A DNA stretch of 64,000 nucleotides from positions 1,054,001 through 1,118,000 of the forward strand of contig NZ_JPNB01000002.1 in NCBI RefSeq assembly GCF_000732725.1. The letters are read 5' to 3'. Position numbers and translations under genes: made by a program. The notes under the pieces are model-generated. The model was not told the DNA's origin, did no database searches, and worked only from the letters and a program-made list of their open reading frames with translations. Of the stretch, positions 1 through 64,000 are shown in pieces. Numbering within the stretch: position 1 is the first letter of the stretch; every line of letters begins with the position of its first letter. The DNA comes from Kineothrix alysoides. Its GTDB lineage: Bacteria; Bacillota; Clostridia; Lachnospirales; Lachnospiraceae.

Positions 1-443
1 AGAGTCTCCGTAAGAACAGGCGAATGCTTCTCGAAATTACGGGCTTCCATCCACCAATCGTTGATAGTTATATTAGAAAAACCAGAACCTGCGTAAATAA
101 TGGAATAAGTAATTCCAAGAATAATAGTAAGCGCCTCTATTTTCCTGCTGCTGATCGAAAGCTCAGGAGAGGGGTTTTTTAAAAATAAAGCGACCATATT
201 TATTGCGGTCAGTAACAAGGGTATTCCAACAAATATCCAAATAAGGGCAAAAACTATAAAATATATGGTTAAGCTATCCCGCTCTAGCCTATGATTCAAT
301 AGTTCTGAAATGAACACAACGACTGCCGGGACAGCCAGAATAGCAAAACTAAGAACCATGCATAAAAGTATCGGATGCTTTTTATAATGAAAAGTAGCTT
401 TTCCAAACACTTCTTTCATGATATTTTTTAACTTTATATCCAT
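1..443 (-). CDS. Membrane protein of unknown function, C-terminus cut by window edge
   Basis: The reading frame is open from an ATG at 443 to the left edge with no stop, giving about 147 residues. An AGGGGAG ribosome-binding site lies about 10 bases upstream. The first 25 residues are basic (lysine and histidine rich), followed by three hydrophobic stretches at roughly residues 27-45, 58-80 and 103-120, so it is an integral membrane protein. I do not recognise the family. Its neighbour to the right is divergent, and the 288 bp between them carry a Fur-type palindrome that could also influence this gene. The C-terminus lies outside the window, so length and function cannot be judged. Confidence 0.7.
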   Translation of the reverse strand, partial: MDIKLKNIMKEVFGKATFHYKKHPILLCMVLSFAILAVPAVVVFISELLNHRLERDSLTIYFIVFALIWIFVGIPLLLTAINMVALFLKNPSPELSISSRKIEALTIILGITYSIIYAGSGFSNITINDWWMEARNFEKHSPVLTET

Positions 444-624
444 TGTATTAATTCTCCCCTATTACGTTAAAAGTTCATTAAACTTTTATTACTTTTAAAT
501 ATTACCACATAAAGCGATAAAATGAAAGAAAAGGGGAAATCTTTCGATTGTTTAAAATATGAGAATACTTTATTATAATAATTATATAGTAAGAAAATAA
601 TAATGAAATAAATAAGTTATAAGT

Positions 625-647
625 TTATTGATAAAATTTATCAATAA
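625..647. promoter_or_regulatory. Fur-type operator palindrome upstream of ferrosome-like cluster
   Basis: Two perfect 11-bp arms, TTATTGATAAA and TTTATCAATAA, flank a single central A. The core TGATAAA-A-TTTATCA has the 7-1-7 layout of Fur-family boxes (consensus TGATAAT-N-ATTATCA) with one difference per arm. It lies about 85 bp before the first small ORF and upstream of a TATAAT -10 element. This fits iron-responsive repression of the P-type ATPase cluster. The regulator identity is inferred; PerR or Zur operators look alike. Confidence 0.7.
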
Positions 648-657
648 TAGGAAATTA

Positions 658-687
658 TTAGCAATCGACAATCGGCCCAGTTATAAT
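658..687 (+). promoter_or_regulatory. Candidate promoter of the ferrosome-like cluster
   Basis: A perfect -10 element TATAAT at 682-687 is preceded after 18 bp by a weak -35, TTAGCA, at 658-663. It follows the Fur-type palindrome directly, so a bound repressor would sit just upstream of the -35. The -35 is poor, so the exact promoter is uncertain. Confidence 0.4.
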
Positions 688-731
688 ATAATGACACCGA
701 TCATTTGTTATTATACTAAGGAGGAAGAGAA

Positions 732-812
732 ATGAAGCACCATAAATATTGGGCGTGGGCGATGGTATTCTGCCTCATAATGACAATATACACCGGACAT
801 AAACACAAATAA
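732..812 (+). CDS. 26-residue basic/hydrophobic peptide, first gene of the cluster
   Basis: ATG at 732 follows a strong AAGGAGGAAG site at 718-727 with ideal spacing, and the frame closes at TAA 810-812. The peptide has a histidine/lysine start (MKHHK), a hydrophobic core from about residue 7 to 20 with two tryptophans, and a histidine/lysine tail (HKHK). It looks like a single-span membrane micropeptide. It is 24 bp upstream of the next gene and almost certainly cotranscribed with it. No family is recognised, but a tiny membrane peptide at the head of a Fur-controlled P1B-ATPase cluster suggests an accessory role in that system. Confidence 0.6.
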   Translation: MKHHKYWAWAMVFCLIMTIYTGHKHK

Positions 813-836
813 TTACGAAAGAGGAGGTATTTAAAA

Positions 837-1106
837 ATGCTCGAATGTTTAAAAAAAATTGATGCGAAAAAAACGGGACTTTTTGCGGCGGGAGTTTTAT
901 TCGGAACCGCCGGAATTAAAATACTCTCAAGCAAGGATGCGAAGAAAGTATATACAAACTGTACGGCTGCAGTTTTGCGGGCAAAGGAATGCGTGATGCA
1001 GACAGTCACTACTGTTCAGGAGAATGCTGAAGATATTTTAGCTGAAGCAAAACAGATAAATGAAGACAGAACGTCCGGGGAAGAAATTGCCGACGGCGAA
1101 GAATAA
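837..1106 (+). CDS. Small FezA-like protein (resembles DUF6110), partner of P-type ATPase
   Basis: This 89-residue protein has an AGAGGAGG ribosome-binding site before ATG 837. The N-terminus is basic (residues 6-13), followed by a short glycine/alanine-rich hydrophobic segment at about residues 14-30. A lysine-rich link leads to an amphipathic, possibly coiled-coil tail that ends acidic. It resembles the DUF6110 family found beside heavy-metal P-type ATPases. In Clostridioides difficile and Desulfovibrio, ferrosome loci pair a small membrane protein (FezA) with a P1B6-ATPase (FezB). Size, hydrophobic segment and position match FezA, but identity is inferred from context. Confidence 0.65.
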   Translation: MLECLKKIDAKKTGLFAAGVLFGTAGIKILSSKDAKKVYTNCTAAVLRAKECVMQTVTTVQENAEDILAEAKQINEDRTSGEEIADGEE

Positions 1107-1145
1107 ACCTAAGGGCTGCGACGGAATTACAAAAGCAGATAAACG

Positions 1146-1193
1146 GTTACTATTTACAGTGTTGCTATAAACCGTAACAATGTGAATAGTAAC
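1146..1193 (+). other. Stem-loop in the leader between the small gene and the ATPase
   Basis: GTTACTATTTAC (1146-1157) can pair with GTGAATAGTAAC (1182-1193), a 12-bp stem with one G-U pair. Inside it, ACGGTT (1143-1148) can alternatively pair with AACCGT (1170-1175), so two exclusive folds are possible just before an intrinsic terminator. This may be an RNA switch or the remains of a dispersed repeat carrying GTTACTATTC. Confidence 0.45.
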
Positions 1194-1198
1194 AGAAA

Positions 1199-1228
1199 AC
1201 GCCTACAGAACTTCTGTAGGTGTTTTTT
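1199..1228 (+). terminator. Intrinsic terminator/attenuator inside the cluster
   Basis: CCTACAGA (1202-1209) pairs with TCTGTAGG (1213-1220), extended by three outer pairs, and a six-T run follows. It lies 15 bp before the ATPase start codon and within the presumed operon. It should therefore reduce or gate read-through into the ATPase gene. Confidence 0.75.
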
Positions 1229-1242
1229 GAAAGGAGAACACA

Positions 1243-3318
1243 TTGAGGTTTATAATTGAACATGAGATAAAAGGCCGTATGCGCATCCATGCCGGCAGCA
1301 ATAAAATGACATATGAACAGGCAGATACCCTGCTATATTATCTGCATAATTTAAAAAATGTCATTTATGCCAAGGTATATGACAGAACCGGCGGCGCGGC
1401 TATTTCCTATGTAGGCTCCAGAGATGATATGATAAGGGCACTTAAGGATTTCCATTATGAAAAGGTGGTGGTTCCTCCAAGCGTTTTGGAAAATTCAGGA
1501 AGAGAGTTGAATACCAAATATCAAGAAAAACTGATAAATAAAGTACTCTTCCATTATGGAAGAAAACTGTTTCTTCCCTATCCTCTCAGGGTGTGCTATA
1601 CCGGAATAAAATCTATAAAATACATATATGAGGGCATAAAATCTCTTTCCAAAGGAAAAGTCGAGGTATCCGTTCTGGATGCTACAGCTATCGGAGTATC
1701 TGTCTTGCGCAGCGACATAGAAACCGCTGGTTCGATTATGTTTCTCTTGGGTATCGGCGAGCTTTTAGAAGAATGGACTCACAAAAAATCGGTAGGGGAC
1801 CTCGCCAGAAGTATGGCACTTAATATCGATAAGGTCTGGCTCGTTAGAAATAGCCAGGAAATATTGGTTCCATCCACAGAAATCGAAGCGGAGGATAAGG
1901 TTCTGGTCCATATGGGAAATGTGGTTCCTTTTGACGGAGAGGTGTTTGCGGGAGAAGCGATGGTAAATCAGGCTTCCCTTACCGGAGAATCCGTACCGGT
2001 AAGGAAATGCAAAGACAGCTATGTATATGCGGGTACCGTGATAGAAGAAGGCGGGCTTACCATTACGGTAAAAGAGACGAAGAACACTACCAAGTTCCAG
2101 AAAATTGTAACAATGATTGAAGAATCGGAAAAATTAAAATCTGCTTTGGAAAGCAAAGCTGCCCATCTGGCGGATAAGCTGGTACCTTATACTCTTGGAG
2201 GAACTGCCCTTACCTATCTTTTGACAAGAAATGTGACGAAAGCGCTGGCAATATTAATGGTAGACTTTTCCTGTGCCCTAAAGCTTTGTATGCCGATATC
2301 CGTTCTGTCAGCCATCCGTGAGGCCAGCCTTTACAATATCACCGTAAAAGGCGGTAAATATCTGGAGGCTATAGCGGATGCAGATACCATCGTCTTCGAT
2401 AAGACCGGTACCCTTACCAAGGCCCAGCCCACTGTTATCAATGTGGTTTCTTTTAATGGAGATTCTCCCGACGAGCTGCTTCGGATGGCTGCCTGCATGG
2501 AAGAGCACTTTCCTCATTCCATGGCTAAAGCCGTAGTAAACGCTGCCAGGGAAAGGAATCTGGAGCATGAAGAAATGCACTCTAAGGTAGATTATATTGT
2601 CGCACACGGTATTTCTACTTTTATAGGCGATAAAAAGGCGATTATCGGCAGCCACCACTTCGTGTTCGAGGATGAGAGCTGCGAACTTCCTCAGGGTACG
2701 GAGGAGAAGTTCCGTAATTTGCCCGAAGAACAATCTCACCTATACCTTGCCATAGACAACAAGCTGGCAGGAGTCATCTGCATAGAAGATCCTCTCAGAG
2801 AAGAAGCCGAGGGAATCATCAACTCCTTGAAAAAAGCCGGAATAAACAAGATAGTCATGATGACTGGCGATAACGAACGCACTGCTGCCTCTATCGCAAA
2901 GATGGTGGGTGTAGATGAATACTATTCAGAGGTACTTCCCGAAGACAAGGCGAAATATATTGAAAAAGAAAAAGCTGAGGGAAAAAAGGTGATTATGGTA
3001 GGGGACGGCATTAACGATTCTCCCGCCCTATCTGCCGCCGACGTAGGAATAGCTATCAGCGACGGAGCTGAAATTGCCAGAGAAATCGCAGATATCATTA
3101 TTGGCGAAGACAACCTCTTCGGAGTGGTTACCTTGAAGCTGCTTAGTGACAGCCTGATGAAACGCATCAGCAAGAACTATCGCTTCATTGTCGGCTTTAA
3201 CTCCGGATTGATCGCTCTGGGAGCCGGAGGCGTCCTGCAGCCCGCAACCTCTGCGCTGCTGCACAACACCTCCACGCTGGCCGTGAGCGTAAGGAGCATG
3301 AGTAATTTACTGGAATAA
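1243..3318 (+). CDS. P1B-type metal ATPase, FezB-like (ferrosome ATPase)
   Basis: This 691-residue ATPase starts with TTG at 1243, six bases after AAGGAG. Residues 1-75 form an HMA-like domain that lacks CxxC and instead carries a basic GRMR motif near residue 11. The actuator loop has TGES (247-250). The phosphorylation motif DKTGTLT has its aspartate at 386, and a GDGINDSP hinge follows. In the ion-binding helix the usual CPx is replaced by S-C-A-L-K (343-347), and CMP follows at 349-351. A cysteine-free HMA domain and an altered CPx site fit the P1B6/FezB group that loads iron into ferrosomes. Fur-box control of the cluster and the small membrane partner upstream support this. A transporter for another transition metal is the alternative. 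Confidence 0.8.
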   Translation: MRFIIEHEIKGRMRIHAGSNKMTYEQADTLLYYLHNLKNVIYAKVYDRTGGAAISYVGSRDDMIRALKDFHYEKVVVPPSVLENSGRELNTKYQEKLINKVLFHYGRKLFLPYPLRVCYTGIKSIKYIYEGIKSLSKGKVEVSVLDATAIGVSVLRSDIETAGSIMFLLGIGELLEEWTHKKSVGDLARSMALNIDKVWLVRNSQEILVPSTEIEAEDKVLVHMGNVVPFDGEVFAGEAMVNQASLTGESVPVRKCKDSYVYAGTVIEEGGLTITVKETKNTTKFQKIVTMIEESEKLKSALESKAAHLADKLVPYTLGGTALTYLLTRNVTKALAILMVDFSCALKLCMPISVLSAIREASLYNITVKGGKYLEAIADADTIVFDKTGTLTKAQPTVINVVSFNGDSPDELLRMAACMEEHFPHSMAKAVVNAARERNLEHEEMHSKVDYIVAHGISTFIGDKKAIIGSHHFVFEDESCELPQGTEEKFRNLPEEQSHLYLAIDNKLAGVICIEDPLREEAEGIINSLKKAGINKIVMMTGDNERTAASIAKMVGVDEYYSEVLPEDKAKYIEKEKAEGKKVIMVGDGINDSPALSAADVGIAISDGAEIAREIADIIIGEDNLFGVVTLKLLSDSLMKRISKNYRFIVGFNSGLIALGAGGVLQPATSALLHNTSTLAVSVRSMSNLLE

Positions 3319-3319
3319 A

Positions 3320-4507
3320 TTAAAGCGCCCCGGCAAATTGTTTGCCGAATTCCACACAAGAGGCAAGGCCCTCCTCATCCGGAACCCAAAGCAGACGCAG
3401 GCCGTCATTGACGACTTCAAAGCCTCCTTCACCGAGGGCCTTCGTCAATTGCTTCACCGACTCGCCGCTCCAGCCGTAGCTTCCAAAAGCTGCGGCTTTT
3501 TTGTTTTTTAATTTAAGGCCCTTCATCATCTCGAGAATGCCGCCCATAGAAAAGAGCAATCCGTTGTTAATAGTAGAGGAGCCTGCAAGAATGGCTTTGG
3601 AGCGAAATACCTCTGTAATAATATCGTTCTTGTCCTCCTTCGCAGCATTCATCAGCTTGACCGTTATCGAGGAATCGGCGTGACGGATTCCCTCCGCTAT
3701 GGCTTCCGCCATTTTACGGGTGGAATTCCACATAGTATCATAAACTAATGTAACCTGATTTTCCTGATAGTTATCCGCCCACTTTAAATAGCTCTCTATG
3801 ATCTGAGCCGGGTTATCCTTCCAGATTACTCCATGGCTGGTGCAGATCATATCTACCGGAAGGTTAAGAGCCAGAACCTCTTTGATTTTCTTCATAACGA
3901 GAGGACTGAAGGGCGTAAGGATATTCGCATAATATTTCAATGCCTCCGCAAAAAGCTCCGCTTCATCCACAGCATCGTTATAGAGAGACTCTGTTGCATA
4001 ATGCTGTCCAAAGGCATCGTTGCTGAAAAGGATATTCTCCCCTGTCATATAGGTCATCATGCTGTCCGGCCAATGAAGCATGGGAGCCTCCACGAAAACC
4101 AGCTTGCTTTCACCAATATCCAGGGAATCTCCGGTCTTAACAGTAACAAAATTCCATTCCTGATGATAATGACCCTTTATTATTTTCACACCGTTCGCCG
4201 TACAATAAATGGGAGTATCCGGAATCTCTCTCATCAATTCGGGCAATGCGCCGCTATGATCGATTTCATTGTGGTTCATAATAATATAGTCGATTTTCTT
4301 TAAATCGATTTCCTGCTTTAGCCTGGTTACGAACTCTTTGTCATAGGGCTGCCATACCGTGTCGATCAGCACTGTTTTTTGATCTCTGATTAAATAAGAA
4401 TTGTAGGAAGAGCCTCTGTGGGTGGAATACTCATCCCCATGAAACTTCACAAGCTCCCAGTCCGTTTTTCCTACCCAGCTAACTTTATCGGTTAATTTCT
4501 TTCCCAT
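3320..4507 (-). CDS. Flavodiiron protein (FprA-type A flavoprotein), O2/NO reductase
   Basis: The protein has 395 residues, the normal length for a two-domain flavodiiron protein. The N-terminal metallo-beta-lactamase-like domain carries the diiron ligands H79-x-E81-x-D83-H84, H145, D164 and H225. The C-terminal flavodoxin domain begins near residue 253 with the FMN-binding Y-D-T-M-W-N-S-T loop. The enzyme reduces oxygen (and often NO) to harmless products in anaerobes, using rubredoxin-derived electrons; no fused rubredoxin is present. The gene converges on the ATPase gene with one base between the stop codons. Its placement beside an iron-storage cluster fits a stress and iron neighbourhood. 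Confidence 0.93.
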   Translation of the reverse strand: MGKKLTDKVSWVGKTDWELVKFHGDEYSTHRGSSYNSYLIRDQKTVLIDTVWQPYDKEFVTRLKQEIDLKKIDYIIMNHNEIDHSGALPELMREIPDTPIYCTANGVKIIKGHYHQEWNFVTVKTGDSLDIGESKLVFVEAPMLHWPDSMMTYMTGENILFSNDAFGQHYATESLYNDAVDEAELFAEALKYYANILTPFSPLVMKKIKEVLALNLPVDMICTSHGVIWKDNPAQIIESYLKWADNYQENQVTLVYDTMWNSTRKMAEAIAEGIRHADSSITVKLMNAAKEDKNDIITEVFRSKAILAGSSTINNGLLFSMGGILEMMKGLKLKNKKAAAFGSYGWSGESVKQLTKALGEGGFEVVNDGLRLLWVPDEEGLASCVEFGKQFAGAL

Positions 4508-4657
4508 AAAATACCTCCTTTTTTCTTTCCTTTTTATACTTTCCGTTTTTCTTATTATTTAATCATACCTGAAATCCTTGGCAGGTACAAGTTCTATCAG
4601 ATAATATCGGGTTTAAAATTCCTTTTTTAAAAATAGGAAATGGTTAAAATAGCTTAC

Positions 4658-4686
4658 TTGTAAACAACAAATATAAAAAGTATAAT
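4658..4686 (+). promoter_or_regulatory. Sigma-A-type promoter of the AraC-VOC operon
   Basis: TTGTAA (4658-4663), a 17-bp spacer and a perfect TATAAT (4681-4686) face the AraC-type gene. The start codon is about 95 bp downstream. Confidence 0.7.
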
Positions 4687-4779
4687 ATATTTGGAAATAT
4701 CCACATCTAACTATGTAAAAACGAATACCGACTTACTGAGACATCTATGACTTTATCAAACAAGAAAGGAGAGTGTACC

Positions 4780-5607
4780 GTGCTTATTCATAGTGATAAC
4801 GCCTTTAATATAAGCCCGCCACACATACTGCTCAATGAGTATGTCTTTTTCTATAATGTAGTTTTCCCAACCCCAGGTATGTTCGTAGCGAATTATACTC
4901 TTATGCCGGACGCTTGCGGTACATTATCTCTCACTTTTAATGGAAGAAATATTCAGGCCGAATTATGGGGGGCTTCTGTAACTCCTACCTTGCTTGGAAC
5001 CGAGCCTAACAAATATCATGTTATGCTGCTAATACAGCTTTCACCCTATGGCCTGTACCAAATAACGCATTGTCATCAGGGCGAATTAGCAGATAAACGT
5101 TTATTGCTGGAAAATGTTGATAAGAGGCTTTTCACTTCTCTTTGCCAAGCTTTTGAGACTGCCGACAATATATCGGGACTATTCAGTATGTGCGATAAGA
5201 TTTTATATAGCCGCATGGAGCATTGCATTGTTTCTGAAGCCCTACTCTCTGCAACAAGAAAAATTTCGGATAACCAGGGTCAAATACTTGTCTCTGAACT
5301 TGCCAAAAAGGTTGGCTATAGTGAGCGGCAATTGAATCGCTTATTCCTGATGCAAATAGGTATGAATGTCAAAAGCTATACCCGCCTTGTTCGTTTTAAC
5401 TATGTGTTAAGTAATATACAAAAATCGCCTTACTTCTTCTCGGAATTATCACAACAAGCCGGATATTTTGATCAACCCCATTTTGACAAGGATTTCAAAG
5501 CGATTAGTGGTGTTACTCCTCAGAATTATTTGAAAACTATGTCGGATTTCTACTATGATGCTTCAGAAGTATCCCCTATGCTATCATTAAGGAGGGATAG
5601 CATATGA
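4780..5607 (+). CDS. AraC-family transcriptional regulator
   Basis: The C-terminal third has two helix-turn-helix motifs typical of AraC proteins: an ISELAKKVGYSERQLNRLF-like first helix pair and a second one around GYFDQPHFDKDFKAISGVTP. The N-terminal 130 residues form a sensing domain that I cannot assign. I place the start at GTG 4780, because AAAGGAGAG lies six bases upstream. An in-frame ATG at 4747 has no ribosome-binding site. That gives 275 residues. The last codons overlap the start of the VOC gene by four bases (ATGA), so the two are translationally coupled and the regulator probably controls a response that involves its partner. Confidence 0.85.
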   Translation: MLIHSDNAFNISPPHILLNEYVFFYNVVFPTPGMFVANYTLMPDACGTLSLTFNGRNIQAELWGASVTPTLLGTEPNKYHVMLLIQLSPYGLYQITHCHQGELADKRLLLENVDKRLFTSLCQAFETADNISGLFSMCDKILYSRMEHCIVSEALLSATRKISDNQGQILVSELAKKVGYSERQLNRLFLMQIGMNVKSYTRLVRFNYVLSNIQKSPYFFSELSQQAGYFDQPHFDKDFKAISGVTPQNYLKTMSDFYYDASEVSPMLSLRRDSI

Positions 5608-6062
5608 AATATCAAGGTTGTTTATTAGCGGTTAAGGATATGACCGCATCAAAAAATTTTTATGAAAAGGTGCTTCACCAGAAGATTCTTATGGACATTG
5701 GTCTACACGTCACCTTTGAGGGATTTTCTCTACAGCAGGGGTATGCCGAGTTGATTGGCATTCCGGCAGACAGCGTCCGGGAACAATCACATAATTTTCA
5801 AGTCTATTTTCAAGTAGAGGATTTGAATACAGTGTACACTGAACTAAAACAGATACCTGGTTTGTTATGGGTACATGAGATAACGGAATATCCGTGGGGA
5901 CAGTGTGCCATTCGGATTTATGACCCGGACAAGCATATTGTAGAAATTGCGGAGGATATGGATGTGGTTATCAAGCGCTTCATTGGACAGGGTATGTCGG
6001 TTGAGGAAGTTGCCGAGCGCACCATGTTTCCTCTTGAGATCGTGAAACAATATGCGGGCTGA
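5604..6062 (+). CDS. VOC (glyoxalase/bleomycin-resistance) family protein
   Basis: The 152-residue protein starts at an ATG that overlaps the AraC stop, behind a strong AAGGAGGG site. Residues 1-118 have the vicinal-oxygen-chelate pattern: an opening MKYQG-LLAVKDM strand, a mid-domain FQVYFQVEDL, and a closing IYDPDKHIVEIAED motif that typically supplies a metal-ligand glutamate. The last 30 residues form a short helical tail resembling a small HTH (SVEEVAERTMFPLEIVK). Members isomerise, cleave or bind small molecules; the substrate is unknown. It is coupled to the AraC gene and followed by a terminator. Confidence 0.85.
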   Translation: MKYQGCLLAVKDMTASKNFYEKVLHQKILMDIGLHVTFEGFSLQQGYAELIGIPADSVREQSHNFQVYFQVEDLNTVYTELKQIPGLLWVHEITEYPWGQCAIRIYDPDKHIVEIAEDMDVVIKRFIGQGMSVEEVAERTMFPLEIVKQYAG

Positions 6063-6085
6063 TTTCACCCTTAAAAAATACCCCG

Positions 6086-6121
6086 AACAGCGGTTTTGGC
6101 TTTATTGAAACCGCTGTTTTT
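6086..6121 (+). terminator. Terminator of the AraC-VOC operon
   Basis: AACAGCGGTTT (6086-6096) pairs perfectly with AAACCGCTGTT (6108-6118), and the T run extends to 6121. It lies 24 bp after the VOC stop codon. Confidence 0.88.
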
Positions 6122-6238
6122 AGGTTCATCCATATGTATGGCAGCATTATTAGACTTTTTATCTTGGTTCTCTATCTTATCTCCCGGCTGTTCTGCCTAG
6201 CCTGCGCTTGCTCCAGTGATTAAAAGATAGCCTACAGA

Positions 6239-7099
6239 CTAAAATAATAACATAATTGTTCCGGATATAACGAATAACAAACCGGCAAAGGCTTTTCTCG
6301 AGAGTTTTTCTTTAAGAAATAAATAGGAAAATGCAATTGTAACCACAATACTCAGTTTATCAATGGGTACAACCACACTGGTCTTTCCTTCCTGAAGAGC
6401 ACGATAATAGCAAAGCCAGGAGAGGCCGGTTGCAAGACCGGAAAGTGCAATAAATATCCAGCTTTTCTTATCGATATTCTTTATGAGAACATGCTTTTTT
6501 TGAAACAAAACGATTCCCCAAGCGATAACCAATACGACAATTGTGCGTATCGCTGTTCCTAGATTTGATTCGATTCCCTGTATCCCAATTTTCCCAAGAA
6601 TAGAGGTCAATGCAGCAAAAATAGCTGACAGAACGGCATAGAACAGCCATGATCTGTTCTCGGTGCCGGTAGTATCAGATTCTTTCCGTTGTATCATGAG
6701 ATAAGTCCCGGCAGCAAGTAATATAATACCGCACCACATCCAAACGGTCGGTACTTCCCCTAAAATTATGAAAGCAAGAAAGATGGTCAATATCGTACTG
6801 CTCTTATCAACGGGCGTCACTTTATTGACAGTTCCAAGCTGTAATGCTTTGAAATAGCACAGCCATGATGCCCCGGTAGCTGCACCTGATAGAATTAAGA
6901 ATATAAGACTATAAGTAGAAATAGTATCAATGGTATACTGTGAACCCACAACAAAAACCATCATCCACGAAAACAAAAGAACAATAACTGTCCGTAAAGC
7001 AGTTGCCAAATTAGAATCAGTATTTTTAACACCAATTTTCGCCAAAACAGACGTCATGCCCGCAAACAATGCCGAGCCGAAAGCATACAAAAGCCACAT
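6239..7099 (-). CDS. EamA/DMT-superfamily transporter
   Basis: The 286 residues form ten predicted membrane spans arranged as two homologous five-helix halves. Each half begins with a similar phrase (FAGMTSVLAKIGV near residue 12 and FAALTSILGKIGI near residue 165) and contains a matching G-A/L-A-T-G-x-SWLCY motif. This internal duplication is the hallmark of EamA drug/metabolite exporters. The substrate cannot be told. A strong terminator and a tRNA gene lie directly upstream on the same strand, so it probably has its own promoter. Confidence 0.88.
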   Translation of the reverse strand: MWLLYAFGSALFAGMTSVLAKIGVKNTDSNLATALRTVIVLLFSWMMVFVVGSQYTIDTISTYSLIFLILSGAATGASWLCYFKALQLGTVNKVTPVDKSSTILTIFLAFIILGEVPTVWMWCGIILLAAGTYLMIQRKESDTTGTENRSWLFYAVLSAIFAALTSILGKIGIQGIESNLGTAIRTIVVLVIAWGIVLFQKKHVLIKNIDKKSWIFIALSGLATGLSWLCYYRALQEGKTSVVVPIDKLSIVVTIAFSYLFLKEKLSRKAFAGLLFVISGTIMLLF

Positions 7100-7135
7100 T
7101 GATATCCCCCCTTAAATCAAATGTCTTGATTATAC

Positions 7136-7180
7136 AATTAAAAAGAGAAGTATTGAAAAGCTCATTGCTTTCAATACTTC
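7136..7180 (-). terminator. Terminator after tRNA-Arg
   Basis: On the minus strand a perfect 12-bp stem (arms at 7147-7158 and 7169-7180, GAAGTATTGAAA and its complement) is followed by a TCTTTTT tract. It begins five bases after the tRNA 3' end and separates it from the EamA gene. Confidence 0.88.
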
Positions 7181-7184
7181 CCAG

Positions 7185-7257
7185 CGTTCCCGAGACGATT
7201 TGAACGTCCGACCCCTCGCTTAGGAGGCGAGTGCTCTATCCCCTGAGCTACGAGAAC
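7185..7257 (-). tRNA. tRNA-Arg (anticodon CCU)
   Basis: The minus strand gives a 73-nt cloverleaf. The acceptor stem pairs GTTCTCG with CGGGAAC, the D-loop contains AGGGGATA, the anticodon stem CTCGC/GCGAG holds a CTCCTAA loop, and the T-loop is GTTCAAATC. The loop places CCT at positions 34-36, so it reads AGG arginine codons. CCA is not encoded. A promoter lies upstream and a strong terminator downstream. Confidence 0.96.
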
Positions 7258-7287
7258 ATTTTATGGAAAAGGGACTGTTACCGAATT

Positions 7288-7316
7288 ATTCTACCACAAG
7301 AATCCAACTCTGGCAA
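7288..7316 (-). promoter_or_regulatory. Promoter of tRNA-Arg
   Basis: Read on the minus strand, TTGCCA (7316-7311), a 17-bp spacer and TAGAAT (7293-7288) form a good sigma-A-type promoter. It lies about 30 bp upstream of the tRNA 5' end. Confidence 0.75.
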
Positions 7317-7351
7317 CCTTCCCTTTTCTAAATTTTTCTCTTAAATTATTA

Positions 7352-8242
7352 CTATTCAGGAAAATTAATAAATCCCTGCATCCATATATTTCCTTTGAAC
7401 CTTCTCCCTACCTGAGGATCACCGTACAAATCCTCGGTATTGATGCAGATGTCGAACTGCAAATCGTTACAGCTCACAGTCATCTGATGGATTTCCTCGC
7501 CGGTCATTTTATTGGTCACCTTATGACATTCTATTATCTCTCCCAGAATCGAGTACTGGTCGCATTCCACGCCGTAGGGCATAAAATAAGTGTCTACGAG
7601 GCTGAAAACGTCCTCTTTTTGAATTCTCTTGGAGATAGTAGTGTAGGTATCCATATCCTCTAACGTCAGGCTTTCAATAGCGTCCTCATCTCCCTTTCTT
7701 GCAGCAGCAATCAAAGAATTACGATTATTGGATGCCTTTTGAATGATTTTTTTGTCTTTTTCATTTTTTATAATCGGCATCATAACTTTTCCTTGAAGGG
7801 AAAGGCCCGACAGAGTAAGTGTCGTTCCCCTTATCGGAAGGCTGTTGTTATTTTGTGCCTTCACGTATGGAATCATATTCTGCAAATAGAAAATAAGCGA
7901 AACCCCGATTTTAATATCGTCGCATACCCCTGCATAAGATTCCGTACCGGCATGGCGTTCCACGGATACATCTTCCTCCGAAGTAATACCGGTTCCTCTC
8001 AAATACGGATAATAATAATCGTATGAGTATCTCTCTTCCCTATCAAATTCACCGCAGACTGCGATTCCCATATTTTCAGCAAAATCTTTGCGGAATTCTG
8101 CTATGATCGTATCTTCACCATTAGATGTATAAGCACGCTCATTTGTATTTACAATAATATCGGTTAAAAGATTTTGCAGTTCTTTTCTATCCTTCAATTT
8201 ACTAAAACCGATTGCCCTTAAATATTTATGCAAAGATTTCAC
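7352..8242 (-). CDS. DUF3881-like protein of unknown function
   Basis: The 296-residue soluble protein has no signal peptide or membrane segment. It opens with a basic helix (MKSLHKYLRAIGFSKLK) and is rich in acidic and tyrosine residues in the middle. It resembles the DUF3881 family, which I associate with Lachnospiraceae and which is of unknown function. The region around residues 225-285 (ILGEIIECHKVTNKMTGEEI onward) looks like a compact beta domain. It lies downstream of serS on the same strand with a 57-bp gap and may belong to that transcript. Confidence 0.65.
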   Translation of the reverse strand: MKSLHKYLRAIGFSKLKDRKELQNLLTDIIVNTNERAYTSNGEDTIIAEFRKDFAENMGIAVCGEFDREERYSYDYYYPYLRGTGITSEEDVSVERHAGTESYAGVCDDIKIGVSLIFYLQNMIPYVKAQNNNSLPIRGTTLTLSGLSLQGKVMMPIIKNEKDKKIIQKASNNRNSLIAAARKGDEDAIESLTLEDMDTYTTISKRIQKEDVFSLVDTYFMPYGVECDQYSILGEIIECHKVTNKMTGEEIHQMTVSCNDLQFDICINTEDLYGDPQVGRRFKGNIWMQGFINFPE

Positions 8243-8299
8243 CTCTTTTCAAAATTACAAATTGCATTGGGGCAAGGACATAAAAATTATTTTTGTACA

Positions 8300-9577
8300 T
8301 TATTTAATTACTTTCTTACCGCCCATATAAGGCTGCAGCACTTCAGGAATTCTTATGGAACCGTCCGCTTGAAGATTGTTCTCCAGAAATGCGATCAGCA
8401 TTCTCGGCGGAGCGACTACCGTATTATTTAATGTATGCGCGAAGTACTTTCCATTTTCTCCGTTTACACGAATTTTTAATCTTCTTGCCTGTGCATCTCC
8501 TAAATTGGAGCAGCTTCCTACTTCAAAATATTTCTCCTGCCTCGGAGACCATGCTTCCACATCGTAAGACTTTACCTTAAGGTCTGCCAGATCGCCGGAG
8601 CAGCACTCGATCGTCCTTACCGGAATATCCATAGAGCGAAATAAATCTACCGTGTTTTGCCATAACTTCTCAAACCACATGGGAGATTCTTCAGGCTTAC
8701 ATACTACCACCATCTCCTGCTTCTCAAACTGATGGATTCTGTATACACCGCGTTCCTCCAACCCATGAGCACCTTTTTCCTTTCTAAAACAAGGAGAGTA
8801 GCTGGTGAGTGTCTTAGGAAGTTCTTCCTCAGAAACGATAGTGTCAATAAACTTGCCTATCATGGAATGCTCGGAAGTTCCGATCAAATACAGATCCTCA
8901 CCTTCAATCTTGTACATCATCGCTTCCATTTCAGCAAAACTCATAACTCCCGTCACTACATTGCTCCGAATCATAAAAGGAGGAATGCAGTAAGTAAATC
9001 CCCTGTCAATCATAAAGTCTCTCGCATAGGAGATAACTGCAGAATGAAGTCTTGCAATATCACCCATCAAATAATAGAAACCATTTCCGGCAACCTTTCT
9101 GGCGCTGTCCAAGTCAATACCATTCAGTTTCTCCATAATTTCCGTATGATAAGGTATTTCAAAATCGGGAATTACAGGCTCACCGTATTTTTTGATCTCT
9201 ACGTTTTCCGAATCGTCCTTGCCGATAGGTACGCTGGAGTCTATGATATTAGGGATTGTCATCATTATTTTCGTTATCTTTTCTTCGAGTCCCTTTTCAA
9301 TTTCTTCAAGCTCTGCAAGACGTTTCGCGCCGGCAGCGACCTCCGCTTTCTTTTCTTCCGCCTCTTCCTTTTTTCCCTGGGACATCAATGTTCCTATTTC
9401 TTTGGAAATCTTATTGCGGTTTGCCCTTAAGTCATCCGCCTCCTGCTGTGTCTTTCTGCTCTCCAAATCCAGCGCGATTACTTCATCCACCAGAGCAATT
9501 TTATTATCCTGAAACTTCTTTTTAATATTTTCTTTTACTTCTTCCGGGTTCTCCCTCAAGAATTTAATGTCAATCAT
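8300..9577 (-). CDS. serS: Seryl-tRNA synthetase
   Basis: The 425-residue protein charges tRNA-Ser with serine. An N-terminal long antiparallel coiled-coil arm (about residues 25-105, lysine/glutamate rich) binds the tRNA long variable arm. The class II catalytic core follows: motif 2 is around CFRKEKGAHGLEERGVYRIHQF, and motif 3 is near the C-terminus (NNTVVAPPRMLIAFLEN). It begins 17 bp after the HD-GYP gene, with no room for a T-box leader directly upstream. It is therefore probably transcribed with the genes before it. Confidence 0.97.
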   Translation of the reverse strand: MIDIKFLRENPEEVKENIKKKFQDNKIALVDEVIALDLESRKTQQEADDLRANRNKISKEIGTLMSQGKKEEAEEKKAEVAAGAKRLAELEEIEKGLEEKITKIMMTIPNIIDSSVPIGKDDSENVEIKKYGEPVIPDFEIPYHTEIMEKLNGIDLDSARKVAGNGFYYLMGDIARLHSAVISYARDFMIDRGFTYCIPPFMIRSNVVTGVMSFAEMEAMMYKIEGEDLYLIGTSEHSMIGKFIDTIVSEEELPKTLTSYSPCFRKEKGAHGLEERGVYRIHQFEKQEMVVVCKPEESPMWFEKLWQNTVDLFRSMDIPVRTIECCSGDLADLKVKSYDVEAWSPRQEKYFEVGSCSNLGDAQARRLKIRVNGENGKYFAHTLNNTVVAPPRMLIAFLENNLQADGSIRIPEVLQPYMGGKKVIK

Positions 9578-9594
9578 TGCCTTACTCCTCTTTT

Positions 9595-10656
9595 CTATTT
9601 AATATTTTCCATTACTCTCTCAATATATATATTATCATATACCGATAAGTCCTTAACTATATCTTGTAGAACCGTTTCACCTTTATTATCGTATATTATC
9701 TTGATGAACGGCTTGTCCGGCAAATTTTTATTCTGCCTCAGAACAATGGCTATTTCTCCTTCTGTGGTAAGAACGTAGGAACCTGCCGGATAGACCGCAG
9801 TAAATTCGAGGAATATATCTATAATTTTACCATCATACAGAATATCTTTATTTTTTCTTAGATGATCGATAGCCTCGTGGACCTTTATCCTCTCACAGCC
9901 GATACCGCATATCATTTCATCGAAAGCATCGCAAACATTAACTATTCTCGCTTCCACCGGAATATCGGTAGCCTTCAGCGGATAGCCGGAGCCATCCAAT
10001 CTCTCATGATGGTACAAGATAATATTCTTACCCAGCTCAGAAATCCATGGCTCGTTCTTCAAAGCCGAATATCCGTATACGGGATGTTTTTTATATTCTG
10101 ACAGCTCAAGCTCAGACAACTGCTCGAGCTTTTTATTCATATAGTTGATTGTTAAATATCTCAAGCCCAAATCGTGCAGAAGACACGCTACACCTATGTC
10201 ATGTATTCTCTCTTGAGGAATTTTCATTTTTAAAGAGGTCAATATCGCTAAAGAACAAATAGTAATTGAATGTTCGTAAATATCGGCAATTCTTTCCTTA
10301 ATATCGTATATCTTTTCAATTACCTCTTCTTCTTCCAAAAGGTTTTTAATAATATTATCTGCCGTTTTACTCAATTCTACTAATTCTTTGCTATGAGTAT
10401 AAGTATGTTTTTCGATAACCGTTCTAACTTTTTCTTTAAAGTTATTTTCTATTTCATCTTTTAACAATACTACTTCTTCCGTATTGATTTCTTCTCTTAT
10501 GTATACTTCTCTAATTCCCAGCTCGCTTAATTTCTCAATATATTCTTTCCGTAAAATTGTTCCTTCCGCTAACAATTCTTGATAGTCCAGCGACATAATT
10601 GGCCTGGATAGAACTTCTCCACCAGACAAATTACCGATATCACATACCTTCATCAA
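9595..10656 (-). CDS. HD-GYP domain phosphohydrolase
   Basis: The 353-residue protein has an N-terminal domain of about 110 residues followed by an HD-GYP domain. The catalytic H161-D162 pair (ACLLHDLG), the KHP motif (190-192) and the signature HHERLDGSGYP (216-226) are all present. HD-GYP proteins usually hydrolyse cyclic di-GMP or related dinucleotides, so a second-messenger role is likely. No sensor or receiver domain or membrane segment is seen. It lies between the DUF4446 gene and serS, with 18 bp on one side and 17 bp on the other, and probably forms one transcription unit with them. Confidence 0.88.
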   Translation of the reverse strand: MMKVCDIGNLSGGEVLSRPIMSLDYQELLAEGTILRKEYIEKLSELGIREVYIREEINTEEVVLLKDEIENNFKEKVRTVIEKHTYTHSKELVELSKTADNIIKNLLEEEEVIEKIYDIKERIADIYEHSITICSLAILTSLKMKIPQERIHDIGVACLLHDLGLRYLTINYMNKKLEQLSELELSEYKKHPVYGYSALKNEPWISELGKNIILYHHERLDGSGYPLKATDIPVEARIVNVCDAFDEMICGIGCERIKVHEAIDHLRKNKDILYDGKIIDIFLEFTAVYPAGSYVLTTEGEIAIVLRQNKNLPDKPFIKIIYDNKGETVLQDIVKDLSVYDNIYIERVMENIK

Positions 10657-10674
10657 TATTACTCCTCTTCTATG

Positions 10675-11208
10675 TTAGCCCTCTATATCCATGGCCATAT
10701 CGAGCGCTTGTTTTTCTTCCTCCCCCAATAAAATTGCACACTGCCCATTTTTTATTTCTTTCGTGTAAGAATAGCAACCCTCTGTGCTATGAACGGAATT
10801 CAATACAAAGCCATTATTGTTTTCATCAAGCAAAGCCAAACTAAAACTGAGTTGGCCTCCCATTTGCTTGAACGCATCGTATTTTACTACTCCTATTTTT
10901 TGGAAGGTAGATTCCAGTTTCTTGTATAGATCTCTTATATCTCTTTTATTTTTCTCAGCCGCTGCTTTTACAAATTTATTATCTTCATATAATCCGATAA
11001 TGTCCTTCTCTAAATTCTTTGCGTCCTTACCCTGCATAAACTTAGAATACTTTTTCTTCAGTTTTGACGTGCTGACCATTTGGATAATAACTAACACTGC
11101 TAGTATGATAATAAGGATTACCATCCCTATCATTAGATAACCTATATCCAGGTTACCCAATCCAATATAACTCAATATTTCACTATTCACAATTTTCATT
11201 TCCTCCAT
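10675..11208 (-). CDS. DUF4446 family protein
   Basis: The 177-residue protein has one N-terminal membrane span (about residues 22-45). A predicted coiled coil follows at residues 50-105. The compact C-terminal domain reads KYDAFKQMGGQLSFSLALLDENNNG, the characteristic DUF4446 segment. The function is unknown, but the family is regularly encoded next to parA/parB in Clostridia, as here. A membrane-tethered coiled-coil protein beside the partition genes could link the origin to the envelope; that is inference. Confidence 0.88.
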   Translation of the reverse strand: MEEMKIVNSEILSYIGLGNLDIGYLMIGMVILIIILAVLVIIQMVSTSKLKKKYSKFMQGKDAKNLEKDIIGLYEDNKFVKAAAEKNKRDIRDLYKKLESTFQKIGVVKYDAFKQMGGQLSFSLALLDENNNGFVLNSVHSTEGCYSYTKEIKNGQCAILLGEEEKQALDMAMDIEG

Positions 11209-11247
11209 TCGTATTTTGCCAAAGGTATCAATTCAGTTTATCATTAT

Positions 11248-12156
11248 TTAGTGCGTTAGTTTATCTGTAATTTTTTCCAAATCGTCATGATTGTAAAATT
11301 CGATTTCTATTTTTCCGGTACCTTCGCCTTTGGAGGATATGCATACTTTCGTACTAAGAGCTTGCTTTAGTTTTTCTTCTAAATCCTGATAAATCACTTC
11401 CAGGTTTTTATCAGTCAATACAACCTTTTTCGGTTTGATTGGCTTATTTAAATCCTTTATCATCTTCTCCACATCGCGTACACTCAGCTTCTCATCAAAA
11501 ATTTTCTGAGCCAAAGTATACTGCTGTTCTTCATCCTCTATTGGAATAAGTGCTCTTGCATGTCCAGTGGAAATCATATCGTTGATAATCATTTGCTGTA
11601 CTTCATCGCAAAGCTTCAATAAACGCATGGAGTTTGTTACAGCGGTTCTGCTCTTAGATACCCTTTCCGCCACTTCATCCTGCTTTAAATTAAATTCGTT
11701 CAACAATCTCTTATAAGCTAACGCTTCTTCAATAGGATTTAAATCTTCTCTCTGAATATTTTCAATTAAAGAAATTTCAACTATTTCCTGCTCAGTCAGA
11801 TTCCTTATGATAACCGGCACTTCCTTCAATCCGGCCATCTTCGCAGCACGCCATCTTCTCTCACCTGCTATTATTTCATAATAAGTCTTCCTATCCTGAA
11901 CAAGAATAGGCTGGAGCAAACCAAACTGCTTGATAGATTCTGCCAATTCCAATAATGAATCCTCATCGAAATTCTTTCTCGGCTGCTCCCTATTCGGTTC
12001 AACCTTAGTAATCTTCACTAATGTTTCCGAGCTGTTTTCATTCCACCCGTTCTCATTCTTGGATACCTCTCTTTTTTGTGAGGCATTACTTGCCTTGGTA
12101 TCCAATCCACTCGGTATTAAAGCATCAAGTCCCTTACCCAATCCTCTCGCCGCCAT
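11248..12156 (-). CDS. parB: Chromosome partitioning protein ParB (Spo0J)
   Basis: The 302-residue protein opens with the conserved LGKGLDALIP motif. The CTP-binding ParB/Srx domain follows (REQPRKNFDEDSLLELAESI and GERRWRAAKMAGL, the arginine-rich box). A helix-turn-helix then binds parS (LKQDEVAERVSKSRTAVTNSMRLL), and a C-terminal dimerisation domain ends the protein. It loads on parS and recruits SMC to organise the origin. Its stop-to-start distance to parA is three bases, an operon arrangement. Two perfect parS sites lie just upstream of parA. Confidence 0.96.
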   Translation of the reverse strand: MAARGLGKGLDALIPSGLDTKASNASQKREVSKNENGWNENSSETLVKITKVEPNREQPRKNFDEDSLLELAESIKQFGLLQPILVQDRKTYYEIIAGERRWRAAKMAGLKEVPVIIRNLTEQEIVEISLIENIQREDLNPIEEALAYKRLLNEFNLKQDEVAERVSKSRTAVTNSMRLLKLCDEVQQMIINDMISTGHARALIPIEDEEQQYTLAQKIFDEKLSVRDVEKMIKDLNKPIKPKKVVLTDKNLEVIYQDLEEKLKQALSTKVCISSKGEGTGKIEIEFYNHDDLEKITDKLTH

Positions 12157-12159
12157 AAC

Positions 12160-12927
12160 TTATACACCCTTTCTATTAATAACTTCATCCGCAAGTAACA
12201 AATAAGCCTCGGCGCCTGCCGATTTTGCATCGTACATATTTATTGGCATCCCATAGCTGGGAGCCTCCGCCAAACGAATATTTCTTGGGATAACAGTCTT
12301 ATATATATTTTGATTCAAATGACTCTTAACATTTTCGACTACCTGCATAGATAGATTTGTTCTTGAATCATACATTGTAAAGACAACTCCCTCTATATCC
12401 AAGTCTGGATTCAATCTCTCTTTTACCAAATTCACCGTATGTATCAACTGGCTCAATCCTTCCAATGCATAATATTCACACTGAATAGGAACTAATACTG
12501 AATCAGCCGTCGTCATCGCATTGATTGTTAGCATATTGAGAGAAGGGGGACAATCGATAATAATATAATCGTACTGATCCTTAATCCAATCGACTTCATT
12601 TCTCAGGATAAATTCTTTTTTATCCACTCCTATTAATTCAATTTCGGTCGCCGCAAGATTCACATTAGAAGGAATAATAGATACGCCCGGAACAATATTT
12701 TTTATAATACTTTCTTGGATAGAACATTCTCCCAGTATCAATTCATAAACCGTATTGTCCAGTTCATTTTTATTAATGCCGAATCCACTAGTCGTATTTC
12801 CCTGAGGGTCCGTATCTATGACTAATACTTTTTTTCCTTTCTCTGCAAGTGAAGCAGATAAGTTAATCGATGTTGTCGTCTTACCGACTCCACCTTTTTG
12901 ATTTGCAATTGCAATCGTTCTTCCCAT
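12160..12927 (-). CDS. parA: Chromosome partitioning ATPase ParA (Soj)
   Basis: The 255-residue protein has the deviant Walker A motif KGGVGKTT at residues 10-17. Walker A' (VLVIDTDPQGN) and Walker B (YIIIDCPPSLNML) follow. ParA dimerises on ATP and DNA and drives origin segregation with ParB; in Bacillus, Soj also regulates DnaA. It is the first gene of the parAB pair, and the intergenic space ahead holds the parS sites. ParB binding there could affect its transcription. Confidence 0.96.
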   Translation of the reverse strand: MGRTIAIANQKGGVGKTTTSINLSASLAEKGKKVLVIDTDPQGNTTSGFGINKNELDNTVYELILGECSIQESIIKNIVPGVSIIPSNVNLAATEIELIGVDKKEFILRNEVDWIKDQYDYIIIDCPPSLNMLTINAMTTADSVLVPIQCEYYALEGLSQLIHTVNLVKERLNPDLDIEGVVFTMYDSRTNLSMQVVENVKSHLNQNIYKTVIPRNIRLAEAPSYGMPINMYDAKSAGAEAYLLLADEVINRKGV

Positions 12928-13098
12928 TTTTTATACTCGCCTTTCGTTTTTCAAACGATTTTCTAATTATATTATTTTATCGTCTTGTTCGATTATATCA
13001 TTAATTATATGTAGAATCTACATAATTTTGAGTTTATCTCATGTTTCACGCTAATTAAAATGTTTCACGGACATGTTTTACAACATCTAGCGCTTCTA

Positions 13099-13114
13099 TG
13101 TTTCACGTGAAACA
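13099..13114. other. parS site 1
   Basis: TGTTTCACGTGAAACA is a perfect match to the 16-bp ParB-binding palindrome. It lies 171 bp upstream of parA. Two half-sites (TGTTTCACG at 13042-13050 and 13061-13069) lie nearby. Confidence 0.97.
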
Positions 13115-13148
13115 TTATGTAGTGGAATAATTAAAAAAGAGCACTATA

Positions 13149-13164
13149 TGTTTCACGTGAAACA
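13149..13164. other. parS site 2
   Basis: This is a second perfect TGTTTCACGTGAAACA, 50 bp from the first and 32 bp beyond the stop codon of the response-regulator gene. Confidence 0.97.
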
Positions 13165-13196
13165 TTAAATACTCTTCTTTTTCCAGTATTTAAAAC

Positions 13197-13841
13197 CTAA
13201 TAAAGCTGTATCAAGTTATTTTTAATTGCAAAAACAGCAGCTTGAGTCCTATCGTTAACCTCTATCTTCTTAAAAATATTGGATATATGATTCTTAACAG
13301 TTCTCTCACTAATATCTAAGCTGTTTGCGATCTCCTTATTGAACATACCATTCGATACTTGAATCAAAACTTCCAATTCTCTTCTGGTCAAGGAATCTAT
13401 TTTTTCTTTATCCACATCTCTATTGACTAACCTTGAATTCAATGCAGGAATCAAACTGGGCTGTATATAATTTTCACCCTGTATAATATAACTAATAGCT
13501 CGTTTTAATTCTGCCGATTCAGTATCCTTTAATATATATCCGTCAGCTCCAATATCTATCGCCTTCAATAAATATTCAACTTCATTATGTACCGTCAGCA
13601 TTAGAATCTTTACAGACATACCTTTCTTCTTAATTTCAGTCAACACCTCAATACCATTTTTGTTAGGCATATTTATATCCAATAAAATAATATCAGGAAT
13701 TATATGCTTCAAATTATCCAAACACTCAACCCCATCCGATGCCTCAGAAATTACTTCAATACTTCCATCAAACTCCAAAAGATTCTTTATCCCCTCCCTC
13801 ATCAAAATATGGTCATCCACCAACATCACTTTAATTGACAT
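13197..13841 (-). CDS. NarL/LuxR-type response regulator (DegU-like)
   Basis: The 214-residue protein has a receiver domain with acidic pocket D9-D10, phospho-acceptor D55 (LLDINMP) and the conserved lysine near residue 105 (ILKD). The C-terminal LuxR HTH occupies about residues 145-205 (LTRRELEVLIQVSNGMFNKEIANSL). It is the likely partner of the histidine kinase encoded upstream on the same strand. The 316-bp gap between them is unusual for such a pair and suggests a separate promoter. Target genes are unknown. Confidence 0.93.
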   Translation of the reverse strand: MSIKVMLVDDHILMREGIKNLLEFDGSIEVISEASDGVECLDNLKHIIPDIILLDINMPNKNGIEVLTEIKKKGMSVKILMLTVHNEVEYLLKAIDIGADGYILKDTESAELKRAISYIIQGENYIQPSLIPALNSRLVNRDVDKEKIDSLTRRELEVLIQVSNGMFNKEIANSLDISERTVKNHISNIFKKIEVNDRTQAAVFAIKNNLIQLY

Positions 13842-14157
13842 CTTATATTATTACTCCTTTCAATCCAGGATTACTCTTTCAACTATGAAATACTAAATCC
13901 CAAAATTTCATATATAATAATGTATAATCCTATAATAATGTCATTCCAAAAAAACCATAAGTTTTATACAAAATTTTTCAATAATATCTACAAACAACTT
14001 ACATGAGAATCTATAACTTTGAATGAGACTCCCTTTAGTAATTTCATCTCGATTCCGTTAAAAATACTAAACAACTATGCCGAAATCAAAACTAAAGATA
14101 CCAAAGAAAGTCCCTCGAAGTATTACCCTCCAACAAATAGTTATACATAAAATACTC
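13842..14157. other. 316-bp gap between kinase and regulator genes
   Basis: No ORF or RNA gene is convincing here. The region is very AT-rich. On the minus strand TTGGAA, 17 bp, then TATACA near 13925 could serve as a promoter for the response regulator, and AAAGGAG before its ATG is a good ribosome-binding site. I see nothing else. Confidence 0.4.
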
Positions 14158-15132
14158 TCACATTTCCAATAACGGAATAAATATATGTATAGCAGTTCCA
14201 ACACCCGGCTTAGAATCAATATCTATACTCCCTGATAGGAGCTCAACTCTTTCTCTTAAAATATATAGCCCAAAATGCCTTTCCTCTGGAGAAAGAACTT
14301 CACTGCAATCGAAGCTCTGTCCATTATCCTTAACTTCAATCGAGCAGCCTCCCTTTTCATTTTTCAAAGTAAAAATGACCTTATTGCCTTCTGAATGCTT
14401 CAAAGCATTATTGACACATTCCTCAACAATTCTATATATCGTCATCAGCACCAAGGAATTACCGCACTCAATTTCATCCACTTCAAATTTAATATCATAA
14501 TTTGAAGACTCTTTGAATTTATAAATCAATTTTTCGAAGGCATTCTTTAATCCCAAATCATCAAAAATCATCGGCCTCAAATCAAAAATCGTATTCCTTA
14601 TATCTTGAATAACAGATTTAAGGCTCTTATTTACAGAAGCCAGCTCAAGCTTAGCTTTTATAATATCCTGATCCATATACATAGACGTCAATTCTATCTT
14701 ATGTACTAATAAAGCAAGATTCTGGAGAGAAGTATCATGCAAATCCCGTGCGATACGCTGGCGTTCTTTTTCCTGAATATCCAGTATTTGACGCTGCTCA
14801 CCAATATTCTGCTGATTGCATCTGACACGCTTGTACGAATCAACACCTAACTTATCTCTCTCAGAAATAGAACTTCTATTCAAAAGGTTTAATTCATTAC
14901 CCAAAATCTTTATTCTATCATTTAAGATATTAATTTTCTCATAATAATATTGATTATCATTCTCAATATTTAGTTTTTCAGCTCTCCAAAAGTCTGCATC
15001 ATTCTCATGCAAATAATTATCAATCTGTACAATTCGGTTTTTATTGTTCTCTAGCATATCCTGTAATTCTTGTTGTTCTTTAAAAAAACCATTATACATT
15101 TCTTTTAAATTTACATATAATTTATCCAGCAT
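14158..15132 (-). CDS. DegS-like sensor histidine kinase (HisKA_3 type)
   Basis: The 324-residue cytosolic kinase has no membrane span. Residues 10-90 are predicted coiled coil. The HisKA_3 dimerisation helix holds the phospho-acceptor H132 in ERQRIARDLHDTSLQNL. The HATPase domain shows an N-box (CVNNALKHSEG) and G1 (EVKDNGQSFD). This matches DegS-type kinases, which pair with NarL/LuxR regulators such as the one downstream. The input signal is unknown, and the coiled-coil N-terminus suggests an intracellular cue. Confidence 0.92.
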   Translation of the reverse strand: MLDKLYVNLKEMYNGFFKEQQELQDMLENNKNRIVQIDNYLHENDADFWRAEKLNIENDNQYYYEKINILNDRIKILGNELNLLNRSSISERDKLGVDSYKRVRCNQQNIGEQRQILDIQEKERQRIARDLHDTSLQNLALLVHKIELTSMYMDQDIIKAKLELASVNKSLKSVIQDIRNTIFDLRPMIFDDLGLKNAFEKLIYKFKESSNYDIKFEVDEIECGNSLVLMTIYRIVEECVNNALKHSEGNKVIFTLKNEKGGCSIEVKDNGQSFDCSEVLSPEERHFGLYILRERVELLSGSIDIDSKPGVGTAIHIFIPLLEM

Positions 15133-15187
15133 CCAGAGTCCCCATACAATACCAAAAATTTATTAAGTTATATTATATCACATTTTC

Positions 15188-15215
15188 ATTATATTTTGTA
15201 AAATGATTGATTCAA
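15188..15215 (-). promoter_or_regulatory. Promoter of the histidine kinase gene
   Basis: On the minus strand TTGAAT (15215-15210), a 16-bp spacer and a perfect TATAAT (15193-15188) lie about 55 bp upstream of the kinase start codon. Confidence 0.6.
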
Positions 15216-15344
15216 AAAATTACTATTGATATAATATAATAAAATAAATGCTATGAAAAGACATTTTAACAATTTTATTTGTAATCACTTTACAAATATA
15301 ATACAATGAAGTAGTAAATCAAAAAATTCAGGCTATGGGAGGAC

Positions 15345-16310
15345 ATGGTTGATCATATGAAACAGAAATTAAAACAACTCATGATTTTGTCAGGACTTAG
15401 TACCATCGCAATTCATATCATAAACAGAGTTTATTATTCCATATATACCGCCAAGAATCGCCTTCGTTATCCAAAAAATAACTATTATGAATGGAGATTT
15501 GGCAAGATACGTTATACCAAAAAAGGAGAAGGCTCCCCTTTATTGCTCATCCACGACCTAAGAGTAGGAAGCTCTATTTATGAATTCAGCAAGATTACGG
15601 ACATGCTGGCAAAAAATCACGAAGTATATTCTATTGACTTATTGGGCTATGGACTATCGGATAAACCGAATATGACTTACACAAATTATCTATATGTGCA
15701 GCTTATCATAGATTTTATTAAAAACATTATAGGTAAAAAAACAGACATAATAGCTACAGGAGATTCAGCGCCTATCACAGTAATGGCTTGCCATAATGAT
15801 CCGGAAGTAATCGACAAAATGATTTTCATCAATCCCCAAAACCTGTATGAATCCAACCAGATTCCGTCCAAACAGACGAAGGCTTTTAAATTATTGCTGG
15901 ACATACCCGTTATCGGAACTTTTGTATATAACTTTCTTACAAATAAGACATCTATCGAAAAGACTTTCAGGGAAGAATATTTTTACAGTACATTAAATAT
16001 AGAGGAAAAAGATATTTCTGCCTATCTGGAAGCAGCTCATCTTCCAGACCACACTTCGAAATATGCTTTTTCCAGCTATATTGGAAAATATATTAATACC
16101 AATATTATCCATGCCTTGAAAGAAATCAACAACAGTATATATCTCATAGGTGGCAACGGAAAGGAAAACATCCATACATCCTTAGAGAATTATATTTATT
16201 ATAACAGTGCAATCGAAGCTTCATACATTCCTTATACAAAGCACCTTCCTCACTTGGAAGCACCCGAAAAAACTTACGGATACATTGACGTATTTCTAAC
16301 TCTCCAATAA
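15345..16310 (+). CDS. Alpha/beta hydrolase, membrane-anchored
   Basis: The 321-residue protein has an N-terminal hydrophobic segment (about residues 11-25) and then an alpha/beta-hydrolase fold. LLLIHDLRVG near residue 65 forms the oxyanion region, and DLLGYGLSDKP follows. The nucleophile elbow reads TGDSAP, unusual because the final glycine of GxSxG is replaced. A late histidine sits in KHLPHLEAPEK. The start is uncertain: ATG 15345 is only two bases from GGGAGG, and ATG 15357 is fourteen away. The gene runs against the replication direction of this arm. A decayed hydrolase gene lies 256 bp downstream on the other strand. The substrate is unknown. Confidence 0.85.
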   Translation: MVDHMKQKLKQLMILSGLSTIAIHIINRVYYSIYTAKNRLRYPKNNYYEWRFGKIRYTKKGEGSPLLLIHDLRVGSSIYEFSKITDMLAKNHEVYSIDLLGYGLSDKPNMTYTNYLYVQLIIDFIKNIIGKKTDIIATGDSAPITVMACHNDPEVIDKMIFINPQNLYESNQIPSKQTKAFKLLLDIPVIGTFVYNFLTNKTSIEKTFREEYFYSTLNIEEKDISAYLEAAHLPDHTSKYAFSSYIGKYINTNIIHALKEINNSIYLIGGNGKENIHTSLENYIYYNSAIEASYIPYTKHLPHLEAPEKTYGYIDVFLTLQ

Positions 16311-16330
16311 AACAAAAATGTATTTTGCAT

Positions 16331-16443
16331 ACTCTCGCAGCCAAATACTTTGGCAGCATATCTTTTGTTCCGTACGCAGTTGCGCCGCCACGTATTTTAT
16401 CAGCACAGCTTTTGTTGCGCATATAGTCGCATTGCACATTCAT
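16331..16443 (-). repeat. Diverged copies of the 113-bp repeat family
   Basis: The stretch reads ACTCTCGCAGCCAA, then CTTTTGTTCCG and TGCGC. A second shorter version, CAGCACAGCTTTTGTT ... ATTCAT, follows at 16401-16443. These match, in reverse orientation and with substitutions, the tandem unit at 52931-53346. It appears to be an old copy of the same non-coding element. Confidence 0.6.
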
Positions 16444-16496
16444 AAAAACAATATTCTCTCACCTTACTGCAATAAGACATTTTCTATCATATAATA

Positions 16497-16545
16497 AAAT
16501 CCAAATGAAACCTTTTATATTTAAACTATGGCTTCATTTGGATTT
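16497..16545. terminator. Bidirectional terminator-like hairpin
   Basis: AAATCCAAATGAA(A)CC pairs with GG(C)TTCATTTGGATTT across a short AT-rich loop. T-rich sequence follows on the plus strand and A-rich sequence precedes it. It can terminate the hydrolase transcript and any transcript arriving from the pseudogene side. Confidence 0.65.
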
Positions 16546-16565
16546 CTTTATATATTGGTCATCAA

Positions 16566-16945
16566 TCAATTCTCTATGACCAATGCATCACTTTCATCCA
16601 TAAAAGGGCGCTCACTGTTTTCAGAGACAGTAATATTACAATGAAATTCCTTTACAAAATCTTTAATAACCCCCAAGCTCTGCAAATTATCCTTCGATCC
16701 ATATAAAATATGTATCGGAACATTCTATTTCACAATAGCATTCTCTTTTACAAAAGTATAATAATCTCATGACAAGATATCGACGGGTGTCTCAACCTCT
16801 CTTTTCTCCTCAAGAATTGATTCAGAGACATCGAACCAAATAAACATTTGATGAATGAGATATTCCATATCCAAAATAGGTGATTGAAGCAAACAATTTT
16901 CCAGTTTCCTATCCTTATACCCATGCAGACTGAAGAATATAATTA
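16566..16945 (-). pseudogene. Decayed alpha/beta hydrolase fragment
   Basis: One minus-strand frame ends at TGA 16568-16566 and translates as hydrolase-like sequence broken by two stops. It begins with SLHGYKDRKLENCLLQSPI, continues with MEYLIHQMFIWFDVSESILEE, then an in-frame TGA before DYYTFVKEN. A TAG then precedes NVPIHILYGSKDNLQS, and NSERPFMDESDALVIEN closes it. Both stops sit where a tryptophan (TGG) would be expected in this family (SWDYYTFV and VKWNVP). There is no start codon or ribosome-binding site, and the N-terminus with the nucleophile is missing. The remnant follows rsmG directly. Confidence 0.7.
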
Positions 16946-16961
16946 TGTTAAAAACTACCCC

Positions 16962-17726
16962 TTATTTTATAGGTTCCTTAGCCGGAAGTCCTGCCTTTCT
17001 GGGAAACTTCGCCGGTGTACTTTTTACTTTCCTTATAATAAGAAGATTTCTATTAATGTCTGAATCAGGCAGTTCGAAATAAACCTGACCCTCTATCTTT
17101 CCGCCAAGCATCGATACTGCCTTCCCTGCCTCTTTTAACTCATCCGTCAATTTTTCTGATTTATAAGAAATAAATAATCCATCTTTTTTCACGAAAGGAA
17201 GGCATAGCTCCGAAAGAGTAGACAGATTGGCCACCGCTCTGGATACACATAAATCATATTTTTCCCGGAGCGTCTTATCCTCATTCAGCTTATCCGGCTT
17301 AGCATAATCCTCAGCACGTCCATGAAGAGTATCAATACCTGAAAGTCCCAGTTTACCTATTACCTCATCTAAAAATTTAACTCGTTTCTGAAGAGAATCT
17401 AACAGAGTAACCTTAATATCAGGAAAAGCGATCTTTAAAGGAATACCAGGAAAACCTGCACCCGTTCCGATATCTATCACTTTACATTTTGCATCGTTCA
17501 AAGAAAAAACCGATTTTCCGTCAAAATTTTCATTCATATAGTCAAAAGCCTTAACAATTGAAAGGCTATCGATAAAATGCTTTTTCATAACCTCATCAAA
17601 ATCTGTAATCGCTGTTAAATTCATAAAAGAATTCCATTCGACTAAAAGCTCATAATACTGCATGAACTGAAATTTCTGTAAGTCGCTCAATTGAATTCCA
17701 AATTCCTTCAAATCATTTTCAAACAT
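16962..17726 (-). CDS. rsmG: 16S rRNA (guanine527-N7)-methyltransferase
   Basis: The 254-residue protein methylates G527 of 16S rRNA using S-adenosylmethionine. The SAM-binding loop VIDIGTGAGFPGIPLKIAFP is near residues 84-102. The early segment WNSFMNLTAITDFDEVMKKHFIDSL is typical of GidB. A lysine/proline-rich tail of about 15 residues follows the domain. It is the last gene of the mnmE-mnmG-rsmG group and lies 22 bp after mnmG. Confidence 0.96.
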   Translation of the reverse strand: MFENDLKEFGIQLSDLQKFQFMQYYELLVEWNSFMNLTAITDFDEVMKKHFIDSLSIVKAFDYMNENFDGKSVFSLNDAKCKVIDIGTGAGFPGIPLKIAFPDIKVTLLDSLQKRVKFLDEVIGKLGLSGIDTLHGRAEDYAKPDKLNEDKTLREKYDLCVSRAVANLSTLSELCLPFVKKDGLFISYKSEKLTDELKEAGKAVSMLGGKIEGQVYFELPDSDINRNLLIIRKVKSTPAKFPRKAGLPAKEPIK

Positions 17727-17748
17727 ATTAAACCTTTCCTTTTTAAAC

Positions 17749-19644
17749 TTAACACTTATTATTTTTATTAAACTGTTCCAAATAAACGAGCAGAACAGAA
17801 ATATCCGCAGGAGAAACCCCGGAAATTCTGGAAGCCTGACCTACCGATACCGGCTTATAAGAAATCAACTTCTGCCGCGCTTCCAAACGAAGACTTTTTA
17901 TATCATTATAATCCAGATCAGAAGGAATCTTCTTCTTTTCCATCTTCTTAAACTGCTCCACCTGCCGCATCTGGCGGGAAATATAACCCTCATATTTGAT
18001 TTCTATCTCCACCTGCTCTATGACATCTGCAGGCAAAAGTTGTCTGTTTACATCGATTTCAGATAAAATCTCATAAGAAAGCTCCGGCCTGCAAATTAAC
18101 TCCGATAAATTCGTTCCGGTTTTTAAAATAGAGCTTCCTTTTAAAGATAAAAACTCCTGAATATTTTTCGAGGCCCCGATAGACGTATTCTTAAGGCGAT
18201 AAACCTCTTTATCTATCATTTCTCTTTTATCGAGGACAGATTTATAAACTTCCTCGGAAACAAGTCCTGCTTTATATCCCTTCTCCCGAAGGCGCAAATC
18301 CGCATTATCCTGACGCAGGATCAACCTATACTCAGCCCTCGAAGTCATCATACGGTAAGGCTCAAAGCTTTCCTTGGTCACTAAATCATCAATCAATACA
18401 CCTACATAAGCTTCTGAACGATCTATCACAAACGGTTCTTTATTCTGAATGGAAAGGGCAGCGTTAATTCCGGCAATCAATCCCTGAGCTGCTGCCTCTT
18501 CATATCCACTGCTTCCATTAAATTGTCCGGCGCTGAAAAGCCCTCTTATATTTTTGAATTCCAAAGTAGGAAATAACTGTCTCGGATTAATACAATCATA
18601 TTCAATTGCATAAGCATTTCTTACTATCTTACAATTTTCCATTCCCGGCACTGTACGATACATGGCAAGCTGCACATCCTCCGGAAGAGAAGAAGACATC
18701 CCTGCCACATACATCTCATTGGTATGAAGCCCTTCCGGCTCAATAAATACCTGGTGCCGTTCCTTATCCGCGAACTTTACTACCTTATCCTCAATAGAGG
18801 GACAATACCTCGGTCCCGTTCCCTCTATAATTCCGGCATAAATAGGAGAGCGATCCAAATTCCCTCGTATAATTTCATGGGTGTTCTCATTCGTATAAGT
18901 CAGCCAACAGGAAGCCTGATCTATCTGTACATCCTCCGGATCGGTGGAAAAAGAAAAAGGAACCACTCTTTCATCACCGAACTGCTCCTCCATTTTTGAA
19001 AAATCCAAGCTTCTTTTATCCATTCTGGCAGGAGTTCCCGTCTTGAACCTTCTCATCTCTATTCCAAGCTTTTTCAAGGAATCCGTCAAATGATTCGCCG
19101 ACTGCAGCCCATTAGGCCCCGTATAAGTAATACTTTCCCCGCAAAGACATCTGGCCTTTAAATAAGTGCCGGTACAAAGGATTACTGCCTTACATTCATA
19201 AATCGTACCGGTAAAAGTTTTTACGCCAACAATATGGTTATCCTCTGTAAGCAGCTCACATACCTCTGCCTGCTTAATCGTCAGATGATCCTGATTTTCC
19301 AACACCTTCCTCATAAGTCTGGAATACTCTGCCTTATCTGCCTGGGCTCTAAGCGAATGAACTGCCGGACCCTTAGAGACGTTGAGCATTTTAGACTGAA
19401 TGAAGGTCTTATCTATATTTTTTCCCATTTCTCCGCCGAGAGCATCTATTTCCCTTACCAGATGTCCCTTGGAGGAGCCTCCTATATTAGGATTGCATGG
19501 CATAAGCGCGATACTGTCTACGCTGACAGTAAAAATAACGGTATTAAGTCCAAGCCTCGCACAAGCCAAAGCAGCCTCACATCCGGCATGTCCGGCTCCG
19601 ACTACACAAACATCCACTTCTTCTTTTATATTAGTTCCAAACAT
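17749..19644 (-). CDS. mnmG: tRNA uridine-34 carboxymethylaminomethyl modification enzyme MnmG
   Basis: The 631-residue FAD protein works with MnmE to modify wobble uridine 34. The dinucleotide-binding motif GAGHAG is at 16-21. The family signature [24 protein letters not shown] lies in the middle, the [24 protein letters not shown] motif follows, and the C-terminal GidA-associated helical domain closes the protein ([21 protein letters not shown]). The length is normal. It sits between mnmE and rsmG. Confidence 0.97.
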
Positions 19645-19724
19645 TTTATTTCCTTCTTTCGTTATTCCTATAAAGACAACGAATCAAAATCAAATTAACA
19701 TAACCTTGCTAATTGTCCACAGTA

Positions 19725-21164
19725 TCATTTTCCCATACAAAACTTTGAAAAAATCTCATTTACCAGATCTTCCCCAACTTCCTCCCCTATTATAGTACCT
19801 AAAGAAGAATATGAACTCATCAAATCGATAGAATAAAAATCCTCAGGCATATCATTCTCTAAACTGCTCCTTACCTGAAGCATACTTTCATAAGCATTCA
19901 TAATCGCTTCCTTATGTCTCATATTCGTAATGAATACTTCATCATTAAAAGATATTTCCCCTTGAAAAAACATATCCTTAATAGCTTGCTCCAATAAATC
20001 GATTCCTACATTTTCCTTTGTGGAAGTCTTAATAACCCGTATATGAGAGGCATCCATAGCATTCATTTCATCAGTTAAAATACTTTCTGTGACCACCTCA
20101 TCTAAATCCGTTTTATTCAAAAGAACTATCACTTTTTTACCGGAAATCATACGAATAATATCATAATCACTCTCATCCAAAGGCAGGGAAGCGTCCACTA
20201 CAAAAACGATCAAATCTGCTAAAGAAGCATATTTCCTCGCCCTCTCCACACCAATTTTTTCTACCACATCCTCGGTATATCGGATACCTGCAGTATCTAT
20301 AATATTCAGGCTAATACCATGAAGCCTTATAGATTCCTCTAAAACATCTCTAGTAGTCCCTGCAATATCGGTAACAATCGCCTTCTCCTCGCCAACCAGA
20401 ATATTTAAAAGAGAAGACTTACCTGCGTTAGGCTTTCCTACAATTACTGTACTGATCCCTTCCTTAAGCATCTTACCGTTATCAGAAGAATCAAGCAATT
20501 TTTTTAATCTCGAAATAATATTCTCCGTCTTTTCAGAAAGCTTTTCTCCATAACCCTCCAGACTAATATGCTCCGGGTCATCCAGTGCAGATTCTATAAA
20601 AGCAATTTCATAAATAAGCTCCTGCCGGAGCTTTTGAACTGCTTCAGATACCGAACCCTTTAACTGGCTCACAGAACTTTCTAAAGCGAATTGATTCTTC
20701 GAATGAATGATATCAATAACCGCTTCTGCTCTAGACAAATCTATCCTTCCATTTAAAAAAGCTCTCTTCGTAAATTCCCCCGGTTCTGCAATCCTGGCCC
20801 CATTCTTAACGGCCAGCTCTAAGATACGATTCATCATAAGAACACCGCCATGGCAATTAATCTCAACCGTATCTTCCGTAGTATAGCTGCAGGGAGACTT
20901 CATAACGCTGACCATGACCTCATCTACAACTCTATTTGCGTTAAGACCAACTTCATCCACAACAATTTTTTCTTCACCAAAGTTATCCACAATATATCCA
21001 TAATTTATAGTATGAGAAGTGACTTCACGAAGGATCCTTCTTCCTGATCTCGTTCGAAACATTCTATCTGCAATTTCAATTGCTTCTTCACCGCTAATTC
21101 TGATAATTCCAATTCCGGAATCTGCCATCGCAGTAGCAATGGCTGCAATAGTATCTGTCTTCAT
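19725..21164 (-). CDS. mnmE: tRNA modification GTPase MnmE
   Basis: I place the start at ATG 21164 behind AAGAGG, giving 479 residues beginning MKTDTIAAIATAM, the family's usual N-terminus. An ATG 39 bases earlier has no ribosome-binding site. The N-terminal folate-binding domain is followed by helices and a G domain with GKPNAGKSSLLN, DIAGTTRD, DTAGIR and NKTD. The C-terminus ends in FCMGK, the CxGK motif needed for catalysis. It forms the MnmEG complex with the next gene product. Confidence 0.97.
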   Translation of the reverse strand: MKTDTIAAIATAMADSGIGIIRISGEEAIEIADRMFRTRSGRRILREVTSHTINYGYIVDNFGEEKIVVDEVGLNANRVVDEVMVSVMKSPCSYTTEDTVEINCHGGVLMMNRILELAVKNGARIAEPGEFTKRAFLNGRIDLSRAEAVIDIIHSKNQFALESSVSQLKGSVSEAVQKLRQELIYEIAFIESALDDPEHISLEGYGEKLSEKTENIISRLKKLLDSSDNGKMLKEGISTVIVGKPNAGKSSLLNILVGEEKAIVTDIAGTTRDVLEESIRLHGISLNIIDTAGIRYTEDVVEKIGVERARKYASLADLIVFVVDASLPLDESDYDIIRMISGKKVIVLLNKTDLDEVVTESILTDEMNAMDASHIRVIKTSTKENVGIDLLEQAIKDMFFQGEISFNDEVFITNMRHKEAIMNAYESMLQVRSSLENDMPEDFYSIDLMSSYSSLGTIIGEEVGEDLVNEIFSKFCMGK

Positions 21165-21239
21165 AATAAACCTCTTATTCTGTGAGCATAGCTGCATATT
21201 CATTGGTTCTATAATAAGAGTACTTTCCTAATTATAACA

Positions 21240-21271
21240 AAACCCTTGAATCCATGTAGATTCAAGGGTTT
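21240..21271 (-). terminator. Hairpin between jag and mnmE
   Basis: A perfect 13-bp stem (AAACCCTTGAATC / GATTCAAGGGTTT) has a six-base loop and lies 16 bp after the jag stop. The downstream minus-strand T tract is weak (TTTTGTTAT). It may be a partial terminator or an mRNA-stabilising hairpin. Confidence 0.7.
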
Positions 21272-21287
21272 ATTATATCACACATCT

Positions 21288-21911
21288 TTATTTTTTTAAA
21301 GTAACAACTACGCGGCGGAAAGGTTCTTCTCCTTCACTATGAGTAGTAACGTACTTATCTCCCTGCAAAGCAGAATGTATAATTCTTCTTTCATAAGGAT
21401 TCATAGGTTCAAGTGACAGAGAACGCTTTGTTCTCTTAACCTTATAAGCCATATTTTTCGCAAGATTTTCAAGGGTATCTTTTCTTCTCTGTCTGTAATT
21501 CTCAGTATCTACTTTCACACGGATATAGTTTTCTGCATCCTTATTAATTACCAAAGATACAAGATATTGAAGAGAATCGAGAGTCTGACCTCTCTTTCCG
21601 ATAAGAACTCCCATTTCATCACCGCTCAAATCGATATCCAGCGAGCTGTCCGCTTCATTATATTTCGTATTGACTACCACAGTAAGATTCATTGCTTCGA
21701 AAACATCCGCAAGGAAAATCTTCGCCTTATCATCGATAGAGGATTTCACTCTGGCCTTAATAACTGCAGGCTTCGAGCCAATCCCAAGAAATCCGGAGGA
21801 ACCTTCTTCCACAACTTCATAATCCAATTTATCGCTCGTAACAACAAGTTTTCTACAAGCTTCCGTAATCGCATCATTTACAGTTTTTGCTGAAATCTCA
21901 ATAAATTCCAT
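21288..21911 (-). CDS. jag: RNA-binding protein Jag/KhpB
   Basis: The 207-residue protein has the Jag_N domain at the start (EFIEISAKTVNDAITEAC), then a KH domain with IGKRGQTLDSLQYL, then an R3H domain near the C-terminus. Two ATGs are possible. I choose the second (21911), because GGAGGG is only three bases from the first. KhpB binds RNA and influences cell elongation and division in Firmicutes. The order yidC-jag is conserved; seven bases separate the longer reading and the yidC stop. Confidence 0.94.
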   Translation of the reverse strand: MEFIEISAKTVNDAITEACRKLVVTSDKLDYEVVEEGSSGFLGIGSKPAVIKARVKSSIDDKAKIFLADVFEAMNLTVVVNTKYNEADSSLDIDLSGDEMGVLIGKRGQTLDSLQYLVSLVINKDAENYIRVKVDTENYRQRRKDTLENLAKNMAYKVKRTKRSLSLEPMNPYERRIIHSALQGDKYVTTHSEGEEPFRRVVVTLKK

Positions 21912-21923
21912 GACCATACCCTC

Positions 21924-23234
21924 CTACTTATTATTCTTTTCATTAAATTGTTTTACCATATTAGCCTTGGAAGCAATACTTCCAGGCTTTGCACTCTTGC
22001 TATAATACTCTGTCGATTTCTTTACTGCTTCATCCTTCTCCTGCTGCGTCATTGAGGAAATCTCAGAAGCCTTCTGTTCTGCCTGCTTAGCTGCCACATT
22101 TTTCGTACTCATGTTAGCATAATCATTAATTGACTTTAAATTAATTCCTTTTGATTTCTCCAGTTTCTTATTTCTCTTCTCTACGTTCTTCTTAATAAGT
22201 TCATCCAGATCCATCTTGTCGATATGCTTATTAATCACTATCTGCTGAACACTTCTCACTACCGAACCGGCAATCCAGTAAAGGCCCATACCTGCGGGAA
22301 GAGTATAACAGAAAAATGCTGACATAATAGGCATCATCGTATTCATTGTCTTCATGGAAGAAGCCATCGGATTATCCTTGTTATTGCTTGTATCCGGCTG
22401 AGGCATCAACTTCGTATTAACCCACTGGGTAACTGCCGACAATACAGGAACTGCAAGAGCCGCTACTATCATAAGATAAGTTCCGCTGGCAATTGCTTCT
22501 TTCATAATAAAAGAAGGAGAATTTCCTATATTCAAACCGAGGAAGTTATTATATTTATCCAGAGTCTGAAGAGTATTCGTTACATCCGCAGATAAATTGG
22601 GAAACTTATCCGAAATAGAAAGCCATTCGGAGGTAGAAGCCTTGTTCAGAACATCGATAAAAGTATTCTGCACATAGTCAACAGTGCCGCTGGTAAAAGC
22701 ATCTGACTCAAACTGCTTACTATACATGTTAGATTCTTTAAAAGCTCTTATGAACTCCGTACTTCCCGGGGAAGCAATCAACTTGTCCACCAAGGGGAAA
22801 AATGCTTCCTTAATCTTACCTACATAAGCAGGCATAGAATAAATTACACGGTAGAGTGCAAACAATATAGGCATCTGAATAATGAGCTGAAGACAGCTTC
22901 CTGTAGGAGAAACGCCATATTTCGCATACACAGCCTGCGTCTCCTCATTCATCTTCATAGCATTGTCATTGTCTTTCTTATTCTTGTACTTCGCTTGAAT
23001 CTCCTGAAGTTCAGGGTTCATCTTAGCTGAAAGCTTAGAGAACTTCTGCTGCTTAATAGTGAGAGGCATCATTATAAGATAAATAACAATAGTAAATAAA
23101 ATAATAGCCAAACCAATATTGGGAATACCTATTTTATCCAAACAGAAGAAAATTCCTTCCATTATATATCCGAGAAGCTTAGCGACCGGCCCTATAATAA
23201 AAGTTTGATTCTGGGTTAATATAATACCTGACAA
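21924..23234 (-). CDS. yidC: Membrane protein insertase YidC
   Basis: The 436-residue YidC/Oxa1 protein has five membrane spans. The first is near residues 12-35, the conserved core LAIILFTIVIYLIMMPLTIKQQK follows, and later spans are around 120-140, 245-270 and 305-330. A large extracytoplasmic insert lies between spans, and the C-terminal tail is basic and lysine/glutamine rich. It inserts and folds membrane proteins. There is no lipobox cysteine at the N-terminus. Confidence 0.95.
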   Translation of the reverse strand: MSGIILTQNQTFIIGPVAKLLGYIMEGIFFCLDKIGIPNIGLAIILFTIVIYLIMMPLTIKQQKFSKLSAKMNPELQEIQAKYKNKKDNDNAMKMNEETQAVYAKYGVSPTGSCLQLIIQMPILFALYRVIYSMPAYVGKIKEAFFPLVDKLIASPGSTEFIRAFKESNMYSKQFESDAFTSGTVDYVQNTFIDVLNKASTSEWLSISDKFPNLSADVTNTLQTLDKYNNFLGLNIGNSPSFIMKEAIASGTYLMIVAALAVPVLSAVTQWVNTKLMPQPDTSNNKDNPMASSMKTMNTMMPIMSAFFCYTLPAGMGLYWIAGSVVRSVQQIVINKHIDKMDLDELIKKNVEKRNKKLEKSKGINLKSINDYANMSTKNVAAKQAEQKASEISSMTQQEKDEAVKKSTEYYSKSAKPGSIASKANMVKQFNEKNNK

Positions 23235-23284
23235 TTTTTCTCCTCCTTAATGAAACGTAACATAAATTTTAATTAGTATTTATT

Positions 23285-23506
23285 CTATGGAACCGGATCA
23301 TAGCCTCCCTTAGAAAAAGGATTACACCGTAAAATTCTCCATAACGACAAAAGCCCGCCTTTTAAAGCGCCGTATTTGCTGACCGCTTCCAGACCATACT
23401 CTGAACAAGTAGGAAAATAAGGGCATTTTGTTCTCTTCATAGGAGAAATATATTTTCTATAGAACTTAATCATGTAAATCAATAATTTTTTCATAATAAT
23501 TATCAA
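23285..23506 (-). CDS. yidD: Membrane protein insertion efficiency factor YidD
   Basis: The 73-residue protein shows the complete YidD signature: [20 protein letters not shown], then [16 protein letters not shown] and [15 protein letters not shown]. It aids YidC-dependent insertion. The first Met is at 23506, but a second ATG at 23494 (MKKLLIYM) is an equally likely start, and no clear ribosome-binding site decides. A 192-bp AT-rich gap separates it from rnpA, where many Firmicutes have these genes nearly touching. Confidence 0.93.
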
Positions 23507-23574
23507 ATCAAACTTTCATACATACATTAAAAACATCCAAATTAATTTAAGATAAAAACAATTTATACGATAAA

Positions 23575-23615
23575 ATTACTATTCAGCTTTCCATACCGCA
23601 AAATCAAAATTGCGT
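23575..23615. repeat. Possible dispersed repeat remnant (ATTACTATTC ... TCAAAATTGCG)
   Basis: ATTACTATTC (23575-23584) followed 29 bp on by TCAAAATTGCGT (23604-23615) echoes a similar pair at 42292-42342. It lies in the otherwise featureless AT-rich yidD-rnpA gap. Confidence 0.35.
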
Positions 23616-23698
23616 CTCTATTCATAATAACCATAATAGTATACTTATAGTAAAATATCTATTATAATAAACTCATAATAATAAATAATAATATACTA

Positions 23699-24064
23699 TT
23701 AATCATTATAAAAATATATCTTTAATATATGATGAAGTTTTCCCAGATGTAATAATGCGCTTTCTATATCGGCATATGAAGCCGAAGCCGCACTGTTTCT
23801 TGCAACGACTACTATATCTAATCCACCATTAAATATATTTTCATGCAGTCTGTAACTTTCTCTCAACAATCTCGTCACTCTGTGGCGCACGACACTGTTT
23901 CCAACTTTTTTACTTACCGATATTCCGATTCTGTTCATATCTCTGTTATTTTCCAACACATACATTACAAGATATTTATTAGCATAGGATCTGCCACTTT
24001 TATAAACAGTTCTGAAATCGTTGTTTTTCTTCAATGATTCTGAAAATCTCATATTTTTCGCCAC
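23699..24064 (-). CDS. rnpA: Ribonuclease P protein component
   Basis: The 121-residue basic protein shows the family pattern: an early SLKKNNDFRTVYKSGRS, a central IGISVSKKVGNSVVRHRVTRLLRESYRL (the RNR-motif region, here RHR), then DIVVVARNSAASASY. It binds RNase P RNA and helps mature tRNA 5' ends. The gene follows rpmH in the conserved origin order. A terminator-like hairpin overlaps the rpmH stop just upstream and probably limits rnpA expression relative to rpmH. Confidence 0.94.
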   Translation of the reverse strand: MAKNMRFSESLKKNNDFRTVYKSGRSYANKYLVMYVLENNRDMNRIGISVSKKVGNSVVRHRVTRLLRESYRLHENIFNGGLDIVVVARNSAASASYADIESALLHLGKLHHILKIYFYND

Positions 24065-24069
24065 AAGAG

Positions 24070-24093
24070 AAAAAAGGCCACAAAACTGCGGCC
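24070..24093 (-). terminator. Terminator/attenuator between rpmH and rnpA
   Basis: On the minus strand GGCCGCA pairs with TGTGGCC across a GTTT loop, followed by TTTTTT. The stem starts in the rpmH stop codon. It should let most transcripts stop after rpmH, matching the need for more L34 than RNase P protein. Confidence 0.78.
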
Positions 24094-24227
24094 TATGCTG
24101 ACAATCTCTTTCTTCCTTTTGCTCTTCTGGCAGCTAATACTTTTCTTCCGCCCGGAGTACTCATTCTGGATCTGAAACCGTGAACTTTCTTTCTCTGTCT
24201 GTTTTTAGGCTGAAATGTCATTTTCAT
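24093..24227 (-). CDS. rpmH: 50S ribosomal protein L34
   Basis: The 44-residue frame runs from ATG 24227, behind a strong AAAGGAGGTG site, to TAG at 24093. It translates to the standard L34: [20 protein letters not shown], then [20 protein letters not shown] and RLSA. It is the first leftward gene from the origin. Confidence 0.98.
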
Positions 24228-24481
24228 AATTGGTGCACCTCCTTTTTGAAAACCCTCTATAAATTTCTATAATAAGGTAAACGAATAGTTTTTTATTAAT
24301 ATTGTGTTGGAAAAATATCATTACGATTATATAAGATAAAAAAGTTCCCGTCAAGTAAATAACCATAAATTTAATAAATTAAAAATACCCAAAAAAGGCC
24401 GAAAAAATCGTGATTTTAACTAAAACTACATATTGTTATTTCAAAGACAAGCTAACCACTAAATGTAGACCAACAAAAAAG

Positions 24482-24726
24482 TTATTCACATAAAGGCAAA
24501 TTAATTTTTAATTTACATAAATCTATCCACATATTGTGTATAAGATGTGGATAACTCCTTTATAGCATGTGAAAATAAAGTGAATTAAATAAAAAAATCC
24601 TTTAATAATAAACCTTCCCTTATGTTAATAATTATTTTTATAGTTATACACATAGCTTCAGGATATAAAAAATACTATGTTAACTTTCATTTCAAAATCA
24701 CATTTTATTCCCCTAAATTATCCACA
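24482..24726. other. oriC: Origin of replication, upstream DnaA-box cluster
   Basis: The AT-rich region between rpmH and dnaA holds several DnaA boxes. On the plus strand are TTATTCACA (24482), CTATCCACA (24533, one mismatch), TTATACACA (24644) and TTATCCACA (24718). On the minus strand are TTATACACA (24545-24553) and TTATCCACA (24556-24564). Three boxes packed within 32 bp (24533-24564) look like the core cluster. With the second cluster after dnaA this gives a bipartite origin as in Bacillus. These sites probably also autoregulate dnaA. Confidence 0.88.
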
Positions 24727-24838
24727 ATACGTGCATAAATCCGTTCATAAAATTAACCATTTGAAATTTTATATTATTTATATTAAGATATAAATGAGGT
24801 ATTTTCGCTTAAGTGATACCAATAACCGGAGGCATTTC

Positions 24839-26191
24839 ATGGATTCTATTAAAGAGAACTGGGAATTAATTAAACAAACGATAAAAAAAGAATATGATTT
24901 ATCCAATATTTCTTATAATACATGGGTAGCTAATCTCAATTTTTACAGCGTGGAAAAAGATGTGGTCACTATTTTAATCCCGTCCGACCAAGCTCATGCG
25001 CTCAGTTACATAACGAACAAATATAAGAGTTATTTTCAGGTGACTATCACGGAGATGATGGACCATGAATATGACATATCTTTTATATTGGAAAAAGATG
25101 TGGATGAGAATGATAATTCCATGGCTTTGAAGCCTCAATACAATATCAATTATGAGAAAGCCAACCTGAACCCGAAGTACAGATTCGATACCTTCGTAGT
25201 AGGAAGCAATAATAAATTTGCTCATTCTGCTTCCCTCGCAGTCGCTGAATCTCCCGGGGAAGCTTACAATCCCCTTTATTTATACGGAGGAGCGGGACTG
25301 GGCAAGACTCACCTCATGCACTCCATCGGACATTTTGTCTTAAATCAGAATCCGAACATGAAGGTGCTCTACGTTACCTCAGAACAATTTACCAATGAAG
25401 TAATTGAATCTATAAGAAGCGGTAACGCTGCGGCTATGACGAAGTTAAGGGAAAAATATAGGACGGTAGATGTGTTACTCATCGATGACGTACAGTTTAT
25501 TATAGGTAAGGAAAGCACGCAGGAGGAATTCTTCCATACCTTTAATGTACTCCACTCTTCCGGAAAGCAGATTATTCTCTCCTCAGATAAGCCTCCCAAG
25601 GAAATGGAAACTTTGGAAGAAAGGTTCCGTTCCAGATTCGAATGGGGACTTATCTCGGATATACAGCCTCCTGATTACGAAACCCGAATGGCTATCCTTA
25701 AGAAAAATGCGGAAAGCTACAGCAAAGAAGTGGATAATGAAATTTTCAAATATATCGCTACCAATATTAAATCAAATATAAGAGAATTAGAAGGCGCTTT
25801 TAACAAAATCATAGCCTTTTCCAAATTAAATAATGTAGATATAACTCTTGATATCGCAGAGGAAGCGCTAAAGGATATTATTTATCCTGATAAACCGAAA
25901 GAAATAAGCCCTTCCTTCATTATTAATGTAGTTTCGGAGCAGTTTGGAGTAAATCCGGAAGATATTACTTCCAAAAAACGTAACTCTGAGTTCGTGGAAC
26001 CAAGGCAGGTCGTTATGTACCTTTGCCGCAGCATGACAGATACTTCTTATCAAAATATAGGTAAGATTCTTGGTAAAAAGGATCATACCACCATTATCCA
26101 CGGTGTAAATAAAATTACAGAAGAACTTAAGAACAATGAAGAACTTAAAAATAAAATAGAAATCATCAGAAAAAAAATTAATCCATCTTAG
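24839..26191 (+). CDS. dnaA: Chromosomal replication initiator DnaA
   Basis: I place the start at ATG 24839 behind GGAGG, giving 450 residues; an upstream in-frame ATG lacks a ribosome-binding site. Domain I (WELIKQTIKKEYD onward) is followed by a linker, then the AAA+ domain with Walker A GGAGLGKTHLMHS and Walker B VLLIDDVQFI. The C-terminal domain IV carries the DnaA-box-binding signature GKKDHTTIIHGVNKI. It opens the origin and loads the helicase. Confidence 0.98.
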   Translation: MDSIKENWELIKQTIKKEYDLSNISYNTWVANLNFYSVEKDVVTILIPSDQAHALSYITNKYKSYFQVTITEMMDHEYDISFILEKDVDENDNSMALKPQYNINYEKANLNPKYRFDTFVVGSNNKFAHSASLAVAESPGEAYNPLYLYGGAGLGKTHLMHSIGHFVLNQNPNMKVLYVTSEQFTNEVIESIRSGNAAAMTKLREKYRTVDVLLIDDVQFIIGKESTQEEFFHTFNVLHSSGKQIILSSDKPPKEMETLEERFRSRFEWGLISDIQPPDYETRMAILKKNAESYSKEVDNEIFKYIATNIKSNIRELEGAFNKIIAFSKLNNVDITLDIAEEALKDIIYPDKPKEISPSFIINVVSEQFGVNPEDITSKKRNSEFVEPRQVVMYLCRSMTDTSYQNIGKILGKKDHTTIIHGVNKITEELKNNEELKNKIEIIRKKINPS

Positions 26192-26313
26192 ATTTCATAA
26201 TAGCTTTCCACAATTTAATGTTTATTATTATGTGGTTAGACTGTTGATATTTTCATAAGTCTTCAATTTTATTAAAAATAATCAAGCTTGATTTAAGGTC
26301 TTATGAAAAGGGA

Positions 26314-26516
26314 TGTGAATAATTCACATGTTATCCAAAAGTTATATTTAGTTTTTCACACATATTATGATTTCTTTTTTCACTGAAAAATAGTATAATA
26401 GATAAGGTTATACACATATCAACAACTATTACTAATTATATTATTAAATTCATTATATATTAACCGGTTTTCGGCAAATCAAATTTTTCATCTTTTCAGG
26501 AAGGGAGTTATACACA
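26314..26516. other. Origin of replication, downstream DnaA boxes and probable unwinding region
   Basis: Between dnaA and dnaN are TTATTCACA on the minus strand (26314-26322), a one-mismatch TTATCCAAA (26331), TTATACACA (26408-26416) and TTATACACA (26508-26516) right before the dnaN start. Nine bases after the 26408 box begins CTATTACTAATTATATTATT (26425 on), a run of trinucleotides resembling the dnaA-trio that guides strand opening in Bacillus. AT-rich sequence follows to about 26470. Confidence 0.78.
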
Positions 26517-26517
26517 A

Positions 26518-27627
26518 ATGAAATTAGTTTGTTCAAAATCAAATCTGCTTAACGGAGTACAAATCGTATCGAAGGCTGTTCCCAATAAAACGACAATGTC
26601 TATTCTCGAATGTATTCTCATCGATGCAAGGGGAGGGAACATCAAACTGATAGCCAATGATATGGAGCTTGGTATAGAGACCTTGATTGAAGGAAATATA
26701 GTGGAAAAAGGCTTGATTGCTTTGGATGCCAAGATTTTTCTGGAAATAGTAAGAAAGCTTCCCGACAACGATATAACTATTGTAACGGATTCCTCTTATA
26801 AGACTACCATTACTTGTGAAAAGGCTAAATTTAACATTATAGGAAAGTCTGGAGATGATTTTTCCTATCTTCCTTCTATCGAGAAGATAGATTCCATTAT
26901 TGTTTCTCAGTTTACCTTGAAAGAAGTGATCAGGCAGACTATATTTTCTATTTCTGATAACGACAGTAATAAACTGATGACGGGTGAATTATTTGAAATC
27001 AACGAGGATATTTTGAAGGTAGTTTCTCTGGATGGACACAGGATATCCATAAGAAAAATAGGACTGAAGAATTTTTACATGTCTAAAAAAGTAGTAGTTC
27101 CCGGCAAGACTTTAAGTGAGATAAGCAAGATATTGTCCGGTGGGATGGAGGAGGATGTACATATCTTCTTTACGGACAAACATATCGTATTTGAATTTGA
27201 AAGCACTACCGTAGTTTCCCGTTTGATAGAAGGGGAATATTTCAAAATAGATCAGATGCTTTCCAGCGATTATGAGACAAAGGTAAGAATAAATAAAAAG
27301 GAATTCTTGAATTGTATTGACAGAGCTACTCTTCTCGTAAAAGAAGGGGATAAAAAGCCAATTATTATTAATATAATTGACGGAATGATGGAACTTAAGA
27401 TTAATTCCACCGTAGGAAGCATGAATGAAGAAATTGACATCGATAAAAAGGGAAAAGATATTATGATTGGCTTTAATCCGAAATTTTTAATCGACGCCCT
27501 TCGAGTAATCGATGATGAAGAAATCGATATTTATCTGGTGAATCCAAAGGCTCCCTGCTTTATCAGGGATGTTGAGGAGAAGTATACTTACTTGATTCTT
27601 CCGGTAAATTTCACTACTGTGAATTAG
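26518..27627 (+). CDS. dnaN: DNA polymerase III beta sliding clamp
   Basis: The 369-residue protein has the normal length and the three-fold repeated clamp architecture. It opens with MKLVCSKSNLLNGVQIVSKA, has the mid-protein LDGHRISIRKI segment, and ends with the conserved YLILPVNF clamp terminus. It starts two bases after a DnaA box, so DnaA binding may modulate its expression. The ribosome-binding site is GGAAGGGAG. Confidence 0.97.
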   Translation: MKLVCSKSNLLNGVQIVSKAVPNKTTMSILECILIDARGGNIKLIANDMELGIETLIEGNIVEKGLIALDAKIFLEIVRKLPDNDITIVTDSSYKTTITCEKAKFNIIGKSGDDFSYLPSIEKIDSIIVSQFTLKEVIRQTIFSISDNDSNKLMTGELFEINEDILKVVSLDGHRISIRKIGLKNFYMSKKVVVPGKTLSEISKILSGGMEEDVHIFFTDKHIVFEFESTTVVSRLIEGEYFKIDQMLSSDYETKVRINKKEFLNCIDRATLLVKEGDKKPIIINIIDGMMELKINSTVGSMNEEIDIDKKGKDIMIGFNPKFLIDALRVIDDEEIDIYLVNPKAPCFIRDVEEKYTYLILPVNFTTVN

Positions 27628-27831
27628 TTTATATATTGAAGTTCATTTTTTTGCTAAGCTGCAATATATGGATAAAAGATGTGATAAAACTTTATTTTGT
27701 CATTTGCAGTTTTCGCAAAATTGCATAGAAATCCAATTTTAGATTTGAAGTATGAAATATTAAACTATAATGTTTATTTATATAATGAATTTCACGATTA
27801 TAAACTATAAATTTGAAATTTAAGGAAAATT

Positions 27832-28041
27832 ATGGAAATAATAAAATTAAGAGACGAGTATATTAAACTCGGTCAGGCCCTAAAGGCTGTAGGTTTTGTG
27901 GATTCCGGAGTAGAAGCGAAGGATGTCATCATGAACGGAGAAGTGAAAGTGAACGGTGCGCCGGAATTTCAAAGAGGAAAGAAGCTTTATGATAATGATA
28001 TTGTGGAATTTAGCGGAAAAAAGATTTTAATACAAAAATAA
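27832..28041 (+). CDS. yaaA: S4-domain RNA-binding protein YaaA
   Basis: The 69-residue protein is a single S4-like RNA-binding domain (LRDEYIKLGQALKAVGFVDSG, then EVKVNGAPEFQRGKKL). It is the small gene always found between dnaN and recF in Firmicutes, associated with ribosome assembly (RlbA). ATG 27832 follows AAGGA. It lies 41 bp before recF. Confidence 0.94.
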   Translation: MEIIKLRDEYIKLGQALKAVGFVDSGVEAKDVIMNGEVKVNGAPEFQRGKKLYDNDIVEFSGKKILIQK

Positions 28042-28082
28042 TGGTTATCTGCATTTTTGTATTTGGAAAATAAGGTGTAAGC

Positions 28083-31194
<3,112 letters not shown>

Positions 31195-31229
31195 TCAGCA
31201 CTGCGATTACGAAATGGAGATAATGAAAA

Positions 31230-33812
31230 ATGGAAGAAAATATTCAAGACACAGTCTTTGATAAAGTTCATGACGTGGATTTGAAGAAGACTATGGAAAC
31301 CTCTTATATCGATTATGCTATGAGCGTTATCGCTTCCCGTGCATTGCCTGACGTAAGGGATGGTTTGAAGCCGGTACAGCGAAGAGTGCTTTATTCCATG
31401 ATAGAATTGAATAATGGTCCTGATAAGCCGCATAGAAAAAGCGCGCGTATTGTCGGCGATACCATGGGTAAGTACCATCCTCACGGCGATAGTTCCATAT
31501 ACGGAGCGCTGGTAAATATGGCGCAGCCATGGTCTACCCGCTATCCTTTGGTAGACGGGCACGGTAACTTCGGTTCTGTGGATGGAGACGGCGCGGCAGC
31601 TATGCGTTATACGGAAGCCAGACTTTCCAAGATTTCCATGGAACTTCTTGCGGATATCAATAAAGATACGGTAGATTTCTTACCCAACTTCGATGAGACG
31701 GAAAGAGAGCCTTCCGTACTTCCCAGCCGTTATCCAAATCTTTTGGTAAATGGTACTACGGGTATCGCAGTAGGTATGGCTACTAATATACCTCCTCATA
31801 ATTTACGCGAGGTAATAAATGCTGTATTAAAAATCATTGATAATAGAATTGATGGTGACAGAGATACAGATATAGAAGAAATACTTTCTATTATTAAAGC
31901 TCCTGATTTCCCTACCGGCGGAATTATTCTCGGAACGAGGGGAAGCGAAGAAGCTTACCGTACCGGCCGAGGTAAGGTAAGAGTGCGTGCAGTTACCGAT
32001 ATAGAAACTCTTCCTAACGGTAAGAGCAGGATAATAGTAACTGAGCTTCCTTACATGGTAAATAAGGCAAATTTAATTCTGAAAATCGCAGAACTCGTGA
32101 AATTAAAGAAAATAGATGGGATTACCGATCTTCGTGACGAGTCTGACAGAGAAGGTATGCGCATTGTTATCGAGCTTCGAAGGGATGCGAATGCCAATGT
32201 AATTATGAATCAGCTTTACAAGCATACCCAGATGCAGGATACCTTCGGTATTATAATGATAGCGCTTGTAAACAACGAACCGAAGGTTATGAATATCCTC
32301 GATATGCTTACAAATTATTTGTCTCATCAGGAAGAAGTCGTAACCAGAAGGACGAAATATGATTTAAATAAAGCCGAAGAAAGAGATCATATTTTACAAG
32401 GTCTGTTGATCGCTCTCGATAATATCGATGAAGTAATTAACATTATAAGAAGCAGCGATAACGTTCAGACTGCAAAACAAAGATTGATAGAACGTTTCGG
32501 CCTCTCTGATGCTCAGTCCCAGGCTATCGTAGATATGAGACTTCGTACTCTCACAGGCTTGGAAAGAGATAAGATAGAGAATGAGCATAAGGAATTGCTT
32601 GAAAAAATTGCTGAGTTAAAGGCTATTCTTGCCGATAGAAAACTGCTGCTTGGAGTAATCAGGGAAGAAATTTCGATTATTGCTGAGAAATATGGAGATG
32701 ATAGAAGGAGCGTGATAGGCTTCGATGTCTATGACATCAATATGGAGGATCTTATTCCTAAGGATAATACGATAATTGCAATGACCAGCCTCGGTTATAT
32801 TAAGCGTATGACTATTGATAATTTCAAGAGCCAGAATCGCGGCGGTAAGGGTATCAAGGGAATGCATACCATAGAAGAGGACTATATCGAGGACCTCCTT
32901 ATGACTACGACCCATCATTATATTATGTTCTTTACCAATTTCGGGCGGGTCTATAGACTGAAGGCTTATGAGATACCTGAAGCAGGAAGAACAGCCAGGG
33001 GAACTGCAATCATCAATTTATTGCAGCTCAATCCGGGAGAAAAGATTTCTGCTATCATACCTGTAAAAGACTATGAAGATGATAAGAACCTTTTCATGGT
33101 TACGAAAAAGGGTATTGTAAAGAAAACTTATATTATGGAATATAGCAACGTGAGAAAGAACGGTCTGGCCGCTATCAATCTTAGAGAAGATGATGAGCTG
33201 ATCGAAGTAAAAATTACCGATGTCAATACGGAAATATTCCTTGTTACTAAGCACGGTATGTGTATCCGATTCAAGGAAACTGATGTGAGGGCAACGGGAA
33301 GAGCTTCTATGGGTGTAATTGGCATGAATTTAAGCGATAGAGATGAAATCGTTGGAATGCAGCTTGATCACCAAGGGGATTCTCTCCTCATCGTATCCGA
33401 GAACGGTATGGGCAAACGTACCTATCTTGAGGAGTTCACTGTACAAAAACGAGGCGGTAAGGGAGTAAAGTGCTATAAAGTCACAGAAAAGACAGGATAT
33501 GTGGTAGGAGTAAAGGCAGTAAATGATGACCATGAAATTATGATGATAACCACTCTGGGAACCGTTATCCAGCTTCGTATGGAGGATATCTCCACTTTAG
33601 GAAGAATTACCTCCGGCGTTAGATTGATTAATCTCGATGAAGGAGTGAAGGTAGCTAAGATAGCTAAAGTAAGAGAAAAGGTCTCAAATGGCAATCAGGA
33701 ATTCGAAAATCTCGAAGATGCTCTTGAGGATATACCTGAAGATGAGAAACATCCTGTAATAATCGAAGAGGAAGAAGAAGTAACTCTTCCTACTGAGGAA
33801 ACGGAAGAATAA
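31230..33812 (+). CDS. gyrA: DNA gyrase subunit A
   Basis: The 860-residue protein cuts and rejoins DNA. The catalytic tyrosine is Y127 ([12 protein letters not shown]). The quinolone-determining region reads [17 protein letters not shown], with serine at the Ser83-equivalent (S88) and glycine at the Asp87-equivalent (G92). The C-terminal beta-pinwheel shows GyrA boxes ([10 protein letters not shown] and QKRGGKGVK), which mark gyrase rather than ParC. The tail is long and glutamate rich. It closes the conserved origin block and is followed by a strong terminator. Confidence 0.97.
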
Positions 33813-33822
33813 ATTAAAATTT

Positions 33823-33876
33823 AAAAAGGATAAATCCATTTCATTAAAACGTAAGAAATTGGATTTATCCTTTTTT
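33823..33876. terminator. Terminator after gyrA, bidirectional
   Basis: AAAAAGGATAAATCCA pairs with TTGGATTTATCCTTTTTT, a stem of more than 12 bp. T runs occur on both strands, so it can also stop the convergent HTH gene. It marks the boundary between the core block and the accessory island. Confidence 0.88.
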
Positions 33877-33929
33877 ATTGAATGCAAGAGTGATTAATGA
33901 AATACCTATAGATATTGTTTATATATCAA

Positions 33930-35357
33930 TTAGTGAATATGATCTATTAGTTCTTGCTGATAAGCATTCCATAGTTCTGTGGAGAAATCCATGGATAATT
34001 CACTACTTTTAATCATTTCATCATATAAGATATCATTAATTTTATTTGTTCCGAAAAAATGCATTATCTCCCTTTCATATGTATCGCTTATTACATATGC
34101 CAGACTGAACTCTTCAAAGCAAAATATAACCATATTCGATAAATCGCTGTTAATGATTTTCATTTTATTATAGCTTCCTTCTTTTAAATAGGAATCGAAT
34201 CGCTGCAAATATGGTATTCTCTTATTGGGCGGGAAATAAAAAGTGCCTATAAAGGGAACGATCACTTTTCCCATAGATATAAATTTATCCATAGAAGTAC
34301 TGGATACTGAGTAATTAGTATTGTTAGACATAGCATCATCAAACAATTTCTTAAGATTATTTTTAAGGGTTTTATCTCCATTTAAAGTATCTAACTCTTC
34401 ATTTGTTAACATATATCCGAAAGAAGTAAAGTTATAAACACTTTTAAGCTTCTTATCCGCTAATTTATCAAAAAAATCAGGATTATCTTCTAAAAATGTA
34501 ATAATTTCTTCTTTTTCATAACTGATTTTTCTCGCGTCCCTCTTCATAAGAATATTATAGAAAACTGCAATATAACTCTTATTATAAACGGCAGTTAAAA
34601 TCGGAGTTCCATCTATCTGAGCATTAAAGAACATCAAAATATTACCCTTTAAAAGTAAGAAAGGAGAAATGTCCTGAGATGTCTCCCAAAGGTTAATCTG
34701 AAAATGCTTCTGGTATTTAACAATCAGTGAAAGAATACTGTCAAAGCTTATAGTGCCGGGATTCTTTTGTTCGAGTTCGTTTAAAAAATTTTTATTGTAA
34801 AAGAAATTAAATATGATATTTTTAAATCCATCTTTCCCTATGAGTACCATTTTCTGGAATATCTTTGTATATGAGGAGTCTAGTAAGGGAATGGAGAAAT
34901 AAATTTCTAATGGATTATTGGAATTGCTTGTAACATAATCCGATAAAAGGATGCAGAGAAGACCTAAAACCGGCCTTTTGCCAATATAATACTGTCCTCT
35001 CTCAGAACAATCTAAATTGATGTTAATTTCTTCCGTGAAGGCCCCGTCTAACGCATATTCAATAGCATAGGATAAGAAAGACTGCAAGTCATCCTGAGAT
35101 TCAAAATCATAAATTACCGGGAAGATATTTTCAAATTTCCAATAGCAACCGGGAGAATAAATATTTTGTGCAAAATATTCGGAAGCCAGCTTGGTAAAAA
35201 TTTTTCTATCCTTAATGGTAGGAATACCTTTTTCTGTAAGAATCTTACTAAGACCACTTGGAGTCATATTCATGTGAAGTGCGAAATCTGTCTTTTGTTT
35301 TTTGGCAATGACAATAAGTTCTTTTAATAGAAAACTGATTTTCATAAGTAATACCAC
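33930..35357 (-). CDS. Unknown protein with N-terminal HTH, divergent from adhesin
   Basis: This 475-residue protein starts with GTG 35357 (five bases after AAGGG) or ATG 35345. The first 60 residues look like a Cro/XRE helix-turn-helix (IVIAKKQKTDFALHMNMTPS followed by GLSKIL). The remaining 400 residues match no family I know and are rich in Phe, Tyr, Asn and Ile. There are no membrane spans or catalytic motifs. Composition is AT-rich like the neighbouring adhesin and unlike the core genes. Divergence across a shared 349-bp region with a Fur box suggests it regulates, or is regulated with, the adhesin-sortase unit. Confidence 0.75.
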   Translation of the reverse strand: MVLLMKISFLLKELIVIAKKQKTDFALHMNMTPSGLSKILTEKGIPTIKDRKIFTKLASEYFAQNIYSPGCYWKFENIFPVIYDFESQDDLQSFLSYAIEYALDGAFTEEININLDCSERGQYYIGKRPVLGLLCILLSDYVTSNSNNPLEIYFSIPLLDSSYTKIFQKMVLIGKDGFKNIIFNFFYNKNFLNELEQKNPGTISFDSILSLIVKYQKHFQINLWETSQDISPFLLLKGNILMFFNAQIDGTPILTAVYNKSYIAVFYNILMKRDARKISYEKEEIITFLEDNPDFFDKLADKKLKSVYNFTSFGYMLTNEELDTLNGDKTLKNNLKKLFDDAMSNNTNYSVSSTSMDKFISMGKVIVPFIGTFYFPPNKRIPYLQRFDSYLKEGSYNKMKIINSDLSNMVIFCFEEFSLAYVISDTYEREIMHFFGTNKINDILYDEMIKSSELSMDFSTELWNAYQQELIDHIH

Positions 35358-35560
35358 ACTTTCCCTTCATGTGTATGAAAAGCACACTTTTGTTTTATCC
35401 TGCATTTTTATTTCATTTTAACACAAAAACATATTAATTTACCATCGATTTAAAAAATATTTAGAATATTTTTCTGTTAGGTAACATAATTCGACTATTT
35501 TTTTGAATTATTTTCAAGTTTATTTCTGAGTTATTCTATATACTTTAAAGTAAAAGAAAA

Positions 35561-35609
35561 TGATAATAATTACTATCATTATAATTGATATTATTGATAA
35601 TAATTATCA
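35561..35609. promoter_or_regulatory. Fur box (perfect core) in the adhesin/HTH divergent region
   Basis: TGATAAT-A-ATTATCA at 35595-35609 matches the 7-1-7 Fur core exactly. Just upstream AATGATA...TATCATT (35560-35580) forms a second imperfect palindrome, and GATA-type hexamers link the two, which suggests cooperative Fur binding. The rest of the 349-bp region is AT-rich, with a possible -35 TTGTCT near 35638 and TAATAT near 35660 for the adhesin gene. Confidence 0.72.
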
Positions 35610-35706
35610 CTTATAGATCATCATCTAAATATTATCTTTTGTCTTGTAAAAGATTTACATAATATTTTACTAAAAAATTACAAAACGTTAGAGTGAGGAA
35701 AAAGAA

Positions 35707-38700
35707 ATGGATCTATTCAAAATGAGAATGAAAAAAAAGTTTTTAAGGGGGATTTCTTGGACACTTTTTTTGGTATTAATAAGCACTAATACTGTATTTG
35801 GAACTAATTCTTTGACGGCATATGCGCAGGAAGTTTCTGCTAATTCTGCTATAGCTGAGATAACTGGGGAAAGTCAGGATTCTCTAACCGGAGAAAGTAC
35901 AGAGAACACTTTGGATGGCGTGACTGATGCTGGTATTATCGATGGAGGAGCTGACAGTGGTGAGGGTATTACTGGTGAGAGCATTGAAGAAAGTACTGGG
36001 ATTAATGAAACTGACAGTGAGGCAGTTTTAGGGACTTTTGGAGCTGATGCAATGCTGTTGGGAGATTTAGAAGGCAGAGTTACACCGCAGGAAGTAGATT
36101 TTTTAACTTTTAGTGCAGCAATTCAGCAAAAATTTGATGATGTTTATAAAGATATTGAAGGTACAAGTATTGATCCTATAGATTCGGAACGTGATTTGTA
36201 TATAAAAGTTTCTTTTAATTTGCCAGTAATAAATGATTTTCCAACCCCTACGGATTATGTTATTAGAGGTGATTGGGCAGATTTTGAAGTAAGTTCTGGT
36301 TTTGGATTAGTATTAAATACTCCAATAACATTAAAGGTTAAAGATACCAATATTAAAGTTGGAGTTCTTACATTTACAGAAAATGAAATTGAAAATAATG
36401 GAGGAAAAACTTATAAAGTTAAAGCACATATAGAGTTTAATGGCGATGTGTTTGATGATATTAATTCTACTCTTAATAATATTAATTGTTCATTTGATGC
36501 ACAATTGAAGTACACCGGAAATATAGCAGATAACGATGGTATCGTAGAAAGTGCATCTATTCTTCAAAAAAGTGTTGATGTATATACGCCGGCTCCCCCT
36601 ATAACATATTCTGTTGCAAAAAGTGGAGTATTAAATTTAGCAGAAAAAAAGGTCAATTGGACAGTAATAGTTGATGCTCAACAAATGGGAAGTACTAGTA
36701 TTAGTTTAGGTGGATTTAAATTTGAAGATGAAGTTAATAATAGTTCGACAAATCTTGGTAAATATATATCTGGTACATTTGATGTAGATAATGATTTAGA
36801 TGTAGGTAATAATTTATTAGGAACTTTAACTGGAAATGATAACAAAATAAGTTATGTATTTTCAGATAGTGCAATAGCTCCACAAACAATTACTTTTTCA
36901 ACAGATATTCCAGAAAGTCTATATTATGGTGCACCTGGAGAAAAAAATATTACAAATACAGCAAAGTTATATGAAAAAGAAATTGATACAACACCTATAG
37001 TTACCGCGAATAATAATGCGAGTCCTGTAAAGTTTACTACTCCAAAATGGGTCAGTAAATCAGGTTTACAGACAAATGGAAGTACTACAGGTAGTACTAC
37101 TCAAAATCCAAACAATCGTCAAATTACATGGACTATTGAAGCTAATGAAATAGGAGCATCACTTAATAATTTTCAAATTATTGATTCTTTACCGGCTGGT
37201 TTAGATTTTATATCGGCAACTTTAGAAAAATGGGATAAAGATACAAGTTCATATGTTTCTCAAGGTGTTATTAATCCAACGGATAGTAATTCTGTTTATT
37301 CTATGGGAAAAATAGATACAAAAGTACGATTAACCATTGTTAGTGAAGTAAATACTGGTGAAACTATTGTAACAGAGACAAAAAAGTTCACAAATAGCGC
37401 AAGTATTAAATGGGATAATTCTGCCAGTCCTTCTTATCCGGCATATCCTACCAATACAAGTAGTGCTGTAGGATTAAAAACGAGTAATGTTTCAATTGAT
37501 GTTGGATATGATGCCATTACAAAGACAGGAAAGAAAATTGATACTAAGACACGAATAGCTGAATGGGAAATTAAAGTAGAATCAAGAGGTCAAAGTTCCC
37601 TTGATAATTTAGTTGTATATGATCTCTTAGTTTATGCTGATAGTGGAAGTGGATTTAATATAAATGATTCTTCTCTTTCAGGATTTCCTTCTGGTGTTGA
37701 TAGAGATAAAATTAGTATCCAGTATAATCAAAAATATAACGGAGTATTTAATGATTTAAACCATACAGGAGTTGCCTTAACACCTGTTCCAATAATAAAA
37801 AATGGAGAAACTGTTGCTGATTTACTTGTATTTGATAATTTTTTAGATGGTATCTCAGAAGACAGTAATAAATTTAGTTTCGAGACTCTCATATTAAATC
37901 CGGATATTTATGCCAATAATGGTATTGGTGGTACTGGTGAAACCAAAGTATATAATACGGCAGATTTATTTAATGGTACTACATATATTGATGAAAGCGG
38001 GGATGATCTTTCTTATACTAGTAATATTTTAAGGAAAGAGATGATCAAAAGTGGAAATACAACTGTAATTACAGATCCTCTCGATATTGCAAAGGCTAAT
38101 AGTAAAACTACAAATGCAGCAGAAGGTTTCAATTATATAGATAAGTCAGTAATCTATCGTCTTGTTGTCAATGCGGATGGAATAAATTGGCCAAGTGCTA
38201 CTGATGGAAGCTTAACTGCATTAGGTGATGTTACAGTTACGGATACTTTGCCGGTAAACTGGAGTTTTACTAAGTTTGAAAATGGAAAAGATTTTTTAAT
38301 TTTTGAAGCAGATAATAACGGAAATGCAATAGGTACAGTTCTTGATTCTGTAAGTGGATTGAGTCCGAGTATAGCAGGTGATACTGCAGCTTTCACTTTT
38401 AGTTCATTAGATAAGGCTTATGTTATTTTAGTAAAAGCAAAGCCTTCTGATGATACTATTCATGAATATTTTAGTTCGAATAAGAAGACAGAAAATATTG
38501 AAAATAAAGTAAATTTCAAAGCGGTCTCTTGGACCCCTGGAGTATTTACATCTATAAAATTATCTGTTGAAAGCAAAATTTTATATAAAGAAAAGGATGT
38601 TCCAGAAAATGGAATATTACGTTGGACGGTAGAATATAAGCCTTATGGCTTAGCAGCTGGAACAAAAATTGTAGATACGCTTTCTGAAGGTATTGATTTA

Positions 38701-41451
38701 CGTACGAATTCAAAAGGAGAGTTATTACTGAAAGATAGTGATAATAATGACAATATAAAAGCTATTGAATTAATACTGAATGCTGACGGTAAATATTCAG
38801 ATGGAAGTATAGTTACACTTACAACTGGAATTGGCGGTAATATTTCATATAATAATACAAGCCGTCAATTAACTTTTATTATTCCAGATAAAACAAAGGC
38901 ATATAGACTTACTTATCTGACCGATTTAACAGGAGATAGTGGTAAGGAAGTTGAAAATCTAGTAAGCTTGTACGATAGCGCTCCAAAGCTTAATTTAAAT
39001 GCAGTGTCGTATACGATTAATAGCTTGGATGGTATCGCTACTGCTCAACGCAGTGGCTACATAGATATTTTAAAGAGAGATGGTTCCAGCCCATTGGCTG
39101 GAGCAGAGTTTACTCTTTTTGCAGAAGATAATATAACAGTTATACGTAAAGGTGTAAGTGATTCAAACGGTAAGATAAGATTAAAAGTGATTCCTGACGG
39201 AAATTATTTTTTAAGGGAAACAATAGCCCCTACGAAAGCCCCTGATGGAAGTACTGCGACTTACGCGTTAGAAGGAATCATCCATAAGGTTACAGTTAAG
39301 ACAGAAGGTTTAGCGGTAACTACTACCATTGATGGAAAAACAGGAGTATTAGAAGTTCAAAATTATCCATTAAATGAAGTTGGAGATTTAACTTTAACGA
39401 AAACAATTGCAGGCAATGCAAATGAAGTGGATAAGGATTTCGAATTTAAGATAGTACTTGATAATCCTAACACATCTTTAGACGGTAAGTCTTTCTCATA
39501 TACTATAAATGGCGTTGTCGCCAGTGATAAAATTACTGGAGATAGTATAGGAAGTACGATTTTGCTCAAACATGGGGATATTTTATTTATTCCTAATTTG
39601 CTAAAAGATACAAATTATACTATAACAGAAACAGATTATTCCTCAGAATCATATTCTACTCATAATAATAAAGGGATAGGCAGAGTTGCGACTGGTACGA
39701 TTAAAGAACAAGAAAGTCAAGACGTTATATTTACTAATACAAAATATAAGCCGGGAAGCTTAGTTATCAGCAAGACAGTAATGGGAAATGGAGGAGAAAC
39801 AGGAAAAGCATTTGATTTTACCATTGTGTTAAGCGATAAGAATAATGAATATACCTTTACTGGAGTTAATGGAGGACCGAGCGGAAAAATTAAAGGAGAA
39901 AAGACAATTTCTCTTAAAGATAGAGAAAGTGTTACTATTGCTGATTTACCTAATACAACAACGTATACTGTAACTGAAGCAGATTATTCTGCCCAAGGTT
40001 ATATCACAGAATACTCGGATGATAAAAATGGAAAAACCTCAGTTGTTGAATTAAGCGATACAGGTCAAATACCAACAGATGAAGGCGTTTCTGTATCTTT
40101 TGTCAATACGAAAAATGTAGGAAGTCTCTCCATAAGCAAAACAGTAGATGGAAACGGGGGAAATAAGAGTAAGGAGTTTGAATTTACTGTTACTTTCAGC
40201 GACAATAAAACCTATTCCTATATGGGAACTGGCGTAAGTGATGGAACAATAAAAAGCGGTGACAAAATTAAGCTTGCTGATGGACAATCCATAGAGATTA
40301 CCGGAATCCTGGAGGGTACCACATATATTGTAAAGGAAACAGATTATTCTTCTGAAGGATATACGATGAAATCCACTGGAGAAACGGGAACGATTTCTAA
40401 AAATACCGTTAGTGCAGCACAATTTACCAACACGAAAAATGTAGGAAGTCTCTCCATAAGCAAAACAGTGGAAGGAAACGCAGGAGATAAGAGCAAAGAG
40501 TTTGAATTTACTGTTACCTTCAGCGACAACAAAACCTATTCCTATAAGGGAACCGGCGTAAGTGATGGAACGATAAAAAGCGGCGATGTAATCAAGCTTG
40601 CTGATGGACAATCCATAGAAATTACCGGAATCCTGGAAGACACCACTTATACGGTAAAAGAAGAAGACTATTCTTCTGAAGGATATGTAACAAAATCTAC
40701 CGGCGAGACCGGAACGATTTCCAAGGATACTGCCAGCATAGCACAGTTTACCAATACGAAAAATAACGGCAATCTGGCGATAAGTAAATCAGTGGAAGGA
40801 AACAGAGGCGACAAGAATAAGAAATTTGAATTTACGGTTACTTTCAATACAAATAATACCTATTCCTATACAGGTACAGGTGTGGATGATGGAACAATAA
40901 CGAATGGTGATGTAATTGAACTTGCTAACGGCCAATCCATAGAAATCACCGGAATTTTGGAAGGTACTACATATACCGTAGAGGAAAAAGATTATTCTTC
41001 CCAAGGGTATGTGAAGAGATCTGTTGGTGAAACCGGAACGATTTCCAAGGATACTGCCAGTGTGGCACATTTTATAAATACTTATGAAGTGGATGAGCCT
41101 TATAGCAGCAGTAAGGATCCGGATGATACGGCTTCCTATAAGTCCACTCTGGTTCCTAAATATAGGATGGGAGAGGTACCCAATCCTAACGGAAAGGATG
41201 CTCCTGTTAAGATCATTCTGGTGGATAAGGACGGTAATGTACTTGGGACCTACACAAGGGTGCAAAATGCCGATGGTACTTATTCCTATGTGGATGAAAA
41301 CGGCGTGGCATTGTCAGCGTCTTCCATTGCTAAGACAGGGGACAATATGCCTTTGATTCCAATTATTGTTGTTACGCTAATTGCGGTTGTCGGAGCGGTA
41401 GTGCTCTTTTTATACAAAAGAAAAATTTTTGGCTATTACTATGATTCATAA
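35707..41451 (+). CDS. Large cell-wall-anchored surface adhesin with isopeptide-type repeats
   Basis: The 1914-residue protein has a signal peptide (basic start, hydrophobic residues 16-32, cleavage near AYAQE). Residues about 60-1100 are AT-rich-encoded beta-domains with recurring KSGxxxx...WTI-type strands, resembling DUF11/isopeptide-forming modules. A SpaA/CnaB domain begins near residue 1114 (GYIDILKRDGSSPLAGAEF). Five tandem repeats of about 108 residues (GSLSISKTVEGN-type; FEFTVTFSDN; ITGILEGTTYTV) fill about 1224-1790. The C-terminus has a sorting-like SIAKTGDN, a hydrophobic span and a basic KRK tail, but no LPxTG. The sortase gene overlaps its end. It is likely an adhesin or pilin-like stalk under iron control. 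Confidence 0.88.
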   Translation: MDLFKMRMKKKFLRGISWTLFLVLISTNTVFGTNSLTAYAQEVSANSAIAEITGESQDSLTGESTENTLDGVTDAGIIDGGADSGEGITGESIEESTGINETDSEAVLGTFGADAMLLGDLEGRVTPQEVDFLTFSAAIQQKFDDVYKDIEGTSIDPIDSERDLYIKVSFNLPVINDFPTPTDYVIRGDWADFEVSSGFGLVLNTPITLKVKDTNIKVGVLTFTENEIENNGGKTYKVKAHIEFNGDVFDDINSTLNNINCSFDAQLKYTGNIADNDGIVESASILQKSVDVYTPAPPITYSVAKSGVLNLAEKKVNWTVIVDAQQMGSTSISLGGFKFEDEVNNSSTNLGKYISGTFDVDNDLDVGNNLLGTLTGNDNKISYVFSDSAIAPQTITFSTDIPESLYYGAPGEKNITNTAKLYEKEIDTTPIVTANNNASPVKFTTPKWVSKSGLQTNGSTTGSTTQNPNNRQITWTIEANEIGASLNNFQIIDSLPAGLDFISATLEKWDKDTSSYVSQGVINPTDSNSVYSMGKIDTKVRLTIVSEVNTGETIVTETKKFTNSASIKWDNSASPSYPAYPTNTSSAVGLKTSNVSIDVGYDAITKTGKKIDTKTRIAEWEIKVESRGQSSLDNLVVYDLLVYADSGSGFNINDSSLSGFPSGVDRDKISIQYNQKYNGVFNDLNHTGVALTPVPIIKNGETVADLLVFDNFLDGISEDSNKFSFETLILNPDIYANNGIGGTGETKVYNTADLFNGTTYIDESGDDLSYTSNILRKEMIKSGNTTVITDPLDIAKANSKTTNAAEGFNYIDKSVIYRLVVNADGINWPSATDGSLTALGDVTVTDTLPVNWSFTKFENGKDFLIFEADNNGNAIGTVLDSVSGLSPSIAGDTAAFTFSSLDKAYVILVKAKPSDDTIHEYFSSNKKTENIENKVNFKAVSWTPGVFTSIKLSVESKILYKEKDVPENGILRWTVEYKPYGLAAGTKIVDTLSEGIDLRTNSKGELLLKDSDNNDNIKAIELILNADGKYSDGSIVTLTTGIGGNISYNNTSRQLTFIIPDKTKAYRLTYLTDLTGDSGKEVENLVSLYDSAPKLNLNAVSYTINSLDGIATAQRSGYIDILKRDGSSPLAGAEFTLFAEDNITVIRKGVSDSNGKIRLKVIPDGNYFLRETIAPTKAPDGSTATYALEGIIHKVTVKTEGLAVTTTIDGKTGVLEVQNYPLNEVGDLTLTKTIAGNANEVDKDFEFKIVLDNPNTSLDGKSFSYTINGVVASDKITGDSIGSTILLKHGDILFIPNLLKDTNYTITETDYSSESYSTHNNKGIGRVATGTIKEQESQDVIFTNTKYKPGSLVISKTVMGNGGETGKAFDFTIVLSDKNNEYTFTGVNGGPSGKIKGEKTISLKDRESVTIADLPNTTTYTVTEADYSAQGYITEYSDDKNGKTSVVELSDTGQIPTDEGVSVSFVNTKNVGSLSISKTVDGNGGNKSKEFEFTVTFSDNKTYSYMGTGVSDGTIKSGDKIKLADGQSIEITGILEGTTYIVKETDYSSEGYTMKSTGETGTISKNTVSAAQFTNTKNVGSLSISKTVEGNAGDKSKEFEFTVTFSDNKTYSYKGTGVSDGTIKSGDVIKLADGQSIEITGILEDTTYTVKEEDYSSEGYVTKSTGETGTISKDTASIAQFTNTKNNGNLAISKSVEGNRGDKNKKFEFTVTFNTNNTYSYTGTGVDDGTITNGDVIELANGQSIEITGILEGTTYTVEEKDYSSQGYVKRSVGETGTISKDTASVAHFINTYEVDEPYSSSKDPDDTASYKSTLVPKYRMGEVPNPNGKDAPVKIILVDKDGNVLGTYTRVQNADGTYSYVDENGVALSASSIAKTGDNMPLIPIIVVTLIAVVGAVVLFLYKRKIFGYYYDS
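39379..41075 (+). repeat. Five tandem repeats within the adhesin gene
   Basis: Repeat units begin near 39379, 39753, 40120, 40444 and 40768. The last three are strictly 324 bp apart and nearly identical at the DNA level (shared GGAAGTCTCTCCATAAGC in units 3 and 4). The first two are diverged. This pattern indicates recent tandem duplication, and copy number may vary by recombination. Confidence 0.85.
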
Positions 41452-42244
41452 GTACAAAAGATGTAAAAAAAGTACAAAAGAAAAAGCGATTGACCTATGT
41501 ATCGGAATTCTCTGTACAATTGTCGTTGCAGGATGTTTGAGTGTTGGAATTTATTTCTACTCTCTCTCCTATGACGCCGGAGAATTTCATAGATTGATTG
41601 AAACAGCCGAAGACAGGAATACGGCTTTCGCGGATTTATCCGGGGATATGCCTCCTGCCGCGGCAGAAAGTGAACGTTTTATTGATTTAACGGCGTTGCA
41701 GCAGGAAAACAGCGATATTGTGGGTTGGATTACAATTCAGGACACAATGATAGACTATCCGGTAATGTATACGCCGAAAGACGGAGAATATTATTTGCAT
41801 AGAAATTTTATGCAGAAATATTCGTTGTCAGGGGTGCCTTTTATAGACGCAGCCTGTTCCGTCACCCCACGCTCCGACAACGTAATCGTTTATGGCCATA
41901 ATATGAAAAACGGCTCCATGTTTTCAGGCCTTCTATCCTATCAGGATGAAACGTATTGGAGAGCGCATAAAAAAATCCTCTTTTATACATCCGAAGAGGT
42001 GCAGGAATATGAAATACTGGCGGCTTTTCTTATAGATGCCGCCGATGCTTCACAAGTAGAGAAATATTTTTCCGTGAATTTCTCCGGGGAGAAGGAATTT
42101 GACAGTTATATCGAAGCAGTAAAGAAGAAATCCTTTTACCGGACCGAAGTAGACGTGCAGTACGGCGATGGACTTCTTACCCTCTCCACCTGCTCTTATC
42201 AAATAACAGACGGAAGATTTCTCGTAATAGCTAAGCAAAATTAA
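41441..42244 (+). CDS. Class B sortase
   Basis: The 267-residue protein (from ATG 41441; an in-frame TTG lies at 41429) has an N-terminal membrane anchor at about residues 18-40. The sortase fold has catalytic H153 (VYGHNMKNGSMF), C251 (LLTLSTCSY) and R259 (DGRFLVIAK). The TLSTC context and the extra N-terminal helices fit class B. The start lies inside the adhesin's last codons without a clear ribosome-binding site, implying translational coupling, so the adhesin is its probable substrate. Class B enzymes often serve iron-uptake surface proteins or pilus assembly. Confidence 0.92.
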   Translation: MIHKYKRCKKSTKEKAIDLCIGILCTIVVAGCLSVGIYFYSLSYDAGEFHRLIETAEDRNTAFADLSGDMPPAAAESERFIDLTALQQENSDIVGWITIQDTMIDYPVMYTPKDGEYYLHRNFMQKYSLSGVPFIDAACSVTPRSDNVIVYGHNMKNGSMFSGLLSYQDETYWRAHKKILFYTSEEVQEYEILAAFLIDAADASQVEKYFSVNFSGEKEFDSYIEAVKKKSFYRTEVDVQYGDGLLTLSTCSYQITDGRFLVIAKQN

Positions 42245-42291
42245 GAAATTAGGTTAAGAAATTAAGTTAAAAAATGGATGAAGTAATTGAA

Positions 42292-42342
42292 GTTACTATT
42301 CCGCCTTCTATATCGTGATATAACGTGAAGTCAAAATTGCGT
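42292..42342. repeat. Possible dispersed repeat remnant (GTTACTATTC ... TCAAAATTGCG)
   Basis: GTTACTATTC (42292-42301) is followed 39 bp on by TCAAAATTGCGT (42331-42342). The pair echoes 23575-23615, and the GAATAGTAAC complement occurs at 1184-1193. It lies in the 385-bp gap between sortase and kinase genes, which otherwise holds only the terminator at 42454. Confidence 0.35.
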
Positions 42343-42453
42343 ATCTATGCAATCTAGCGAGGGCTGAAGGTGCCAAAATACAATTTTATCGTATTATATT
42401 TGTATATATGTTGAAGTTTAGCCGAAATCTGAACTGTAATTAATTGAATTAGA

Positions 42454-42500
42454 AATAGCTGATTTGAACTTTTACGAGGGATCAAATCAGTTATTTTTTT
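42454..42500 (+). terminator. Terminator downstream of the adhesin-sortase unit
   Basis: AATAGCTGATTTGA (42454-42467) pairs with TCAAATCAGTTATT (42482-42495) over 14 bp with one G-U pair, followed by seven Ts. It lies about 210 bp after the sortase stop. Confidence 0.88.
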
Positions 42501-42630
42501 GCGGTATCGGACACCAGAATAAAAGATAAGGTATGAAAGCTACAGATGATATGATAAAATAACTCTAAAATAAATTTTACATAAACTGATATAGTTTCTA
42601 AGTATAATCATACCGTTATAGGAGATAAAG

Positions 42631-43590
42631 ATGCCGGTTAGTATAACGAAAAACAAAGTAAGCGAGCAGTGCATTGAGCAGATGGTTTGTAAAGCCTTTC
42701 CGCAGGAAAAGATAAAGAATATTATAGAATTGACGGAAGGCTTTTTCAATGTCGCATTTCAGGTCAGCTTGGAGAAAAGGGACGTCATATTGAAGATTGC
42801 ACCTCCTCCGGATGCGATTGTAATGACGCATGAAAAAGATATTATGCAAAGTGAAGTGCGCGCGATGAAAATGATAGAGGAGCAATCCATTGTTCCCGTT
42901 CCACGGGTATTATTTTATGATAGAGGGCGTGAAATATGTAAAAGCGACTATTTCTTTATGGAGAAGCTGGAAGGCAGCAGCTTTTCAAACATTGCCGACA
43001 AGATAGCGCAGGAGGAAAAGGATAAGGTTTTCTTTCAAATGGGAAAATACACGAAAGCGATTAACAGTATTGAAAATGATATCTTCGGCTATTTCGGGCA
43101 AAAAGAAAAACAAGGCTCTAATTGGTATGAAGTATTCCGCTCCATGGTGATGGACACCTATTCCGATGCAAAACGCAAGAATATTTCCATACCCGTTTCC
43201 GAGGAACAAATATTATCCATGCTAAAGGCAGACAAAGAAATATTTGAAGAAGTGAAGAAAGCGAAGTTTGTCCACTGGGATATATGGGCTGGAAACGTAT
43301 TCGTAGAAAATAAAACGGTAACTGGGATCATCGATTTCGAAAGGTGCTTATGGGCCGATGAACTTATGGAGGTGGGATTTAGAACCTATGGGTTGGAAAA
43401 AGCCTTTTTTAAGGGATATGGAATCGAAGAGTTAAGTGATAAACAGTTAAAAAGGGCAAAGTGGTACGATATCTATTTGTTCTTAATTGCCTGTCTGGAA
43501 TGTGACTACAGGATGTACGATAACAAAGGAATGTATGAGTGGGGAAGCGAAATGCTTAAGAAGAGCATCCATGAAAAAAGTAGATGGTAA
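42631..43590 (+). CDS. APH-family phosphotransferase (aminoglycoside/small-molecule kinase-like)
   Basis: The 319-residue protein has the APH/choline-kinase fold. A beta-strand lysine sits in VILKIAPP (K55). The Brenner motif H215-W-D217-I-W-A-G-N222 gives the catalytic aspartate and a metal ligand, and IIDFER (D235) is the second metal site. Such proteins phosphorylate aminoglycosides, choline, homoserine or macrolides; the substrate cannot be read from sequence. It is followed 38 bp later by two small genes that may be cotranscribed. Calling it an antibiotic-resistance gene would be over-reach. Confidence 0.87.
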   Translation: MPVSITKNKVSEQCIEQMVCKAFPQEKIKNIIELTEGFFNVAFQVSLEKRDVILKIAPPPDAIVMTHEKDIMQSEVRAMKMIEEQSIVPVPRVLFYDRGREICKSDYFFMEKLEGSSFSNIADKIAQEEKDKVFFQMGKYTKAINSIENDIFGYFGQKEKQGSNWYEVFRSMVMDTYSDAKRKNISIPVSEEQILSMLKADKEIFEEVKKAKFVHWDIWAGNVFVENKTVTGIIDFERCLWADELMEVGFRTYGLEKAFFKGYGIEELSDKQLKRAKWYDIYLFLIACLECDYRMYDNKGMYEWGSEMLKKSIHEKSRW

Positions 43591-43628
43591 AATTGATTCA
43601 AAGGAAAAAGAAGAGGAGAAGGTAAATT

Positions 43629-43859
43629 ATGGTTTGTCCAAAATGCGGAAGCAATCATGTGAACACACAGACGGTAACGGATACGGAAGTGACGGAGAAG
43701 ACGAAGGGGTTCGGATGTATAAAGGCATGTATCGGCTTTTTAATCTTTAACGTATGGGGAATCCTTTGCGGACTGTGCGGGATGGGAAAAGGAAAGAGAA
43801 CGACGAGAACAAAATCGAAGGTAGTAAATGTATGTCAAGACTGCGGCAATCGTTTTTAG
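43629..43859 (+). CDS. Small zinc-ribbon membrane-associated protein
   Basis: The 76-residue protein begins MVCPKCGSNHVNTQT and ends VCQDCGNRF, so two CxxC pairs at the termini can form one zinc ribbon. The middle is hydrophobic and cysteine rich (GCIKACIGFLIFNVWGILCGLCG). ATG 43629 follows a GGAGAAGG site. Its end overlaps the next gene by 28 bases. No function is known. Confidence 0.75.
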   Translation: MVCPKCGSNHVNTQTVTDTEVTEKTKGFGCIKACIGFLIFNVWGILCGLCGMGKGKRTTRTKSKVVNVCQDCGNRF

Positions 43860-44209
43860 AAATCATCAGGACGCTTGGAAATGAAAGCGGATGTCACCAG
43901 ATGCCGGAAAGGAGCTTTTTTTATAAGGATAAGCAGTTTCCGGTTTGTGCCAGATGCACAGGTGTATTTATTGGCCATTCTCTTGCTGTTGTATTATTTT
44001 TTATGAAAAAGCAAATTTCCTTTAGGAAGTGCTGTATCCTAATGGGAATTATGGGCGCAGATTGGTGTATACAAGAAGTAGGGCTGGAAGAGTCCACCAA
44101 CGGAAGGAGATTGATAACCGGTTTCCTTGGTGGACTGGGTTTGTTCAGCATATATAGTATTATAATCAGAAAAGCAATCAGCCTTTTGTCCGGAAAGAGT
44201 CTGCAATAA
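43832..44209 (+). CDS. DUF2085-like membrane protein
   Basis: The frame is open from 43754, but ATG 43832 with AAGG upstream gives a more sensible 125-residue protein that overlaps the zinc-ribbon gene. The segment CHQMPERSFFYKDKQFPVCA is followed by RCTGVFIG, the DUF2085 signature of spaced cysteines and histidine. Three hydrophobic segments follow. The cysteine/histidine arrangement suggests metal binding at the membrane, but the function is unknown. Confidence 0.72.
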   Translation: MSRLRQSFLEIIRTLGNESGCHQMPERSFFYKDKQFPVCARCTGVFIGHSLAVVLFFMKKQISFRKCCILMGIMGADWCIQEVGLEESTNGRRLITGFLGGLGLFSIYSIIIRKAISLLSGKSLQ

Positions 44210-44653
44210 AACTGCAGAGTATGGAAAAGGTTTTAAAAGCAACTTTCGTTGGGGATATTTATCCTACATATTCTTCCTGTGGAAAGAAAATAAATTATCT
44301 AAATATCTGCTTGAACATCATTGATTTCCCTTTATCTATATGCTTAATTCCAGGCATACAGCAGGAAAATAAAATTTCCTGCATAATTCGTGAAATTTTC
44401 AAAAGTGTAATTCTAATATTTTTTACTCTGATTTTTCTATAGAAATCTTTTTTCCGATTCTCCATAATCTTTTCAATAAAAAGACAAATCCTTCTTTAAA
44501 AAAACAATAATTGAGAGAAGCAAAGCAAGAATTACATAGTAAAGCAACAATTGATAAATTATAATGATTTTAAGAAAAACATGATAAAGATTCGTAAATG
44601 AAATAGTGTTTGGCAAAAATAAAAAATAATAAAATGTTGGATTGGAGGCAGAT
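44210..44653. other. 443-bp gap before the GH43 gene
   Basis: A 73-codon frame at 44221-44442 has no ribosome-binding site or recognisable product. A small perfect hairpin, GCAGGAAA/TTTCCTGC, lies at 44361-44382 without a T tract. The rest is AT-rich leader that must hold the GH43 promoter, which I cannot place. Confidence 0.4.
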
Positions 44654-46180
44654 ATGGGAAGTGTTCGTAATCCGTTATTGGAGGGATTTTATCCGGATCC
44701 GTCGATTTGCAGATCCGGGGAAGATTACTATATTGTAAATTCTACGTTTTCTTATGCGCCGGGAGTTCCTGTTTTTCATAGTAAGGATTTGGTGCATTGG
44801 GAGCAGATCGGACACGTGCTGGTGCGTGAAGAACAGCTTCCCTTAAAAGGGGCGGGAATGTCCCAGGGAATTTATGCGCCGTGTATCAGGTATCATAAGG
44901 GTATATTTTATATGATTACAACAAACGTGTCGGGAGGGGGAAATTTTTATGTGACGGCCAAGAATCCAGAAGGGCCTTGGTCCGACCCTGTTTATTTGAA
45001 GGATGCGCCGGGAATCGACCCCAGCTTGTATTTTGAAGGAGAGGATTGCTATTATATCGGGCAGCGTGGTAAAACGGATTCCAAATATTACGGCGATTGT
45101 GAAATATGGATACAGAAACTGGATCTGAGCAAGGGGGAACTGACAGGAGAAGTCCATGTAGTGTGGGATGGAGCCATAAAAAATGCTATTTGGGCCGAAG
45201 GTCCTCATTTGTATAAAAAAGGGGATTATTATTATGTGCTTATAGCCGAAGGCGGAACCAGTTATGAGCATAGTATTTGCTTCGCAAGGAGTAAGAATAT
45301 ATTTGGTCCTTATAAGGCCTGCCCTTACAATCCCATACTTACCCATAGGCATCTCGGACATAATGTCAAAGTGCAGAATGTAGGTCATGGGGATATCGTT
45401 GAGACGCCGGAGGGGCTTTGGTATATTGTTATGCTGGGAACCAGGCCGGAAGAAGGATATGCACCCCTTGGCAGGGAAACCTTTTTAGCCGAACTCGTAT
45501 GGGAGAACGATTGGCCAATCGTTAATCCGGGGGAAGGTAAGCTGAAGGAGATTCAAGAGGTTCCTTCTGCTTGGGAAAGTGAAGTAAACGCTCTTGGCAA
45601 TAGAGGAAATATCGAATGGGGAGATTCTCTAGATCATAGATGCGTCTTTTTTCGTTTCCCGGAGAAGGACATGTATCGAATAGAAGAGGGTGGAAAACTT
45701 GCTCTTAAGATCCTTTCTCAAAATATATATGATGAACTGTCACCTGCTTATATCGGAGTAAGGGTTATTTCTAAAGACTTTTCCATAGAAACGACGATGG
45801 AATTTACTCCTTACAGCATGCAAGAAGCGGGGTTGGTCTACTTATACGATGAAAAGAACTATGTACGTTTTACTGTAACTGCTTCGGATACCGCTGTTAA
45901 TGGAAGTAAGATAAGAATCATAAAGACGGAAAGAGAAAAAGAAACCGTCTTATTCGAGGAGGAGGCAGCTGCAGATTGCTATAGACTGAAAATGCACGTA
46001 AAGGGACTTTCGCTGGCTTGTATGGCGGAGGGAAGAATATTGCAAAGCACTGATATCCGCGGTCTTACTTCGGAAGTTGCCGGAGGTTTTGTGGGCTGTA
46101 CTATGGGCGTTTATGCGACGTCCAATCACGATGTTCATAATGGCGGTTATGCCCGCTTTACAAAATTAATTCTCACGTAG
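44654..46180 (+). CDS. Glycoside hydrolase family 43, beta-xylosidase/arabinofuranosidase
   Basis: The start ATG 44654 lies six bases after TTGGAGG, giving 508 residues without a signal peptide, so the enzyme is cytoplasmic. Residues 1-310 form the five-blade GH43 propeller with general base D15 (FYPDPS), modulator D122 (PGIDPS) and acid E182 (IWAEGPH). A C-terminal beta-sandwich (about 330-508) completes the xylosidase architecture. It removes xylose or arabinose from imported oligosaccharides. The AraC regulator, ABC importer and GH3 that follow make a xylan/arabinoxylan-oligosaccharide locus. Confidence 0.92.
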   Translation: MGSVRNPLLEGFYPDPSICRSGEDYYIVNSTFSYAPGVPVFHSKDLVHWEQIGHVLVREEQLPLKGAGMSQGIYAPCIRYHKGIFYMITTNVSGGGNFYVTAKNPEGPWSDPVYLKDAPGIDPSLYFEGEDCYYIGQRGKTDSKYYGDCEIWIQKLDLSKGELTGEVHVVWDGAIKNAIWAEGPHLYKKGDYYYVLIAEGGTSYEHSICFARSKNIFGPYKACPYNPILTHRHLGHNVKVQNVGHGDIVETPEGLWYIVMLGTRPEEGYAPLGRETFLAELVWENDWPIVNPGEGKLKEIQEVPSAWESEVNALGNRGNIEWGDSLDHRCVFFRFPEKDMYRIEEGGKLALKILSQNIYDELSPAYIGVRVISKDFSIETTMEFTPYSMQEAGLVYLYDEKNYVRFTVTASDTAVNGSKIRIIKTEREKETVLFEEEAAADCYRLKMHVKGLSLACMAEGRILQSTDIRGLTSEVAGGFVGCTMGVYATSNHDVHNGGYARFTKLILT

Positions 46181-46267
46181 ACAGCGAGCCGGGTATGAAT
46201 GCTGCATGTCTATTGGAAGACTATCTGTGGGCCAAATATCCTGCAGCTTGCTGCGAGACATTTGGCT

Positions 46268-47128
46268 TTATGAAATAGTATACATGCTTCTGAACTCCGT
46301 AGGCGTACAGTTCTTAATGATTTTGAACATTCTGATAAAGGAAGAGAGGCTTGAGAATCCTGAGTTCAAAGCAACGTCTGTTATTGTATATTCAGGATTT
46401 GCAAGAAGCTTTTCTGCCGTAGCGATTCTTTTCTGGTTCAGATATTTATAGAAGGACACGTTGGTAAATTGTTTAAACAGCCTTGTGAAGTGAAATTTAG
46501 AGAAACCGGCAAGGCTGGCCGCATCGTCCAGAGTTAGGTTTTCCGTGCAGTGGGTGCTTATGTAATCACATATATACATAAATTTTTCGGTATATTCCTG
46601 TTGCTTATTGTTCGTAACATCAAATGTTTTTCTATTTTCCGTGTAGCTGCGTCCGATCAAAATGAGAATGGAAAGCAGTTTGCCGTAAATAGCGGCCTCT
46701 GAAAGAGGAGTGTTCTTCAGATATTCATCTCTGATTTCCAATAACAAAGCCTGAATTTGAGGATGAATCTGAGGATACTCTTCCGGGGTTATGATAATGA
46801 CGGGGGACAATATGGATAGAACAGTTTCCAATTCTCTTATTTCACGAAGGACTGATATGTCCGGCTGAAAAATAATTCTTCTGCCCTTTTTGGGTGCATA
46901 TAAAGTATGCAGGCAGCAGGGACAGATGAGAATAATATCATTTTCCCGCAGTAAGAAGGTATGCTCGCAGCATACGACCGTATATTCGCTTTCTGTAGGC
47001 ATAATAATCTCCAGAGGCGTATGCCAGTGAGGCGGATAATCTTCATATTTATCGTTATCATAAAGCCTCAAATTCGTATTTTCTTTAAAATTTACAGTTT
47101 CAAAGATACCTTTTAAATTCTCGATCAT
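46268..47128 (-). CDS. AraC-family regulator of the xylo-oligosaccharide locus
   Basis: I place the start at ATG 47128, about nine bases after AAGGGAA, which gives 286 residues; a GTG nine bases earlier abuts the site. An N-terminal cupin domain (YPPHWHTPLEIIM) senses a sugar. Two C-terminal HTH motifs follow (LTLDDAASLAGFSKFHFTRL and ITDVALNSGFSSLSSFIRMF). The gene is divergent from the ABC operon, so it probably activates that operon in response to xylose- or arabinose-containing ligands. Confidence 0.9.
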   Translation of the reverse strand: MIENLKGIFETVNFKENTNLRLYDNDKYEDYPPHWHTPLEIIMPTESEYTVVCCEHTFLLRENDIILICPCCLHTLYAPKKGRRIIFQPDISVLREIRELETVLSILSPVIIITPEEYPQIHPQIQALLLEIRDEYLKNTPLSEAAIYGKLLSILILIGRSYTENRKTFDVTNNKQQEYTEKFMYICDYISTHCTENLTLDDAASLAGFSKFHFTRLFKQFTNVSFYKYLNQKRIATAEKLLANPEYTITDVALNSGFSSLSSFIRMFKIIKNCTPTEFRSMYTIS

Positions 47129-47338
47129 ATCGGTCACTTCCCTTACTAATAAAGTAAAAAGTAAATAATAATGTATATAACAATTATTATGAGTTAATTA
47201 TTGCCAAATTATAAATAAAAAACACCTAATGATTTAATAAAATAGTAGCAATACAAGACAAAAAAGTAAATATATTAAATTCATAATTAACTTTATTTGT
47301 TAAATATGTTGTAAAATTGATCATTATTATAGTATGTT

Positions 47339-47366
47339 TTGACAATAATTATAATTTTAATATAAC
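47339..47366 (+). promoter_or_regulatory. Promoter of the sugar ABC operon
   Basis: TTGACA (47339-47344), a 16-bp spacer and TATAAC (47361-47366) lie about 120 bp before the solute-binding protein gene. The 360-bp divergent region is very AT-rich, and any AraC-type site is not obvious by eye. Confidence 0.65.
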
Positions 47367-47488
47367 TAAAATAGCAATAATTAATAATTATAAGGCAATT
47401 ATTCGAAAGAAAGAGTAAAAGCAGTATGTTATTTTAAATTTATAAAGTTATGAAGCTGCTAAACAGTATAAATAGGGAGGTAAAGTAA

Positions 47489-48880
47489 ATGAAGAAAAAA
47501 TTATTGTCATTGTTACTGTCGGTTGGAATGATCACAAGTCTTTTGTCAGGATGCGGTGTGTCTACGAATACAGGAAGTGCGGCGCAGACGGAAAGCAGCA
47601 GTACGGCGGCGGCTGAGACGGGTGAGACGGCTGAGACGGAGACGAAAACGGAAACCGCTTCGACCGGAAAAGAAGTGCAGATCACATGGATGTTCTGGGA
47701 TGACCTCGAGGCTACGGAAGATTTGATTACGAAAGGCTATAAGGAAGTTATCGACAGATTTAACAATGATTATGCAGGCACGTATCATGTTAACGTTATT
47801 ACTACGAATCTGGAAGAGTATGATACAAAGTTAAATGCTCTCATTGCAGCAAAGGATACACCGGATTTGTTCATCTGTAACCCGGGACCTAATCTGACAC
47901 AGTACGTAGATGCGGGAGTTGCGGCGGATTTGACGGATATTCTTACAAATCAGGAGAAGGATTGGTATAACAGCTTTAGCGGAGGAATCTTCGAAAGAAT
48001 TACATATGACGGCAAGATAATGGCTGTTCCGACGAATTTTGCAGCGGCTTGTGTATTCTATAATACAGAGATATTCGAAGCAGCAGGTGTAAAGGCTCCT
48101 TCCACCTATGAGGAATTGCTGTCCGCATGCCAGAAGATCAAAGAGGCAGGATATACTCCTATTTCCTGTTCTGCAGGAACTGCATGGTGTCTGTCCATGG
48201 TAGCGGGTTATCTTTGTGATCGTGTCGGCGGCCCTGACAATCTTCAAAAAATTGCAGACCACCAGATGGAGTGGACGGATCCTACCTTTATCGACGCAGG
48301 CAATAAGCTGAAAGAATTGTCCCAGTATTTCCAAGCAACAGCTGCAGGTGATTCCAACGATCAGGCAACGGCAGCCTTCTATAACGGTGAAGCGGCAATG
48401 CTTATCCAAGGTTCTTGGGTTATTGGTCAGGTTAACGGAAATAATCCTGATTTTGAGCCTAAATGCGGAGTGTTCCAATTCCCGGCAGTTACTGGCGGAG
48501 CGGACCCGAACCGTATGATCGTTAAGACAGATAACCTCGTTATGAGTTCTACAACAGAGAATCCGGATGCGGTAATTGCATTGATGAAATATTTTACGGA
48601 TGAAACAGCACAGAAATATACGGCGGAAATAGGCGGCAAGATTCCGGTTGTAAACAATGTGGAAATCGATTACACTAAGGCACCGGCACAGTTATCCTAT
48701 GTTCAGGACATTCTTGCTAATATGACAGGTACTTTTGGATTTTACAATGAGTCCCTGGCGAGTGTGGAAGCAGGAGATGTTTTCGATAATGCCATGGTAG
48801 ATATTTTCCTCGGAAATACTACTTCTGATGAAGCATTCCAGAAGGTACAGTCTTTCTACGAGAAGAATGTTTGGAAATAA
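47489..48880 (+). CDS. Sugar ABC transporter solute-binding lipoprotein
   Basis: The 463-residue protein has a lipoprotein signal peptide with lipobox LLSGC (C22). A Ser/Thr/Glu-rich linker (about 24-55) follows, then the extracellular-solute-binding family 1 fold (VQITWMFWDDLEATEDLITK onward). A strong GGGAGG site precedes ATG 47489. It captures oligosaccharides for the two permeases encoded next. No ATPase is encoded here, so a shared MsmX-type ATPase is presumed. Confidence 0.93.
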   Translation: MKKKLLSLLLSVGMITSLLSGCGVSTNTGSAAQTESSSTAAAETGETAETETKTETASTGKEVQITWMFWDDLEATEDLITKGYKEVIDRFNNDYAGTYHVNVITTNLEEYDTKLNALIAAKDTPDLFICNPGPNLTQYVDAGVAADLTDILTNQEKDWYNSFSGGIFERITYDGKIMAVPTNFAAACVFYNTEIFEAAGVKAPSTYEELLSACQKIKEAGYTPISCSAGTAWCLSMVAGYLCDRVGGPDNLQKIADHQMEWTDPTFIDAGNKLKELSQYFQATAAGDSNDQATAAFYNGEAAMLIQGSWVIGQVNGNNPDFEPKCGVFQFPAVTGGADPNRMIVKTDNLVMSSTTENPDAVIALMKYFTDETAQKYTAEIGGKIPVVNNVEIDYTKAPAQLSYVQDILANMTGTFGFYNESLASVEAGDVFDNAMVDIFLGNTTSDEAFQKVQSFYEKNVWK

Positions 48881-48903
48881 AAAGTAACAAATATTAAGAA
48901 GAT

Positions 48904-48937
48904 ATACGGGGCTTGAAATTTAGTCCCGTATTCTTTT
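48904..48937 (+). terminator. Hairpin between binding protein and permease genes
   Basis: ATACGGG (48904-48910) pairs with CCCGTAT (48925-48931), followed by TTCTTTT. It probably stops part of the transcripts so that the binding protein is made in excess over the permeases. Confidence 0.65.
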
Positions 48938-48966
48938 AGAAAAAGTCCCGGGAGGTGGATTCCCTA

Positions 48967-49854
48967 ATGGAAAAGATTTTAAAAGATAAAAAAGCAATTG
49001 TTATTTTTATTGCACCCGCATTTATTTTATTTACGTTTGTTTTATTTATCCCGATTATACAGGTATTTTATTATTCCTTGTGCGACTATAACGCGCTGAC
49101 GAAACCGGAATTCGTCGGCCTTAAAAATTATATTAATTTATTTACGGACGATGAAACGATGAGGACGGCTCTTAAGAATTCATTATTTTTTATGATATTT
49201 TCGGCTGTTTCACAACAGATTACCGGGTTGTTGTTAGCAGTTCTCTTAACGAACATAAAGCATGGAAGAAACTTCTTTAAGAATATTTATTACCTTCCCT
49301 GTGTTCTTTCTTCAGCAGCTTTAGGTTTGCTTTGGGCGTTCATGTTTAATCCTAAGATGGGAATCAATCAGATGCTGGCCTACTTCGGTATAGAAGGACC
49401 GATGTGGCTTTCTTCAACAAAGGGATTTATCGTTCTGCCTATGTGGGTCATCGCCTGCGTTGCGCTCTGGCAATATGTAGGAACGACGATGATGCTCTAT
49501 ATCGCGCAAATCAGCGGAATATCAAAGGAGTTGTACGAAGCTTCGTATATTGACGGGGCGTCCAAGGCACAGACTTTCCGTTATCTGACGCTTCCGCTTG
49601 TAAAACCGATGATGACCATATCCTTATCGCTGAATTGTATCGGTTCTCTGAAATTTTTTGATTTAGTTTATAATATGACGCAAGGCGGTCCCAATCATAG
49701 TACGGATGTACTCGCAACGCACTTATACATGCAGGGCTTCCAATACTTCAAATACGGCTATGCCAGTTCCATATCTGTCGTATTGCTGATTCTCTGTCTG
49801 ATTGTGTCTTTCCTTATTAACAAATTTATTAAAGCAGAAACTTACGAAAGTTAG
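48967..49854 (+). CDS. Sugar ABC transporter permease (MalF/UgpA type)
   Basis: The 295-residue protein starts at ATG 48967 behind GGGAGG. It has six membrane spans and the EAA loop ELYEASYIDGASKAQTFRYLTLPLVKP, which docks the ATPase. It pairs with the permease 12 bp downstream and the binding protein upstream. Confidence 0.93.
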   Translation: MEKILKDKKAIVIFIAPAFILFTFVLFIPIIQVFYYSLCDYNALTKPEFVGLKNYINLFTDDETMRTALKNSLFFMIFSAVSQQITGLLLAVLLTNIKHGRNFFKNIYYLPCVLSSAALGLLWAFMFNPKMGINQMLAYFGIEGPMWLSSTKGFIVLPMWVIACVALWQYVGTTMMLYIAQISGISKELYEASYIDGASKAQTFRYLTLPLVKPMMTISLSLNCIGSLKFFDLVYNMTQGGPNHSTDVLATHLYMQGFQYFKYGYASSISVVLLILCLIVSFLINKFIKAETYES

Positions 49855-49866
49855 GGGGATGAAGGT

Positions 49867-50709
49867 ATGATGAATAAAAGTAAAAGACCGGTCAGCCCGA
49901 TTTCAATCATTATATATATTGTATTACTGTTGTTGGTCGCAGTATATTTGACGCCTCTTTTATGGATGGTAAACGTTTCGTTAAAAACAAATGCAGAAGT
50001 ATTTTCTTCTCCCTTTGGAATGCCGGAAGTATTACAGCTTGGAAATTACATCTTCGCATGGACGAAGGGCTATCTGGGAAGAGCTATGTTCAATTCGCTG
50101 ATCGTATGTGTAATTGCATTGATTGTCAGCATGTTTTTAGGGTCTATGGCTTCTTTTGCCATCGCGAGGATGAAATGGAAGCTGTCCGGTCTTGCAATGA
50201 CCTATTTTATGATAGGAATGATGGTGCCGGTACACTGCGTATTGATTCCCCTGTTCGTACGGTTTTCCAATCTGGGGCTGACCAATTCGCTGGCGGGACT
50301 GATTTTGCCTTATATTACATTTTCTCTTCCGATGACCATATTTTTAATGGTAGGATTTTTTAAAGGAATGCCGAGAGAAATGTTTGAAGCGGCATGTATC
50401 GACGGATGTAATATTTATCAATGTTATTTTCGGATAGCGATACCTCTTTCCAAGACAGGTATGAGTGTAGCGGCACTTATGACCTTTGTAGGAAATTGGA
50501 ACGAGCTTTTGCTGGCAATGGTATTTATATCCGATACGACCAAAAAAACTTTGCCGGTGACTTTAACCTATTTTGTAGGTCCATATTCGACGAATTATGT
50601 TCAGATGTTTGCGGCGGTCATTATTGCAATAGCGCCTACGATTTTAGTGTACTGTATGTTCAGCAATCAAATCGTAGATGGATTAACGGCAGGCGCGGTA
50701 AAGGGGTAA
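49867..50709 (+). CDS. Sugar ABC transporter permease (MalG type)
   Basis: The 280-residue second permease has six spans and the EAA loop MFEAACIDGCNIYQCYFRIAIPLSK. It ends in the usual IVDGLTAGAVKG tail of carbohydrate MalG-type permeases. A GGGGGATGAAGG stretch provides the ribosome-binding site. The GH3 gene follows 36 bp later, so import and cleavage are co-expressed. Confidence 0.93.
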   Translation: MMNKSKRPVSPISIIIYIVLLLLVAVYLTPLLWMVNVSLKTNAEVFSSPFGMPEVLQLGNYIFAWTKGYLGRAMFNSLIVCVIALIVSMFLGSMASFAIARMKWKLSGLAMTYFMIGMMVPVHCVLIPLFVRFSNLGLTNSLAGLILPYITFSLPMTIFLMVGFFKGMPREMFEAACIDGCNIYQCYFRIAIPLSKTGMSVAALMTFVGNWNELLLAMVFISDTTKKTLPVTLTYFVGPYSTNYVQMFAAVIIAIAPTILVYCMFSNQIVDGLTAGAVKG

Positions 50710-50745
50710 TTAAAAAAGAAAAAGGTTGGAAAGGTAAGGAAAACG

Positions 50746-52851
50746 ATGACGAGGGAAGAAGCGAAGGAGAAGGCAAAGAAGCTGGTTGCAGAAATGACGA
50801 TAGAAGAGCGTGCCGGACAATTAAGATATAATGCACCAGCGATTCCGAGGTTAAATATACCTGCCTATAACTGGTGGGGCGAGGCACTGCATGGAGTGGC
50901 ACGCGCCGGTACGGCGACAGTTTTCCCACAGGCGATCGGTATGGCTGCGGCCTTTGATGAAGAGCTGATATACCAAATTGCTGATTGTACGGCAACAGAA
51001 GGCAGGGCAAAATATAATGAATATTCTGCTCACGGCGACAGAGATATTTATAAAGGACTTACCTTTTGGTCACCTAATGTGAATATTTTTCGAGACCCCA
51101 GATGGGGAAGAGGACATGAGACTTACGGAGAAGATCCGTATTTGACTTCAAGGCTGGGAGTGGCTTTCGTTAAGGGGTTGCAGGGAGAGGGGGAGGTAAT
51201 GAAAGCGGCGGCTTGTGCGAAACATTATGCGGTTCATTCCGGTCCTGAAGCGCTGAGGCATGAATTCAATGCTCTGGCTGCACCTAAGGATTTGGAAGAG
51301 ACCTATCTCCCCGCTTTTGAAGCGCTGGTAAGGGAAGCGGGCGTGGAAGCGGTAATGGGAGCTTATAACCGTGTAAACGGAGAGCCTTGCTGCGCGAACA
51401 AGATGCTGATGCAGGATATTTTACGCGGCAAATGGGGATTCGAAGGACATTTTGTCTCAGACTGCTGGGCACTTAAAGATTTTCATGAACATCATATGGT
51501 TACATCGTCGGCGAAGGAATCTGCGGCAATGGCACTGAATACGGGCTGCGATCTCAATTGTGGAAATGTATATCTGCATATATTAAAAGCTTTTCAAGAC
51601 GGGCTTGTGACGGAAGAAGCGATTACCAGGGCCGCCGTTCGATTGTTTACTACCCGTTATCTCCTCGGATTATTCGAAAAAACCGAATACGATGAAATAC
51701 CGTTCGAAAAAGTGGAATGCGATGAACATCTGGCGCTTGCGGACAAAATAGCGGGGGAAAGTATCGTTATGTTGAAAAATGGTGGAATTTTACCCTTGGC
51801 TGTGGATAAGTTGAAGACCATCGGAGTAATCGGTCCCAATGCAAACAGCAGAAAAGCGTTGATTGGCAATTATCATGGAACTTCCTCGAGATATATCACG
51901 GTATTGGAGGGCATTCAGGATTATGTGAAGGATAAAGTCCGTATTCTATATTCGGAAGGCTGTCAGCTATCGGAGGACAGGACGGAAAAGCTGGCCTTTG
52001 CCAGGGATCGGCTGGCTGAGGCAGTGACTGTGGCAGAGCATAGTGATGTCGTTATTCTATGCCTTGGCTTGGACGAAACGTTAGAGGGGGAAGAAGGAGA
52101 TACCGGAAACAGCTATGCTTCCGGGGATAAAGAGGATCTAAGGCTGCCAAAGCCGCAGAGGGACTTGATGGAAGCTGTGGAAAAAACAGGGAAACCGGTA
52201 GTGTTCTGCCTGATGTCAGGAAGCGCTATCGATTTAAGTTTTCCTTCCAGTCATTTTAATGCGATATTGCAATTATGGTATCCCGGCGCCCGCGGAGGAA
52301 AAAGTACTGCCGATATTATATTTGGAGAGACATCTCCTTCCGGCAAGCTTCCCGTAACTTTCTATGAAAGCGTTGAGGAGCTTCCTGAATTCACAGATTA
52401 TGGCATGAAGGGAAGAACATACCGTTATATGGAGAAAAAAGCACAATTTCCGTTTGGTTTCGGGCTGACCTATGGAAAGGTGCAGGTTGTGGGAATCGAG
52501 CGAAAGAAAGCTGATAAAAACGATATATGCGTCGAGGTTACGATAATAAATCAGGGAACTGCGGATACGGACGATGTAATTCAGATTTATGCAAAAAACA
52601 GAGATTCAAAATTTGCAGTTAGAAATCCGGCCTTATGTGCTTTTAAAAGGGTGCATATAAAGGCGGGAGAAACGTTGAAACAGGAGCTGACCATCGATAG
52701 AAAGAGCTTAACCGTTGTTAACGATGAAGGAGAACGTTTTTATGACGGCAGCAACTATATTTTATATGCAGGTATGAGCCAGCCGGATGCAAGAAGCGTG
52801 GAGCTGACGGGAATAAAGCCGGTAGAATTGGAATTACACATAGAATTTTGA
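50746..52851 (+). CDS. Glycoside hydrolase family 3, probable beta-xylosidase
   Basis: The 701-residue enzyme has no signal peptide. The segment YNWWGEALHGVARAGTATVF is typical of the xylosidase-like GH3 subgroup. The nucleophile is D239 (GHFVSDCW), with substrate-binding K160-H161. The alpha/beta sandwich domain and a C-terminal fibronectin-III-like domain follow. Together with the intracellular GH43 it should degrade imported xylo-oligosaccharides to monosaccharides. A beta-glucosidase activity cannot be excluded. A terminator follows immediately. Confidence 0.91.
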   Translation: MTREEAKEKAKKLVAEMTIEERAGQLRYNAPAIPRLNIPAYNWWGEALHGVARAGTATVFPQAIGMAAAFDEELIYQIADCTATEGRAKYNEYSAHGDRDIYKGLTFWSPNVNIFRDPRWGRGHETYGEDPYLTSRLGVAFVKGLQGEGEVMKAAACAKHYAVHSGPEALRHEFNALAAPKDLEETYLPAFEALVREAGVEAVMGAYNRVNGEPCCANKMLMQDILRGKWGFEGHFVSDCWALKDFHEHHMVTSSAKESAAMALNTGCDLNCGNVYLHILKAFQDGLVTEEAITRAAVRLFTTRYLLGLFEKTEYDEIPFEKVECDEHLALADKIAGESIVMLKNGGILPLAVDKLKTIGVIGPNANSRKALIGNYHGTSSRYITVLEGIQDYVKDKVRILYSEGCQLSEDRTEKLAFARDRLAEAVTVAEHSDVVILCLGLDETLEGEEGDTGNSYASGDKEDLRLPKPQRDLMEAVEKTGKPVVFCLMSGSAIDLSFPSSHFNAILQLWYPGARGGKSTADIIFGETSPSGKLPVTFYESVEELPEFTDYGMKGRTYRYMEKKAQFPFGFGLTYGKVQVVGIERKKADKNDICVEVTIINQGTADTDDVIQIYAKNRDSKFAVRNPALCAFKRVHIKAGETLKQELTIDRKSLTVVNDEGERFYDGSNYILYAGMSQPDARSVELTGIKPVELELHIEF

Positions 52852-52868
52852 TTAGAAAATTAATTGGA

Positions 52869-52915
52869 AAAGCAGTTAGCCTTCCTGATATACCGGAAAG
52901 GTTAGCTGCTTTTTT
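52869..52915 (+). terminator. Terminator of the xylo-oligosaccharide operon
   Basis: AAGCAGTTAGCCTT pairs, with G-U pairs, with AAAGGTTAGCTGCTT and is followed by six Ts. It lies 18 bp after the GH3 stop. Confidence 0.88.
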
Positions 52916-52930
52916 GTATCGGATAAATAA

Positions 52931-53377
52931 TGCGCAGCTATGCGCGCGGAACAAAAGCTGTGCTGCTGAGGTACTTGGCTGCGAGAGTCTATAAAGCACA
53001 CTTTTGTGTAATAGGGATAAAGCCCTATTACACAAATAATGAATGCGCAGCTATGCGCGCGGAACAAAAGCTGTGCTGCTGAGGTACTTGGCTGCGAGAG
53101 TCTATAAAGCACACTTTTGTGTAATAGGGATAAAGCCCTATTACACAAATAATGAATGCGCAGCTATGCGCGCGGAACAAAAGCTGTGCTGCTGAGGTAC
53201 TTGGCTGCGAGAGTCTATAAAGCACACTTTTGTGTAATAGGGATAAGGCCCTATTACACAAATAATGAATGCGCAGCTATGCGCGCAGAACAAAAGCTGT
53301 GCTGCTGAGGTACTTGGCTGCGAGAGTCTATAAAGCACACTTTTGTTCTTTAATAGGAAAGCGCTTCTATTAAAGAA
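52931..53377. repeat. Four tandem copies of a 113-bp non-coding repeat
   Basis: Copies begin at 52931, 53044, 53157 and 53270, exactly 113 bp apart and nearly identical (changes at the AAAGCCC/AAGGCCC loop and GCGCGCGG/GCGCGCAG). Each full copy ends in a 14-bp perfect stem (TTTGTGTAATAGGG/CCCTATTACACAAA) with a six-base loop. The fourth copy keeps only its first 77 bases; its hairpin is replaced by a different 11-bp stem, TTCTTTAATAG/CTATTAAAGAA (53346-53377). Overlapping minus-strand frames are artefacts of the repetition. The 220 bp beyond, to 53596, is AT-rich and holds only the leader of the next gene. Confidence 0.92.
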
Positions 53378-53596
53378 AATAGATGCTTAAAGTTATATGT
53401 AATGTGGGAAATGGTATTAAAATATAATATTTTCACGGAATATTAATAGAATAATATATTAAAAAGGATTTCAATATTTTCTAAGTCGATATATAATAAA
53501 AATATATGAAGTATATTTGGAATTTATTTGAAGCCTGTCAGGCGGAACCATTTATTATAATACACGTTTGTCATAAAACATAAGAAAGAACGGAAA

Positions 53597-53902
53597 ATGA
53601 AAAAGCAGCTAGAGGGACAGATAAATCTCTTCGATATTTTTACTTCTGAGGAATCGGAGAAACCACAAAAATCAGAGGAAGTAAAAAAAGACGGCAAGCG
53701 ATATTTCGAAGAATGTGAAATGTGCTGGTGCTCCGACTGCAGACACAATGCGGTGAACGAAGGGGTTCCGAGAGAGTTCATGGGAGAGTACAAGCCCTGT
53801 CCGTCGTGTACATTCTGCACAGACAGAGGTAAAGCAGATCCCTGTGAAATCGGTTCTTATGACAACGGGTGTAAGGTTCGTTCGGAGGAAGAAGGAATTT
53901 AG
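53597..53902 (+). CDS. Small cysteine-rich protein of unknown function
   Basis: The 101-residue protein has a charged N-terminal 40 residues (QINLFDIF, then Glu/Lys rich). A compact domain follows with eight cysteines between residues 40 and 92 (CEMCWCSDCRHN, CPSCTFC, DPCEIG and a later NGCK). The spacing suggests one or two zinc sites. A weak AGAAAG site precedes ATG. I do not recognise the family. The gene stands alone between the repeat array and fructokinase. Confidence 0.7.
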   Translation: MKKQLEGQINLFDIFTSEESEKPQKSEEVKKDGKRYFEECEMCWCSDCRHNAVNEGVPREFMGEYKPCPSCTFCTDRGKADPCEIGSYDNGCKVRSEEEGI

Positions 53903-53979
53903 TGGAAGCGGACTGTCAGGGAGGCTTTGGAGATTTCAAAAGTTATTAAAAATGTAATGCTGCAAAAGGAGAAAGCGAA

Positions 53980-54945
53980 ATGAAAAAGGAATTTGATGTA
54001 GTTGCATTGGGGGAATTGCTGATTGACTTTACGGATAACGGAGTAAGCGAGCAGGGAAATACAATATTCGAAGCCAACCCGGGCGGAGCTCCGTGCAATG
54101 TGCTGGCTATGCTTCAGAAATTGGGCGATCGCACTGCGTTTATCGGAAAGGTCGGAGAAGATATATTCGGAACGAAATTAAAGGGAGTTCTGGAAGAAGT
54201 AGGAATCGATACTACCGGTTTGATCGTAGATAAAGATGCAAGGACCACTCTTGCATTTGTCCAGACTTTTGAAGACGGAGACAGAGATTTTTCTTTTTAC
54301 CGTAATCCCGGCGCAGATATGCTGCTGACCGAGGACGAGATAGATGAAAAGCTGATCAAGCATAGTGAAATTTTCCATTTCGGAACCTTGTCCATGACAC
54401 ATAAAGGGGTTCGTAAGGCGACGAAAAAGGCAATCAAGATGGCGAAGGAGCACGGCGCGCTGATTTCCTTCGATCCCAATCTGCGCCCGCCTCTTTGGGA
54501 GTCTTTGGATGAAGCCAAGGATCAGGTGGCGTATGGACTTGGGAAGTGCGATATTTTGAAAATATCCGACAACGAGATTCAGTGGTTTACCGGAGAAGAA
54601 GATTATGATAAGGGCATAGAGAAGCTGAGAAAGGAATACGACATTCCTTTGATTGTGCTGTCTATGGGAAAAGACGGAAGCAGAGTTTATTATAAGGATA
54701 TCAAGGTGGATAAGCCCGCTTTTGTTCAGGAAAAGACAATAGAGACCACGGGCGCAGGAGATACCTTCGGCGGTTGTTGTTTGCACCATATATTGAAATA
54801 TGGTATTGATAATCTGGATGAAGAGAAGCTGGATGAGATGCTCACCTTCGCAAACGCTGCCGCATCTATCGTTACGACGAGGAAGGGCGCTCTGCGCGTA
54901 ATGCCTGCAAAGAATGAGGTAGAAGAATTTATCAGAACCTATTAA
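53980..54945 (+). CDS. Fructokinase (PfkB family carbohydrate kinase)
   Basis: The 321-residue ribokinase-family protein has the sugar-binding GG at 35-36 (ANPGGAPCNV). The C-terminal PfkB signature ETTGAGDTFGGCCL carries the catalytic D261. The N-terminus FDVVALGELLIDF and the length match fructokinases of Firmicutes (ScrK). It phosphorylates fructose to fructose-6-phosphate. AAAGGAG precedes ATG. It lies 37 bp before the debranching enzyme, suggesting joint expression for carbohydrate storage and use. Confidence 0.88.
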   Translation: MKKEFDVVALGELLIDFTDNGVSEQGNTIFEANPGGAPCNVLAMLQKLGDRTAFIGKVGEDIFGTKLKGVLEEVGIDTTGLIVDKDARTTLAFVQTFEDGDRDFSFYRNPGADMLLTEDEIDEKLIKHSEIFHFGTLSMTHKGVRKATKKAIKMAKEHGALISFDPNLRPPLWESLDEAKDQVAYGLGKCDILKISDNEIQWFTGEEDYDKGIEKLRKEYDIPLIVLSMGKDGSRVYYKDIKVDKPAFVQEKTIETTGAGDTFGGCCLHHILKYGIDNLDEEKLDEMLTFANAAASIVTTRKGALRVMPAKNEVEEFIRTY

Positions 54946-54982
54946 GTGTTGCTCACCGGATAATCAGGCTTGGAGGACAAGA

Positions 54983-57097
54983 ATGGAAGAAAATAAAATT
55001 ATTTCTCCGCTGAGCAGCATTCATATGGTTCCGATGGACGTAATAGACGGTTTTCAAGTGAGACCCGGAATGTACGAAGTTAACGGGGCAATGGCGATTC
55101 CCTGCGGCGTTAATTTCACAGTACATTCCTTCGGCGCCACCTCTTGTGAGTTGCTTTTGTTTAAGAGGATGGAAGAGAAGCCCTATGCGGTGTTGAGATT
55201 TCCCGAAAATTATAAGATAGGAAAAGTATACTCGATGATTGTATTCGGGCTGAAGATTGAGGAATTTGAGTATGCTTATCGCCTGGACGGCACATATGAT
55301 TCTCGAAAAGGATTGCTGTTCGATAAAAATAAATGCTTGCTAGACATCTATGCAAAGGCGGTTACCGGCCAGAGCGTATGGGGAATGGAGAAAAAAGAGA
55401 CGGTCTGTTACAAGGCCCGCGTAGTAAAGGATGATTTTGACTGGAGAAACAACAGGCGTCCTTTAATACCTATGGCGGATTTAATCATATATGAAATGCA
55501 CATCCGGGGATTTACCTATCACAAATCTTCAGGCGTAAAATATCCGGGAACCTTTGAGGGTTTAAGAGAAAAGATACCTTACTTAAAGGAGCTTGGAATA
55601 AACGCCGTTGAGCTAATGCCTATCTTTGAATTCGACGAAATGTCCGATTACCGGGAAGTAGATGGAAAGCCGTTAGTTAATTACTGGGGATATAATACTG
55701 TCAGCTTTTTTGCTCCGAATACGAGTTATACGGGAAATATTGAGTATAACAGAGAGGGTACGGAGCTTAAGGAGCTTATAAAGGAATTGAACGACAACGG
55801 CATCGAATGCTTTCTCGATGTGGTTTTCAACCATACGGCAGAGGGTAATGAGCAGGGACCGTTTTTTTCTTTCAAGGGATTCGATAATAATATTTATTAT
55901 ATGCTTACCCCGGAGGGATATTACTATAATTTCAGCGGGTGCGGAAATACGCTGAATTGCAACCATCCCATCGTGCAGCAGATGATACTGGAATGCCTGC
56001 GGTATTGGGTAACGGCATATCATATCGACGGATTTCGTTTCGATTTGGCCAGCATATTAGGGCGTAACGAGGACGGCTCTCCGATGAGTAAGCCGCCTCT
56101 GCTGCAAAGTCTCGCTTTTGATCCTATTCTCGGAAATGTGAAGCTTATCGCGGAGGCGTGGGATGCGGGAGGTCTTTATCAGGTAGGCAGCTTCCCCGCA
56201 TGGAACCGCTGGGCGGAGTGGAATGGCAGATATCGGGATGACATGCGCAATTTCTTAAAAGGTGATTACAGCATGGCGGATATGGCGGCGCAGCGAATCG
56301 CCGGGTCTAAAGACTTGTACCTTCCGGAATTCAGAGGAACCAATGCATCGGTAAACTTTCTGACTTGTCACGACGGCTTTACGCTATGGGATTTGTATTC
56401 CTATAATATGAAACATAATGAAGCTAACGGCTGGAATAATACGGATGGAAGCGACGATAACAGAAGCTGGAACTGCGGAGCGGAAGGTGAGACAGAGGAT
56501 CACGAGATTCTCGCACTTCGAAGGAAGATGATAAAAAATGCGGCAGCAGTTCTTATGCTAAGCCGCGGAACACCGATGTTCCTGGCAGGAGACGAATTCG
56601 GGAATACTCAGTATGGGAATAATAATGCTTATTGCCAAGATAATGAGACTTCATGGCTCAACTGGGATATGTTGGAGAAGAATAGGGATATCTATGAATT
56701 TTTTAAGTATATGATTCAGTTCAGAAAGAAACATGCTGTTATTCGGAAGTTTTCCGGGCGTTGTTCCTTAAATTTTCCGGAGATTCAAGTGATGGAGCCG
56801 GAAGAGAATCTTAAGGTACTGCGTATTGTTTATGCAGGGAGAAGTGCTCAAGGCAGTATAAATGAAAAAGATGATATTGTCTGTCTGGCAATCAATGTAT
56901 TCTGGGAAGAGCAGGAATTCTGGCTGCCGGGCTTAACGGCTGATATGGGGTGGTTTGTGGCTGCGGATACAGGATTGAAATATCTTGCGGATGGTATTCC
57001 TCAGTCGGAGGAGGATATGCAGGAGATAACTTGTGGAAGGATACGGATGATGCCTCGTTCGGTATGTGTGTTTGTGGCGAAAGAAGTGGGGGAGTGA
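54983..57097 (+). CDS. glgX: Glycogen debranching enzyme (GlgX/isoamylase type, GH13)
   Basis: The 704-residue protein has an N-terminal CBM48-like domain (about residues 20-125). The GH13 barrel follows: region I DVVFNHTAEG, region II DGFRFDLAS with nucleophile D354, region III LIAEAWD with acid E391, and region IV TCHDGFTLWDL. It hydrolyses alpha-1,6 branches of glycogen or starch-derived glucans. There is no signal peptide, so it acts inside the cell. Confidence 0.93.
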   Translation: MEENKIISPLSSIHMVPMDVIDGFQVRPGMYEVNGAMAIPCGVNFTVHSFGATSCELLLFKRMEEKPYAVLRFPENYKIGKVYSMIVFGLKIEEFEYAYRLDGTYDSRKGLLFDKNKCLLDIYAKAVTGQSVWGMEKKETVCYKARVVKDDFDWRNNRRPLIPMADLIIYEMHIRGFTYHKSSGVKYPGTFEGLREKIPYLKELGINAVELMPIFEFDEMSDYREVDGKPLVNYWGYNTVSFFAPNTSYTGNIEYNREGTELKELIKELNDNGIECFLDVVFNHTAEGNEQGPFFSFKGFDNNIYYMLTPEGYYYNFSGCGNTLNCNHPIVQQMILECLRYWVTAYHIDGFRFDLASILGRNEDGSPMSKPPLLQSLAFDPILGNVKLIAEAWDAGGLYQVGSFPAWNRWAEWNGRYRDDMRNFLKGDYSMADMAAQRIAGSKDLYLPEFRGTNASVNFLTCHDGFTLWDLYSYNMKHNEANGWNNTDGSDDNRSWNCGAEGETEDHEILALRRKMIKNAAAVLMLSRGTPMFLAGDEFGNTQYGNNNAYCQDNETSWLNWDMLEKNRDIYEFFKYMIQFRKKHAVIRKFSGRCSLNFPEIQVMEPEENLKVLRIVYAGRSAQGSINEKDDIVCLAINVFWEEQEFWLPGLTADMGWFVAADTGLKYLADGIPQSEEDMQEITCGRIRMMPRSVCVFVAKEVGE

Positions 57098-57138
57098 ATT
57101 ATTATTGTGAAATGAGGTTTCGTAGAGGGGGTTGTGAG

Positions 57139-57290
57139 GGAAGGAAGCGTATGGAATGTGTTTCCTGCTCTGAAATGCTTAACACTACGGTGAGCCAGAG
57201 CAGGAATTTTTTCAGCAGTGGCTGAAAGAATTCCTATGTCTCGCCTTCGTAGCACTAATCGCCGGAAACACATTCCATACGCTTCCTTCC
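57139..57290. repeat. 152-bp element bounded by 27-bp perfect inverted repeats
   Basis: The arms at 57139-57165 and 57264-57290 are exact complements (GGAAGGAAGCGTATGG...TTTCC). Nested inside are CCTGCTCTG/CAGAGCAGG (57164-57172 and 57196-57204) and TTCAGC/GCTGAA (57211-57226). The whole can fold into one branched hairpin. No transposase frame is present. It fills much of the 459-bp gap after the debranching gene; the remainder (57291-57556) holds only AT-rich leader. It may be a miniature mobile element or a structured RNA. Confidence 0.82.
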
Positions 57291-57556
57291 TTGCCAAGTT
57301 CTGCGAAGAATGGGAAACGGTAACGTTGTAAGATTTCGCAAGTAATAAATGGTGGGTGGTGGAGAAAGAGTGGAAGGGTTTTGCTATGGAGGGAATAGCT
57401 GTGAAGAGATTTCACTTTTAGATGTAGAAATTTAATATTACAGTAGTTTTGATATCTTAGATATTTTTTACTACTGGGAAAGAATGGTGGAGATAATTAA
57501 TACCTTAGTTATCAGTTATCTGGCTCGTGCATCAAAAAAATGGAAGGAAGAAGATT

Positions 57557-57832
57557 ATGTCATTAAATAGCTATACGGAGGAAGTTCGCGACTTTCTGCG
57601 TAAGATAAGTTCAGATAACGAAAACAATCAACAAAAAATCGAGTGGTTAAGAGAAGAATTCACGCAACTGCAATACGCTGTTGAAGGCTCGGATATGCCT
57701 AAAGTACAACATCAACTATATGATATGATGTATCTTCTATTTGAGATTGCCGCTGCCAATGATCTGGATTTAGACAGCGAATGGAAGATTGGTGCCGAGA
57801 GAAAAGCAGAAAAATATATAAAAGCAGATTGA
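57557..57832 (+). CDS. MazG-like small helical protein
   Basis: ATG 57557 follows GGAAGGAAG and gives 91 residues; an upstream ATG lacks a site. The helical pattern WLREEFTQLQYAVEG, then QLYDMMYLLFEIAAANDLDL and KAEKYIK, resembles the all-alpha MazG nucleotide-pyrophosphohydrolase fold. The metal-binding ExxE...ExxD set is only partly kept (REE and QLYD), so catalysis is doubtful. It could be a housekeeping nucleotide-binding relic or an unrelated helical protein. Confidence 0.6.
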   Translation: MSLNSYTEEVRDFLRKISSDNENNQQKIEWLREEFTQLQYAVEGSDMPKVQHQLYDMMYLLFEIAAANDLDLDSEWKIGAERKAEKYIKAD

Positions 57833-57999
57833 TATGATACTAATTATTTTCAGTGCCCCGTGTTTTCATGCAGGAAGTATTAAACAAAGACATGAATGTA
57901 AGAAGAGAATTAATTGACCGGCATATCGGTTCAGTCAGATTGACAGAATAGTATTTATTGAATATGTAACTATAAACTTATTATACGGTGAGGGGAAGG

Positions 58000-58629
58000 A
58001 TGAAGGAACAGGTAAAAATTGCAATTACTCCACTTTTCATTATATTGATTGGCTTACTCACTGCGTTACTATTTAATTACTATATCGGCGCGTGGGCATT
58101 TATACCATTGGCTCTTGTATACTGGGTAGCTCTTGGTATCTTTGCTAAGGTGGATAAAATAAGCCTGAAAGGGGCCTTTGTAAAATCCGGGCAGCATCGC
58201 TGCTTTAATATTTTAGCATATATTCCTTGCATATTTTGTATCGTTGCTTTTGTGTGGGGACTTCAATTTATAACGTTTAATCCACTATATATTATACTTT
58301 CTGTGATTTTTGTTATTGTGAATCCTGTAATGGAGGAACTTTTCTGGCGGCAATATCTGTTGGAACAGCTGAAGTGGAAAAATTGGGTAAAAATTATATA
58401 CAGCACTATTTTATTCTCGCTGAGCCACCCTCTTATGTGGGGTATTTTTTCTGTTACGATCAGAAGTAAGGTCATGGTTATGCCCTTACTGATTATGGGA
58501 ATATTATGGGGAAGCGTATACCTGAAGACAAAAACGCTTCGTCATTGTATTATTGCCCACTCGCTTGTAGATGTTCTCAACCTTTCTGTGTGGGTATTTT
58601 TAAACATATACATACCACCTGTGGTATAG
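58000..58629 (+). CDS. CPBP-family intramembrane metalloprotease
   Basis: The start ATG 58000 sits just behind AGGGGAAGG (close spacing) and gives 209 residues with about six membrane spans. The CPBP motifs are complete: E112-E113-xxx-R117 (MEELFWRQYL), H143 (FSLSHP) and H187-xxx-D191 (IIAHSLVD). Such proteases are often tied to bacteriocin self-immunity or peptide processing, and many are stand-alone, like this one. The S1-domain gene follows 40 bp later and may be cotranscribed. Confidence 0.84.
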   Translation: MKEQVKIAITPLFIILIGLLTALLFNYYIGAWAFIPLALVYWVALGIFAKVDKISLKGAFVKSGQHRCFNILAYIPCIFCIVAFVWGLQFITFNPLYIILSVIFVIVNPVMEELFWRQYLLEQLKWKNWVKIIYSTILFSLSHPLMWGIFSVTIRSKVMVMPLLIMGILWGSVYLKTKTLRHCIIAHSLVDVLNLSVWVFLNIYIPPVV

Positions 58630-58669
58630 GCAATTACCTGGTTAAAAATAAAATAAAAGGAGAAAGATT

Positions 58670-59659
58670 ATGGAAAAAGATTTACTGGAAAAAGACATGC
58701 AGGGCAAAGACATCGAAACCCCTGCGGAGCCGGCTGCAGAAAATGAAGTCGGCACTCAGGAGACGATGGAAGATTACAGCAGGGAGCTGGAGGCTTCTTT
58801 CAGGAAGATCGGGGAAGGGGAGATCATATCCGGTACGGTAATTTCTGTGGATGAGGAGGAAGTAATTCTGGATTTGAATTATTTTGCTCAAGGCGTTATT
58901 AAGGCGGAGGATATGAGCAATGATCCGAAGTTCAATATTCTGGAGGAAGTGAAGATCGGTTCGGTGATTGAGGCTACTGTAGTTAGGACGGACGATGGGG
59001 CAGGAAATATCCAGCTTTCTTGTAAGGAGGCGAAGGATATTTTATCGTGGGATATTTTGAAGCAGTATCTGGATGAGGAGAAGGAAATTGCGGTGAAGGT
59101 AAGCGAGGTGGTAAACGGCGGAGTTATCGCTTATGCAGAAGGAATTCGGGGATTTATTCCTGCTTCTCAGTTATCCCTTACTTATGTGGAGGATTTGGAG
59201 CCGTGGAAGGATAAGCAGCTTACGGTGAAGGTCATTACGGTGGATGAAGAAAAAAAGAAGCTGGTTCTGTCGGCGAAGGCGGTGGAGAAGCAGAAGGCGG
59301 AGACGGAGATTAATCATAGGATTTCTATGCTGGTGCCGGGTACGGTGCTTGAAGGAACGGTGGAATCTTTGATGCCTTACGGCGCGTTTATCGCTCTTGC
59401 AGAAGGGTTAAACGGCTTGGTGCATATTTCTCAGATTTCTGTTAAAAGGATTAAAAAGCCTTCAGAGGTGCTGACGGTAGGAGATAAGGTTAAGGTTAAA
59501 GTGCTCAACACAAATGATCATAAGATCAGTTTGAGTATAAAGGCTGTGGAAGAGGATTCCAGACCGGATGAAATGGAAGGGAAAGAAGCCGCGGAATATA
59601 GCTCTAACGAGGAAATTGGTACATCCCTTGGAGATTTGTTCAAGAAACTGAAGCTGTAA
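58670..59659 (+). CDS. S1 RNA-binding domain protein (RpsA-like)
   Basis: The 329-residue protein carries three S1 domains after an acidic N-terminal 45 residues. The first is GEIISGTVISVDEEEVILDL, the second is VKVSEVVNGGVIAYAEGIRG, and the third is GTVLEGTVESLMPYGAFIAL followed by GLVHISQIS. Low-GC bacteria carry shortened S1-like proteins that bind RNA and assist translation. GGAG precedes ATG 58670. The C-terminus ends in an acidic tail and LKKLKL. Confidence 0.9.
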   Translation: MEKDLLEKDMQGKDIETPAEPAAENEVGTQETMEDYSRELEASFRKIGEGEIISGTVISVDEEEVILDLNYFAQGVIKAEDMSNDPKFNILEEVKIGSVIEATVVRTDDGAGNIQLSCKEAKDILSWDILKQYLDEEKEIAVKVSEVVNGGVIAYAEGIRGFIPASQLSLTYVEDLEPWKDKQLTVKVITVDEEKKKLVLSAKAVEKQKAETEINHRISMLVPGTVLEGTVESLMPYGAFIALAEGLNGLVHISQISVKRIKKPSEVLTVGDKVKVKVLNTNDHKISLSIKAVEEDSRPDEMEGKEAAEYSSNEEIGTSLGDLFKKLKL

Positions 59660-59704
59660 GCAAGAACGAAAGAAGCAAAGTAAACAAAGGAAGTAAGATA
59701 AGAA

Positions 59705-60175
59705 ATGTCTGTAGAAAATGTGAAAGAATATTTAAAGCCCTTCGGGCTGGATGACAAAGTGAAGGAATTCCAAGTATCCAGCGCGACGGTGGAGCTTGCG
59801 GCTGCGGCCGCAGGCGTTATTCCGGCGAGGATTGCTAAGACACTCTCCTTTAAAACGGGTGAAAGTGCTATATTGATCGTTACGTCGGGAGATGCCAAAG
59901 TGGATAATAAGAAATATAAAGCGATATTCGGCAAGAAGGCGAAGATGCTGACGCCGGAGGAGGTCATTACCTATACGGGACATGCGGTAGGAGGCGTGTG
60001 CCCTTTTGATATTCCGGATGAAAGCGTTGAGGTTTATCTGGATGTTTCCATGAAGCGTTTTGAAACGGTTCTTCCGGCGGCGGGGAGCGCCAGCAGTTGT
60101 GTTGTGCTGACTCCTGATGAGCTGGAAAGGGCTTCGCATGCCAAGGAATGGATTGATATCTGCACTTTAATCTAA
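59705..60175 (+). CDS. YbaK/EbsC-family aminoacyl-tRNA deacylase
   Basis: The 156-residue protein has the YbaK fold: VKEFQVSSATVELAAAAAGV, the catalytic-lysine segment RIAKTLSFKTG, then TGHAVGGVCPFDIPDESVEV. Such proteins hydrolyse mischarged tRNAs, commonly Cys-tRNA(Pro). It follows the S1 gene by 45 bp, so both may act in translation. A terminator lies 45 bp after the stop. Confidence 0.9.
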   Translation: MSVENVKEYLKPFGLDDKVKEFQVSSATVELAAAAAGVIPARIAKTLSFKTGESAILIVTSGDAKVDNKKYKAIFGKKAKMLTPEEVITYTGHAVGGVCPFDIPDESVEVYLDVSMKRFETVLPAAGSASSCVVLTPDELERASHAKEWIDICTLI

Positions 60176-60200
60176 ATTTTTCCAGTTTTGTTAAAAATGA

Positions 60201-60216
60201 ATAAAAACGTTTTTAT
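60201..60216. promoter_or_regulatory. 16-bp palindromic operator, copy 1
   Basis: ATAAAAACGTTTTTAT is a perfect palindrome with the central ACGT core common in LacI-family operators. It is identical to the copy at 60325 and lies between the YbaK stop and its terminator. Confidence 0.72.
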
Positions 60217-60220
60217 TTGA

Positions 60221-60251
60221 CCCCTTTATTTTCGATTTAAAGGGGTTTTTT
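60221..60251 (+). terminator. Terminator after the YbaK gene
   Basis: CCCCTTTA (60221-60228) pairs with TAAAGGGG (60238-60245) and is followed by six Ts. Confidence 0.88.
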
Positions 60252-60324
60252 ATTGTAAGATTGTGCCAAAAATTATTTTATATATTGAATATTAAGACAA
60301 ATCATAGTAGTATTATGACATAAA

Positions 60325-60340
60325 ATAAAAACGTTTTTAT
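60325..60340. promoter_or_regulatory. 16-bp palindromic operator, copy 2
   Basis: This is a second identical ATAAAAACGTTTTTAT, 124 bp (about 12 helical turns) from the first and 58 bp before the permease start. A repressor could bridge the two copies and loop out the promoter region between them. Confidence 0.75.
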
Positions 60341-60398
60341 ATCTATGGAACGGGATATTTTAAGAATCAAAAACGTATGGGATTTCAAGGAGGATTGT

Positions 60399-61895
60399 AT
60401 GAAGGAGAAAATAAAAGGGTTATCCCGGGGCAATCAGTTTTTAAATAAAGAGCTCGCAAACAGAAAGACGGGGGTCTTTCTTACGGCAGCGGTGAGTGTC
60501 GTTGCTATCATTTTGTCTCTCCCCTTTTTTTCATGGATAAGTATTGTAAATATTCCAGCTCTTTTCTCCAAGCTGAGCATAACGAGGGAAATGGCTGAGA
60601 ATTTATTTCAAGGTTACAGCTTGTTCAATCTATTGTCCTTCGTACAGGAATCGAAGCAGGGAAGCCTCGGACTGTATGCGATGATTCTGTTGATACTCAT
60701 GGCAGCCGCCCTCTATTTCAATGTAGCCTATGCCTTGAAGATAGCTTTTAACCTTAAGGGGAACAAAGGAAACTTAGGGTTGTACGCGACGGGACAGACT
60801 GCTATGTTGTTCGAAATGATAGCGACGGCAGCGACAGCAGGCTTTGTAATCTTCGCGAATTACAAGTTTGGGATGACCGGTATGCAGGCATCGCCTGTGG
60901 TATACATACTTTTTCTCCTTTCCCTTCTGTCTTTTGCAGCGATTAAGCTGCTGGAAGCAGAAGAAAGAGCGCTTTACAAGGAACATGGACTATTTAGGGA
61001 AATACAGAAAAATTGGGTATTGTTCTTAATGCTGGTGCCCACCTTCATTTACTTTATGATCAACAACTATCTTCCGATGCTCGGTGTATATTACGCCTTC
61101 ACTTCCTTTAATTTCAGAGACGGATTATGGGCGAGTCCCTTTATCGGGTTCAAGAATTTCGATTTTCTGGTTAAGGCCGATTTGTTCAGGCTGACCAAAA
61201 ACACCATTCTCTATAACGTAGTATTTATCGGACTTGGGAATGCTCTACAGATTGTATTCGCTATCTTTGTCAGTCAGGTGACGGTAAAGTGGTTCAAGAA
61301 AGCTTCGCAGACCTTGATGTTCATGCCTTACTTCGTTTCCTTCGTTATCTTGAAGGTTCTGGTATATAACATTTTTGAATATCAGTACGGTCTGATCAAC
61401 AATATCATTACCTCTGCGGGCGGAGGTAAAATAGACTTTTACAATACGCCCTCTTATTGGCCGGTATTGATTACTCTGTTCTACCTATGGAAGAACATCG
61501 GCTATGGAATGGTCGTATATCTGGCCACGATCATGGGAATTGACAGCGAATATTATGAAGCCGCCAAGGTGGACGGGGCTAATATTTTCCAACAGATATG
61601 GTATATCACTCTTCCTCTCGTAAAGCCCACCTTCATCATCCTTCTCTTATACGCGCTGGGAAGCATTATGAAGGGACAGTTCGAATTGTTCTACCAGATG
61701 ATCGGCAATAACGGCACCTTATATAACGTAACGGATATCTTTGATACTTATGTATATAGAATTACTATGACTCAGCCGCTAAGCATCGGACTCGGTACGG
61801 CAGCAGGCTTATACCAGTCGGTATTCGGTTTTGCTATCGTTATCCTTACCAACTTCTTAGTAAAACGTAAAAATCCGGAATACGCGTTATTCTAA
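60399..61895 (+). CDS. LplB-type sugar ABC permease with membrane extension
   Basis: The start ATG 60399 lies behind CAAGGAGG, giving 498 residues, about 180 more than a usual LplB permease (around 310). The extra N-terminal part (about residues 1-200) has four or five hydrophobic segments. The permease core begins near NWVLFLMLVPTFIYFMINNY and holds the EAA loop EYYEAAKVDGANIFQQIWYI. It forms the importer with the LplC-type permease and the lipoprotein encoded downstream. The extension's role is unknown. Confidence 0.9.
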   Translation: MKEKIKGLSRGNQFLNKELANRKTGVFLTAAVSVVAIILSLPFFSWISIVNIPALFSKLSITREMAENLFQGYSLFNLLSFVQESKQGSLGLYAMILLILMAAALYFNVAYALKIAFNLKGNKGNLGLYATGQTAMLFEMIATAATAGFVIFANYKFGMTGMQASPVVYILFLLSLLSFAAIKLLEAEERALYKEHGLFREIQKNWVLFLMLVPTFIYFMINNYLPMLGVYYAFTSFNFRDGLWASPFIGFKNFDFLVKADLFRLTKNTILYNVVFIGLGNALQIVFAIFVSQVTVKWFKKASQTLMFMPYFVSFVILKVLVYNIFEYQYGLINNIITSAGGGKIDFYNTPSYWPVLITLFYLWKNIGYGMVVYLATIMGIDSEYYEAAKVDGANIFQQIWYITLPLVKPTFIILLLYALGSIMKGQFELFYQMIGNNGTLYNVTDIFDTYVYRITMTQPLSIGLGTAAGLYQSVFGFAIVILTNFLVKRKNPEYALF

Positions 61896-61910
61896 AGAAA
61901 GGTGAATAAA

Positions 61911-62801
61911 ATGAAAATTAAAAAGAATACCTCTACTATGATTTTTAACATCATTACTTATGTCATGCTGACTTTTGGAGCTATTGTCTGCGTATTTCCG
62001 TTTATCATTATTGTTTCCGGCTCCCTGACGAACAATACCACGATTCTTACTCAGGGCTACAGCGTGCTGCCAAGAGATATTACCTTATCCGCTTACCGGA
62101 CGATTTTCAATGCGCCTAAGGATATTTTGCAGGCCTATAAGATGACCTTCTATTATACTATCGTAGGTACGGCAATCGGCCTTATGATGATAACGCTGAC
62201 GGGATATGTTATTTCCAGAAGAGAATTCAAGTACCGCAATACAGTATCCTTCCTGATCTACTTCACCAGCATATTCGGAGGAGGTATGATTCCGTGGTAT
62301 TTGATGTATGCCAACGTATTGAACATGAAAGGTTCCACCTTCGCAATCTGGTTTCCGGCACTGATGAGCCCGTTTTTGATCATCCTGATGAGAACCTTCA
62401 TCGTAGGCTCCGTTCCCGAGGCGATTACGGAATCAGCAAAGATAGACGGCGCAGGACACCTGACCATATTTTTCAAGATAGTAATGCCGGTGTTAAAGCC
62501 GGGACTGGCTACCGTAGGGCTGTTTCTGGCACTTGGCTACTGGAATGACTGGTACCGCTCTTCGATGTTCAGCACCAGCTCTAAAACATGGGAATTGCAG
62601 TTTTATTTATACGATTTGTTAAACGCTACTACGGCATTAAAGCAAATGGCCCAAAGCACCAGTATCTCCACCGCAGAACTCCCGACCCAGTCCGTAAAGC
62701 TGGCGATGGCGGTAGTGGCTACCGGTCCTGTAATCTTATTCTATCCCTTTGTGCAGAAATTCTTCGTTTCCGGTATTACAGTTGGAGCGGTAAAGGGATA
62801 A
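61911..62801 (+). CDS. LplC-type sugar ABC permease
   Basis: ATG 61911 follows AAAGAAAGGTG; the 296-residue protein has six spans and the EAA loop AITESAKIDGAGHLTIFFKI. It ends VSGITVGAVKG as LplC/YtcP-type permeases do. It lies 15 bp after the first permease and 77 bp before the lipoprotein gene. Confidence 0.92.
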   Translation: MKIKKNTSTMIFNIITYVMLTFGAIVCVFPFIIIVSGSLTNNTTILTQGYSVLPRDITLSAYRTIFNAPKDILQAYKMTFYYTIVGTAIGLMMITLTGYVISRREFKYRNTVSFLIYFTSIFGGGMIPWYLMYANVLNMKGSTFAIWFPALMSPFLIILMRTFIVGSVPEAITESAKIDGAGHLTIFFKIVMPVLKPGLATVGLFLALGYWNDWYRSSMFSTSSKTWELQFYLYDLLNATTALKQMAQSTSISTAELPTQSVKLAMAVVATGPVILFYPFVQKFFVSGITVGAVKG

Positions 62802-62878
62802 GAACAGATATGAAAGCGCGGACGCTTATCGGAAACGCTTTGATATAAGAAACTAATAATTATTTTAGGAGGGTAAAA

Positions 62879-64000
62879 ATGAAGAAGAAAAGAAGATTAG
62901 TGAGTATCGTTCTGGCACTTACCATGGTACTTACAATGGCAGGCTGCGGAAGTAAGTCCGCAGTGGAAAGTCTGAACGAAGCGGCTCCCGCAGAAACTAC
63001 TGATAATAGTACGGCAGCAGAGGCTCCCGCGGCAGCAGAAGAGACTACAGAGGCAGCAGCACTGGATACCTCTGAAAGAGTAGATCTCGTATTTTATGTA
63101 ATGGGTGATGCACCTGTAGACGAGATTGCGGTAGAAGATGCTTTGAATGAGATATTGCTGGAAAAGGTAAATGCTACGATCGACTTCCAGTTCTCCACAT
63201 GGACGGATTTCCAGCAGAAATACAGTCTGGAGCTGACAGCAGGTCAGGCGGATTTGATTTATGTAGCCAACTGGTTAAATTACGGACAGTTAGCTACAAG
63301 CGGAGCTTTTGAGGAGCTGGATGATTTGTTGAATACGGTTGCTCCCGCATTGAAGGATACCGTTGGTGAAAGCAACTTGAATATGTGCCGAGTAGACGGA
63401 AAAGTTTATGCCGTTCCTTGCTCTTGGGCGGAATATACATGCAACGGCGTTAAATACCGCGAAGACTTAAGAGAAAAATATAACCTTCCGGTACCTGACA
63501 GCCTGGAAAATTTCGAAGCATACATGCTGGGAATCAAAGAGAATGCACCTGGTCAGGGACTTTTGACCGTAACTACGGAGGAAAGCCAGGGACTGTTAAC
63601 AGCCTTCGACGCAGCCTGGATCCTTAATCTGAAATATCCTTGGGTTAACGCGAACGGACTTCCTTATGGTCTGGCATCCAATTATGATACGCCTTCCGAC
63701 GTATATGATTACTGGTATTCCGATGACTTCACAGACGATATGAAGCTCATGAAAAAGTGGGCGGACTTGGGCTTCTGGTCTAAAAGTGCACTGTCCGATA
63801 CCAACGATAGTGAAGCATACAAGAGCGGTCTTTGCGTAGCTGAAATTGCAGGACAGAATCCGAATAAACAGATTGCCGCTATCAAGGAATTCGAAAAAGA
63901 GCAACCTGATTGGAAATCCGAATACATCGCATACGGCGAAATAACGAATACTATTTATCCCGGACATGCAACACAGAACGGAACAGCAATCGTACGCGGC
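62879..64000 (+). CDS. LipO-type ABC solute-binding lipoprotein, cut by window edge
   Basis: The frame is open from ATG 62879, behind TAGGAGGG, to the right edge without a stop (about 374 residues visible). A lipoprotein signal ends at LTMAGC (C23), followed by an Ala/Glu/Thr-rich linker to about residue 60. The binding domain (RVDLVFYVMGDAPVDEIAVE onward) resembles the LipO group that accompanies LplB/LplC permeases. Its ligand is probably a complex oligosaccharide. Confidence 0.9.
   Translation, partial: MKKKRRLVSIVLALTMVLTMAGCGSKSAVESLNEAAPAETTDNSTAAEAPAAAEETTEAAALDTSERVDLVFYVMGDAPVDEIAVEDALNEILLEKVNATIDFQFSTWTDFQQKYSLELTAGQADLIYVANWLNYGQLATSGAFEELDDLLNTVAPALKDTVGESNLNMCRVDGKVYAVPCSWAEYTCNGVKYREDLREKYNLPVPDSLENFEAYMLGIKENAPGQGLLTVTTEESQGLLTAFDAAWILNLKYPWVNANGLPYGLASNYDTPSDVYDYWYSDDFTDDMKLMKKWADLGFWSKSALSDTNDSEAYKSGLCVAEIAGQNPNKQIAAIKEFEKEQPDWKSEYIAYGEITNTIYPGHATQNGTAIVRG

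Follow-up and report, generated by a model that had tools for sequence, protein, structure and literature searches.

A predicted fez (ferrosome) operon of Kineothrix alysoides with a conserved 26-residue microprotein gene in first position

The locus described here is, by homology of its ATPase and DUF6110 proteins to those of C. difficile, well supported as a predicted fez (ferrosome) operon, whose products would form an iron-storing membrane compartment. The reading that we favor, as a fairly probable one, is of a fez operon under a Fur-family-type operator and with an extra first gene, the 26-residue product of which is an accessory component acting with FezA and FezB. Ferrosomes are a recent discovery with few known parts. 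The 26-residue peptide had been overlooked, as annotation often passes over such microproteins, and a conserved membrane microprotein found almost only with the fez module in the surveyed genomes is a candidate new component that can be tested.

Organization of the fez locus

All coordinates are those of the window, the whole 64,000-nucleotide stretch of DNA that was analyzed; the locus is carried by the 4.68-Mb genome of a gut-type member of the Clostridia. An earlier note on this DNA had proposed a ferrosome-like locus with a 26-residue peptide, an 89-residue membrane-associated protein, an ATPase, and a converging flavodiiron gene, and this layout is borne out by the ORF coordinates (Table 1), as is the ferrosome-like reading by the C. 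difficile homology. The flavodiiron and ATPase genes converge with their ends 1 base apart, and we regard the former simply as a neighbor of the fez operon. An Rfam search of window positions 1–6000 gave no match at E 0.1.

Table 1. Features of the Kineothrix alysoides fez locus and its surroundings
Feature	Coordinates	Strand	Evidence or remark
Perfect 11-1-11 palindrome, TTATTGATAAA-A-TTTATCAATAA	625..647		Fur-family-type operator by motif
Predicted promoter TTAGCA-18-TATAAT	658-687	+	10/12 consensus letters
Predicted promoter TCGACA-16-TATAAT	665-692	+	11/12 consensus letters
Ribosome-binding site AAGGAGG of 26-aa ORF	718-724	+	
26-aa single-helix microprotein, MKHHKYWAWAMVFCLIMTIYTGHKHK	732..812	+	ORF; DUF6219 half-match, 29.7 bits
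FezA candidate, DUF6110 (PacL-like), 89 aa	837..1106	+	141.8 bits (gathering cut-off 26 bits)
Region between the fezA and fezB candidates, with a pair of strong RNA hairpins	1107..1242	+	Hairpins 1146-1193 and 1194-1228
FezB candidate, P1B6-type metal ATPase, 691 aa, TTG start	1243..3318	+	TIGR01525, 494.7 bits
Flavodiiron protein, convergent neighbor	3320..4507	-	NF008887, 733.8 bits

The FezB and FezA candidates

Over its full 691 residues the ATPase shares 61% identity with the C. difficile FezB-type pump in locus L189; with the three Cu/Cd-type P1B pumps of its own genome the figure is 30–34%. In a quick tree, which gave long-branch warnings and compared it with these three paralogues rather than with the full set of P1B groups, it falls on the opposite side of a branch from them. 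These identities and the tree position agree with the P1B6 grouping proposed earlier, and we reject identification as a Cu/Zn pump. P1B6 ATPases have an SCA-type site in place of CPC, and the corresponding SCALK (S343 C344 A345 L346 K347) is invariant in 30/30 pumps, as are H674, N675, S677, and T678 of the late transmembrane HNxST motif; within a more diverse set of 23 pumps a Cys replaces the SCALK Ser in one. The HN motif is described as a feature of P1B6 pumps (PMC9374683). The earlier note was right on the lack of CxxC and on the SCALK site, which lies at 343–347, but its description of the ATPase as cysteine-free is wrong, as there are seven cysteines (118, 256, 344, 349, 418, 480, and 513). 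Only the N-terminal 117 residues are free of Cys, and their HMA_2 match is below the cut-off (15.5 vs 30 bits).

The 89-residue DUF6110 protein and its C. difficile-type counterpart (L176) share 61% identity across 66 residues. The small membrane protein just upstream of the pump belongs to DUF6110 both here and in the C. difficile-type locus, and this gene order suggests that C. difficile FezA is the same DUF6110 protein. The RNA between the fezA and fezB candidates is predicted to fold strongly (MFE -48.9 kcal/mol, z -8.0), and the second hairpin ends in a T-tract and is terminator-like; a consensus scan listed it on the - strand only.

The 26-residue peptide is conserved as a protein

DUF6110 is preceded by the peptide ORF in 39 of 75 assessable named loci, with 35 distinct sequences (five of 80 loci were left out for want of a full DUF6110 or because of a contig end). 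The same holds for 21 of the 60 places looked at in the family, a count from which one weak DUF6110 place (G010) had been dropped beforehand. Nucleotide diversity at codon positions 1, 2, and 3 is 0.251, 0.147, and 0.499, respectively, as in a protein, and a Shine-Dalgarno-like motif precedes the peptide in 36/39 loci. A survey of relatives had been suggested by the earlier note, which would have counted absence of the 26-residue frame against its reading; the frame is conserved, as a protein, in many relatives. His4 is invariant in all 41 aligned copies and His25 is kept in 26. We rejected a one-sided conserved helix face (permutation p 0.41), so a simple packing stripe is unsupported. No NCBIfam model matched the peptide.

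That the ORF is a regulatory leader, with its translation rather than its product controlling fezAB, is a very improbable alternative. It is the first short ORF of the operon and strong hairpins lie downstream between fezA and fezB, but conservation is at the amino-acid level, with variable third codon positions, some copies are found behind the ATPase or at other genomic sites, a duplicated protein version (DUF6219) exists, and the peptide's own 5′ leader (694–735) has no notable RNA fold. The codon-position variation and relocated copies likewise lead us to reject a chance ORF.

The peptide scores above the cut-off for Pfam DUF6219 (PF19727; 29.7 vs 27 bits) and covers only positions 29–50 of the 69 in the profile. 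Full-length DUF6219 is a tandem duplication, each half of which separately matches the peptide model; the peptide is thus like one half of DUF6219 and differs in having a single helix unit rather than two. In two-unit proteins of viral contigs His4, His30, and His49 are invariant (6/6), and in another set His4 and His30 are present in 8/8 and His49 in 7/8; a hairpin fold of DUF6219 would place His4 and His49 on one side. DUF6219 is encoded just upstream of 151-residue and 249–250-residue ORFs in six of the 12 loci viewed (L163, L272–L275, and L278, from five genomes). In L163, the only one whose pair was scanned, these are AhpC/TSA and YaaA, and the pair in the six loci is probably of peroxiredoxin/YaaA type. 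DUF6219 thus sits in operons other than fez, and one genome that has it (G042) is without a P1B6 pump.

Operator and promoter geometry

The perfect palindrome noted earlier is confirmed by inspection of the sequence, and its near-consensus core is also borne out, TGATAAAATTTATCA sharing 12/14 letters with the Fur consensus TGATAATnATTATCA, yet 5/200 shuffles of the 500-base upstream region do equally well, which is modest taken alone. Across the whole genome (4.68 Mb) it is the sole perfect TTGATAAnnnTTATCAA site; with up to one mismatch allowed, there are nine sites vs one for the reversed pattern. Of 78 fez upstream regions 47 carry the motif, the window among them, and in an open search from -60 to +60 around the box center of these 47 sites the -35 starts at +22 to +25 in 40, the box lying upstream of it. 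The window is one of the seven exceptions, the -35 of its best promoter starting at +29, and that of its second-best promoter is at +22, inside the common range. This geometry, common to most relatives, together with the conservation of 35 distinct peptides, is beyond chance.

We interpret the palindrome as a predicted Fur-family-type operator that stands before the predicted -35 instead of covering it, as in most sites, so that repression by Fur is only one possible mode of control. The geometry would also suit Fur acting as an activator of fez, as is reported for B. subtilis pfeT (PMC9993123). We do not adopt this possible explanation; a like operator precedes feoA in L180 with the -35 at +27, and C. 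difficile fez is reported to be Fur-repressed (PMC12574912). In the K. alysoides genome a near-twin of the box precedes a PerR-like regulator gene; at the perR-rbr site the box and the best predicted promoter overlap, with a second promoter at +27, and the feo site has other box-promoter distances than fez. No fez-type operator was found at 13 loci with orphan peptides or DUF6219 operons (best 8–10/14), at 15 non-fez-type targets, or at a fez locus of another class (L271), and we rejected operator control of the orphan peptides and DUF6219 operons.

Distribution and proposed role of the peptide

Strong single-unit copies of the peptide occur in 27 of 150 family genomes, and DUF6110 is present in 26 of these 27 vs 60/150 overall (Fisher 1.5e-11, treating genomes as independent and ignoring kinship). 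A class set gives DUF6110 in 9/9 genomes with a strong single-unit copy vs 25/341 overall, after five genomes with peptide E-values of 0.006–0.01 were left out. Among the surveyed genomes the peptide is therefore found almost only where ferrosome-type genes occur. Peptide, DUF6110, and ATPase are in one row in L271, in two genomes the ATPase is directly followed by the peptide (L161) or by a weaker relative (L159), and in L177 and L180 the fez and feo genes are adjacent. No peptide adjoins roughly half of the fez loci, those of C. difficile among them, which means that the system does not need it everywhere; a quick ATPase tree scoring 76 loci shows no fewer than 17 changes in its presence. 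Strong single-unit copies lie away from fez genes in 5/27 family and 3/9 class genomes, where these orphans adjoin unrelated genes.

The orphan neighborhoods, and the placement of DUF6219 before the two-ORF pair in six loci (AhpC/TSA and YaaA in L163), would suit a microprotein of general membrane stress, with ties to iron and peroxide handling, that acts separately from FezA and FezB and is merely co-regulated with them. In both surveys, however, single-unit copies almost always accompany the fez module, which argues against this, and we consider it rather unlikely. Against the accessory-component reading that we favor stand the loci with no adjacent peptide, the orphan copies, the lack of a one-sided conserved helix face, and the occurrence of DUF6219 in other operons. 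In this reading FezB would load the lumen of membrane compartments with ferrous iron, and FezA would be a one-helix PacL-like scaffold that helps to build them. The peptide, made from the same transcript as fezAB, would be a third membrane component, most likely packing against FezA or FezB and aiding assembly or tuning of the pump, and the strong fezA-fezB hairpins would let the two small proteins outnumber it.

PsbE/PsbF hold haem b in cytochrome b559, and by analogy the peptide could be a redox micro-subunit, two copies holding haem b between their His4 residues at one membrane face and doing the iron-redox job proposed for cytochrome FezC of Desulfovibrio ferrosomes. The invariance of His4 and near-invariance of His4, His30, and His49 in the two-unit proteins are consistent with this, as is the lack of a DUF4405 match in the K. 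alysoides genome, FezC being reported as DUF4405-like (PMC10979944). Among PDB profile matches the top one is to helix 1 of a hydrogenase b-type cytochrome; it is non-significant (E 0.064), however, and the cytochrome's His aligns with Ala8 rather than His4, His25 is kept in only 26/41 copies, and a single-sequence PDB search with a composite family string gave no match. A search for H.[FWY].[AGS]x12[TS]G gave no matches in 408,726 residues of long frames and is uninformative on haem. We judge a redox micro-subunit to be unlikely, and more doubtful still a one-helix cytochrome in which the His4-paired peptide holds haem b in the ferrosome membrane, moves electrons that keep stored iron mobile, and replaces FezC, with duplicated DUF6219 doing likewise in a peroxide-defence operon.

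Comparison with known systems

The C. difficile fezAB ferrosome operon, reported as CD630_05910-05920 (PMC11651100; the L-numbered loci used here are not matched to these tags), resembles the K. alysoides locus in having a DUF6110 protein followed by a P1B6 ATPase, with ~60% identity, and Fur-type boxes upstream. It differs in that no 26-residue peptide was found in L188, L189, or L176. L176 and L189 have the box TGATATAAATTATCA, with the -35 starting 15 bases after its center, and L188 and L189 have a second, weaker box with the -35 at 22–23 from the center. The Desulfovibrio FezABC ferrosome cluster also includes FezA; as the cluster is described, it is unlike the present one in its cytochrome FezC.

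KdpF, which aids the KdpFABC pump, is a single-span protein of very small size whose gene accompanies that of a P-type ATPase and is, by description, similar to the 26-residue peptide, although the latter is not bound to one operon. The mycobacterial PacL/CtpC efflux platforms (DUF1490) similarly have a one-helix scaffold encoded beside a P1B6-like pump, and differ in exporting zinc, rather than the iron storage proposed here, and in that CtpC has CPC in TM4 (PMC9374683), where the FezB candidate has SCA. The same source relates DUF6110 to DUF1490, notes that DUF6110 typically is encoded alongside P1B6 pumps, and describes DUF6110 proteins as lacking the predicted metal-binding motif (PMC9374683). 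A term search of the main text of the two efflux-platform papers naming DUF6110 found neither ferrosomes nor FezA, and given this silence, tying FezA to PacL-like DUF6110 scaffolds makes it directly testable whether iron compartments and metal efflux platforms are linked.

Organization of the fez locus

On re-checking the sequence, the palindrome, the two small open reading frames, the ATPase gene and the convergent flavodiiron gene were found where the earlier note had placed them, within a 4.68-Mb host assembly of three contigs. On balance we favor reading the locus as a ferrosome operon that also encodes an accessory subunit of one helix. The palindrome-bearing upstream region is common to the operon and the divergent DUF6688 gene. 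The fezA-fezB gap carries two hairpins, the second of which ends in a T-tract. The length of this gap varies among relatives from an overlap to 230 bases, and to 579 bases in the C. difficile-type locus L188, so the hairpins are not universal.

Features of the fez locus and of the loci compared with it
Feature	Location	Strand	Remark
DUF6688 gene	window 1-443	-	divergent
Fur-family-type palindrome (box)	window 625-647		
Peptide	window 732-812	+	26 aa
FezA candidate (DUF6110)	window 837-1106	+	89 aa
Two strong hairpins, second terminator-like	window 1146-1228		between fezA and fezB; z -8.0
FezB candidate (P1B6-type ATPase)	window 1243-3318	+	691 aa
Flavodiiron gene	window 3320-4507	-	convergent
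Box-plus-promoter match	window 35602	-	20.3; ~245 bases before a 475-aa ORF
Near-twin of fez palindrome	L316:3152-3174 (G000:C3)		host genome; before PerR-like regulator and rubrerythrin
Peptide unit in frame with C-terminus of metallo-beta-lactamase-fold protein	L153:3189-4139		one genus
Peptide unit as separate ORF just after metallo-beta-lactamase-fold gene	L152:3123-4043		another genus
DUF6219, then 151-aa and 249-250-aa ORFs	L163, L272-L275, L278		

The 26-residue frame and its conservation

Sequence comparison indicates that the 26-residue frame is a real gene. The earlier note asked whether it is conserved upstream in relatives, and it is found at 39 of the 75 assessable DUF6110 loci from named genomes (80 in all), with 35 distinct sequences. 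Among these 39 copies His4, Ala8, Thr21 and Gly22 are fixed, 36 have a Shine-Dalgarno-like motif, and diversity at codon positions 1, 2 and 3 is 0.251, 0.147 and 0.499; His4, Ala8 and Gly22 are also invariant in a wider set of 41 copies. The peptide precedes DUF6110 in Lachnospiraceae (23/37), Oscillospiraceae (4/10), Clostridiaceae (1/4), single loci of Butyricicoccaceae, Anaerotignaceae and Acutalibacteraceae, and 8 of 17 loci of less precise rank, and was not found upstream of it in the named loci of Peptostreptococcaceae (0/2) or Eubacteriaceae (0/2). In the family survey it lies within 500 bases upstream at 21 of 60 DUF6110 places, a count that leaves out one further weak place.

Judged from its sequence, the peptide would insert in the membrane. 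There are weak hints that it might have a redox role: a PDB profile hit on a helix of a b-type cytochrome, which is non-significant (E 0.064) and does not align the histidine, and a weak Cytochrom_B561 match (E 0.047) in one of 41 members.

Co-occurrence with the fez module

The peptide goes with the fez module. With the broader peptide model, matches at E 1e-4 or better occur in 37 of the 150 genomes of the family survey, which we divided by score into 27 with strong single-unit copies (47.9 bits or more) and 10 with weaker copies only, mostly DUF6219-type. DUF6110 is matched in 26 of the 27, versus 60 of 150 overall (59 over the cut-off), and in the remaining genome, G021, the peptide lies in one row with a DUF1490-like protein, which scores below the cut-off, and a P1B6-like pump. 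Nine of the ten weaker-copy genomes have DUF6110, and the tenth, G042, lacks both DUF6110 and a P1B6 pump. In the class survey DUF6110 is matched in all nine genomes with the peptide at E 1.6e-6 or better (five with E-values of 0.006-0.01 being left out) and in 25 of 341 genomes overall (21 over the cut-off); the Fisher tests of this co-occurrence ignore kinship. The phylum survey gave a peptide match in 4 of 299 genomes, three of them counted before, and in the fourth, which belongs to another class, the peptide is found together with DUF6110 and the pump.

A fixed role is counted against by strong copies lying away from fez genes in 5 of 27 family and 3 of 9 class genomes, by the peptide directly following the pump in one class genome (and a weaker relative doing so in one family genome), and by at least 17 changes of presence on the pump tree (76 scored loci). 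Elsewhere, L171 (G184:C7) holds a second copy of the peptide plus DUF6110, where the 7.5 kb viewed contain no pump, and peptide units occur with metallo-beta-lactamase-fold proteins in two genera.

A two-unit relative, DUF6219

Pfam DUF6219 consists of two copies of the peptide helix in tandem, each half matching the peptide model, with His4 and His30 invariant in 8 of 8 sequences and His49 in 7; the word DUF6219 was not found in the literature searched. At six of the 12 loci viewed (L162-L165 and L272-L279), from five genomes, DUF6219 just precedes two ORFs of 151 and 249-250 aa, identified in L163, the only one of the six scanned, as an AhpC/TSA peroxiredoxin and YaaA; this would be a recurrent operon of peroxide/iron type. 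YaaA is known from E. coli, where it reduces free iron. Neighbors at other loci include an FMN reductase in L162 and, in L164, a protein resembling pyridoxamine oxidase.

Operator and promoter geometry

By plain matching, a box with at least 11 of 14 letters is present in the 300 bases upstream at 18 of the 39 loci with the peptide and at 15 of the other 36, versus 17 of 464 control windows. In 16 of the 18 it ends 80-121 bases before the peptide start, and the peptide is thus the first cistron there. A model of just the box detects it in 47 of the 78 upstream regions, and in 40 of these the -35 of the best promoter-like pair, searched 60 bases either side, starts 22-25 bases past the box centre (200 flank shuffles: mean 1.1, maximum 7), which usually puts the centre near -59. 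A narrower -35 search gave 44 of 47. The window is one of seven exceptions, with its best pair at +29 and its second at +22.

A box-plus-promoter scan of the compared loci and the window (2.65 million positions on both strands, overlapping and training loci included) scores mostly fez promoters highly. Other high scores are FeoA in L180, the host's PerR-like regulator with rubrerythrin, window 35602, the DUF6219-type locus L165, and the fez palindrome read on the reverse strand. The host genome has six Fur-family matches. In L180 two FeoA ORFs follow the pump, with an operator resembling that of fez, and in L177 FeoB, a FeoB-associated protein and FeoA precede DUF6110.

Comparison with FezA and FezB

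The window ATPase matches the heavy-metal P-type ATPase profile at 494.7 bits and is 30-34% identical to the host's three other P1B pumps, whose best profile is general P1B, followed by Cu or Cd. A quickly built tree of 85 pumps, with an incomplete set of P1B reference groups and a program warning of long branches, places those three on one side of a branch, and the five ATPases nearest to the window's by tree path are all from Lachnospiraceae. SCA is a mark of P1B6 pumps. Both S-C-A-L-K and HNxST are fully conserved in all 30 pumps aligned, and one of 23 in a more diverse set (L167) has Cys replacing the Ser of S-C-A-L-K; PMC9374683 counts the HN motif among the features of P1B6 pumps.

By homology, the 89-residue protein appears to be FezA and the ATPase FezB. 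The former, a DUF6110 protein, is 61% identical over 66 residues to that of L176, a locus taken as Clostridioides because the L188 and L189 pumps match its pump at 93%, and over 691 residues the ATPase shares 61% identity with the pump of L189, from a record titled Clostridioides difficile. The C. difficile fezAB genes are CD630_05910-05920 according to PMC11651100.
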